Shown here: positions 1 through 24,781 of the stretch, one piece after another | Numbering within the stretch: position 1 is the stretch's first letter | Layout of the letters: each line of letters begins with the position of its first letter | IMG/VR virus record: IMGVR_UViG_3300022821_000107 | Span: 1-24,781 of that record | Source: a virus | Direction: 5' to 3' (one strand) | Length of the DNA stretch: 24,781 nucleotides | Program-made: the position numbers and the translations under genes | The notes under the pieces: model-generated | Told to the model about the DNA's origin: nothing | Database searches by the model: none | The model's input: only the letters and a program-made list of their open reading frames with translations

Positions 1-38
1 TTTACCTTGCTCCATGTCTTCCAGTCTTTTTTGGTCAT
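1..38 (-). CDS. Start of an unidentified gene (cut by window edge)
   Basis: An ATG on the minus strand at 38 opens a frame beginning MTKKDWKTWSKV that runs off the left edge. It follows the stop of the upstream gene (41-43) by two bases, in the same TAG-AT-ATG arrangement found before the gene that starts at 1780. Only about 12 residues are visible, so no function can be given. It is called from its operon position and start context. Confidence 0.5.
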   Translation of the reverse strand, partial: MTKKDWKTWSKV

Positions 39-40
39 AT

Positions 41-457
41 CTATTCTTTAACGATTAAGCTGTGTAAGAAGTCTATTGTTTCTTCTGGTTGGTCTTGGAG
101 AGGAGAGCCTAGTTTCCATCTAGCCTCAAAAAAGAATCTCGGTTCACCGCCAGAGTAGTACATAATTTTACCGTCTGTGTCCAACATAAACCGCCTTGAG
201 TTTTCACTATTCTCTATAGCCCTCAACACATCATCAAGTGTTATTGGTCTTCCTATTCTATCTAACGAAATTTTAACCATTCTCTCAACTAGCTCTCTTT
301 TTGGTTTATTCGTTCCATCTGTGATTCCTAATTTTCCAATTATTATTGCCTTTGAATTACCAAGAAATGCTTCTGTCAATTCTTTCCTAGTAGTCCCCAT
401 CACTTTCTCTGGTACTGCCTCTTGTATCTCTGCTTCTAGTTGTTGTAGTTTATTCAT
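41..457 (-). CDS. Hypothetical phage protein, 138 aa
   Basis: I do not recognise this soluble protein of 138 residues. It has a charged N-terminal helix and a mixed alpha/beta body, with no signal peptide, membrane segment or metal-binding motif. The start at 457 lies one base beyond the stop of the pentapeptide-repeat gene (459-461), so the two are probably translated together. Its first seven codons (MNKLQQL) and about 27 bp of DNA nearly match the start of the 53-aa gene at 1944. The proteins diverge after that, which suggests recombination of gene starts in this accessory end of the early arm. Confidence 0.75.
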   Translation of the reverse strand: MNKLQQLEAEIQEAVPEKVMGTTRKELTEAFLGNSKAIIIGKLGITDGTNKPKRELVERMVKISLDRIGRPITLDDVLRAIENSENSRRFMLDTDGKIMYYSGGEPRFFFEARWKLGSPLQDQPEETIDFLHSLIVKE

Positions 458-458
458 A

Positions 459-1184
459 TTACTCCTTTATCACTTTATACCCCTCCCTCTTTAACAACTC
501 CATTGCTTCTTCCATTTTGTCGTCTTTTGCTTCTGTATCTATTCCTGTAATTTCTTTGAAGATAGTAGATGAGAAGTTTGGTAATTCTAAGAAGTCTTTA
601 TGTCGTTCTGGATTTTCATTCCACCATATTTGACATGCCTCCTTAAACTCCAGTGTTTTTAAATAACCTCCCATTTGCTTTGCTTCTGGGAACTCTTTTA
701 TTTCATCTTTAGACATGTTTATTTCACATATCCATCTGTTTAGTGGAATATCGGCATAGATATTATATTTATTTTCAAATTCTTCATGTGTCATGTCTAC
801 CCATTGATTAAATATTTGGATTTTATCTGGTGAACCTGTATTGAAGTAACCACTATTCCAGTGACCACTATTGAAGTTACCACTATTCCAGTTACCACTA
901 TTCCTGTCACCACTATTGAAGTTACCACTATTCCTGTGACCATTATTACTGTTACCAGTATTCCAGTTACCACTATTCCAGTCACCACTATTCCTGTGAC
1001 CACTATTCCTGTAACCACTATTCCTGTAACCACTATTACTGTCACCACTATTCCAGTTACCACTATTCCTGTCACCACTATTGAAGTTACCACTATTCCT
1101 GTGACCACTATTCCAGTAACCATTATTCCTGTTACCACTATTCCTGTAACCACTATTGTCTATTCCTGTGTTGTTTTTGTTCAT
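459..1184 (-). CDS. Pentapeptide-repeat protein (NxGxx type) with conserved C-terminal domain
   Basis: Residues 5-119 are 23 tandem five-residue units of the form N-[S/T/N]-G-x-x, like the Asn/Gly-rich pentapeptide repeats (Pentapeptide_2 type), which are expected to form a right-handed beta-helix. Residues from about 120 to 241 form a separate domain with GGYLKTLEFKEAC, WWNENPERH, LPNF and EITGIDT. That combination recurs behind such repeats in phage-borne proteins, in my recollection. There is no signal peptide or membrane helix. The underlying DNA is a 15-bp tandem repeat, so unit number may vary between relatives. The role is unknown; a host-interaction or DNA-mimic role would be speculation. 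It lies in the AT-rich accessory end of the early arm. Confidence 0.85.
   Translation of the reverse strand: MNKNNTGIDNSGYRNSGNRNNGYWNSGHRNSGNFNSGDRNSGNWNSGDSNSGYRNSGYRNSGHRNSGDWNSGNWNTGNSNNGHRNSGNFNSGDRNSGNWNSGNFNSGHWNSGYFNTGSPDKIQIFNQWVDMTHEEFENKYNIYADIPLNRWICEINMSKDEIKEFPEAKQMGGYLKTLEFKEACQIWWNENPERHKDFLELPNFSSTIFKEITGIDTEAKDDKMEEAMELLKREGYKVIKE
828..1172 (-). repeat. 15-bp tandem repeat array encoding NxGxx units
   Basis: About 23 imperfect copies of a 15-bp unit, reading on the plus strand as variants of TTCCAGTTACCACTA, encode the pentapeptide repeats. Codons for Asn-Ser-Gly are almost invariant. The two following codons vary (Tyr-Arg, His-Arg, Asn-Phe, Asp-Arg, Asn-Trp). The reverse strand is also open because of the periodicity, but that reading is a shadow. 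Confidence 0.9.
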
Positions 1185-1188
1185 ATTG

Positions 1189-1222
1189 TTTAATGTTATT
1201 CTCTCTTTTATAATCTGCTACC
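1189..1222. repeat. 34-bp direct repeat, copy 1
   Basis: This 34-bp segment is identical to 1786-1819. It lies just upstream of the pentapeptide-repeat gene and contains its A-rich leader. Read on the minus strand, its other end matches the last codons of the 53-aa gene at 1783-1944. Together the copies flank the 170-aa gene. Confidence 0.9.
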
Positions 1223-1249
1223 CTCTCTGTTCTTTAGTAATTGTTTCAT
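1208..1249 (-). pseudogene. 13-codon remnant ORF next to the repeat
   Basis: An ATG at 1249 with the usual AAATAGAT leader opens a frame of only 13 codons (MKQLLKNREGSRL) that stops inside the 34-bp repeat. Its 3' part is the same DNA as the end of the 53-aa gene, read in another frame. It looks like the joined remains of a gene start and a duplicated gene end. It could also be a short leader peptide. There is no evidence that it is functional. Confidence 0.35.
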
Positions 1250-1267
1250 ATCTATTTAGTTAGTTTA

Positions 1268-1780
1268 TTATCTTAAAACATTAGAAACTTCATCTAGTTT
1301 CTTTTCTAACCATTCTATTTCTGATTGTTGTTTTTTTAACTTTCTTCCAAATGCTTCATTTATTCTTTTATCTTCCTTGAAATTATCCCAATTTTCTAAA
1401 ATAAATCTTGCTATCCCTTCTTTCCACTGCCACTCAAAAGAATAATCCCCGTGAGTATATTTCTGAATAACATTCTCTACTGATTTTTGTATTGCTTCGT
1501 CAGTTAAACTTTTTGTTAATGATTCTTTGTTTTCTTTAAACATTTTTTCACGCAGTTCTGCAAACTTATACTGTTTTGGGTCTTTTACATACTCCTCAGT
1601 AATTGATTTTATAAGTTCTGTTTCTATTTTCCCTTTGTTGTTTTGGTAATGTTCGTAAAGATAGCCTGAAAGTTCATTATATACGCTGTCTCCTATTTGC
1701 TCTTTTACTTTGTCTCTAATAGAAAGTAAAACTTTCTCAGACAACTCTTCCACTTCTTTTTCTTCATATATATTGTTCAT
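1268..1780 (-). CDS. Hypothetical charged helical protein, 170 aa
   Basis: I do not recognise this protein. It is 170 residues, rich in Glu and Lys, and mostly predicted alpha-helical. A likely coiled coil lies near the C-terminus (about residues 145-166, SEIEWLEKKLDEVSN). No catalytic or metal-binding motif is visible. The start at 1780 follows the stop of the 53-aa gene (1783-1785) by two bases. The gene is bracketed by two identical 34-bp direct repeats, as if it entered or duplicated as a cassette. Confidence 0.75.
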   Translation of the reverse strand: MNNIYEEKEVEELSEKVLLSIRDKVKEQIGDSVYNELSGYLYEHYQNNKGKIETELIKSITEEYVKDPKQYKFAELREKMFKENKESLTKSLTDEAIQKSVENVIQKYTHGDYSFEWQWKEGIARFILENWDNFKEDKRINEAFGRKLKKQQSEIEWLEKKLDEVSNVLR

Positions 1781-1782
1781 AT

Positions 1783-1944
1783 CTATTTAATGTTATTCTC
1801 TCTTTTATAATCTGCTACCATCTCATGCCATTCGTTCCATAACAGTAAGCCGACACGCATACCATTTGGGAAGTCTCTTATAATGCTTTTAATCTCTTTT
1901 ACTTCTAAATCTTGCTGTGCTTGTAGTTGTTGTAGTTTATTCAT
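1783..1944 (-). CDS. Small hypothetical protein, 53 aa
   Basis: This short gene starts at 1944, inside the end of the zinc-binding gene, through an 8-base ATGAATAA overlap. It ends two bases before the 170-aa gene. The product begins MNKLQQLQAQQDLEVKEI and has a central segment with RVGLLLWNEWHEM. It has no recognisable domain. The first seven codons match those of the gene at 41-457. Tight coupling on both sides is the main support for its being real. Confidence 0.6.
   Translation of the reverse strand: MNKLQQLQAQQDLEVKEIKSIIRDFPNGMRVGLLLWNEWHEMVADYKRENNIK
1786..1819. repeat. 34-bp direct repeat, copy 2
   Basis: This segment is identical to 1189-1222. On the minus strand this copy encodes the last residues of the 53-aa protein and then supplies the leader of the 170-aa gene. 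Confidence 0.9.
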
Positions 1945-2134
1945 GTTTGTTTTCTATTTTATCTTGTTTCTTAACACACCTCACGTGTGCTTCGTATGCC
2001 CTTTTGTTGTAATACCTATTACCTTCTTTTATTTCCCTATTACACAAGGTGCATCTAAATTTGCAATGTATTACTTGGCCACTTCTCCTTGCGATCTCAT
2101 TTTCTCTATAGATTGGGTTTTTTAGTTTTCCCAT
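1937..2134 (-). CDS. Small zinc-binding protein, 65 aa
   Basis: The product has a CTLC pair at about residues 28-31 and a later H-V-R-C group at about 49-52. Together these could form a four-ligand zinc site in a treble-clef or ribbon fold. The N- and C-termini are basic and lysine-rich, which would suit nucleic-acid binding. I place the start at 2134, one base after the TAG of the HU-like gene, like other junctions here. An upstream in-frame ATG at 2152 would add six residues and overlap that gene by 17 bases. The next gene starts inside its stop region (ATGAATAA). The function is unknown. Confidence 0.65.
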   Translation of the reverse strand: MGKLKNPIYRENEIARRSGQVIHCKFRCTLCNREIKEGNRYYNKRAYEAHVRCVKKQDKIENKHE

Positions 2135-2135
2135 A

Positions 2136-2357
2136 CTATTTTTTAACCGCATTCTTAAGAGTAACGGAAGGCTTAAAGCTCACGTATGTCTTATCTCTCA
2201 CCTCATGTCTGTCGTGATGTGGATTGTAGATCTTGACACCCTTCTTTGTGTTAACTTTCACCCTTCCAACTCCCGAGATTGTTAGAGTTCCTCCTTTTTT
2301 CAAGACCTTGTAGGCCTCAAACCTATCATCTTTATCTAATTTAATTATTTTTTTCAC
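2136..2357 (-). CDS. Short HU/IHF-like DNA-binding protein
   Basis: The 73-residue product resembles the C-terminal two thirds of HU/IHF. It has a glycine-rich turn (LTISGVGRVKVNTKKG), an asparagine-proline pair (YNPHH) where HU has its RNP arm motif, and the typical end (VSFKPSVTLKNAVKK, compare FKPGKALKDAVN). Normal HU is about 90 residues. Here the N-terminal dimerisation helices are shortened to about 20 residues. Such a protein would bend or coat DNA during replication or recombination. It overlaps the HNH gene upstream by 17 bases. The family call is from pattern only. Confidence 0.6.
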   Translation of the reverse strand: MKKIIKLDKDDRFEAYKVLKKGGTLTISGVGRVKVNTKKGVKIYNPHHDRHEVRDKTYVSFKPSVTLKNAVKK

Positions 2358-2715
2358 TTTGATTATTCAGTGTTATCATTTGTGTAAACTCATTACACTC
2401 ATTCGTTACGTCTTTCAATCTTGAGTACTCGTCTACAAACAACACATCTTCTTTTGTCAATTCAATCTCTCCGTTGTAGTAATAGCTCAAAACCTCTCTA
2501 AAGAGCATCTTCTCTTCGCTCTCGCTGTGCCCCATACCTATGTGACATCCTTTGCACACAGTGGCAGCATTTAATGCAGATCCTGACACTCTTCCTGCTA
2601 TGTGATGTAATTCCAATCCTCCGCAGTCTGTTCCGTTACCAGAACAAACAACGCACTCCCAACACATGAACCACAAATCTCTTACTCTTGTGGAGAAAGG
2701 ATTGCGAAGCTTCAT
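2341..2715 (-). CDS. HNH-type nuclease-like zinc protein
   Basis: The layout is that of an HNH/treble-clef nuclease: CVVC at residues 21-24, the LELHHIAGR segment with His37-His38, an Asn at 49 and CKGCH at 54-58, with a further His at 63. In this family the first His-His pair supplies the general base and metal ligand, and the Cys pairs hold a structural zinc. The C-terminal 55 residues are acidic and of unknown role. It overlaps the 173-aa gene upstream by ATGA. The position in the recombination/replication module suggests DNA processing, possibly of recombination intermediates. Confidence 0.7.
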   Translation of the reverse strand: MKLRNPFSTRVRDLWFMCWECVVCSGNGTDCGGLELHHIAGRVSGSALNAATVCKGCHIGMGHSESEEKMLFREVLSYYYNGEIELTKEDVLFVDEYSRLKDVTNECNEFTQMITLNNQSEKNN

Positions 2716-3233
2716 ATTTTTATGTAGTCAGGATCATTAAGCGGAAGCCAAACATCTTGAAAATACCTCGCACCAACATCTGGTGCTGAGTCTCTCCAAG
2801 TTTTGTACTCCTGCGGATCTGGTACTGGGATGCCGTTCTCTTCCATATAACAAACAATCTTATCTATAAACTTACCAAATCTTGCATTAGACATGCTGTT
2901 TGTACTTCTTCCCAACTTCTCAGACTGACCCTTAGAATTAACAATCATTGTTCCGTTAAACTCTCTTTTTAAGATCTCTCTCATCTCACTTACAGCGTAT
3001 GGGGGATATCCAATCTCAACTCTTTCTTTATTCTGAAAATGATGAAAGGACTTCAGAAGTGCTCCTTCGAAGTACCCTCTCTTTTCATTACTTATTTCTC
3101 CTTTGTGTTCCTCAAGAACGACTCGTATTGTTTTTCCTCTATTCTTATACAAGAAGTCATGAACAACAGCTCTGTTTTGATGATCTAGTGATAGATCCTC
3201 ATTAACCTTTGCTATACTAATCCGTTTAGACAT
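2712..3233 (-). CDS. Conserved phage protein, possibly recombination-related
   Basis: This 173-residue protein has features I associate with a common but poorly defined phage family found beside recombination genes: a YFEGALLKSF stretch, a segment on an LKREF core, then RSTNSMSNARFGKFIDKI and NGIPVPDPQEY. Some relatives are labelled NinB-like, but I cannot confirm that here. No nuclease motif is obvious. It starts inside the end of the ssDNA-binding-like gene (8-base overlap) and ends with an ATGA overlap into the HNH gene, so it belongs to the same operon. Confidence 0.65.
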   Translation of the reverse strand: MSKRISIAKVNEDLSLDHQNRAVVHDFLYKNRGKTIRVVLEEHKGEISNEKRGYFEGALLKSFHHFQNKERVEIGYPPYAVSEMREILKREFNGTMIVNSKGQSEKLGRSTNSMSNARFGKFIDKIVCYMEENGIPVPDPQEYKTWRDSAPDVGARYFQDVWLPLNDPDYIKI

Positions 3234-3591
3234 TTATCTCTTCAACTACCTCTCCCTCTTCGTAGTTCTCCAGTGTTTTGTCTGGATGTGTTAGTAAGTT
3301 GACTGTCTGCATTGATCCCGCAACAAGCATTTTGACAAAGTTAACTTTCGCATCTTTGCCAGCCCAATCTTCGGTATCTTCTCCGTAATCTACTGAAAGG
3401 TTTTCGCATGAAGTTGCGTTGAATGGCATTGCAAACTCTCCTTTCTTCAATTTAACCTTGAATACATTCTGAGGTCCAAATTTTCCTTCAACTTCTTTTC
3501 CGCCATCAAGAATTGTGAATACGTCTCCGTCGTTGTAGTCCTGTTTCTTAATTGCAAAGTTTCCTACTTTAGCTGATTTCTTAATTATCAT
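3226..3591 (-). CDS. Putative single-stranded-DNA-binding-like protein
   Basis: This is a beta-rich 121-residue protein. The FGPQNVFKVKL and FNATSCENLSVDYGEDTEDWAG segments match a pattern recurrent in small phage proteins that appear to carry an OB-like fold next to exonuclease genes. An acidic C-terminal tail (EEGEVVEEINV) resembles the acidic tips used by SSBs to recruit partners. It sits directly downstream of the RecB-like nuclease and upstream of the recombination-type genes. The OB-fold assignment is inferred and should be tested by structure prediction. Confidence 0.5.
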   Translation of the reverse strand: MIIKKSAKVGNFAIKKQDYNDGDVFTILDGGKEVEGKFGPQNVFKVKLKKGEFAMPFNATSCENLSVDYGEDTEDWAGKDAKVNFVKMLVAGSMQTVNLLTHPDKTLENYEEGEVVEEINV

Positions 3592-3637
3592 TTTATTATT
3601 GTTATTTTTAACGTAGTTTATTGACTTGCGGGTCAGA

Positions 3638-4375
3638 CTATTTATTATTATTTACAAACCGATAAAGAGTAAGTGCTGCCAAGAATGCTTCCCTTAACTC
3701 TCCCGTGTTATAAACGTACTTAACTTTAAGTTTTGCATCACCATTTTTCTTGAACTCCTTTGGTATATTAACAACGCAGTAGCCGTGCAAATCTTCGATC
3801 TTACCCATTTCTTTCAGACATATGTGATATCCAGCCATCTGTACGTAATTCGTGTTATAAATGTCCTTAGCCGTCTTCAAATCGCCTATGTACTTCTTGC
3901 CGTCCTTCTCAAATACAAAGTCAAATGTCCCTGCATAGAAGTGCTCTGCTGAGTATACTTTTTGCTCAGAAGCCAGGAATTTAATACCCTCCTCGTCTGC
4001 CCATTCAACAAATTTGTCAAACATTTTCTTCTGATCCTCGTCTTTAATCTCAGGGATTACTCCTGTCTTTGTGTAGGTTTCTACATAGTCATGGACTGCC
4101 GTTCCGATATTACCAGCTTTGTCTCGTGTGGTTCTCCAAGCAGTCTTTGCTCCGTCCAAAGTCTCGGGAGTTACCATTCCTCCTCCCTCTATTTCCGAAT
4201 ATGAGTCAATTGGCTGCGTCATGTTCTCTCTCACGTAATCAATAGCCTGTCCAACTGCCCAATACATAAGAGGACCAGACTTGTCAATGATTCCAATAAT
4301 TGTTGTTACACCAGTTAATCTTTTGCCATCTAGTGTGTAGGCGTGGTTCTTTTTGTTAAATTTGAATTCGCTCAT
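3638..4375 (-). CDS. PD-(D/E)XK (RecB/Cas4-like) exonuclease
   Basis: The motifs of the RecB nuclease family appear in order: GTAVHDYVE with His95, Glu137 in ASEQKV, Asp152 in GTFDF, IGDLKTAK with Asp165-x-Lys167, and the QMAGYH motif (Gln179, Tyr183, His184). These are the metal-binding and catalytic residues of phage DNA exonucleases in this superfamily. At 245 residues it is a stand-alone nuclease. With the ssDNA-binding-like protein downstream it probably forms the phage recombination pair, resecting ends for annealing. It overlaps the preceding small gene by 20 bases. Confidence 0.85.
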   Translation of the reverse strand: MSEFKFNKKNHAYTLDGKRLTGVTTIIGIIDKSGPLMYWAVGQAIDYVRENMTQPIDSYSEIEGGGMVTPETLDGAKTAWRTTRDKAGNIGTAVHDYVETYTKTGVIPEIKDEDQKKMFDKFVEWADEEGIKFLASEQKVYSAEHFYAGTFDFVFEKDGKKYIGDLKTAKDIYNTNYVQMAGYHICLKEMGKIEDLHGYCVVNIPKEFKKNGDAKLKVKYVYNTGELREAFLAALTLYRFVNNNK

Positions 4376-4580
4376 GTTGCATGTAGTTAAGTATTTCGTT
4401 TAATCTTATGTCTGCCTCTCCTGAAGTTCTGAATATGTTTCCTGCCTGAAGTCTCTTAAAGTCATTCACTTTGCCATGCCAGATGTCGCTCTTTACTTCT
4501 GCGTCACCCAAACTGATCCACTCATATCTTTCTCCAGTGTCTGGCATTATCTTTTGCTTCTTTATTGATGTTGAGATCAT
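4356..4580 (-). CDS. Hypothetical protein, 74 aa
   Basis: I place the start at 4580 (MISTSIKKQKIMPDTGERYE), where the ATG overlaps the TGA of a tiny hydrophobic ORF by ATGA, the junction type used throughout this operon. The same frame is open back to 4673, but that extension is Asn/Arg-rich, lacks a Shine-Dalgarno sequence and looks non-coding. The product is a small mixed alpha/beta protein with WISLGDAEVKSDIWHG. I do not recognise it. Its end overlaps the start of the RecB-like nuclease by 20 bases, so the two are likely coupled. Confidence 0.55.
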   Translation of the reverse strand: MISTSIKKQKIMPDTGERYEWISLGDAEVKSDIWHGKVNDFKRLQAGNIFRTSGEADIRLNEILNYMQHERIQI

Positions 4581-4624
4581 ATACTTAGTATTGTGATTAC
4601 GGCCAACCATAAGATGATTGCCAT
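4577..4624 (-). CDS. Possible 15-aa hydrophobic micro-peptide
   Basis: ATG at 4624 is preceded five bases upstream by GGAG (4630-4633), one of the better Shine-Dalgarno matches in this arm. It opens MAIILWLAVITILSI, which is almost entirely hydrophobic, and stops at a TGA that overlaps the next ATG by ATGA. The frame is open for ten further hydrophobic codons upstream, but without an accepted start codon. It could be a single-span membrane peptide or a coupling leader. Short length makes this uncertain. Confidence 0.35.
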   Translation of the reverse strand: MAIILWLAVITILSI

Positions 4625-4647
4625 TATTGCTCCGATTAGTAATGTTT

Positions 4648-4869
4648 TTAGTACTTCTCCTCTTTAACTTCATCTATGATTTCGGACCGGCTTAGAGTTT
4701 CGGCACATATTACTAACCCCATCGCATTATGAGCTATCAGTAGGGCGTGCATCATTAGGAGAATGCCCAGCCCGAAGAATACCGCTGAAACCCAAAATGC
4801 TGTTCTGATATATCTTGCTTGTCTTAGCTCCACTAATCTCTTTTTTATTTCTGATTGTTTTATTTTCAT
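4648..4869 (-). CDS. Small single-span membrane protein, 73 aa
   Basis: A basic N-terminal helix (MKIKQSEIKKRLVELRQARY) is followed by a long hydrophobic stretch at about residues 25-55 (AFWVSAVFFGLGILLMM then HALLIAHNAMGLVIC), long enough for one or possibly two membrane passes. A charged tail (EIIDEVKEEKY) follows. By the positive-inside rule the N-terminus is cytoplasmic. Phages use such proteins in superinfection exclusion or lysis timing, but nothing here decides between these. It sits between two small soluble genes in the early operon. Confidence 0.65.
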   Translation of the reverse strand: MKIKQSEIKKRLVELRQARYIRTAFWVSAVFFGLGILLMMHALLIAHNAMGLVICAETLSRSEIIDEVKEEKY

Positions 4870-4873
4870 ATAT

Positions 4874-5083
4874 TTAGATTAAGTTGGTTTTTCCGCATAC
4901 AGTACAGTGACCATCTGTACCATCTATATTACCTACTCCGTTTGTTCCATCATCACAATCATGTTCCCCTGTCTCTGGTTCTTCTTCCATCTTTAGGCTG
5001 ACAATTATGTTGTCTAGGTTCTTTTCAATACTCCTCATAATTTCTACATGTTCTTCTAACAGCTCTATTGTTGTTTTTGTCAT
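4874..5083 (-). CDS. Small acidic protein with C-terminal CxxC, 69 aa
   Basis: The N-terminal half is a probable amphipathic helix (LLEEHVEIMRSIEKNLDNI). The middle is Asp/Gly-rich, and the C-terminus carries CTVCGK, with another Cys in HDCDDG. A zinc knuckle formed by these cysteines and histidines is possible but incomplete by usual patterns. It starts one base after the preceding stop. The function is unknown. Confidence 0.6.
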   Translation of the reverse strand: MTKTTIELLEEHVEIMRSIEKNLDNIIVSLKMEEEPETGEHDCDDGTNGVGNIDGTDGHCTVCGKTNLI

Positions 5084-5084
5084 A

Positions 5085-5273
5085 TTACTCGTAGTGGTTT
5101 ATTTCCATATCTGGTATTGCATCTGCTTCGACCTCATCATCGTGGTTTCTGTCATCATCTTCTTGGTATTCATCTTTTCTTGCATCTACTGATTCTTCTT
5201 CTTTCATCATAAATTCCATCTCTTTTACTTTTGCATCTTCTTGTGCTTCTCTTAGTTCAATTAAATTGCTCAT
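5085..5273 (-). CDS. Small acidic protein, 62 aa
   Basis: The product, starting MSNLIELREAQ, is very acidic, with a run of Asp/Glu in its second half (EYQEDDDRNHDDEVEAD). I choose the start at 5273 and not the in-frame ATG at 5306 because a promoter with its -10 at 5307-5312 would begin transcription near 5300, leaving the first ATG without a leader. The 5273 start has an A-rich leader of about 27 bases. It is the first gene of the small-gene block after the helicase. The function is unknown; DNA mimicry is only a guess from composition. Confidence 0.6.
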   Translation of the reverse strand: MSNLIELREAQEDAKVKEMEFMMKEEESVDARKDEYQEDDDRNHDDEVEADAIPDMEINHYE

Positions 5274-5306
5274 ATTTTTGTTTGTTGTTATTTGATCAAT
5301 ACCCAT

Positions 5307-5335
5307 ATCTTACATCCTGTTTTGATACTAGTCAA
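5307..5335 (-). promoter_or_regulatory. Sigma70-type promoter for the small-gene/recombination operon
   Basis: On the minus strand TTGACT (5330-5335), a 17-bp spacer and TAAGAT (5307-5312) match the -35 and -10 consensus at five and four of six positions. It lies in the 91-bp gap between the helicase stop and the start at 5273, in the correct orientation. A DnaA-box-like 9-mer TTATGCACA lies at 5351-5359, upstream of the -35. Confidence 0.6.
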
Positions 5336-5364
5336 GCATCTAAATGGGAGTTATGCACACCTTA

Positions 5365-6648
5365 TCAAATCTCCTCAAACTCGTTATCTTCGTAGAATAA
5401 CCCGCAATATGTCTTGAATTTAAGCTCTATGTCTCTGATGGGTCCGTGTCTATTCTTTTTAATTGAACAAAGAACATTAAATGGCTCCCTATTAACAATT
5501 TTCTCATCTCTCTCCTCTTTTGTTTCATTTGGGATAAGCTCAATTGCAAGATCGGCAGAAGCTGCTATTGCTCCAGAGCCCTTGAATCCCATAACAAAAC
5601 TATTACCACCTCTCGCCGCATCATTTGATACCTGCGAAAGCATTATGACGCTCACTCCATTCTTCCTACAAAAGGCCTGAAGTTGAGACGATGTCTTTCT
5701 TAGAGTTTCGTACTCACTAGACTTTCCATCTTGAACCAATTGGGCATAATCAAGAACAAAGACTCCAATGTCTTCTTTTAGTTTCAAGAACAACATCGAA
5801 GACATGATCTCATCCAAAGAAGACTTCTCTGAGTAGCAGAAGATCTTATCTTTTAAGAGCTCCTTTGCCTCAGTTAACTTTTTACTTTCATCTGGCGCCA
5901 AGGATCCTTTTAATAGCTTAATGGAAGAGATTTCTGTAATAATTCCCAACAATCTACCAACAATGTCTTGCTTGCTCATCTCGAGAGAGAAGATCGCAGT
6001 CTTCACATCCTGCTTTAGGAGAGAGACTACCAAGTTCAAAGCAAAGAATGTTTTTCCCATTGATGAGTAGCCTCCAACTACCCAGAAGTGTTCCTTTCGT
6101 ATTCCATCAATTATGTCATCCAGCTTATCAAAGCCAGATGAATGTCCAATGAGAGTTTCTCCATTCTCAATCTTTCGTGCTTGCTCTGCCTGAGCCTCTC
6201 CGTACAACTTCAGTAATGCTTCCGAATCACTTTGTTCGTCCTCTGAGGAAGATAAGATATTCTGCAATCCTGCCATAAGAGTCTCTGATGTTTGTTTTGG
6301 TTCTGATATGTCAATCTTATCTATCAACTCAGCCAACTGTAATGAGGCAAAGTGCTCCTTCATCGTAGAGAGACCTCTGTCAAATTCGTGACTGATCACA
6401 TAAGCCTTCTCCATACACAAAGCAGAGAAGTGTCCCAACTTGGCTTTCACAACAAGATTTCTTAAAATCTCCTGCTCCGTACCAGACTTCTTAATGAGCC
6501 CAAACATCTTTCGCGTTTCGCCATTGAGAAACCATTCGGTCCGAAGATCAGATGAGGCTCTTAAAGCCTTTGATGACTCAAGAATACATGCTCCTATCAC
6601 TCCCATCTCATTTATTTTTGCTTTGTTGAATAGATCTCTTGTTTCCAT
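5365..6648 (-). CDS. dnaB: Replicative DNA helicase, DnaB family
   Basis: This is a hexameric 5'-3' helicase of the RecA-like F4 family that would unwind DNA at the phage replication fork. Residues 1-130 correspond to the DnaB N-terminal domain, shortened and divergent. The C-terminal domain has Walker A GYSSMGKT (193-200), SLEM with the catalytic Glu (221-224), Walker B VFVLDYAQL around Asp300, the MLSQVS motif, and a typical end with RHGPIRDIELKF followed by FYED. The length of 427 is close to the family norm of about 450. The loader-like gene lies immediately upstream (one-base gap), as in many phages. The operon continues from the dUTPase and DpdA genes. Confidence 0.92.
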   Translation of the reverse strand: METRDLFNKAKINEMGVIGACILESSKALRASSDLRTEWFLNGETRKMFGLIKKSGTEQEILRNLVVKAKLGHFSALCMEKAYVISHEFDRGLSTMKEHFASLQLAELIDKIDISEPKQTSETLMAGLQNILSSSEDEQSDSEALLKLYGEAQAEQARKIENGETLIGHSSGFDKLDDIIDGIRKEHFWVVGGYSSMGKTFFALNLVVSLLKQDVKTAIFSLEMSKQDIVGRLLGIITEISSIKLLKGSLAPDESKKLTEAKELLKDKIFCYSEKSSLDEIMSSMLFLKLKEDIGVFVLDYAQLVQDGKSSEYETLRKTSSQLQAFCRKNGVSVIMLSQVSNDAARGGNSFVMGFKGSGAIAASADLAIELIPNETKEERDEKIVNREPFNVLCSIKKNRHGPIRDIELKFKTYCGLFYEDNEFEEI

Positions 6649-6649
6649 A

Positions 6650-7048
6650 TTACCAAGTTAATTTAGTCTTTTCTGTCTTCTCGTCAATCTCGTCTTCCCA
6701 TCTCTCTTGATTGAGATAGGTCCCTGGATGTGGAATGAATTGTTTTTCTGTCGTACTCCACTCTCCTTTTATTCTCTTTTCCAATGCCTTCATTATTTTC
6801 TCAGTAAGCTCCTTGGAGGGATCAATCTTATTCCAATGCTTCTCTGCCAACTTTCTGCCTAGCTTTCTGGGATAAAGTGCATAGAACTCATCAAAGCCGA
6901 TGACTTCCCTGCCTTTTACCCTCTCTCTTTGATGTCTGAGTCCTCTTTCGTAGGCAATTCTCAGCTTCTCCTCCATGAATTTCTTAACCGTTGTACGATT
7001 AAACCTGATTTGTAATATCTCTTTCGGTACTCCTTCCAGCTCCTTCAT
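6650..7048 (-). CDS. Replication initiator / helicase-loader-like protein
   Basis: Residues 50-125 carry a pattern well known from the C-terminus of phage replication proteins that recruit DnaB: GFDEFYALYPRKLGRKLAEK, HWNKI, then FIPHPGTYLNQERWEDE. The N-terminal 50 residues include a short helical segment with RFNRTTVKKF that could be a remnant DNA-binding helix. At 132 residues it lacks the usual full N-terminal winged-helix initiator domain. It starts in a TAATG overlap with the dUTPase stop and ends one base before the helicase gene. Confidence 0.75.
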   Translation of the reverse strand: MKELEGVPKEILQIRFNRTTVKKFMEEKLRIAYERGLRHQRERVKGREVIGFDEFYALYPRKLGRKLAEKHWNKIDPSKELTEKIMKALEKRIKGEWSTTEKQFIPHPGTYLNQERWEDEIDEKTEKTKLTW

Positions 7049-7521
7049 TATTTACCTTTCTGATACTGTCCATCGTACATTGATGCTGAGTCTGCTTCGT
7101 GGAAGAAGATCTGCGCAACCCTTGCTCCTTTCTGGATCTCAACTGGCGCTGTTGTTCTTAGTACTGCTCCAATTTGATTCTTAAAGCCGCTGTCGTAAAG
7201 ACCTGAGATGATAAAGGCTCCCATTCTATTTAGAGTGCTTCTGTGAACAATCTGCGCACACATGTTCTCTGGAATAGCCACCTTTTGCTGAAATTCAATT
7301 GCGTATGAGTGTCCTGGGTGAAATGCGAAGTAATCCGCTCTATCCATCTCAAGTTCCGTATTGAGCTTCATCTTCTTATCATCAACACCCAGAGCTCCTC
7401 CGTTTATGAGTGATGCACTCTCAAGTGTTAGATCAATTCCGTTCTGTTGAATCTCAAACTTTCCTTCGTTTATGTTCTCAACAATCTTTTCTGCCTCTAT
7501 TTGTTTTGGGTTAATTATCAT
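7048..7521 (-). CDS. dut: dUTPase of the Dcd/Dut family
   Basis: The 157-residue trimer-type fold of the dCTP deaminase/dUTPase family shows QNGIDLTL (27-33), HRSTLNRMG (93-101), GLYDSGF with the water-activating Asp110, GARVAQIFF (132-140) and the end YDGQYQKGK, which is typical of the archaeal-style branch. The Glu that deaminases use for proton transfer is not visible where expected: the segment reads IGAVLRT. I therefore read it as a monofunctional dUTPase that keeps uracil out of phage DNA and supplies dUMP. It overlaps DpdA by 11 bases and the loader-like gene by one. Confidence 0.8.
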   Translation of the reverse strand: MIINPKQIEAEKIVENINEGKFEIQQNGIDLTLESASLINGGALGVDDKKMKLNTELEMDRADYFAFHPGHSYAIEFQQKVAIPENMCAQIVHRSTLNRMGAFIISGLYDSGFKNQIGAVLRTTAPVEIQKGARVAQIFFHEADSASMYDGQYQKGK

Positions 7522-8311
7522 CTTTAATTGTAGTTATGACTTTGTTAAAGTTGTTTATAATTCTATACTCTGATGCCACATCGATATTCTCTTGGTCAAA
7601 GTCTACCTTTGTCTGGATCTTGCCTCCTGGCACCTCCAAGAGTTCTCCCTCAAGCTCTTGTCCAAAGAGTCCTGACTGGAAACAACACGATGTATCATTT
7701 GATACCACCCAAGGACAGTTATCTCTTGCGTAAATTACGTCTGCGTATGAGTCTCCCAACCCAAGCAGATGACAATCCTTCCACACAACTCCCCTCTCTG
7801 AAAGCTTGATCATTTCCTTAAGTAGAGCCAATCGACTTTCCGTGACATCAAATTTGCCTGATTGCTCCTCGTATGATTTTGGAACTGCAAGTATTGAGAT
7901 CCCAATAAGATCAATGTGTTTGTTTGCATTGAAGACTAGTAATTGCTGAATGTAGTCCTTTACGTTGTCGGCTTGTACTACTGCTCCCATTTTAATCTTT
8001 AGATCCTTAGACCTTCTAATTGCCCTATCTACTTCAAGATAAGTTGCTTCTGTGTCGTAAAGAACGTCTGGTGCAAAGAAGTGTGTCGCTCCTACTCTAA
8101 CAGCTTTTACGAGTACGTCCTCAATTGATTCTGGAACACCATTTTCAAATAGACCATTGTCCATAACGATTGGTTTTCCGAGTTCCGTGATTGCTTTTTC
8201 ATAATCATTTTCCTCCCTCTTATCCATCAGATGTGAAAGTGCTAGGGTAAAGTCTGACGACCCTCCGAACTTTGCCACATATGCTGTTGGAACGATGAAT
8301 GCTAGCTTCAT
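7511..8311 (-). CDS. dpdA: DpdA-like 7-deazaguanine DNA transglycosylase (TGT paralogue)
   Basis: The 266-residue protein follows tRNA-guanine transglycosylase order. MDNGLFENG has Asp51 at the substrate-binding aspartate, FAPDVLYDTEAT follows, then a VVQAD strand, HLLGLGD (181-187) at the glycine-rich substrate loop, and VSNDTSCCFQ with Asp206 at the nucleophile position. It is far shorter than cellular TGT (about 375) and lacks the C-terminal CxCxxC zinc site. Phage DpdA proteins are TGT paralogues that exchange guanine in DNA for a 7-deazaguanine. Co-location with FolE, QueD and QueE supports DNA as the target, though a tRNA target cannot be excluded by sequence alone. ATGA overlap with the DUF5664-like gene. 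Confidence 0.8.
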   Translation of the reverse strand: MKLAFIVPTAYVAKFGGSSDFTLALSHLMDKREENDYEKAITELGKPIVMDNGLFENGVPESIEDVLVKAVRVGATHFFAPDVLYDTEATYLEVDRAIRRSKDLKIKMGAVVQADNVKDYIQQLLVFNANKHIDLIGISILAVPKSYEEQSGKFDVTESRLALLKEMIKLSERGVVWKDCHLLGLGDSYADVIYARDNCPWVVSNDTSCCFQSGLFGQELEGELLEVPGGKIQTKVDFDQENIDVASEYRIINNFNKVITTIKDDN

Positions 8312-8931
8312 TTTTGTTTTAATTTATTCTCATAATTTCCTCCCTTCCACTTCCAAATCTGTTGTGCGTTAAAAACCAATCCCATCTCGTGCTCCTCCTT
8401 AGGATCAATCTTTTCGCTTGCAAGATGATCTAGATACTCTTTACTTACCGGTCCGTACTCAAGCTCCATCCAAAGCGTAATTGTGTGCCTTAGAAGCGAC
8501 TCAAGCACCTCCTTTGGTGGCATTCCCCCCTTGAAGTTTGCGGCACCGTGTCTTATCTCACCCTTCTTCATGTGCTTTCCGTAGGCAATCAAGAAGTCGG
8601 GATAAAAGTAGGATGCATAATTCAATTTGTGATCCTGCTTATCTCTCGTAACTCCTTCTGCATACTCTGTCTTCTCTGCTTCGTCTTTGTCCATCAACGC
8701 ATTGTGCTTCTTGAAAAGCTCTTCAACTTTTCCCTCTGCCCACTTCTTAATTCTTAGATATCCAGGTCCTCCAAACTCAGATAGCTTTCTGATTGAGGTT
8801 CCTTTTATCATTGTCTCCTCACTTATCTCTGCAGCAATTTCTGAGTTTAGAATTCTCCACATATAAACTATGTATGCAATTCTATCAGTTGGATTCTGCG
8901 GATCCCGCTTCGTAAATCTTTTTTTATTCAT
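8308..8931 (-). CDS. DUF5664-like protein (possible dNTP pyrophosphohydrolase relative)
   Basis: The C-terminal 110 residues resemble DUF5664, annotated as the N-terminal domain of dATP/dGTP diphosphohydrolases. The helical segments are YPDFLIAYGKHMKKGEI, RHGAANFKGGMPP, LLRHTITLWME and EEHEMGLVFNAQQIW, the last of which matches the metal-facing His/Glu helix of that family. The N-terminal 95 residues are unassigned. I take ATG 8931 as the start because it overlaps the preceding stop by ATGAATAA. An upstream ATG at 8964 would overlap by 41 bases. Next to DpdA, it might adjust the purine deoxynucleotide pool, but that role is inferred. Confidence 0.55.
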   Translation of the reverse strand: MNKKRFTKRDPQNPTDRIAYIVYMWRILNSEIAAEISEETMIKGTSIRKLSEFGGPGYLRIKKWAEGKVEELFKKHNALMDKDEAEKTEYAEGVTRDKQDHKLNYASYFYPDFLIAYGKHMKKGEIRHGAANFKGGMPPKEVLESLLRHTITLWMELEYGPVSKEYLDHLASEKIDPKEEHEMGLVFNAQQIWKWKGGNYENKLKQK

Positions 8932-9277
8932 TAAATCTCTCGTAGTTGTTGATAACGCCAGCATTCTCTCCGTCCTCTGACACCTCTACCTCAATATGAC
9001 TTTTGCCATAGTCGGCCTCAAGGTAATCTAGGATGTATTCTGCCATATCCTCACAAGAGTATTCGGTCCTCTTTCGGCCTATTAACTCTTCTATAATTTC
9101 ATCGATGTGTCTTTGAACTATAAAGAATTCCAAAGCTCTCTCGTTGTGATCAACTGAAATCTTGGTAGTTACCTTAAATAGGTGCCTATGCAGATTCCTT
9201 AGAAAGTTGACCTCATCAGGTGCGTCTTTCCACCTGTGAAATCCTTCAAATTCATTTTTAACTTTAATGTATCTCAT
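8924..9277 (-). CDS. QueD-like T-fold protein lacking the catalytic cysteine
   Basis: The pattern lines up with QueD at 10343-10783. FEGFHRW (His14) matches the first zinc histidine, LHRHLFKV (His30, His32) matches LHGHRYKI, SCEDMAEYILDYL matches TAENIAKYIYDLI, and Glu101 lies where QueD has its catalytic Glu. The cysteine that QueD uses for catalysis, four residues before the HxH, is Leu26 here, and the protein is shorter (117 against 146). It is therefore probably a zinc-binding T-fold protein with a changed or lost reaction. It is the first gene of the downstream half of the deazaguanine cluster and overlaps the DUF5664-like gene by 8 bases. Confidence 0.6.
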   Translation of the reverse strand: MRYIKVKNEFEGFHRWKDAPDEVNFLRNLHRHLFKVTTKISVDHNERALEFFIVQRHIDEIIEELIGRKRTEYSCEDMAEYILDYLEADYGKSHIEVEVSEDGENAGVINNYERFNE

Positions 9278-9321
9278 CTCTCTATTTGTTAGTTTATATA
9301 ATCTCTACTAACCCAGTATAC

Positions 9322-9355
9322 ATTATAAATACATGCCAGACTAATAGTTGTGCAC
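9322..9355 (-). promoter_or_regulatory. Possible promoter for the T-fold/DpdA/helicase operon
   Basis: A perfect TATAAT on the minus strand at 9322-9327 lies 45 bases upstream of the start at 9277, in the only sizeable gap between FolE and the T-fold gene. No good -35 hexamer stands 16-18 bp upstream. That interval instead holds the motif AGTTGTGCAC (plus strand 9346-9355), a near copy of which also sits at the promoters at 5.3 and 11.6 kb, so it may bind an activator or DnaA-like protein. Confidence 0.4.
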
Positions 9356-9356
9356 A

Positions 9357-9989
9357 CTAATACCTACTTTGATCAATTAGATTGAAGAACTCCTGTCTAG
9401 TACCGACCTCATTAGTCCAGAAGTATCCAGAAAGTTCTGATGTCTTCATTGCGCTGTCGTGCCTCACTCCTCTACAAGAGACACAAGAATGCTGAGCTTC
9501 GATAACTACAGCCACTCCTCTATTTCCTTCACACAAGCGACCAATGTGATCGTGAACCTGCTTAGTAAGAGACTCTTGAATGTTTAATCTCTTGGCATAG
9601 AAGCCAACAATTCTATTTAACTTACTAAGACCAATCACTTTGTCAGTCTTTTCTTTTCCTGGGATGTATGCAACGTGTGCAACTCCGGTAAAGGGAAGGC
9701 AGTGATGAGCACAAAGACTTGTCACTGGTATTCTTGTTTGACAGATCAGTCCCGTGTAGCCCTCGTCATTTGGAAAGGCTGTCACAACTGGCTCCTCGTC
9801 CATTGATCCTGAGATCAAATCTCTCACCCACGACTTTGCTACTCTTGTTGGAGTATTTTGACTGTGAGGATCCTTGTCCCACTCAAGTCCGAGCTCTTTC
9901 AAAAAGCCTCCAAAGTGAACTGCTGCTCTCGCAATCATCTTTTCCTTCTCCTCTTCTGTTCGTGGTGTGTTTGAATTTATTTTTTTCAT
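9357..9989 (-). CDS. folE: GTP cyclohydrolase I
   Basis: This enzyme converts GTP to 7,8-dihydroneopterin triphosphate, the first step of 7-deazaguanine synthesis. The zinc ligands are visible as Cys93 and His96 in SLCAHHCLPF and Cys169 in EAQHSCVSC. The substrate loops GLSKLNRIV, RLNIQE and TSELSGYF are intact, and the length of 210 is normal for FolE. It starts one base after the phosphoribosyltransferase stop. With QueD and QueE it forms a dedicated operon, so it is more likely to feed base modification than folate synthesis. Confidence 0.95.
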   Translation of the reverse strand: MKKINSNTPRTEEEKEKMIARAAVHFGGFLKELGLEWDKDPHSQNTPTRVAKSWVRDLISGSMDEEPVVTAFPNDEGYTGLICQTRIPVTSLCAHHCLPFTGVAHVAYIPGKEKTDKVIGLSKLNRIVGFYAKRLNIQESLTKQVHDHIGRLCEGNRGVAVVIEAQHSCVSCRGVRHDSAMKTSELSGYFWTNEVGTRQEFFNLIDQSRY

Positions 9990-9990
9990 A

Positions 9991-10356
9991 TTAGCTTTCC
10001 CATGGGAATATTAAATAATAATCATGCAGAATCTCTAGTCCCGATAAGTCTGGCTTTATTTCTGAATTATATCTCTCATAAAGAGAAACAAATGCCAAGT
10101 AAGGATATCTAGCTCTCCACTTTTTCATTTCTTTTCCACTATCAACAATGTCGTCAACAAGTAGAGTCTTTCCTCCTATTAGACTTTTGTCTATTATTAG
10201 AGGTATGTCTAATCTATGAGAAAGCATTACGCCAGCGACAAGTCCTCCTCTTGGTATTGCGTAGATGTTTTCGAAGTCCAACTTCTTAAGATTTGGAACC
10301 ATCTCCTTCACACATCTCATTATTTCTGCCCAAGAGATTTGCTTAGTCTTTTTCAT
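9991..10356 (-). CDS. Phosphoribosyltransferase-family protein
   Basis: The PRPP-binding loop of type I phosphoribosyltransferases is clear in KTLLVDDIVDSGKEM, preceded by IYAIPRGGLVAGVML, which matches the start of the PRTase core. The frame is open upstream to 10422. I take ATG 10356 (MKKTKQISWAEI) because the fold begins there and it overlaps the QueD stop by only 14 bases. At 121 residues it is shorter than typical hypoxanthine or xanthine PRTases (about 150-180), lacking much of the hood. The substrate is unknown; purine salvage or handling of a deazapurine base are both possible. Confidence 0.75.
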   Translation of the reverse strand: MKKTKQISWAEIMRCVKEMVPNLKKLDFENIYAIPRGGLVAGVMLSHRLDIPLIIDKSLIGGKTLLVDDIVDSGKEMKKWRARYPYLAFVSLYERYNSEIKPDLSGLEILHDYYLIFPWES

Positions 10357-10783
10357 AAGTAGCGGTACTTGTTGGAGTCTCCCAAATTCGTACATGTTTA
10401 ATTTTAATGTTCCTCTCCTCAAGCTTTGGCTCGATTAAGTCGTAAATATACTTTGCGATATTCTCTGCAGTTGGAATGAATGGAGCATAGATGAATAGTT
10501 TTGATTGATTCTTCTCAACTAATTCATATGCAGGTCTATTAACGTCTTCTTCCCAAAAGATTGCATTGTGATCTAGTCTGCCGTCTATCTCTTGCATCAT
10601 TATTTCTTTTAGATCTCCAAAGTCAATTACCATTCCCTCGTCACTTGATCCTTTGTCTGTAATGATTTTATCGTCTACTCCTACCTCTATCTTATATCGA
10701 TGTCCGTGTAAATTTGAACACTTAGACTTATGATTTGGCACCCTATGTGCTAGATCAATCTCGATGTGCTTTGTGATTAACAT
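10343..10783 (-). CDS. queD: 6-carboxytetrahydropterin synthase QueD
   Basis: QueD turns dihydroneopterin triphosphate into 6-carboxy-5,6,7,8-tetrahydropterin. The zinc histidines are His13 (DLAHRVPNH) and His26/His28 (CSNLHGHRY). The catalytic Cys22 stands four residues before the HxH, LDHNAIF gives Asp71/His72, and Glu135 lies in IWETPTSTATY. The length of 146 is slightly above the usual 120-140. It lies between QueE, from which it is separated by a gap containing a terminator-like hairpin, and the phosphoribosyltransferase, which it overlaps. Confidence 0.93.
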   Translation of the reverse strand: MLITKHIEIDLAHRVPNHKSKCSNLHGHRYKIEVGVDDKIITDKGSSDEGMVIDFGDLKEIMMQEIDGRLDHNAIFWEEDVNRPAYELVEKNQSKLFIYAPFIPTAENIAKYIYDLIEPKLEERNIKIKHVRIWETPTSTATYEKD

Positions 10784-10810
10784 TGTGTTATTTTTTTGTT
10801 AGTTTATAAC

Positions 10811-10843
10811 GAAAAAGAGGACGACCGGCGACAGTCGCCCTCT
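10811..10843 (-). terminator. Rho-independent terminator-like hairpin between queE and queD
   Basis: On the minus strand a 10-bp stem (bases 10834-10843 with 10816-10825, one G-T pair) encloses an eight-base loop and is followed by TTTTTC (10811-10815 plus one base). It lies 4 bases after the queE stop and 28 bases before queD. It may reduce expression of the downstream genes relative to queE; part of the transcription must read through or restart. Confidence 0.7.
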
Positions 10844-10846
10844 AAA

Positions 10847-11578
10847 CTAAACTCCTCTCTTACCTCCGAACATGTCAATGTGTAGACGGTCCGAATACAT
10901 GAGTCCGAGTTCTTCTGCAAGGCTTGCGGTACGCAGGCTGGTCATGCCGAGCTCTTCTCTCGTTTTGCCAAGTGGCATTAGAAAGACTCGATACTTGTTG
11001 AGTTTGAAATTCTTGATGTACTCTCTGATCTCAGGAATGTCATCGACACCAGATATCACAAACTTGAAGTAAGTGTTATCCATTTTCGCAAACTTCTCCA
11101 TTGCCCCTCTCACAATCCGTGAAGATCTAGAGTTTTCAGAATTCCTTAACTTTGGTGAGCAGTTGAACTGATCAGTCAAAGCAACGATTTCGTCAGTAGG
11201 AGTAATGGTTCCATTTGTCTCAATCTCGATCCACCAATCATCTTCACGAAGAAGAGTAAGAAGTGGGACAAGTGCTTTCTGTTGAATAAGAGGCTCGCCA
11301 CCAGAGATGACAAGCGACTTCAGATCGCCAAGCTTTCTGAGTTCCTCAAGAATGTCTTCAGGACTCATCGCAATTGTTTCACTCTCTCGATTGAACTTCT
11401 CAGGATGAGCAAAGCTCGTTCCTTCCCAGTTCCAAGTATGAGGAGTGTCACACCAAATGCATTGAAGGTTGCATCCGACAAGTCGGAGAAACAACACTTC
11501 TTTGCCTGCAGTTTTGCCCTCACCCTGAATGGTAGGACCAAACATCTCGTTTACTTTTATTTGCATATTTGTTTTCAT
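10847..11578 (-). CDS. queE: 7-carboxy-7-deazaguanine synthase QueE (radical SAM)
   Basis: This radical SAM enzyme rearranges 6-carboxytetrahydropterin to 7-carboxy-7-deazaguanine. The opening MFGPTIQGEGKTAGKEVLF is diagnostic of QueE. The iron-sulfur cluster cysteines are Cys36, Cys40 and Cys43 in GCNLQCIWCDT, the SAM-binding glycines are in ISGGEPLIQQ, and IEIETNGT follows. The length of 243 is normal. It is the first gene of the minus arm, read from a strong promoter (TATAAT at 11602-11607), with a leader of about 17 bases. An in-frame ATG at residue 5 is an alternative start. Confidence 0.95.
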   Translation of the reverse strand: MKTNMQIKVNEMFGPTIQGEGKTAGKEVLFLRLVGCNLQCIWCDTPHTWNWEGTSFAHPEKFNRESETIAMSPEDILEELRKLGDLKSLVISGGEPLIQQKALVPLLTLLREDDWWIEIETNGTITPTDEIVALTDQFNCSPKLRNSENSRSSRIVRGAMEKFAKMDNTYFKFVISGVDDIPEIREYIKNFKLNKYRVFLMPLGKTREELGMTSLRTASLAEELGLMYSDRLHIDMFGGKRGV

Positions 11579-11601
11579 AATCTTTGTACTGTTCTGAGAC
11601 C

Positions 11602-11630
11602 ATTATACATACTTGACTAGTAGCAAACAA
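11602..11630 (-). promoter_or_regulatory. Promoter of the minus-strand early arm (queE operon)
   Basis: On the minus strand TTGTTT (11625-11630), a 17-bp spacer and a perfect TATAAT (11602-11607) lie 24 bases upstream of the queE ATG. The motif AGTTATGCAC (minus strand, 11631-11640) abuts the -35. The plus-strand decamer TTGACTAGTA (11613-11622) inside the spacer also occurs, on the minus strand, at the 5.3-kb promoter. Confidence 0.65.
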
Positions 11631-11709
11631 GTGCATAACTTGTGTATAATGTGTGCAAAACATTCATATAGAGAGTGTTGCCTTATTTAGTGATGATGAT
11701 ATATAATAT
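11630..11709. other. Candidate replication origin (DnaA-box-like 9-mers plus AT-rich tract)
   Basis: Two 9-mers read TTATGCACT (11630-11638) and TTATACACA (11641-11649) on the minus strand. The second fits the relaxed DnaA-box form TTATNCACA and the first has one mismatch; they are 11 bp apart, one helical turn. An AT-rich stretch at 11690-11709 (TGATGATGATATATAATATA) could be the unwinding element. The two transcription arms diverge here, and coding strands are purine-rich on both sides. The origin call is inference. Confidence 0.35.
11678..11707 (+). promoter_or_regulatory. Promoter of the 11.7-kb small RNA
   Basis: TTGCCT (11678-11683), an 18-bp spacer and a perfect TATAAT (11702-11707) point to transcription starting near 11714, just before a long perfect-type hairpin and a terminator. 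Confidence 0.6.
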
Positions 11710-11713
11710 AGCC

Positions 11714-11813
11714 AATGTTCATTCTAACTCCACAAAAGGATATTTCAAAAGAAGTATCTTTCTGTGGAGTGAACACCACACTTAAACCTTCACTTTAACG
11801 AGTGAGGGTTTTT
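11714..11813 (+). ncRNA. Putative small structured RNA, about 100 nt
   Basis: The stretch between the promoter at 11678-11707 and the terminator at 11784-11813 has no ORF of note but holds a 44-base hairpin at 11727-11770. That hairpin is a 20-bp stem with eight perfect outer pairs (ACTCCACA with TGTGGAGT), one A-C mismatch, two G-T wobbles and an AAAA tetraloop. Own promoter, long stem and own terminator in 100 bases suggest a free-standing phage RNA. It could act on a protein, on a message, or in packaging or replication. No known family is recognised. Confidence 0.55.
11784..11813 (+). terminator. Rho-independent terminator
   Basis: An 11-bp stem (11784-11794 with 11801-11811, one G-T pair), a six-base loop TTAACG and the T-run 11809-11813. 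It ends the small RNA and separates it from the next 300 bases. Confidence 0.8.
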
Positions 11814-12117
11814 GTGTTACAATTCCAGAACTAGGAGCTATCAGTACATTCTCCTCAAAAACTATGACTGTAAAGATGGAAGTCAGTTGCAAGTCGTTTG
11901 ACTTAAAAACATTAAAGTGTTCGCTCTGTCCAGCCCTGACAACGAACGACCTCAACTGATTTTCATTAAGACATGTTTAGAGTAATTGGACTGTGATGAG
12001 GGCCAACCAAATAAACAATTTCTGGTTAAATAAAAAGTAACATGAATCCCTTGTGATGAGGGATATAAAGGGCCTATTACTTATAGTAAAGAAGTAGTTT
12101 AATACCAACACAACATG
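11814..12117. other. Non-coding interval with paired hairpins
   Basis: No convincing gene lies here. It contains the 11-bp direct repeat TGTGATGAGGG at 11992-12002 and 12052-12062, spaced exactly 60 bp. The second copy forms a hairpin with a perfect 6-bp stem (ATCCCT/AGGGAT, 12046-12064) and TGTGATG in its loop. The first copy lies in the loop of a weaker stem (TTGG/CCAA, 11986-12006). A 31-codon ORF at 11864-11959 with a CSLC pair has no Shine-Dalgarno sequence and is probably chance. Confidence 0.5.
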
Positions 12118-12123
12118 TATAAT
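12095..12123 (+). promoter_or_regulatory. Possible promoter of the tRNA-like element and late arm
   Basis: A perfect TATAAT at 12118-12123 has a poor -35 (TAGTTT, 12095-12100) at 17 bp. Transcription would start near 12130, eight bases before the tRNA-like element and in line with the first plus-strand gene at 12288. It shares ATGTATAATG with the queE promoter on the other strand. Confidence 0.5.
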
Positions 12124-12137
12124 GTATGTATAGGACA

Positions 12138-12238
12138 AGCCACTGACGGTCCTCTTGCAACGCACAACACTCCTTTCAATCTCTCTAAGATCAACACAAG
12201 GCGTTAGCAATTGTCGGGTTCGACTCCCCAAGTGGCTC
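12138..12238 (+). ncRNA. tRNA-like element (not a canonical tRNA)
   Basis: A perfect 7-bp acceptor-like stem pairs AGCCACT (12138-12144) with AGTGGCT (12231-12237). Directly inside its 3' strand is a T-arm: stem 12214-12218/12226-12230 with one C-C mismatch, and loop TTCGACT in the correct register. In place of normal D and anticodon arms there is one stem, TTGCAACGC (12155-12163) with GCGTTAGCAA (12201-12210), closing a 37-base loop. At 100 bases it is too long for a normal tRNA and too short for tmRNA, and no CCA is encoded. It may be a degenerate tRNA, a reduced tmRNA-like molecule, or a viral tRNA mimic. Confidence 0.4.
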
Positions 12239-12287
12239 ATGATGAATACAACTTAGATATTCTCATAATTAACACACAACAAAGTTT

Positions 12288-12512
12288 ATGAATGAAGCAG
12301 AACCAAAGACACAAGTCAGAGAGCTGACAAAAGAAGAACTCCAAGCACTAACCGACGACCTTCAGGTAGTACTAGAGAAGCACGGAGCAGAGATGGGAGT
12401 AACCTCATCAATCAACTTAATGAAGAGAGAGTTAGTAAAAGAAGAACCCAAGAATGACAAAAAATCCAAAGAAGAGACAGAACAGGAAGAGGGCGACAAT
12501 AAGACAGACTAA
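12288..12512 (+). CDS. Small charged hypothetical protein, 74 aa
   Basis: This is the first gene of the plus-strand arm. The first 45 residues form probable helices (ELTKEELQALTDDLQVVL), and the last 25 are a low-complexity Lys/Glu tail. No family is recognised. It overlaps the small terminase gene by 59 bases, an unusually long overlap here, which suggests tight translational coupling or that its tail is dispensable. Its position just ahead of the small terminase leaves a packaging accessory role open. Confidence 0.6.
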   Translation: MNEAEPKTQVRELTKEELQALTDDLQVVLEKHGAEMGVTSSINLMKRELVKEEPKNDKKSKEETEQEEGDNKTD

Positions 12513-12993
12513 GGCAGCAAACGCCATCTTACTTAACGTTGTTTCGGAGAAGCCGGTAAGTACTGGAGAGGTGCTGAAGAGGGTTGGCTATGGCATAGGT
12601 TTACAGAATTCGCCACAGCGAGTATTGGAGAGCGAAGGCTTTATAGAAGCAGCAAAAGAGATTGGGCTAAGAGAAGCTCTGATTAAGGAAGGAATAACTA
12701 CCAATAAGATTGCTTCTAAGATCAATGTATTACTTGACGCAAAGAAGAAGACATTCAGGAATAATACGTCAACTGGAGAGATTGAAGAGATTGGAGAAGA
12801 AGACGACCACCAATCAATTGACAAAGGGCTAAGACACGCAACTGCCATTCACGGAATCACCGAAGACAAAGTGAAGACTGTGAAAAACACTTACAACATA
12901 ATGTTCTCTCCAGAAGTGCAAGGCAGAGTTCGCGACATCAATGCAGACATTAAAAGAATACTAATCAATGGACCAGATGATCAAAAGGATTAA
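12454..12993 (+). CDS. terS: Terminase small subunit (putative)
   Basis: Residues 19-73 match the usual DNA-binding half of small terminases: KAANAILLNVV, then a GYGIGLQNSPQRVLESEGF stretch (helix-turn-helix with the typical SxGF ending), then a linker. Residues 80-140 show the oligomerisation half, with NKIASKINVLLDAKK and a late HQSIDKGLRHATAIHGI helix, which in relatives reads as a DHxxRxKAxxxAxKLxG pattern. The N-terminus is basic. It would recognise phage DNA and hand it to TerL at 16573. The 3.6 kb between the two terminase genes is filled with accessory genes and chaperonins. Confidence 0.65.
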   Translation: MTKNPKKRQNRKRATIRQTKAANAILLNVVSEKPVSTGEVLKRVGYGIGLQNSPQRVLESEGFIEAAKEIGLREALIKEGITTNKIASKINVLLDAKKKTFRNNTSTGEIEEIGEEDDHQSIDKGLRHATAIHGITEDKVKTVKNTYNIMFSPEVQGRVRDINADIKRILINGPDDQKD

Positions 12994-13156
12994 AAGGATT
13001 TGGCATTCCGGAGACAATACTGAAGACATTAAGAAGACCAAGAAGCAGAAACCTAACGCCGTATTCTTCGACGAAGGATCACAAGAAGAGCACGTGGAAC
13101 AAGAGAGAAAGGACAACGGGATGTCTGGTTGGTATAAAAGGCTAAGAAACTTATGA
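12968..13156 (+). CDS. Small basic hypothetical protein, 62 aa
   Basis: It starts inside the terminase small-subunit gene (26-base overlap; an alternative ATG at 12977 gives 17) and ends in an ATGA overlap with the next gene. The N-terminus is strongly basic (MIKRIKRIWHSG) and the middle is Lys/Glu-rich, with no recognised domain. Retention of coupling at both ends is the main reason to call it. Confidence 0.55.
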   Translation: MDQMIKRIKRIWHSGDNTEDIKKTKKQKPNAVFFDEGSQEEHVEQERKDNGMSGWYKRLRNL

Positions 13157-13308
13157 GCAAAGAGACGTACGACACAGAAACAAAATGTAGTAATTGTGGA
13201 GATGGCTCAGCCTTAACAATTGCTAAGGGGACCACGACCGCCGACCACCTTAGAGGAATAAGATGTTATGTTTGCGATTGTGCAACACTAATAGGAGTAA
13301 TTGATTAA
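13153..13308 (+). CDS. Zinc-ribbon mini-protein, 51 aa
   Basis: The ATG at 13153 overlaps the preceding TGA by ATGA. The 51-residue product has CSNCG at 12-16 and CYVCDC at 38-43, two cysteine pairs 22 residues apart, the spacing of a small zinc ribbon. Nothing else is present, so it is a single-domain metal-binding protein of the sort phages use as transcription or nuclease cofactors. The precise role is unknown. It is followed 17 bases later by another cysteine-containing protein. Confidence 0.7.
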   Translation: MSKETYDTETKCSNCGDGSALTIAKGTTTADHLRGIRCYVCDCATLIGVID

Positions 13309-13325
13309 AGTAACCCAAAGACCCA

Positions 13326-13766
13326 ATGAGGAGACACGAACCTAAACCAGAAATAGAAAACCATCCACATATCCAAATGTTGATTGACACTCAAGAGAAG
13401 AGATCAAAGGATAGGATCGCTCATCAAGACAAAGACAAGATGAATGCGGAATGCAACGATGAGATCAGAAAGAGAGAAGCTTTTGGCATCATTGAATTCT
13501 TCTGTGACAGATGTGATGAGGACTTCGCTAACTTTGCACACAAGCACGTAGAGCAAGACTGGAGCAACTCATCTCAGTATGTCGCTTACTATAAGAGTAA
13601 GCACGATTGTGGCAATTGGGTCATCAGGCACATCACAGATAAGAACAGCGATGCCTACTGGATGAACTCCAAGAGTGTTGCACAGGACAGAGGAAAGCAT
13701 CACAATGACCTTTTGCAAAGCTTTGAAACAGGGTATAATATGCTATATGGAAGAAAAAACACATAG
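13326..13766 (+). CDS. Conserved phage protein with putative zinc site, 146 aa
   Basis: The N-terminal 50 residues form a charged helix. The body begins with FFCDRCDEDF (Cys60, Cys63), and a CGNW group (Cys95) follows, so a zinc-binding core is likely. The end (ITDKNSDAYW, then a GKHHNDLLQSFETGYNMLYG segment) looks conserved and structured. I recall proteins of this style beside terminase genes in environmental phages, but I cannot give a name or function. The last 20 bases overlap the start chosen for the HNH gene. Confidence 0.65.
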   Translation: MRRHEPKPEIENHPHIQMLIDTQEKRSKDRIAHQDKDKMNAECNDEIRKREAFGIIEFFCDRCDEDFANFAHKHVEQDWSNSSQYVAYYKSKHDCGNWVIRHITDKNSDAYWMNSKSVAQDRGKHHNDLLQSFETGYNMLYGRKNT

Positions 13767-14190
13767 AGGAGTACATTATTACAAACGAACAAAGCAATGG
13801 AGGGCTCGAATACATGTAGATGGCAAAGAGATAAGTCTAGGTTATTACATAAATAAGTCAGATGCTGTTGAAGCAAGAAAGAAGGCTGAAGGGAAGAGCT
13901 ACATTACTAGAGGTAAACATCCCAATAGTAGACTGAACAGTCCATACATTAAAGGACATGAGGGGATGAGGAAAGAAGCAAACCCCTCATGGAAAGGAGA
14001 TGATGTTGGGTATTCAGGACTTCATGAGTGGGTTAAACAAAAGCTTGGTAAGCCATCTCGTTGTGACCATTGTAAGTCAACAACAGAAAAGTGTTACGAC
14101 TGGGCAAACAAGTCACATCATTATAAGAGAGAACTTTCTGACTGGTTACGGCTATGCAGGAAGTGTCATAAAAAATACGATAAACAATAA
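13747..14190 (+). CDS. Free-standing AP2-HNH homing endonuclease (putative)
   Basis: Residues 5-48 form an AP2-type DNA-binding domain (HRGVHYYKRTKQWRARIHVD, then SLGYYINKSDAVEARKKAE). Residues 95-147 form an HNH/zinc domain with CDHC, YDWANKSHHYKRELSDW and LCRKCHKKYDK. This domain pair is typical of selfish homing endonucleases in phages. I choose ATG 13747, since the in-frame ATG at 13675 only extends into the neighbour. It interrupts the run between a conserved gene and groES and shares a 20-base overlap with the former, as expected of an inserted selfish gene. A helper role in packaging cleavage is an alternative. Confidence 0.8.
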   Translation: MEEKTHRGVHYYKRTKQWRARIHVDGKEISLGYYINKSDAVEARKKAEGKSYITRGKHPNSRLNSPYIKGHEGMRKEANPSWKGDDVGYSGLHEWVKQKLGKPSRCDHCKSTTEKCYDWANKSHHYKRELSDWLRLCRKCHKKYDKQ

Positions 14191-14193
14191 ATT

Positions 14194-14442
14194 ATGTTAA
14201 AAATACTAGGCAACAGAGTCCTCCTATCCAAAGTGGAGAAGGAGAAGAAAGAGGGAGAGTTCGAAGAGGTAGAGGTTCAAGACAGTTTTGTTTACAAAGG
14301 AAGAGTCGAGCAACTAGGAGGAGGACTTCAAGGAGAAATACAAATAGGATCAATCGTCCACTTCGCCAAGTACTCACCACACACACACGATATTGAAGAC
14401 ATGAAGGCAGTTAGATTGGAAGATATAATCGCAATAGAATAA
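14194..14442 (+). CDS. groES: GroES-like co-chaperonin with altered mobile loop
   Basis: The beta-barrel frame of GroES is visible: ILGNRVLLSKVEKE at the N-terminus, YKGRVEQLGGG in the strand normally ending in VGxG, IQIGSIVHFAKYS, and the end VRLEDIIAIE. At 82 residues it is shorter than GroES (about 97). The mobile loop that docks on GroEL normally carries a hydrophobic IVL triad. Here it is replaced by the acidic GEFEEVEVQ, and no GGIVL is present. It overlaps groEL by one base (TAATG), so the two are produced together. Confidence 0.8.
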   Translation: MLKILGNRVLLSKVEKEKKEGEFEEVEVQDSFVYKGRVEQLGGGLQGEIQIGSIVHFAKYSPHTHDIEDMKAVRLEDIIAIE

Positions 14443-15968
14443 TGGCAAAAGAATCAACAAGAGGGGCAGAAGGAAGAGCTAAGGTAAAGAAAGGGATTGA
14501 TGAAGCAACTCTCGAAGTAGCACCAACTCTAGGAGCAGTAGGAATGACGGCAATGATTGAGTATCCAGGTCTTGATCCACTTGATGCCGATGATGGTAAG
14601 ACAATCCTTAACAGTCTTGAGTATGAAGATCCATACATGGAGATGGGACTGAAGAGACTGAAGAAGGCAGCCAACCGGACCAGTGAAGAGGGAGGTGATG
14701 GAACGGCAACAACAACAGTCATCACTCAAGCCCTAGTTACCGAAGCATTCAAGCTGGTAGAGAAGGACTCATCCATGATCAGAGAAGTTAAGGAACGACT
14801 ACAGTCCGGGCTTACTGAACTGATGAAGGAACTAGAGAAAGGAAGAAGAGAAGTGAAGGAGGATGATGTGGAACGCATCGCAACCATCTCATCACTTGAT
14901 CCTGAAGTAGCAAAGTTAATTGCTGAGGTCATCAAGGAGATCGGAGTCAATGGAGTTATCACAGTAGAGAAGGGAGCTAAGATCGGTTACTCATCGGAGG
15001 TGGTGAAGGGAGCTAAGTTCGACTCAGGGTTGATCTCTCCATACTTCATCAACGACCAAGAGAGGATGCAGACAGTTTTAAATGATGTCTACGTCGTTCT
15101 TGTTGATAGGAAGGTGAGCATGAATGAACAAATCAAGCCACTACTTGAGTCTATCGGACAGGGCAATGACGTTATGTTCATCGCCACAGATGTTGACTCA
15201 GTAGCACTTGCATCACTAGCTCAGAACGCAGCCAACGGATTGCTTAACTGTGCATGTGTTCGTAACCCATACAACGCAACACCGGCTAAGGACTTCCTGT
15301 TTGATATCGCAGCATTGACCGGAGCATCTGTCATCTCAGAAGAGAGAGGAATGAAGCTAGAGGATTGTGGTATCGAAGTATGTGGTAGAGCAGAGAAGGT
15401 GATAGTGACCAAGGACTCAGCTACCATCATTGGAGGTGTGGCGGGAGATGTACTTCCTAAGAGGATCGCAGAGATCGAAGCAATGATCGAAAGCACCACA
15501 TCATCATTCGACAAAGATAATCTAAAGGACAGACTGGCTCAACTGACTGGAGGTATTGGAGTCATAAGGGTTGGAGCATATACAGACACTGACTTCAATG
15601 CAAAGCAGTACAAATTCCAGAACGCCATCAATGCAACACAGGCAGCACTTCAGGAGGGAGTGATTGCAGGAGGAGGGATCGCACTACTTAATTGTGAGGT
15701 GAAGGAGCCAATGTTCCAGAACATTCTATCTGTACCATTCAGACAGATGGCCAAGAACGCTGGATTGAAAGAGAATCTTCAGTTCAATACCTCAACGGAG
15801 GGTTATGATTTCAAGAATAAGAAGAAGGTCGACATGTTCGAAGCAGGCATCATCGATCCATTCAAGGTAACTCGTCTGGCTCTTGAGAGTGCAACAGCCA
15901 TTGCATCATCGCTAGTAGGAACAGAGACAGCGATAGTGGCCAAGAAGGAGAAGAACTTAAAGAGCTAA
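14442..15968 (+). CDS. groEL: Divergent phage GroEL chaperonin
   Basis: The group I chaperonin signature runs throughout. TLGAVGM stands for the TLGPKGR loop, the DDG at 50-52 holds the Asp52 equivalent (Asp51), and GGDGTATTT at 84-92 has the Asp87 equivalent (Asp86). TGASVISEERGMKLED, LTGGIGVIRVGAYT, QEGVIAGGGIALL (404-416) and GIIDPFKVTRLAL (469-481, Asp472 for Asp495) follow. At Asp398, the residue needed for ATP hydrolysis, there is Asn394. GFGDRR of the apical domain and the GGM tail are missing; the length is 508 against about 545. Lying between TerS and TerL, it probably folds virion proteins. The last 21 bases lie in a 43-bp repeat. Confidence 0.93.
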   Translation: MAKESTRGAEGRAKVKKGIDEATLEVAPTLGAVGMTAMIEYPGLDPLDADDGKTILNSLEYEDPYMEMGLKRLKKAANRTSEEGGDGTATTTVITQALVTEAFKLVEKDSSMIREVKERLQSGLTELMKELEKGRREVKEDDVERIATISSLDPEVAKLIAEVIKEIGVNGVITVEKGAKIGYSSEVVKGAKFDSGLISPYFINDQERMQTVLNDVYVVLVDRKVSMNEQIKPLLESIGQGNDVMFIATDVDSVALASLAQNAANGLLNCACVRNPYNATPAKDFLFDIAALTGASVISEERGMKLEDCGIEVCGRAEKVIVTKDSATIIGGVAGDVLPKRIAEIEAMIESTTSSFDKDNLKDRLAQLTGGIGVIRVGAYTDTDFNAKQYKFQNAINATQAALQEGVIAGGGIALLNCEVKEPMFQNILSVPFRQMAKNAGLKENLQFNTSTEGYDFKNKKKVDMFEAGIIDPFKVTRLALESATAIASSLVGTETAIVAKKEKNLKS

Positions 15969-15990
15969 TAACTAATCACAAATAATATGA
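15948..15990. repeat. 43-bp direct repeat, copy 1
   Basis: This 43-bp segment is identical to 16111-16153. It spans the last seven codons of groEL including its stop, the A-rich leader and the start codon of the 53-aa gene. Confidence 0.92.
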
Positions 15991-16148
15991 CAGACAATAT
16001 CACACGTAAGAAAGAGACAAGACAAGAATACTTAGAAAGAAGTATAAGAATGTTAGTTGCACCCAGCTTTCAATTAGAGTCAGATGAAAAAGCAACATTA
16101 AGACGTTGCAGAGAAGAACTTAAAGAGCTAATAACTAATCACAAATAA
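15987..16148 (+). CDS. Small hypothetical protein, 53 aa
   Basis: ATG 15987 follows groEL by 18 bases. The product is basic and helical (MTDNITRKKETRQEYLERSI; later ATLRRCREELKELITNHK) with no known domain. Its last 12 codons are the same DNA as the groEL 3' end, read in a different frame, because the gene is flanked by 43-bp direct repeats. It could therefore be a cassette inserted by recombination, or the groEL end could be the borrowed part. Confidence 0.55.
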   Translation: MTDNITRKKETRQEYLERSIRMLVAPSFQLESDEKATLRRCREELKELITNHK

Positions 16149-16153
16149 TATGA
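16111..16153. repeat. 43-bp direct repeat, copy 2
   Basis: This segment is identical to 15948-15990. This copy encodes the C-terminus of the 53-aa protein and provides the leader and start codon of the 139-aa gene. Confidence 0.92.
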
Positions 16154-16569
16154 AAAAACTACTAGAAGCAGCATGGGGGTTGATAGCAAATGCAAACGAG
16201 GGAGATTGGGATAAAGCTACCCTAGAATGGAAAGAAGCCGCAGAGAAATGGAGAGATGAATACTTCAAGGAAATAACCATGAGTAAAGAAACAATGAAAG
16301 ATAGGTTTGATAAAGAGTTTAAGGAAGGAGACAGAAATAGTGTTCACTGTAAGGCTCACGATGTATATGCCACACCTGGTGAAATAATTAGGTTCATAAA
16401 CTCAGAGCTACAAAGAAGAGATGATGAGATAGTGGAGATGGTAGCTGAACTCAGGGAGGAGTGTACTCAAGACTGCACAAAGCAAGACAACTGTATTCAC
16501 TCTTGGTGTTGGTCTACTGGATACAAAGCATTGGCAACAGAAATTATAAACTCTATAAAAGAAAGATAA
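16150..16569 (+). CDS. Conserved hypothetical phage protein, 139 aa
   Basis: The opening EAAWGLIANANEGDWDKAT, followed by WKEAAEKWRDEYFKE, is a helical pattern that recurs at the N-terminus of small phage proteins of unknown function. A Cys-rich stretch (CTQDCTKQDNC, then WCW) near residue 110-125 could hold a metal. The C-terminus is helical. It ends three bases before the large terminase gene. No function can be assigned. Confidence 0.65.
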   Translation: MKKLLEAAWGLIANANEGDWDKATLEWKEAAEKWRDEYFKEITMSKETMKDRFDKEFKEGDRNSVHCKAHDVYATPGEIIRFINSELQRRDDEIVEMVAELREECTQDCTKQDNCIHSWCWSTGYKALATEIINSIKER

Positions 16570-16572
16570 CCA

Positions 16573-18159
16573 ATGCCCAAGCAGCCCAAACAATACTACT
16601 CGATTCTCCAATGGATAGTTGAAGGAGGAATCGTTAATGAGAAAGGAGATCCTTTTGACTACAAGGACAGAGCCTTTCTGTTAGACATACTAACAGACTT
16701 CGCTCCCAATCTTGCAATCACGGCCTGCGCTCAGGTTGGTAAGAGTGTTACCTTCTCAATCAAGTCATTGTTTGCCATCAAGTACCTTCATTTCAACATC
16801 ATCTATACGATGTCCTCAGATAAGGATGTTAGTGAATTTGTATCTTCAAAATTCAATAAGATTGTCCAAGCGAACAATCATGAGTTTGCTGGTATGCAAA
16901 CCGATACGATCGAGCGTAAGGAGTTCAATGATAGGTTTATCTTCTTCAAAGGAACAAACTCCGAAACAGCAGCCATCTCAACAACAGCCGATCTATTGAT
17001 TCATGATGAGATCTCAAGATCAAATCAAATTGCTATTGAGACATACAAGTCAAGAACAAAGGCGTCAGAGTACAAGGGACGTTGGTTGTTTAGTAATCCA
17101 GGAGTGGAGAGAGATGAGCTCGATCTAGCATTCATCAAATCAAATCAGAATGAGTGGTGCATCACTTGTCCTCATTGTAAGGATCGACACGAGATGACAT
17201 TCCCAGCCTCTCTCGACCTAGAGAAAAAGATTTATATTTGCAAGGAGTGCAAGGAGCCAATCGAAGATGATGTGAGGAGGAAGGGAGAGTGGATCCCTCA
17301 ACAGCCATCAAAGACATACCATCCAGTAGACAATCCAAGAGGCATCAATGGTTATCACATCTCTCACTTAATGTGTGCTTGGATAACAGCCGAAGAGGTT
17401 ATTGATGATAGTGAAGGAGATCCAGAATACTTCAACAACTTCGTTCTTGGTAAGGCCTACAGTCCTGGAGACCTATCTGTGACAAAGCAGACCATCCTAG
17501 ATATCTGGACACCAAGAGACCTAACAACTCCAAATATATTCCTTGGAGTCGATGTCGGTAACATCAAGCACTATGTCGTGATGTCTGATCATGGGATATT
17601 AAAAGTTGGAAGGTTTGGAGACTGGAAAGAGCTCGATGATCTTATTAAGACCTGGAAGCCGACAGCCGGAGTAATTGATGCAATGCCAGACAACACGGCT
17701 GCCAAAGCCTATACGGCGAAGTATACGTGGCTGAGGATGTCATTCTTCCAGGAGAACAATAACAATCCTCAGACAATTGTTTGGTGGGGCAAAGATGATA
17801 AGAAGACAATTGTATATTCTCACAGAGACAGAATCATCGATCAGATGCTAACAGAGATCATTGAGGCGAGGTTCTTAATTGGAGTGAAGCCAGACAAGGA
17901 GTTTCATTTATTCATCAAGCATTACGAAACACTACGAAGGGCAAAGGTCACAAACAACAGGGGTATCGAGAGATACGTATGGGAATCAACGACAGGTGAA
18001 GACCATTACGTCTTCGCAACTCTCTATGCCTACCTCGCAAAACTAACATTGGGCTCAGGAGAGTTCTTTGCTGAGCCGTTGACATCAAATAGGCCTAGTG
18101 TTATAAGTGCAGACAATGTTTACGACGTAACTGAGCAATTTAGACTCAATAATGAATAA
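16573..18159 (+). CDS. terL: Terminase large subunit
   Basis: This is the packaging motor ATPase and nuclease. Walker A is ACAQVGKS (51-58) and Walker B with catalytic Glu is DLLIHDEIS (Asp145-Glu146). A coupling-motif-like FSNPG lies at 173-177, and a zinc-binding insert has Cys199/Cys202 and Cys223/Cys226, as in GpA-type terminases. The RNase H-like nuclease domain shows GVDVGN (Asp327), VIDAMPDN (Asp369) and GEDHYVFA (Asp477). The length of 528 is in the normal range. It overlaps the next small gene by ATGAATAA, and the portal follows, the standard order in tailed phages. Confidence 0.92.
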   Translation: MPKQPKQYYSILQWIVEGGIVNEKGDPFDYKDRAFLLDILTDFAPNLAITACAQVGKSVTFSIKSLFAIKYLHFNIIYTMSSDKDVSEFVSSKFNKIVQANNHEFAGMQTDTIERKEFNDRFIFFKGTNSETAAISTTADLLIHDEISRSNQIAIETYKSRTKASEYKGRWLFSNPGVERDELDLAFIKSNQNEWCITCPHCKDRHEMTFPASLDLEKKIYICKECKEPIEDDVRRKGEWIPQQPSKTYHPVDNPRGINGYHISHLMCAWITAEEVIDDSEGDPEYFNNFVLGKAYSPGDLSVTKQTILDIWTPRDLTTPNIFLGVDVGNIKHYVVMSDHGILKVGRFGDWKELDDLIKTWKPTAGVIDAMPDNTAAKAYTAKYTWLRMSFFQENNNNPQTIVWWGKDDKKTIVYSHRDRIIDQMLTEIIEARFLIGVKPDKEFHLFIKHYETLRRAKVTNNRGIERYVWESTTGEDHYVFATLYAYLAKLTLGSGEFFAEPLTSNRPSVISADNVYDVTEQFRLNNE

Positions 18160-18358
18160 AATACCAATATACATAGCAGACGAGGAGGCAGAGAAATTTC
18201 TCTTATTCCAGCAGTACTACGCGACATTTCGCGTACTCTTGGAGCATGATGTCTTCGACGTTCGCAATGGAAGTGTCACGATGCACTTCGACAAGAAGGG
18301 AGAGATAAAGACCATCAATCGATCCGACATTCTTTTCTCCTCTAGACACAACGACTAG
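18152..18358 (+). CDS. Small conserved protein between terminase and portal, 68 aa
   Basis: It starts within the terL stop by an 8-base ATGAATAA overlap. The product has IPIYIADEEAEKFLLFQQYY followed by VFDVRNGSVTMHFD and a basic end. I recall short proteins of this form (helical YY segment, then a NGxxxxxFDxxG hairpin) next to terminases in many uncultured phages. The role is unknown. Strong coupling suggests a packaging or portal accessory. Confidence 0.65.
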   Translation: MNKIPIYIADEEAEKFLLFQQYYATFRVLLEHDVFDVRNGSVTMHFDKKGEIKTINRSDILFSSRHND

Positions 18359-18363
18359 TAAGG

Positions 18364-18372
18364 TGGTATAAT
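18364..18372 (+). promoter_or_regulatory. Extended -10 promoter ahead of the portal gene
   Basis: TGGTATAAT (18364-18372) is a perfect extended -10 (TGn-TATAAT), which does not need a strong -35, and none is seen. Transcription would begin near 18379, about 26 bases before the hairpin at 18405-18437. Confidence 0.5.
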
Positions 18373-18404
18373 ATCAACGTAATCTTCAATAACCCTTAAC
18401 ACAA

Positions 18405-18437
18405 GGCGAAGACTCTTTTGAGTCATCGCCATTTTTT
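18405..18437 (+). terminator. Rho-independent terminator in the portal leader
   Basis: A stem of GGCGA and GACTC against GAGTC and TCGCC (18405-18415 with 18420-18430, one A-A mismatch), a TTTT loop and the run TTTTTT (18432-18437). It stands seven bases before the portal ATG at 18445, so it would end transcripts from the chaperonin-terminase block or those from the promoter at 18364. Confidence 0.8.
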
Positions 18438-18444
18438 ATATCCT

Positions 18445-20307
18445 ATGAAAATCGACATCAAAGCACTCTCGGAAATCCAAAAGATCCAGCTTGTCAACAC
18501 AAGGTGGAAGTCATCCTCTGAGGTATGGGAAACAGTCGATCAGGTCTATAAAACGAACACGGCAATATATGAAAACAAGGCGAAGTGGATAAGTAGTATT
18601 CCTCAGAAGAGGAAGGGAAAGACTACGCAAGCCAATAGAGTTTTTGTAAACATGGAGGCAGTCATCAACTCTTTAATAGCAAACCCTCCAGGAATAAACA
18701 TCCTTCCAGCCAGAGATGGGGAGGAGGCACAAGACTTCGCAAGGAAGCTTGAGAGCTTCTATAGAAAGAAGTTTAACGATTTGAATACAAAAGAAATAAT
18801 GCGAATGGGACTTCGTAACCTTTACTTTGCAAGACTGCTTGTCATCAAGGCATTCTGGAACCCAGTCATAAATGATTTTGACTACAGAGCCATCGACCCA
18901 CGAAAGGTTCGCTTTGGAAGGTATGCAAGAAAAGAACAAGACTCAGAGTTTGCTATTGAGGAGATCGAAGATAATCTGGCGTCAGTGATTGAGAGATTTC
19001 CTGCAAAGAAAGAGGAGTTGATGAAGAAGCATGGCATCGCCGATGACAAAACTCTTTACGTAAAGAACCCAGAGATTAAATATCAAGAGGCATGGATCCA
19101 AGACTCAGTCATCTTTAAGTACGGGAACATCATTCTCGATTGTATCAAAAACCCTTACTGGGATTGGGATGGAATTCTTGTTACTGAAGAGGAGGAGAAG
19201 GAACTTGACGAGACTGGAGAGGAGGGAGGAGAAACAAAGGAGGGCGAAGAGCCAGCAGGACTAACTACTGAGGAGAGAAGAAGGAAGATCCAAGATATCA
19301 AACTAGAGCAAGACGAGCGTAAGGCAGCAATGTCGCCACAAGTTAATCCTGAGACAGGCGAAGAGGAGATGTCAGAGGAACAGTACAAATCTTATTACTT
19401 CAACTACTTCGATAGTCCAAGAAAGCCCTACATCTTCGCCACAATTTTTAATAACGAAAACAGTCCAGTCGGAAGAACAGACATGATCACGCTGTCTGCT
19501 GAACTTCAGAGAAGTATCGACAAAAGAAAGATGGACATAGACGAGAACTGTGAACTAGCTAACGGAATTGTCAAAGTCGATGCAGAAGTTATGGGCAAAG
19601 ATGATGCACAAAGAATTCGTTGGGAGACTAAAGGAATCATTTGGGGTAAGGGAGTTGTCAATGGAGTACAACGAGAGACAGGACAAGCTCTACCATCAAT
19701 GGTCTTTGATGACATGCTTGATTCAAGATCAGAGATAGATAACATCATGGCAGCAACTTCAGCCTTCAGAGGTGAGAGAGAGGGTCAAGAGACTAAGGCA
19801 GGACGATTGGCTTTGATCCAACAGTCATTCCTACGACTGAACGAGCTGGTGCAAGTTGTGGATTACGTATCACTTGAGATGTTCTCATGGGGAATGCAAC
19901 TAGCTAAGACTCGATACACTGAGTATCACTATGCGAAATGGATGGGGAAGGAAGGAGCACGAGAAGTTATTGAGATCATTCAAGACGACTTCGAGACTGG
20001 ATCAGAAGTAACGGTCATCGCAGGAAAGACTCTACCAGTCGATGATGAGTTCAAATATGAACAAGCTCAGAACGATGTAAGAGAGGGATTCATTGCTCCA
20101 TCTGATTACCTTGAGATTGCTAAGTATGACAATGCTAAGGAGCTTGCAAAGAATGCAGTTCTATATCAACAGAACCCAATGGAGGCAGTTGGGCTAAAGA
20201 GCGACGAGATGCCACTACCATTTAAGCCAGGAGCACTTACTCCTGATCAGGTAGATGGAGCTCCGCAAAGAGAAGCAGGACAACTACCAGGACCACCCAT
20301 CCAATAG
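18445..20307 (+). CDS. Portal protein
   Basis: This is the dodecameric channel at the capsid vertex through which DNA is packaged and to which the tail attaches. Supporting features are the position after terL and the RAIDPRKVRFGRY clip/stem pattern (about residue 150). A GRTDMITLSAELQRSIDKRK helix with a long charged middle and a conserved C-terminal helix region (SRSEIDNIMAATSAFRGERE, then ETKAGRLALIQQSF) add to this. A low-complexity Glu-rich insert occurs near 245-290. I place the start at ATG 18445. An in-frame TTG at 18418 lies inside the terminator hairpin and is unlikely. The length of 620 is at the upper end for portals. Confidence 0.85.
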   Translation: MKIDIKALSEIQKIQLVNTRWKSSSEVWETVDQVYKTNTAIYENKAKWISSIPQKRKGKTTQANRVFVNMEAVINSLIANPPGINILPARDGEEAQDFARKLESFYRKKFNDLNTKEIMRMGLRNLYFARLLVIKAFWNPVINDFDYRAIDPRKVRFGRYARKEQDSEFAIEEIEDNLASVIERFPAKKEELMKKHGIADDKTLYVKNPEIKYQEAWIQDSVIFKYGNIILDCIKNPYWDWDGILVTEEEEKELDETGEEGGETKEGEEPAGLTTEERRRKIQDIKLEQDERKAAMSPQVNPETGEEEMSEEQYKSYYFNYFDSPRKPYIFATIFNNENSPVGRTDMITLSAELQRSIDKRKMDIDENCELANGIVKVDAEVMGKDDAQRIRWETKGIIWGKGVVNGVQRETGQALPSMVFDDMLDSRSEIDNIMAATSAFRGEREGQETKAGRLALIQQSFLRLNELVQVVDYVSLEMFSWGMQLAKTRYTEYHYAKWMGKEGAREVIEIIQDDFETGSEVTVIAGKTLPVDDEFKYEQAQNDVREGFIAPSDYLEIAKYDNAKELAKNAVLYQQNPMEAVGLKSDEMPLPFKPGALTPDQVDGAPQREAGQLPGPPIQ

Positions 20308-20391
20308 AAGTTTGACCGTGAAGTCACTAAACTATTTACAAAATAATTTGACCAAGCGGTTTGTAAGCAGTCTTCGGACCAAGTTTATAAA
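20308..20391 (+). promoter_or_regulatory. Leader between portal and scaffold
   Basis: This 84-bp gap contains a repeated GACCAAG (20353-20359 and 20377-20383), a short inverted repeat GTGAAGTCAC, and a GTC-TTCG-GAC tetraloop hairpin. A weak promoter-like TTGACC with TATTTA 15 bp downstream is possible, but the spacing is poor. Confidence 0.3.
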
Positions 20392-21147
20392 ATGGCAGTC
20401 GTAATCATTATGATCCCAGAACCAATAGATGTGGCTCCCAGTGAGGAAAATGGAAATGTTCCATTGGACGCACCAAGTGAGGACACACCCGAAGTGAAGG
20501 AAGAAGATCCTACGGAGGAAACTCCAAAGGTAGAAGGTGAGGAAGCAGAGGAGGCAGTAGAAGATCCAGTAGACCCACCAGTCGCAGAAGAGCTCTACGA
20601 GCTTAGTGACGGCAGGAAAGTTACTGGCGCAGAACTAAAAGATCTGCACATCAACTTAAATTCCGAGTTTACTCGCAAGTCCCAAGAATTAGCGGACTTA
20701 AAACCAAAATATTTACCCGAAGCTCCGAAAGATAATCCGTACGCTGATCCTGATTACACTCCTGAAAATTACGAGGAGATAATCAAGGCAACAGAAGCAA
20801 GAGTTCTTGCAACGGTCGCACGAGGAGAGCAAGACAGAATTCAAGCACAGACAGATGCAGAAAATGCGGTTGTCGGACAATTAGATGAAATCAAGAAGAT
20901 TGATTCTAGCTTGGATGAAAACAAACTCTTCCAACATGCGAACAAGTATGGATTCCGAGATCTGAAGCAAGCACACCAGAACATGCAAGACATGTCGGCA
21001 GTAGTGAAGACTACGCAGAAAGATACTGCGAAGAACATCGCTAAGAGAGCTGACCCAGTCTCAAAAGCTCCAGGTGGCTCTACGGGATCGGCACTTGATC
21101 CTGCAGGATTTGAGAATGCTACGGCATATCTAAGGAGTCTAACTTAA
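20392..21147 (+). CDS. Putative scaffolding protein
   Basis: The position between portal and major capsid protein, the highly acidic Pro/Glu-rich N-terminal 70 residues, a long helical middle with coiled-coil propensity (about 75-200, ending in a YGFRDLKQAHQNMQD segment) and a Gly/Ser-rich tail fit a scaffold that guides capsid assembly. Scaffolds are hard to recognise by sequence, so context carries the call. A protease fusion is not seen. ATG 20410 is an alternative start that removes the hydrophobic first six residues. Confidence 0.6.
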   Translation: MAVVIIMIPEPIDVAPSEENGNVPLDAPSEDTPEVKEEDPTEETPKVEGEEAEEAVEDPVDPPVAEELYELSDGRKVTGAELKDLHINLNSEFTRKSQELADLKPKYLPEAPKDNPYADPDYTPENYEEIIKATEARVLATVARGEQDRIQAQTDAENAVVGQLDEIKKIDSSLDENKLFQHANKYGFRDLKQAHQNMQDMSAVVKTTQKDTAKNIAKRADPVSKAPGGSTGSALDPAGFENATAYLRSLT

Positions 21148-21154
21148 AATTAAA

Positions 21155-22213
21155 ATGATTTTTAACCAAGCCGTTACAACAACTACAAGGGAGTATATTC
21201 TTCCTAAAGTATTTGATACTGTAACAACTGGTACACCAGGTCTAATGACTTTCTTGCAAAAGCCAAAGGAATGGACAACTGGAACATCATACAAATTTGC
21301 TATCAAATACCAAGACACTACTAATGGTGGAAACATGGGTATTGCTGACAAACTTGATACTGATCGACAGAACGTGCGTGTACAAGCAGAATTCAATCTA
21401 AAAGCTACTAACAAACCAGTTGTAGTTGCGATTGCTGAGACAACAGCCAACATGGGAGATGAGCAAATTGTAAATCTTCTAGATACTGAGTTTGATTCAC
21501 AATCTCAGTCTCTTATCAACGTTATGGGCGAAAACCTATACACCGGAAACGGTACAGGAAATGACTGGGACTCACTTCTAAACTGTGCATCTGATTCAAC
21601 ACTATTCGGAACTTACGGTTCTCTTAGTCGATCAGCATACACATCTTGGGATGGTTACTACCTAGCATCTACTGGCGCATTGACACTAGCAAAATTGGCA
21701 ACAGCCGACGACGCAGTGACAGTCGGCGTAGACTCACCAGATCTTGCTCTTACTACAAAAGCAATATGGTCAACTTATGAATCACTACTAACACCTTCAG
21801 TTAAAGCTAATTTCTCAACAAGCGGATATCCTAAGATGAACGCATGGGGAGGAGTTTCTACAACAGCAGGTCTAGGAGCTCAGCAAGGATTCGTTTACCT
21901 ATCATTCAGAGGTACACCTATTGCTAAGGACGAACAAGTTCCAGCAGGAAGATTCCATCTTGTAAATAGTAAAGGATTCGGATTTGTAGGATTCAACTAC
22001 GAAGATGATTCAATCATGAAGGCCAACTTCAAGAAGACTTCAGACGCAACTCCATCAGGAGTACCAGGAAACGTTAAGTCAACTAGAGGATTCCAGTTCA
22101 GAAAGATGATGAGTCCAGTTGATCAACTTACTAAAGTTGGTTACTTGATTTACGCAGGAAACTTCTGTGGAACAAATCCACGTCTAACAGGAACTCTTAA
22201 CGCAACTACTTAG
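21155..22213 (+). CDS. Major capsid protein
   Basis: The 352-residue protein has the style of HK97-fold capsid proteins of uncultured phages. The N-arm is FNQAVTTTTREYILPKVFDT, a beta-rich P-domain-like region includes a YKFAIKYQDTTNGGNMG stretch, and a long spine helix is suggested by the NLLDTEFDSQSQSLINVMGE segment. Aromatic-rich beta strands lie at the C-terminus (RGFQFRKMMSPVDQLT, then VGYLIYAGNFCG). The order portal, scaffold, this gene matches the usual head operon. No N-terminal prohead-protease delta domain is apparent. The DNA is codon-regular, as in a highly expressed gene. Confidence 0.85.
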   Translation: MIFNQAVTTTTREYILPKVFDTVTTGTPGLMTFLQKPKEWTTGTSYKFAIKYQDTTNGGNMGIADKLDTDRQNVRVQAEFNLKATNKPVVVAIAETTANMGDEQIVNLLDTEFDSQSQSLINVMGENLYTGNGTGNDWDSLLNCASDSTLFGTYGSLSRSAYTSWDGYYLASTGALTLAKLATADDAVTVGVDSPDLALTTKAIWSTYESLLTPSVKANFSTSGYPKMNAWGGVSTTAGLGAQQGFVYLSFRGTPIAKDEQVPAGRFHLVNSKGFGFVGFNYEDDSIMKANFKKTSDATPSGVPGNVKSTRGFQFRKMMSPVDQLTKVGYLIYAGNFCGTNPRLTGTLNATT

Positions 22214-22231
22214 TAGCTAACTAGAAAAATT

Positions 22232-22345
22232 ATGAGTGAAGACAAAAACGAAGAGGTTGTAGCAGAAGAAGTTGTAGTAGATGCACCAACAGAAGAAGTT
22301 GTTGCAGATGAAGCTCCAGCGGAAGAGGCTCCAGCAGAAGAATAG
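22232..22345 (+). CDS. Short acidic repeat peptide, 37 aa
   Basis: ATG 22232 follows the capsid gene by 18 bases. The product is nearly all Glu, Ala, Val, Asp and Pro, with repeated EEVV and PAEE units. Almost no codon is wasted and the frame ends cleanly at TAG before a structured leader. Similar acidic tails occur on phage head proteins. It may be a capsid-surface or assembly-modulating peptide, or a detached tail. Its low complexity lowers confidence. Confidence 0.5.
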   Translation: MSEDKNEEVVAEEVVVDAPTEEVVADEAPAEEAPAEE

Positions 22346-22407
22346 ATTATAAGAATTGCTAATTCAAATAGCCGGAGGTTAAGAGCCAAAGGCTGAAAAA
22401 TAAAATT
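22346..22407 (+). promoter_or_regulatory. Structured leader of the 230-aa virion gene
   Basis: This gap contains two small perfect hairpins, GAATT-GCT-AATTC (22353-22365) and AGCC-AAA-GGCT (22384-22394). A GGAGG tract lies about 30 bases ahead of the ATG, too far to act as a normal Shine-Dalgarno sequence unless the hairpins bring it close. Confidence 0.35.
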
Positions 22408-23100
22408 ATGAACAACATTACATTTCAAGACGTATTACAAACTTCAACAGCAGGATCATTTCAACTCGGAGAACGAGCATCTACTCCTGATGGACGAGAA
22501 TGGCAGTACGTTAAGGCGGCATCAGCACTAGCTACATCACTTGTAGCGGTACCAGATGCAGTTGCTACATCAGATCTTTACTCATCATCTACTGATAACC
22601 AAGGAAGAATTGTTTACGCTACACGAGCCACAAACACTCTTACAGTTGGACAGTACGAAGGTGCTATCGGTCAGGTTGATGCAGGAACAGGGATCGGACA
22701 AACATTCAAGATTAGGACTAACAACGCTACTACTTTCACTCTATACCCAGAAAGTGCACTTACAACAGCATTGTCAGTATCAGACTCAGATCTGACTTAC
22801 ATTAACTTGAACTATGTTGACCCAGCAGCAGTAACATCTGACATTCAGATGGCTCAAGGAATCGCACAGGCATCATTTGCAGCAGCAGACTACGGTTGGT
22901 TGCTAACAAATGGAGTAGGACGAGTTCTAGCTGGAGAAGCACTAGTAGTTGGTGCTGGATTCAAAACAGGTGATGACACAGTAGGACAAGTTATTAAGGC
23001 AGTCACAGCAGAAGGAGCGTTTGACTTCCAAAACCTTGGTTACGCAGTTATTGCAGGTGCGGCTGACGGTGGTTGCACAGTATTCGCAAACATTCGATAG
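22408..23100 (+). CDS. Putative capsid decoration / minor head protein
   Basis: The protein is beta-rich and low in charge. It starts with a short arm, and LGERASTPDGREWQYVKAAS is a motif I associate with small proteins encoded directly after major capsid genes. Long Ala/Thr/Gly/Ser stretches in beta-strand pattern follow, and the last 40 residues alternate strands and turns (GAFDFQNLGYAVIAGAADGG). At 230 residues it could be a trimeric decoration or cementing protein. A major tail protein is less likely because of its position. It has one Cys only. Confidence 0.55.
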   Translation: MNNITFQDVLQTSTAGSFQLGERASTPDGREWQYVKAASALATSLVAVPDAVATSDLYSSSTDNQGRIVYATRATNTLTVGQYEGAIGQVDAGTGIGQTFKIRTNNATTFTLYPESALTTALSVSDSDLTYINLNYVDPAAVTSDIQMAQGIAQASFAAADYGWLLTNGVGRVLAGEALVVGAGFKTGDDTVGQVIKAVTAEGAFDFQNLGYAVIAGAADGGCTVFANIR

Positions 23101-23197
23101 TTTATCGCTTCTATCTCTCATTCGTGGGAGGTGGGGTGCGGTACGTTACCGTAGAGGAATGGCAAAGCCTCTTTATTAAATTAAGGACAAAAAACAA
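23101..23197 (+). promoter_or_regulatory. Structured leader of the 197-aa gene
   Basis: The 97-bp gap holds a 7-bp hairpin with a CGT loop (TGCGGTA/TACCGTA, 23137-23153) followed by AGAGG (23153-23157) paired to CCTCT (23168-23172) and an AT-rich tail. The second stem resembles a weak terminator. A GGAGGTGGGG tract lies upstream at about 23127-23136. Confidence 0.35.
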
Positions 23198-23791
23198 ATG
23201 GCAAATCCACAAGTTTCAAATCCAAACGATCACAAGGTAGTTACGTTTAAAAACTCTACAGACCTTGTTTTCACTCCTGCGTTGGGAGCCATGTACGATG
23301 GCAGACCTATCTTTGGTACGACAGGAACATCAATTAAACCTGGTGAAAGTCTCGTACTCCCATTTCATGTGGGAAACCTACTAGCAAAGAACCTAGCTAA
23401 AGCTGTTATCAACGGTCAAGCTGCCGAAACAGACAAAGCAGGAGTTCCAACAGGAGTTCCACTTTGGAGTGAAGAAAGTTTGATTGAGAGGCAACAGTCC
23501 TTCCTTACAGAAATGTACAGTGAGGAAAAGGCAGCTCCTATGTCAGAGACAGATATTTTGATGGCAAAGGTAGAAGAGTATAAGAAACTGGTAGAGAAAG
23601 TTCTTCCAGAGTCTGAGAAGGAAAGTTTAGTTGAAGATACTTCTCCCAAAGAGAATGATTCAAAGGATGAAGCTCCAAAGGAGGAGAAAGTTTACAGCGA
23701 TAAGGCAGAAGTGATCGCAGAACTAAATAAGCGTGATATACAATTCAACGCTCGACTAAGCAAGGCTAACCTTGAGAAGTTGCTCGCATAA
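23198..23791 (+). CDS. Virion-module protein with C-terminal HeH/SAP-like domain
   Basis: Residues 1-80 resemble a beta-rich domain frequent in head-tail gene clusters (KVVTFKNSTDLVFTPALG, then GTSIKPGESLVLPFHVGNLL). A helical linker rich in Glu/Lys (about 105-165) follows. The last 35 residues (YSDKAEVIAELNKRDIQFN, then LSKANLEKLLA) match the short HeH/LEM/SAP-like helix-extension-helix motif common at the ends of phage structural proteins. It has no recognised enzymatic motif. It may connect head components or bind DNA. Confidence 0.6.
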   Translation: MANPQVSNPNDHKVVTFKNSTDLVFTPALGAMYDGRPIFGTTGTSIKPGESLVLPFHVGNLLAKNLAKAVINGQAAETDKAGVPTGVPLWSEESLIERQQSFLTEMYSEEKAAPMSETDILMAKVEEYKKLVEKVLPESEKESLVEDTSPKENDSKDEAPKEEKVYSDKAEVIAELNKRDIQFNARLSKANLEKLLA

Positions 23792-23846
23792 CAGCGAAAG
23801 CTAGTGTGCATAGACAACAGGAGGTGCAAGCCCTCTCACTAGTGAT
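23792..23846 (+). promoter_or_regulatory. Nested-hairpin leader of the coiled-coil gene
   Basis: An outer perfect stem CTAGTG/CACTAG (23801-23806 with 23837-23842) encloses an inner stem GAGG/CCTC (23821-23824 with 23832-23835). The strong AGGAGG ribosome-binding tract overlaps the inner stem 22 bases before the ATG, so ribosome access could depend on folding. Confidence 0.4.
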
Positions 23847-24371
23847 ATGGAAATAAAAATCATAGACAAAGAAAAGATGAAGGTTATGGAATCTCTAGCA
23901 AAGACCAATCTTGAAGTTTCTGCAATGAAAGCTACTCTAGCTGATCTAAAGAAGGATGAAGATGACTATATTGCGAAAAGAGAAAAAAAGGCGTTATCTA
24001 GGATTGAAGTTCTTCTTAAAGACAGTAACGACACCCTAAATGACGCTTATAAAAACTATAATGACATCCATAATCTATCTAAAAGCTCTTCAGAGTTCGT
24101 GGCATTCCTTACCGAAGCTCACGACGATGTCAAATCTTTGGTTGAAGCCTTCGATAGGAAGACCGAAGCATGGGAAGAAAACATCAAGGGGCAAGAGGAT
24201 AAACTAAAGGAGGTAAGGAAGAAGATTTTAGTTGATCAGGTCCAGTTGAAGAACGATCAGACCTCTATAGACGTGAGAAACAAGGAAATTGCGTTGGAAA
24301 AACGCAAACTCAGGGACGAAAGAGGTACTTTGGAGAGAGCCATTACTAGACTAAAGGAAAACAATATATGA
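23847..24371 (+). CDS. Coiled-coil protein, 174 aa
   Basis: Almost the entire length is predicted helix rich in Lys, Glu and Leu, with heptad-like spacing from about residue 10 to 50 and again from 105 to 170 (for example RKLRDERGTLERAITRLKE). No catalytic residues are apparent. Proteins of this type occur among head-tail genes as assembly chaperones or fibre parts. It overlaps the next gene by ATGA. Confidence 0.65.
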   Translation: MEIKIIDKEKMKVMESLAKTNLEVSAMKATLADLKKDEDDYIAKREKKALSRIEVLLKDSNDTLNDAYKNYNDIHNLSKSSSEFVAFLTEAHDDVKSLVEAFDRKTEAWEENIKGQEDKLKEVRKKILVDQVQLKNDQTSIDVRNKEIALEKRKLRDERGTLERAITRLKENNI

Positions 24372-24634
24372 CACAAGCAATTAGAGACAAAAATCACATA
24401 GCAACAAAATTAGGAGTTTTATTCTCTGATGGTACTACTCTAGTACCCATCGGAATGGATGGATCAAGTAACTTGATGATTAACGAGACGGATTCAATCG
24501 GATTCACTCCTGATCAAATAGCAATTAGAGATGAAAATTATCAACACGTCCTTATGGGAGTGGACTCAACTGACAGTACGAAGTTGTGTCCAGTTTATGT
24601 GGATGCCGCAGGAGCAATTTTAATAGATGCCTAA
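24368..24634 (+). CDS. Small virion protein of two beta-repeats, 88 aa
   Basis: Two copies of a repeat of about 38 residues are visible. The first begins AIRDKNHIATKLGVLFSDGT (residues 4-40) and the second AIRDENYQHVLMGVDSTDST (50-87), each ending in a P-[V/I]-x-x-D-x2-[G/S]-x-x-[L/I]-x-[V/I]-[N/D] turn. The next gene begins with the same repeat. Such AxRDxN repeats occur in clusters in phage structural regions, as I recall, and may be capsid or tail surface proteins. The exact role is unknown. Confidence 0.6.
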   Translation: MTQAIRDKNHIATKLGVLFSDGTTLVPIGMDGSSNLMINETDSIGFTPDQIAIRDENYQHVLMGVDSTDSTKLCPVYVDAAGAILIDA

Positions 24635-24647
24635 TCAATAAATTATT

Positions 24648-24781
24648 ATGAGCAATGCAACAAGAGATCAGAATCACGTAACGGTAGTCTTGGGACAGGA
24701 CAGCACAGATGCTACTAACACCCTTCCCATGAAGATAGACCCAGCAACAGGGCGAGTTCTTGTTGATTCGGCAGCCGGAGG
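24648..24781 (+). CDS. Second repeat-family virion protein (3' end outside window)
   Basis: ATG 24648 opens a frame beginning MSNATRDQNHVTVVLGQDST that reads through to the window end (44 complete codons). It matches the AxRDxN...STDxT...PxxxDxxxGxxLVD repeat of the gene just upstream, so the two are paralogues from tandem duplication. Only the first repeat is visible. Confidence 0.65.
   Translation, partial: MSNATRDQNHVTVVLGQDSTDATNTLPMKIDPATGRVLVDSAAG

Follow-up and report, generated by a model that had tools for sequence, protein, structure and literature searches.

How does a phage that carries the genes for making 7-carboxy-7-deazaguanine (CDG), and a transglycosylase related to those that place modified bases in DNA, take CDG any further when no QueC accompanies them? 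The question is raised by a 24.8 kb stretch of DNA, called the window below, which is a whole IMG/VR record and a fragment of a phage genome. Its minus strand carries a cluster of QueE, QueD, FolE and a short DpdA (Table 1).

A CDG-making cluster and its short DpdA

These four genes had been recognized in the initial annotation, together with the lack of QueC, and both points held, the latter across the entire record. The gene list was incomplete, as it omitted a QueD-like protein (QDL), a mini xanthine-guanine phosphoribosyltransferase (PRT) and a predicted (d)NTP pyrophosphohydrolase. Replication genes continue the block beyond the cluster. A strong terminator-like hairpin separates QueE from QueD, so that the single transcription block assumed earlier is unproven. 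No match was found by megablast of the entire window against isolated phages, and the cluster was not found in the parts searched of the genomes closest by terminase (L020-L025).

Table 1. Features of the cluster in the window, with the evidence for each.
Feature	Position	Strand	Evidence
QueE, CDG synthase, radical SAM	10847..11578	-	PHROG QueE 6e-54; NCBIfam QueE 5e-28
Terminator-like hairpin between QueE and QueD	10816..10843	-	12 pairs + T run, from a pattern scan
QueD, canonical 6-carboxytetrahydropterin synthase, catalytic Cys/Asp/His	10343..10783	-	Pfam PTPS 8.5e-36; NCBIfam QueD 2e-25
PRT, mini xanthine-guanine phosphoribosyltransferase	9991..10422, probable start 10356	-	NCBIfam xanthine PRTase 1.5e-15
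FolE, GTP cyclohydrolase I	9357..9989	-	Pfam 3e-44; PHROG 3e-56; solved FolE 4e-31
QDL, QueD-like PTPS paralogue, proposed CDG-processing enzyme in QueC's stead	8924..9277	-	AF2 model, invariant residues, QueC exclusion
Predicted (d)NTP pyrophosphohydrolase (dATP/dGTP diphosphohydrolase N-terminal domain)	8308..8964	-	PF18909 3e-7, above cut-off
DpdA-like DNA-guanine transglycosylase, short subfamily, 266 aa	7511..8311	-	AlphaFold model, PDB matches
dCTP deaminase/dUTPase-like nucleotide enzyme	7048..7521	-	Pfam DCD 3e-21; NCBIfam dUTPase/dCTP deaminase

The window QueE aligns with a solved QueE at 3e-19, its CxxxCxxC motif in register; a PADLOC viperin call on the same protein was only a weak cross-match. 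In QueD, residues C22, H26, D71, H72, E107 and E135 are invariant among 16 relatives, and alignment of FolE to solved enzymes covers its zinc motifs. The catalytic and metal-binding residues of the three enzymes are thus intact, as had been claimed.

The DpdA-like protein has no match in Pfam or NCBIfam. Its AlphaFold (AF2) model, with a mean pLDDT of 93, adopts the TIM-barrel fold of tRNA-guanine transglycosylase (TGT), and the best 50 rows of a Foldseek search against the PDB are all tRNA-guanine transglycosylases (top E 1.4e-7). Residues D51, D82, Q113, H181, G184 and D206 are invariant; D51 and D206, present in 19 of 19 relatives, are in register, in a weak profile alignment, with the DSGGF Asp (general acid) and the nucleophile Asp of E. 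coli TGT. Fold and residues both agree with its initial description as a TGT paralogue. It had also been described as short and devoid of the TGT zinc site. This is true, the 266 aa ending before the C-terminal zinc-site region, and is normal for the subfamily, whose members measure 257-305 aa and include enzymes of Campylobacter phage CP220 (264 aa, E 2.8e-43) and Cellulophaga phage phiST. The CP220 transglycosylase may be the published DpdA3, the subfamily with complete G replacement. No homology to the DpdA2 of Vibrio phage nt-1 was detectable: the A2 profile of the short DpdA had no match in the complete nt-1 genome at E up to 1, and a profile-profile comparison of the window DpdA family with a DpdA2-like family gave only 58.6% probability.

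The dCTP deaminase/dUTPase-like gene adjoins DpdA in most relatives, and a homologue of the PF18909 protein in locus L109 carries DUF1599, the 'nucleotide modification associated domain 1'. PRT can be aligned to E. coli XGPRT, with a conserved PRPP motif (VDDIVDSG) and an XGPRT-like C-terminal PW motif, and its stop lies 1 base ahead of the FolE start. Searching viral contigs with the window PRT as query returned no relatives, because the family is too divergent; a profile search recovered it. At least seven loci, L032 among them, encode PRT fused to FolE. The fusions suggest a coupling of the two enzymes, rather than guanine-salvage chemistry as such.

Mutual exclusion of QDL and QueC

The AF2 model of QDL (pLDDT 93) has the PTPS fold, and its closest PDB entry is E. 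coli QueD, 4ntk. The two proteins have in common the fold, the three zinc His and the substrate-binding Glu. However, Cys27 and the Asp70-His71 pair, catalytic in 4ntk, are lost in QDL, where an invariant Leu stands for the Cys and the Asp-His segment is missing, whereas two invariant motifs absent from QueD, SCE and EDGEN, are gained. Invariant positions in QDL are H14, H30, R31, H32, S74, C75, E76, E101 and D102. QDL corresponds to phrog_17812, a family of unknown function. That it replaces QueD was rejected, since a canonical QueD is usually also present in QDL genomes.

DpdA, QueE, FolE and QDL travel together through diverse phages. In three neutral sets, clusters with QueE in view held QDL only (36), QueC only (10), neither (2) or both (0), these being counts drawn from related loci and not independent events. 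When only FolE was used to fetch a neutral set, each of its 34 QueE clusters had QDL and none had QueC. The exclusion extends to whole records. No QueC match of any kind was found in 46 of 48 QDL records, including the complete genomes of phiST, Paride, BUCT-ZZ01 and Ahp1. The two other matches were weak and partial (23-33 bits, versus 122-234 bits for genuine QueCs); they lie far from the cluster and resemble divergent N-type ATP pyrophosphatases. Conversely, QDL was found in 0 of 15 whole QueC records, with positive controls included. The alternation is visible in gene order: locus L107 reads QueE-QueD-PRT-FolE-QueC-DpdA, versus QueE-QueD-PRT-FolE-QDL-dGTPase-like-DpdA in the window.

On the QueE tree, QDL and QueC were exchanged about 8 times, sometimes between QueEs that are 92% identical, but only 2 times on the DpdA tree; both trees come from quick searches, some of their branches are long, and Bacillus phage BSP7 (L016) is left as an exception without a place. 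The smaller number of changes on the DpdA tree indicates that the transglycosylase switches together with the tailoring enzyme. Between loci L003 and L177, identity is 85% for QueE, 86% for QueD and 81% for PRT, versus 27% for DpdA. The CP220 DpdA groups in the QueC clade, and the window-type DpdAs that accompany QDL fall in a different one. Absence of QueC in these clusters is therefore a systematic, repeatedly evolved state, tied to an in-operon QDL and to another DpdA clade.

A probable third route out of CDG

The pairing of QueC absence with an in-operon QDL and a distinct DpdA clade points to a third route out of CDG, and the exclusion of QueC by QDL, with co-switching of DpdA, makes it most likely that QDL uses CDG and gives a different base. 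In the pathway that we propose, FolE, QueD and QueE would convert GTP to CDG, which the zinc-binding QDL would process, most likely by decarboxylation to 7-deazaguanine. Guanine in phage DNA would then be swapped for the QDL product by the short DpdA, blunting restriction enzymes, and the guanine set free would be turned into GMP by the mini-XGPRT and re-enter the pathway as GTP. Confidence differs from step to step. The cluster is very probably a phage 7-deazaguanine DNA-modification system, in agreement with the initial annotation, and QDL probably acts at the CDG node in QueC's place. Decarboxylation, as opposed to another outcome, is slightly favoured and goes beyond what can be read from the genes. 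Guanine salvage by PRT is somewhat more likely than not; to our knowledge, a guanine-recycling loop as suggested by the PRT-FolE fusions has not been described before. The explanation as a whole, a cluster with its exit at CDG, QDL yielding 7-deazaguanine, insertion by DpdA and recycling of guanine, is on balance the one that we favour. The two fates first considered for CDG, insertion as such or conversion to preQ0 by a host QueC, are not the best options.

Insertion of CDG itself by DpdA, QDL being a carrier, a chaperone, a regulatory paralogue or an enzyme acting after insertion, would fit a window without QueC, and dCDG reportedly occurs as a natural phage base. Hutinet et al. 2019 (PMC6884629) also considered CDG in phage Bipper, which lacks QueC. 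Nevertheless, the strictly conserved metal and substrate pocket of QDL and its new invariant SCE and EDGEN motifs are enzyme-like, and within the neutral FolE set all QueE clusters that lack QueC have QDL, which shows that it is not optional, so that we find this reading rather unlikely.

Somewhat more doubtful is that QDL converts CDG to some other derivative, such as a handle for decoration, to which a GT-B glycosyltransferase adds a sugar in relatives. A glycosyltransferase-like gene adjoins QDL in 49 of 80 QDL-fetched loci, and is found in 32 of 34 loci where the transglycosylase is DpdA2-like and in 10 of 21 where it is of the 319-aa type; its profile weakly matches solved GT-B enzymes, and the L113 protein matches Pfam glycosyltransferases group 1. 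This neighbour is hard to reconcile with bare 7-deazaguanine in those clusters. However, no glycosyltransferase was found beside QDL in window-type clusters (0/15 in the QDL set, 0/39 in the FolE set), and an O- or C-glycosylated carboxyl or decarboxylated base could also explain the link. Tentatively, the observations might be united by taking QDL as a new CDG-tailoring family, an alternative to QueC co-exchanged with DpdA so that bases flip, with PRT-FolE recycling and an as yet undescribed sugar-decorated 7-deazaguanine in the relatives that bear the glycosyltransferase.

An ordinary preQ0/ADG system, relying on QueC from the host or from elsewhere in the phage genome, is improbable. Because only a fragment of the genome is in the record, QueC could lie at a distance, and it can sit apart from QueE, as in the record of L108; against this stand the 46 whole QDL records free of any QueC match and a DpdA clade unlike that of QueC phages. 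Host QueC need not be invoked to explain the cluster. Replacement at the level of the nucleotide pool by PRT, dGTP diphosphohydrolase and polymerase, as for 2-aminoadenine, was ranked low because of the CP220/phiST-family TGT-fold enzyme in the operon. The same enzyme, the systematic lack of QueC, which queuosine requires, and the replication genes that continue the block make a service to host queuosine or folate metabolism very improbable, even if FolE, QueD and QueE are common to those pathways (PMC6884629).

If QDL acts as we propose, QueC-less CDG-making phage clusters would be explained by a degenerate QueD paralogue, phrog_17812, standing in QueC's place. The QueC/QDL switch, together with the DpdA clade, could then serve as a genomic readout of the base that a phage puts into its DNA, and switch pairs would provide matched enzymes for finding the determinants of DpdA base specificity. 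Such switching fits an arms race in which the base is changed once hosts cut the old one.

Comparison with known phage systems

DpdL, a QueD paralogue, has reportedly been predicted to be a CDG decarboxylase, with dDG and dCDG as the bases. QDL may be the DpdL of Cui et al. 2023. The proposed reaction, CDG decarboxylation, and a QueC-independent product would be shared by both; in that case QDL would be a known kind of enzyme with a wider distribution.

Phages 9g, CAjan and Rosebush have preQ0-G+ systems, with DNA modification established by mass spectrometry (Hutinet et al. 2019, PMC6884629). Like the window, they cluster FolE, QueD and QueE with a DpdA but, unlike it, they use QueC or Gat-QueC; in 9g, no member of the short DpdA family was found, and no QDL. 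CP220 DNA was reported to contain dADG (Crippen et al. 2019, cited by PMC6884629). CP220 shares the short DpdA family with the window but differs in having QueC and no QDL, which places it on the ADG/preQ0 route. In phiST (KC821604, gp036-gp042), no PRT was found at the locus, a MazG NTPase occupies the slot of the PF18909 protein, a kinase-like gene is added and gene order is slightly altered. Otherwise, phiST resembles the window: QueD, QueE, FolE and QDL are clustered with a short DpdA that belongs to the same family, and this cluster likewise does without QueC.

Composition of the deazaguanine cluster

The window, the entire IMG/VR record of 24,781 bases, is a phage genome fragment whose minus strand encodes QueE, QueD, PRT (a shortened xanthine-guanine phosphoribosyltransferase whose PRPP motif is intact), FolE, QDL (a QueD-like PTPS paralogue), and dATP/dGTP-diphosphohydrolase-like, DpdA-like and dCTP deaminase/dUTPase-like proteins, then replication genes. 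The initial annotation had described FolE, QueD, QueE and a short DpdA without QueC; annotation of the window confirmed these genes and their residues, and added QDL and PRT. Because a terminator-like hairpin lies between QueE and QueD, a single transcription unit is unproven. The (d)NTP pyrophosphohydrolase slot is conserved in kind, being PF18909 in the window, DUF1599 in the related locus L109 and MazG in phage phiST. Elsewhere, a GroES-like (82 aa) and GroEL (508 aa) pair lies immediately upstream of terminase, and GroEL also adjoins terminase in close relatives (L021-L025). Another protein, of 241 aa, carries consecutive NSGxx/NxGxx pentapeptide-like repeats at its N-terminus; its match is phrog_14105 (unknown function).

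The stop codon of PRT lies 1 base before the start of FolE. Phage deazaguanine clusters of at least seven relatives encode a PRT-type domain (PRGG, VDDxxxSG and FPW motifs) fused N-terminal to FolE; a profile from which these fusions had been left out still recovered three. Each exchange by a transglycosylase frees one guanine, and each base made by the pathway consumes one GTP. We therefore propose that PRT may feed a salvage loop, from guanine to GMP, GTP and FolE. PRT is present in QueC clusters too, as expected if its role is tied to DpdA and not to the kind of base.

Coordinates of features in the window and in related loci (L-numbers)
Feature	Locus	Positions	Strand
DpdA-like	window	7511-8311	-
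QDL	window	8924-9277	-
PRT	window	9991-10422	-
Repeat protein	window	459-1184	-
GroES-GroEL	window	14194-15968	+
PRT-FolE fusion	L027	9033-9980	
PRT-FolE fusion	L028	9021-9953	
PRT-FolE fusion	L030	4073-5104	
PRT-FolE fusion	L032	8609-9523	
PRT-FolE fusion	L042	2511-3542	
PRT-FolE fusion	L043	3711-4742	
PRT-FolE fusion	L049	9038-9949	
QDL C-terminal fusion	L029	8834-9730	
QDL C-terminal fusion	L032	9989-10750	
QDL C-terminal fusion	L037	9989-10828	
QDL C-terminal fusion	L048	9811-10764	
QDL C-terminal fusion	L049	9992-10735	
GT-B-like, beside QDL	L061	11698-12810	
GT-B-like, beside QDL	L112 (Pseudomonas phage Paride)	6843-7904	
GT-B-like, beside QDL	L113	8355-9521	
GT-B-like, beside QDL	L026-L029, L032, L033, L037, L039, L044, L052		
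Short DpdA	L016 (Bacillus phage BSP7)	11914-12702	

Distribution of QDL and QueC

FolE-only retrieval gave 57 loci; all 34 with QueE in view carry QDL, and none carries QueC. Among all loci fetched independently of QDL and QueC, QueE-bearing clusters had QDL only (36), QueC only (10), both (0) or neither (2). One "neither" cluster has QueC elsewhere in the same record. QueC was absent from all 80 loci fetched by QDL. Whole-record searches, run with positive controls, found no QDL in 15 QueC records and weak partial QueC matches in 2 of 48 QDL records; these resemble divergent ATP pyrophosphatases distant from the cluster. All of these counts are descriptive, the loci sharing ancestry.

A quick tree of 95 QueE proteins, some of its branches long, shows eight changes of the QueC/QDL state, of which supported branches force at least seven; within the locus pairs L002/L163 and L003/L176, QueE is 92% identical and the states are opposite. 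The DpdA tree, likewise a quick one with long branches in places, shows just two changes of state, and one clade holds 12 of 13 QueC-type proteins, including that of phage CP220. Between L003 and L177, DpdA identity is 27%, against 81-86% for QueE, QueD and PRT. The transglycosylase therefore switches jointly with the tailoring enzyme. Since the same reaction as QueC would need no new DpdA, the simplest reading is that QDL yields a different base from the QueC route. Linkage may contribute to the joint change, FolE, QDL and DpdA being adjacent in QDL clusters. More than a simple swap of one block is involved, because in QueC clusters QueC and DpdA sit across QueD-QueE, on its opposite side. 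Near the window, replacement is position for position: the related locus L107 reads QueE-QueD-PRT-FolE-QueC, then a different DpdA, whereas the window reads QueE-QueD-PRT-FolE-QDL.

Structure and predicted role of QDL

The 117-aa QDL was modelled with pLDDT 93, its closest structure being E. coli QueD. In alignment with QueD, it retains the zinc histidines (H14, H30, H32) and the substrate glutamate (E101), but has lost the catalytic cysteine and the Asp-His pair; R31, S74-C75-E76 and E101-D102 are new invariants. These features make QDL an enzyme of PTPS fold whose active site has been rebuilt; its pocket would suit a substrate that shares the 2-amino-4-oxo-pyrimidine ring, such as 7-carboxy-7-deazaguanine (CDG). 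Some QDLs are fused C-terminally to a domain without Pfam match (motif F-x-G-x-E-x-E-GP...LFVPG...YYGAGN), and a stand-alone 179-aa homologue of it lies near QDL in 32 loci. The bases of Cui et al. 2023 reportedly include dDG and dCDG, and their DpdL is said to be a predicted CDG decarboxylase; we take QDL to be probably this DpdL.

In the proposed pathway, FolE, QueD and QueE would convert GTP to CDG, QDL would convert CDG to a new base, most likely 7-deazaguanine through carboxyl loss, DpdA would insert that base into DNA, and PRT would salvage guanine. Many other clusters have a GT-B glycosyltransferase-like gene next to QDL, for which plain decarboxylation fails to account. Of the 80 loci fetched by QDL, 49 have this gene, most of them together with a DpdA2-like transglycosylase of 520 aa. 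The gene suggests that deazaguanine in these phages is decorated with a sugar, and it points more strongly than the other observations to a chemistry beyond plain decarboxylation. Such bases occur in, and protect, the DNA of phages other than the window's (mass spectrometry; PMC6884629), and four further ones are described by Cui et al. 2023, going by the title cited in PMC12783734.

The short DpdA family

The window DpdA (266 aa) matched no Pfam or NCBIfam family. AlphaFold modelled it with confidence (pLDDT 93), and tRNA-guanine transglycosylases fill all of the top 50 PDB rows. D51, D82, Q113, G184 and D206 are invariant among 19 relatives, and a weak profile alignment places D51, D82, Q113 and D206 in register with their E. 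coli TGT counterparts. Relatives adjoin either QueC, QueE and FolE or QDL, QueE and FolE. Shortness is a trait of this family. The complete-replacement type was reportedly named DpdA3 by Cui et al. 2023. Public annotations of the family are unreliable; its member in Bacillus phages BSP7/BSTP, adjoining FolE-QueC-QueD-QueE, is annotated as hypothetical, integrase or kinase. Profile search did not find the family in Vibrio phage nt-1 (DpdA2) or phage 9g; Cellulophaga phiST and Campylobacter phage CP220 (E 2.8e-43) each have a member. CP220 DNA reportedly carries a high level of dADG modification (Crippen et al., as cited in PMC6884629). No DpdA was known for CP220 as of 2019; the short family is a candidate for the CP220 DpdA.

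Follow-up and report, generated by a model that had tools for sequence, protein, structure and literature searches.

A putative small hairpin RNA of conserved shape carried by phages with unrelated terminases

Gene setting and the predicted transcription unit

We analysed a window of 24,781 bases (the IMG/VR virus record IMGVR_UViG_3300022821_000107), which is a fragment of a tailed phage. The left-hand genes, on the minus strand, encode a DnaB-like helicase, FolE, QueD and QueE, and the right-hand genes, on the plus strand, encode small proteins, a bacterial-type GroEL, the terminase large subunit and the major head protein. The GroEL gene (14442-15968) lies directly 5' of the large terminase gene, as it does in most loci of this terminase lineage. 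The sole genome-collection match to the window terminase was a 40.6-kb phage-like contig (L090) in a Candidatus Scalindua MAG, which may be a host clue or a product of mis-binning. Between the end of queE (11578) and the first plus-strand gene (12288) lies a 709-nt gap, which holds a structured element, here called RNA-A, within a complete promoter-hairpin-terminator unit (11678-11815, plus strand). The features of this unit were as follows:

11678-11683, plus strand: -35-like box, TTGCCT
11702-11707, plus strand: -10 box, TATAAT, ending 8 nt before the RNA-A hairpin
11716-11775, plus strand: RNA-A hairpin, identified from folds, covariation and relatives
11716-11720/11771-11775, plus strand: outer helix of RNA-A, five pairs
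11721-11726, plus strand: 5' bulge of RNA-A, AUUCUA, 6 nt
11727-11734/11763-11770, plus strand: middle helix of RNA-A
11735 and 11762, plus strand: A.C mismatch of RNA-A
11736-11746/11751-11761, plus strand: inner helix of RNA-A
11747-11750, plus strand: loop of RNA-A, AAAA
11784-11815, plus strand: predicted intrinsic terminator of RNA-A

The promoter and terminators of RNA-A and its relatives are consensus-based predictions. In the window, the promoter proposed by an earlier sequence-only reading was found where that reading had placed it, with an 18-nt spacer and 10 of 12 consensus matches; taken by itself such a site is at chance level (3 found against 3.6 expected in the region), and it becomes convincing only through its recurrence at the matching position in the relatives. 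The same reading had described a 44-base hairpin with an AAAA loop and one mismatch. Its arms (11727-11746 and 11751-11770), loop and mismatch are in place, the 20-position stem comprising 19 pairs (17 Watson-Crick and two G.U) and the A.C mismatch, but the whole hairpin is larger (60 nt, 24 pairs), the outer helix and the bulge having been overlooked. The strong terminator it had named is likewise present, as a 12-pair stem (11784-11811) with a 4-nt loop, followed by TTGTGTT. Positions 11714-11815 folded at -43.2 kcal/mol, compared with -17.6 ± 3.1 kcal/mol for shuffled sequences (z = -8.3; 0 of 200 shuffles as good), and RNA-A was the strongest 60-nt fold across the 24.8-kb window. No match at the gathering score was obtained with Rfam 15 in the window, where a relaxed threshold returned chance-level matches only, nor at RNA-A in the loci of six members, which agrees with the earlier statement that no known family fits.

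Relatives of RNA-A and conservation of its shape

Six further copies of RNA-A were identified by structure-based searches in other phage contigs (L091, L092, L094, L103, L186 and L022). Because the divergent members could not be aligned by MAFFT, a structural descriptor and a covariance model (R2) were used instead. The descriptor considered only helix lengths, bulge and mismatch, ignored promoter, terminator and letters, and allowed any mismatch. Its top ranks were held by L092, L103/L011, L094 and the window, with L091 lower, among chance matches; the best shuffled scores (55 and 52) overlapped those of the lower-scoring members. The same scan, applied to loci selected by QueD, yielded L186. 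R2 was built from the window, L091 and L094, and this covariance-model search, which the sequence-only reading had suggested as a check, matched two loci outside the training set, L186 (E 2e-5) and L022 (E 1e-3). It did not reach L092 or L103, both of which are known from the descriptor alone.

Other searches returned less. Terminase homologues led to about 80 loci, most of which lacked RNA-A, and scans seeking a long hairpin flanked by a promoter and a terminator found look-alikes near QueE in other phages. One of two exact-pattern scans of viral contigs gave no match; the other gave L091 together with chance matches without the RNA-A structure. BLAST against named phages gave weak matches only, among them BK063667 (vir520), which is not a member. 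An A.C hairpin after a TATAAT box in L006 (3569-3629) was excluded, as no terminator was seen. All members come from metagenomic contigs, several of which are fragmentary, and they form a biased sample, since QueE or QueD genes were the starting point for finding most of them.

What the family conserves is a shape. From the base upwards it comprises an outer helix, a 5' bulge of 5-7 nt, a middle helix, the A.C mismatch and an inner helix, which measures about 11-12 bp in most members and is capped by a short loop. When the window, L091 and L094 were aligned without gaps, double changes were found in 12 of the 24 pairs, and none of 500 shuffles scored as high on any of five measures; sliding the partner strand abolished the signal. 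These are compensatory changes of the kind that the earlier reading had proposed to look for in relatives. A hand alignment of all seven members showed double changes in all 16 shared pair columns, a result that is illustrative only, since that alignment was fitted to the structure. The letters of the stem drift freely, and those of stem, loop and spacer are unconserved, leaving no common seed. The 5'-A.C-3' mismatch was kept in six of the seven members even though the structure scans had admitted any mismatch, which counts in favour of RNA-A; L103 has a two-nucleotide mismatch in its place. Each stem contained two to four G.U pairs, and in none of the seven members did the complement fold better than the RNA strand (in L091 the difference was negligible).

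The flanking signals, which neither the structure-only scan nor R2 had used, recurred as well. A terminator lay within 30 nt downstream of RNA-A in all seven members, compared with 3% of random positions, and a sigma-70-type promoter (at least 9 of 12 matches, with the -10 box ending 6-8 nt upstream) was present in six members, compared with 3.6% of random positions; the promoter of L103 scored only 7/12. Judged from this comparison of sequences, RNA-A is almost certainly a real RNA under selection, and apparently represents a genuine RNA family that is undescribed. The seven members, the covariation and the recurring promoter and terminator thus bear out the proposal of a dedicated small RNA gene.

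Distribution and the remainder of the gap

RNA-A was carried by phages with unrelated terminases. Within the terminase lineage of the window, the carriers were the window, G002 (L011/L103) and G001 (L022), and most other phages of the lineage, scanned over much of their records, were without it. The terminase of L091 belongs to another family (phrog_38 versus phrog_675), and that of the phage carrying L186 was just 27% identical. One clade of QueE was common to six of the seven carriers, but it also includes a non-carrier (L100), and QueE was absent from the 42.6-kb record of L022; from this distribution, RNA-A seems to move with the QueE module, or to share hosts with it, while being independent of it. 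Part of this linkage is a sampling effect, because most members were found around QueE or QueD. In the genome of L100 (G007), QueE itself is split by about 960 nt (7271-7381 and 8340-8948), possibly by an intron or an inserted element. We found no partner gene near RNA-A that was common to all seven members, which, together with the unrelated terminases, fits a target supplied by the host.

Past the RNA-A terminator lies a second structured element, RNA-B, which the sequence-only reading had overlooked:

11875-11967 (core 11913-11957), plus strand: RNA-B, with homologues downstream of RNA-A in L103 and L022

Among the loci searched with an RNA-B model, the core motif was confined to the window, L103 and L022, where it always follows RNA-A, and it was not found in relatives without RNA-A. 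In this set of three, 4 of the 10 pairs of its stem showed double changes, a level that 6 of 500 shuffles reached. No promoter-like site was present between RNA-A and RNA-B in L103 or L022, and in the window a 9/12 promoter-like site overlaps the RNA-A terminator. Conservation of RNA-B without a clear promoter of its own in three members suggests some read-through of the RNA-A terminator. A look-alike of RNA-B was noted in L094 by eye only, and a match in L124 was rejected because its fold is unlike that of RNA-B.

Several further observations were made in and around the gap. Additional similarity between the window (12025-12075) and L022 (about 1515-1570) extends beyond RNA-B (AAGTNACANGAAT ... 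GGGATANNAAGGG), a hint that more of the gap is conserved. A tRNA-like element on the plus strand (12138-12239), preceded by a TGTATAAT box, has a 7-bp acceptor (AGCCACT/AGTGGCT), a T-arm-like segment (TCGGG-TTCGACT-CCCCA) and a central stem whose loop measures about 37 nt; ARAGORN made no call there, and the fold was no better than shuffles. The gap contains three copies of TGTATAATG, distributed over both strands (11590-11605, minus; 11643-11655, plus; 12116-12128, plus), and this sequence is possibly a promoter motif shared within the window phage. Upstream of the same packaging operon, L006 carries a tRNA-Met (CAT; 5101-5172), followed by a second tRNA-like sequence (about 5219-5303) whose T-arm is good and whose anticodon stem encloses a 24-nt loop, and both tRNA-Met and tRNA-Gln are present in L044 and L049. 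In L003 (4640-4920) and L035 (3340-3640), gaps upstream of the packaging operon contain an AT-run with iteron-like repeats, both direct and inverted, on its flanks (GTAGCACTTCT, AAAGGTGAATAGT), and these regions look like a replication origin.

Possible modes of action

Our leading reading, held at somewhat less than even confidence, is that positions 11678-11815 form the gene of a small non-coding RNA, about 100 nt long, which likely binds a protein through its shape. Transcription by host RNA polymerase would begin at the base of the hairpin, so that the 5' end of RNA-A would be buried in the helix, and would stop at the intrinsic terminator, leaving both ends protected. With both ends protected, RNA-A should be long-lived, and the abundance that the sequence-only reading had expected of it would likewise be a consequence of its protected ends together with the predicted promoter. 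Binding of a protein by shape, rather than pairing with a target RNA, is most likely, because the shape is kept while the stem letters drift. From sequence we infer transcription, stability through protected ends and recognition of the shape by a protein, and we tentatively propose for RNA-A a role in trans, as a ligand that a protein recognises by shape; it would then serve as a decoy or effector directed against host machinery. Among the roles suggested earlier, those of decoy or protein ligand and of processing substrate may still apply to RNA-A, while a role as packaging RNA is unsupported by family models.

We place such an RNA, acting in trans and recognised by its shape, first. Second comes a leader of the next same-strand operon, one that is terminated and may also antiterminate. 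As a leader, RNA-A would be a short RNA made from a strong promoter and usually ending at the terminator, with later read-through into RNA-B and the operon, permitted by the hairpin acting on RNA polymerase in the manner of HK022 put or by an antiterminator protein as at lambda pR'-tR'. The conservation of RNA-B past the terminator speaks for this, as does the packaging operon that follows RNA-A in the window and L022, and in L091 the RNA is followed by same-strand genes for the terminase small subunit, large subunit and portal. A divergent gap, however, always has some same-strand gene next, so that these three loci are uninformative on the point; the L103 copy of RNA-A is oriented away from the packaging genes, what lies downstream differs between members, and the terminator is retained in all seven. 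On the side of the leader, weak matches place a NinG-like gene immediately 5' of RNA-A in L186 and a gene resembling a late activator on its 3' side in L092. In the lambda pR'-tR' leader (lambda '6S RNA'), a strong promoter next to the antiterminator gene Q makes a short terminated RNA, with the late genes downstream. RNA-A resembles it in having packaging or late genes further downstream in the window, L091 and L022, but differs in that no Q-like neighbour common to all seven members was found, that it is itself conserved by shape, and that the L103 copy does not face packaging genes.

HK022 put is a phage RNA antiterminator in which two stem-loops within about 70 nt form an RNA polymerase-binding fold, and it suppresses pausing and termination in cis without needing a phage protein (PMC9378689). 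Like putL, RNA-A stands right at the beginning of its transcript and is a structured, bulge-containing phage RNA about 60-75 nt in length (PMC9378689); the hairpin measures 60-75 nt and starts 6-8 nt after the -10 box in six members, in agreement with the position and size of put. Unlike the two stem-loops of put, RNA-A forms one long irregular stem in all members, with a strong terminator at once after it, and no sequence or Rfam relation between the two was shown. By analogy, put may serve as the nearest working model, though RNA-A lacks its two-stem architecture. Weighing both sides, we consider a leader, by either route, a doubtful explanation.

The remaining explanations are less probable still. 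A base-pairing (antisense) small RNA directed at phage or host mRNAs, a role that the earlier reading had also raised, would suit both the promoter-hairpin-terminator layout, which is frequent among base-pairing small RNAs, and the single-stranded bulge, loop and spacer of RNA-A. It is nonetheless improbable: the longest complementarity to the phage's own sequence was no better than in shuffles in six members (a long match in L186 was its own copy), and the freely changing letters of the stem, loop and spacer provide no shared seed. Equally improbable is an RNA decoy against host defence, such as a crRNA mimic (RNA anti-CRISPR) or a ligand of an RNA-sensing system. RNA anti-CRISPRs (Racr), which mimic CRISPR repeats, are encoded as solitary promoter-RNA-terminator units (PMC10651486), and RNA-A is likewise a small solitary phage non-coding RNA gene, with a patchy, accessory-gene-like carriage; its long covarying stem, whose letters change freely, makes mimicry of a repeat unlikely. 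That the locus acts as DNA, as a replication origin or protein-binding palindrome, is very improbable. RNA-A does lie in a large non-coding gap, and in two relatives that lack it the corresponding gap, or its vicinity, holds an AT block surrounded by iteron-like repeats, but a DNA palindrome would be mismatched at the G.U pairs that occur in all seven stems, folding of the other strand is no better, the promoter and terminator recur, and RNA-A has no constant relation to GC-skew turning points.

Bacterial 6S RNA and the known families are disfavoured as the identity of RNA-A. The former, an RNA polymerase decoy of about 180-200 nt with a large central bubble, is similar in being a long, irregular, stable hairpin conserved in shape rather than sequence, but RNA-A is 60 nt long, has a one-sided bulge of 5-7 nt and a mismatch, and has no Rfam match. 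GOLLD and ROOL RNAs are frequent in phages. These are structured non-coding RNAs of several hundred nucleotides (PMC12286853), whereas RNA-A is far shorter and also lacks an Rfam match.

It is conceivable, albeit unlikely, that RNA-A and RNA-B together form a new two-part locus that needs no protein partner of its own to act on the transcription machinery of the host, that works as a shape-recognised RNA of a kind other than put, and that travels between unrelated phages with a clade of 7-deazaguanine genes. The non-coding RNAs of uncultured phages are poorly catalogued, and a covariation-supported family found in phages with unrelated terminases offers a concrete, testable target: the ends of this short RNA are fixed, its bulge sits at a defined position and its A.C mismatch is retained. 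These fixed features make partner fishing and point-mutant assays feasible, and if RNA polymerase or a defence system is the target, RNA-A would be a compact RNA tool.
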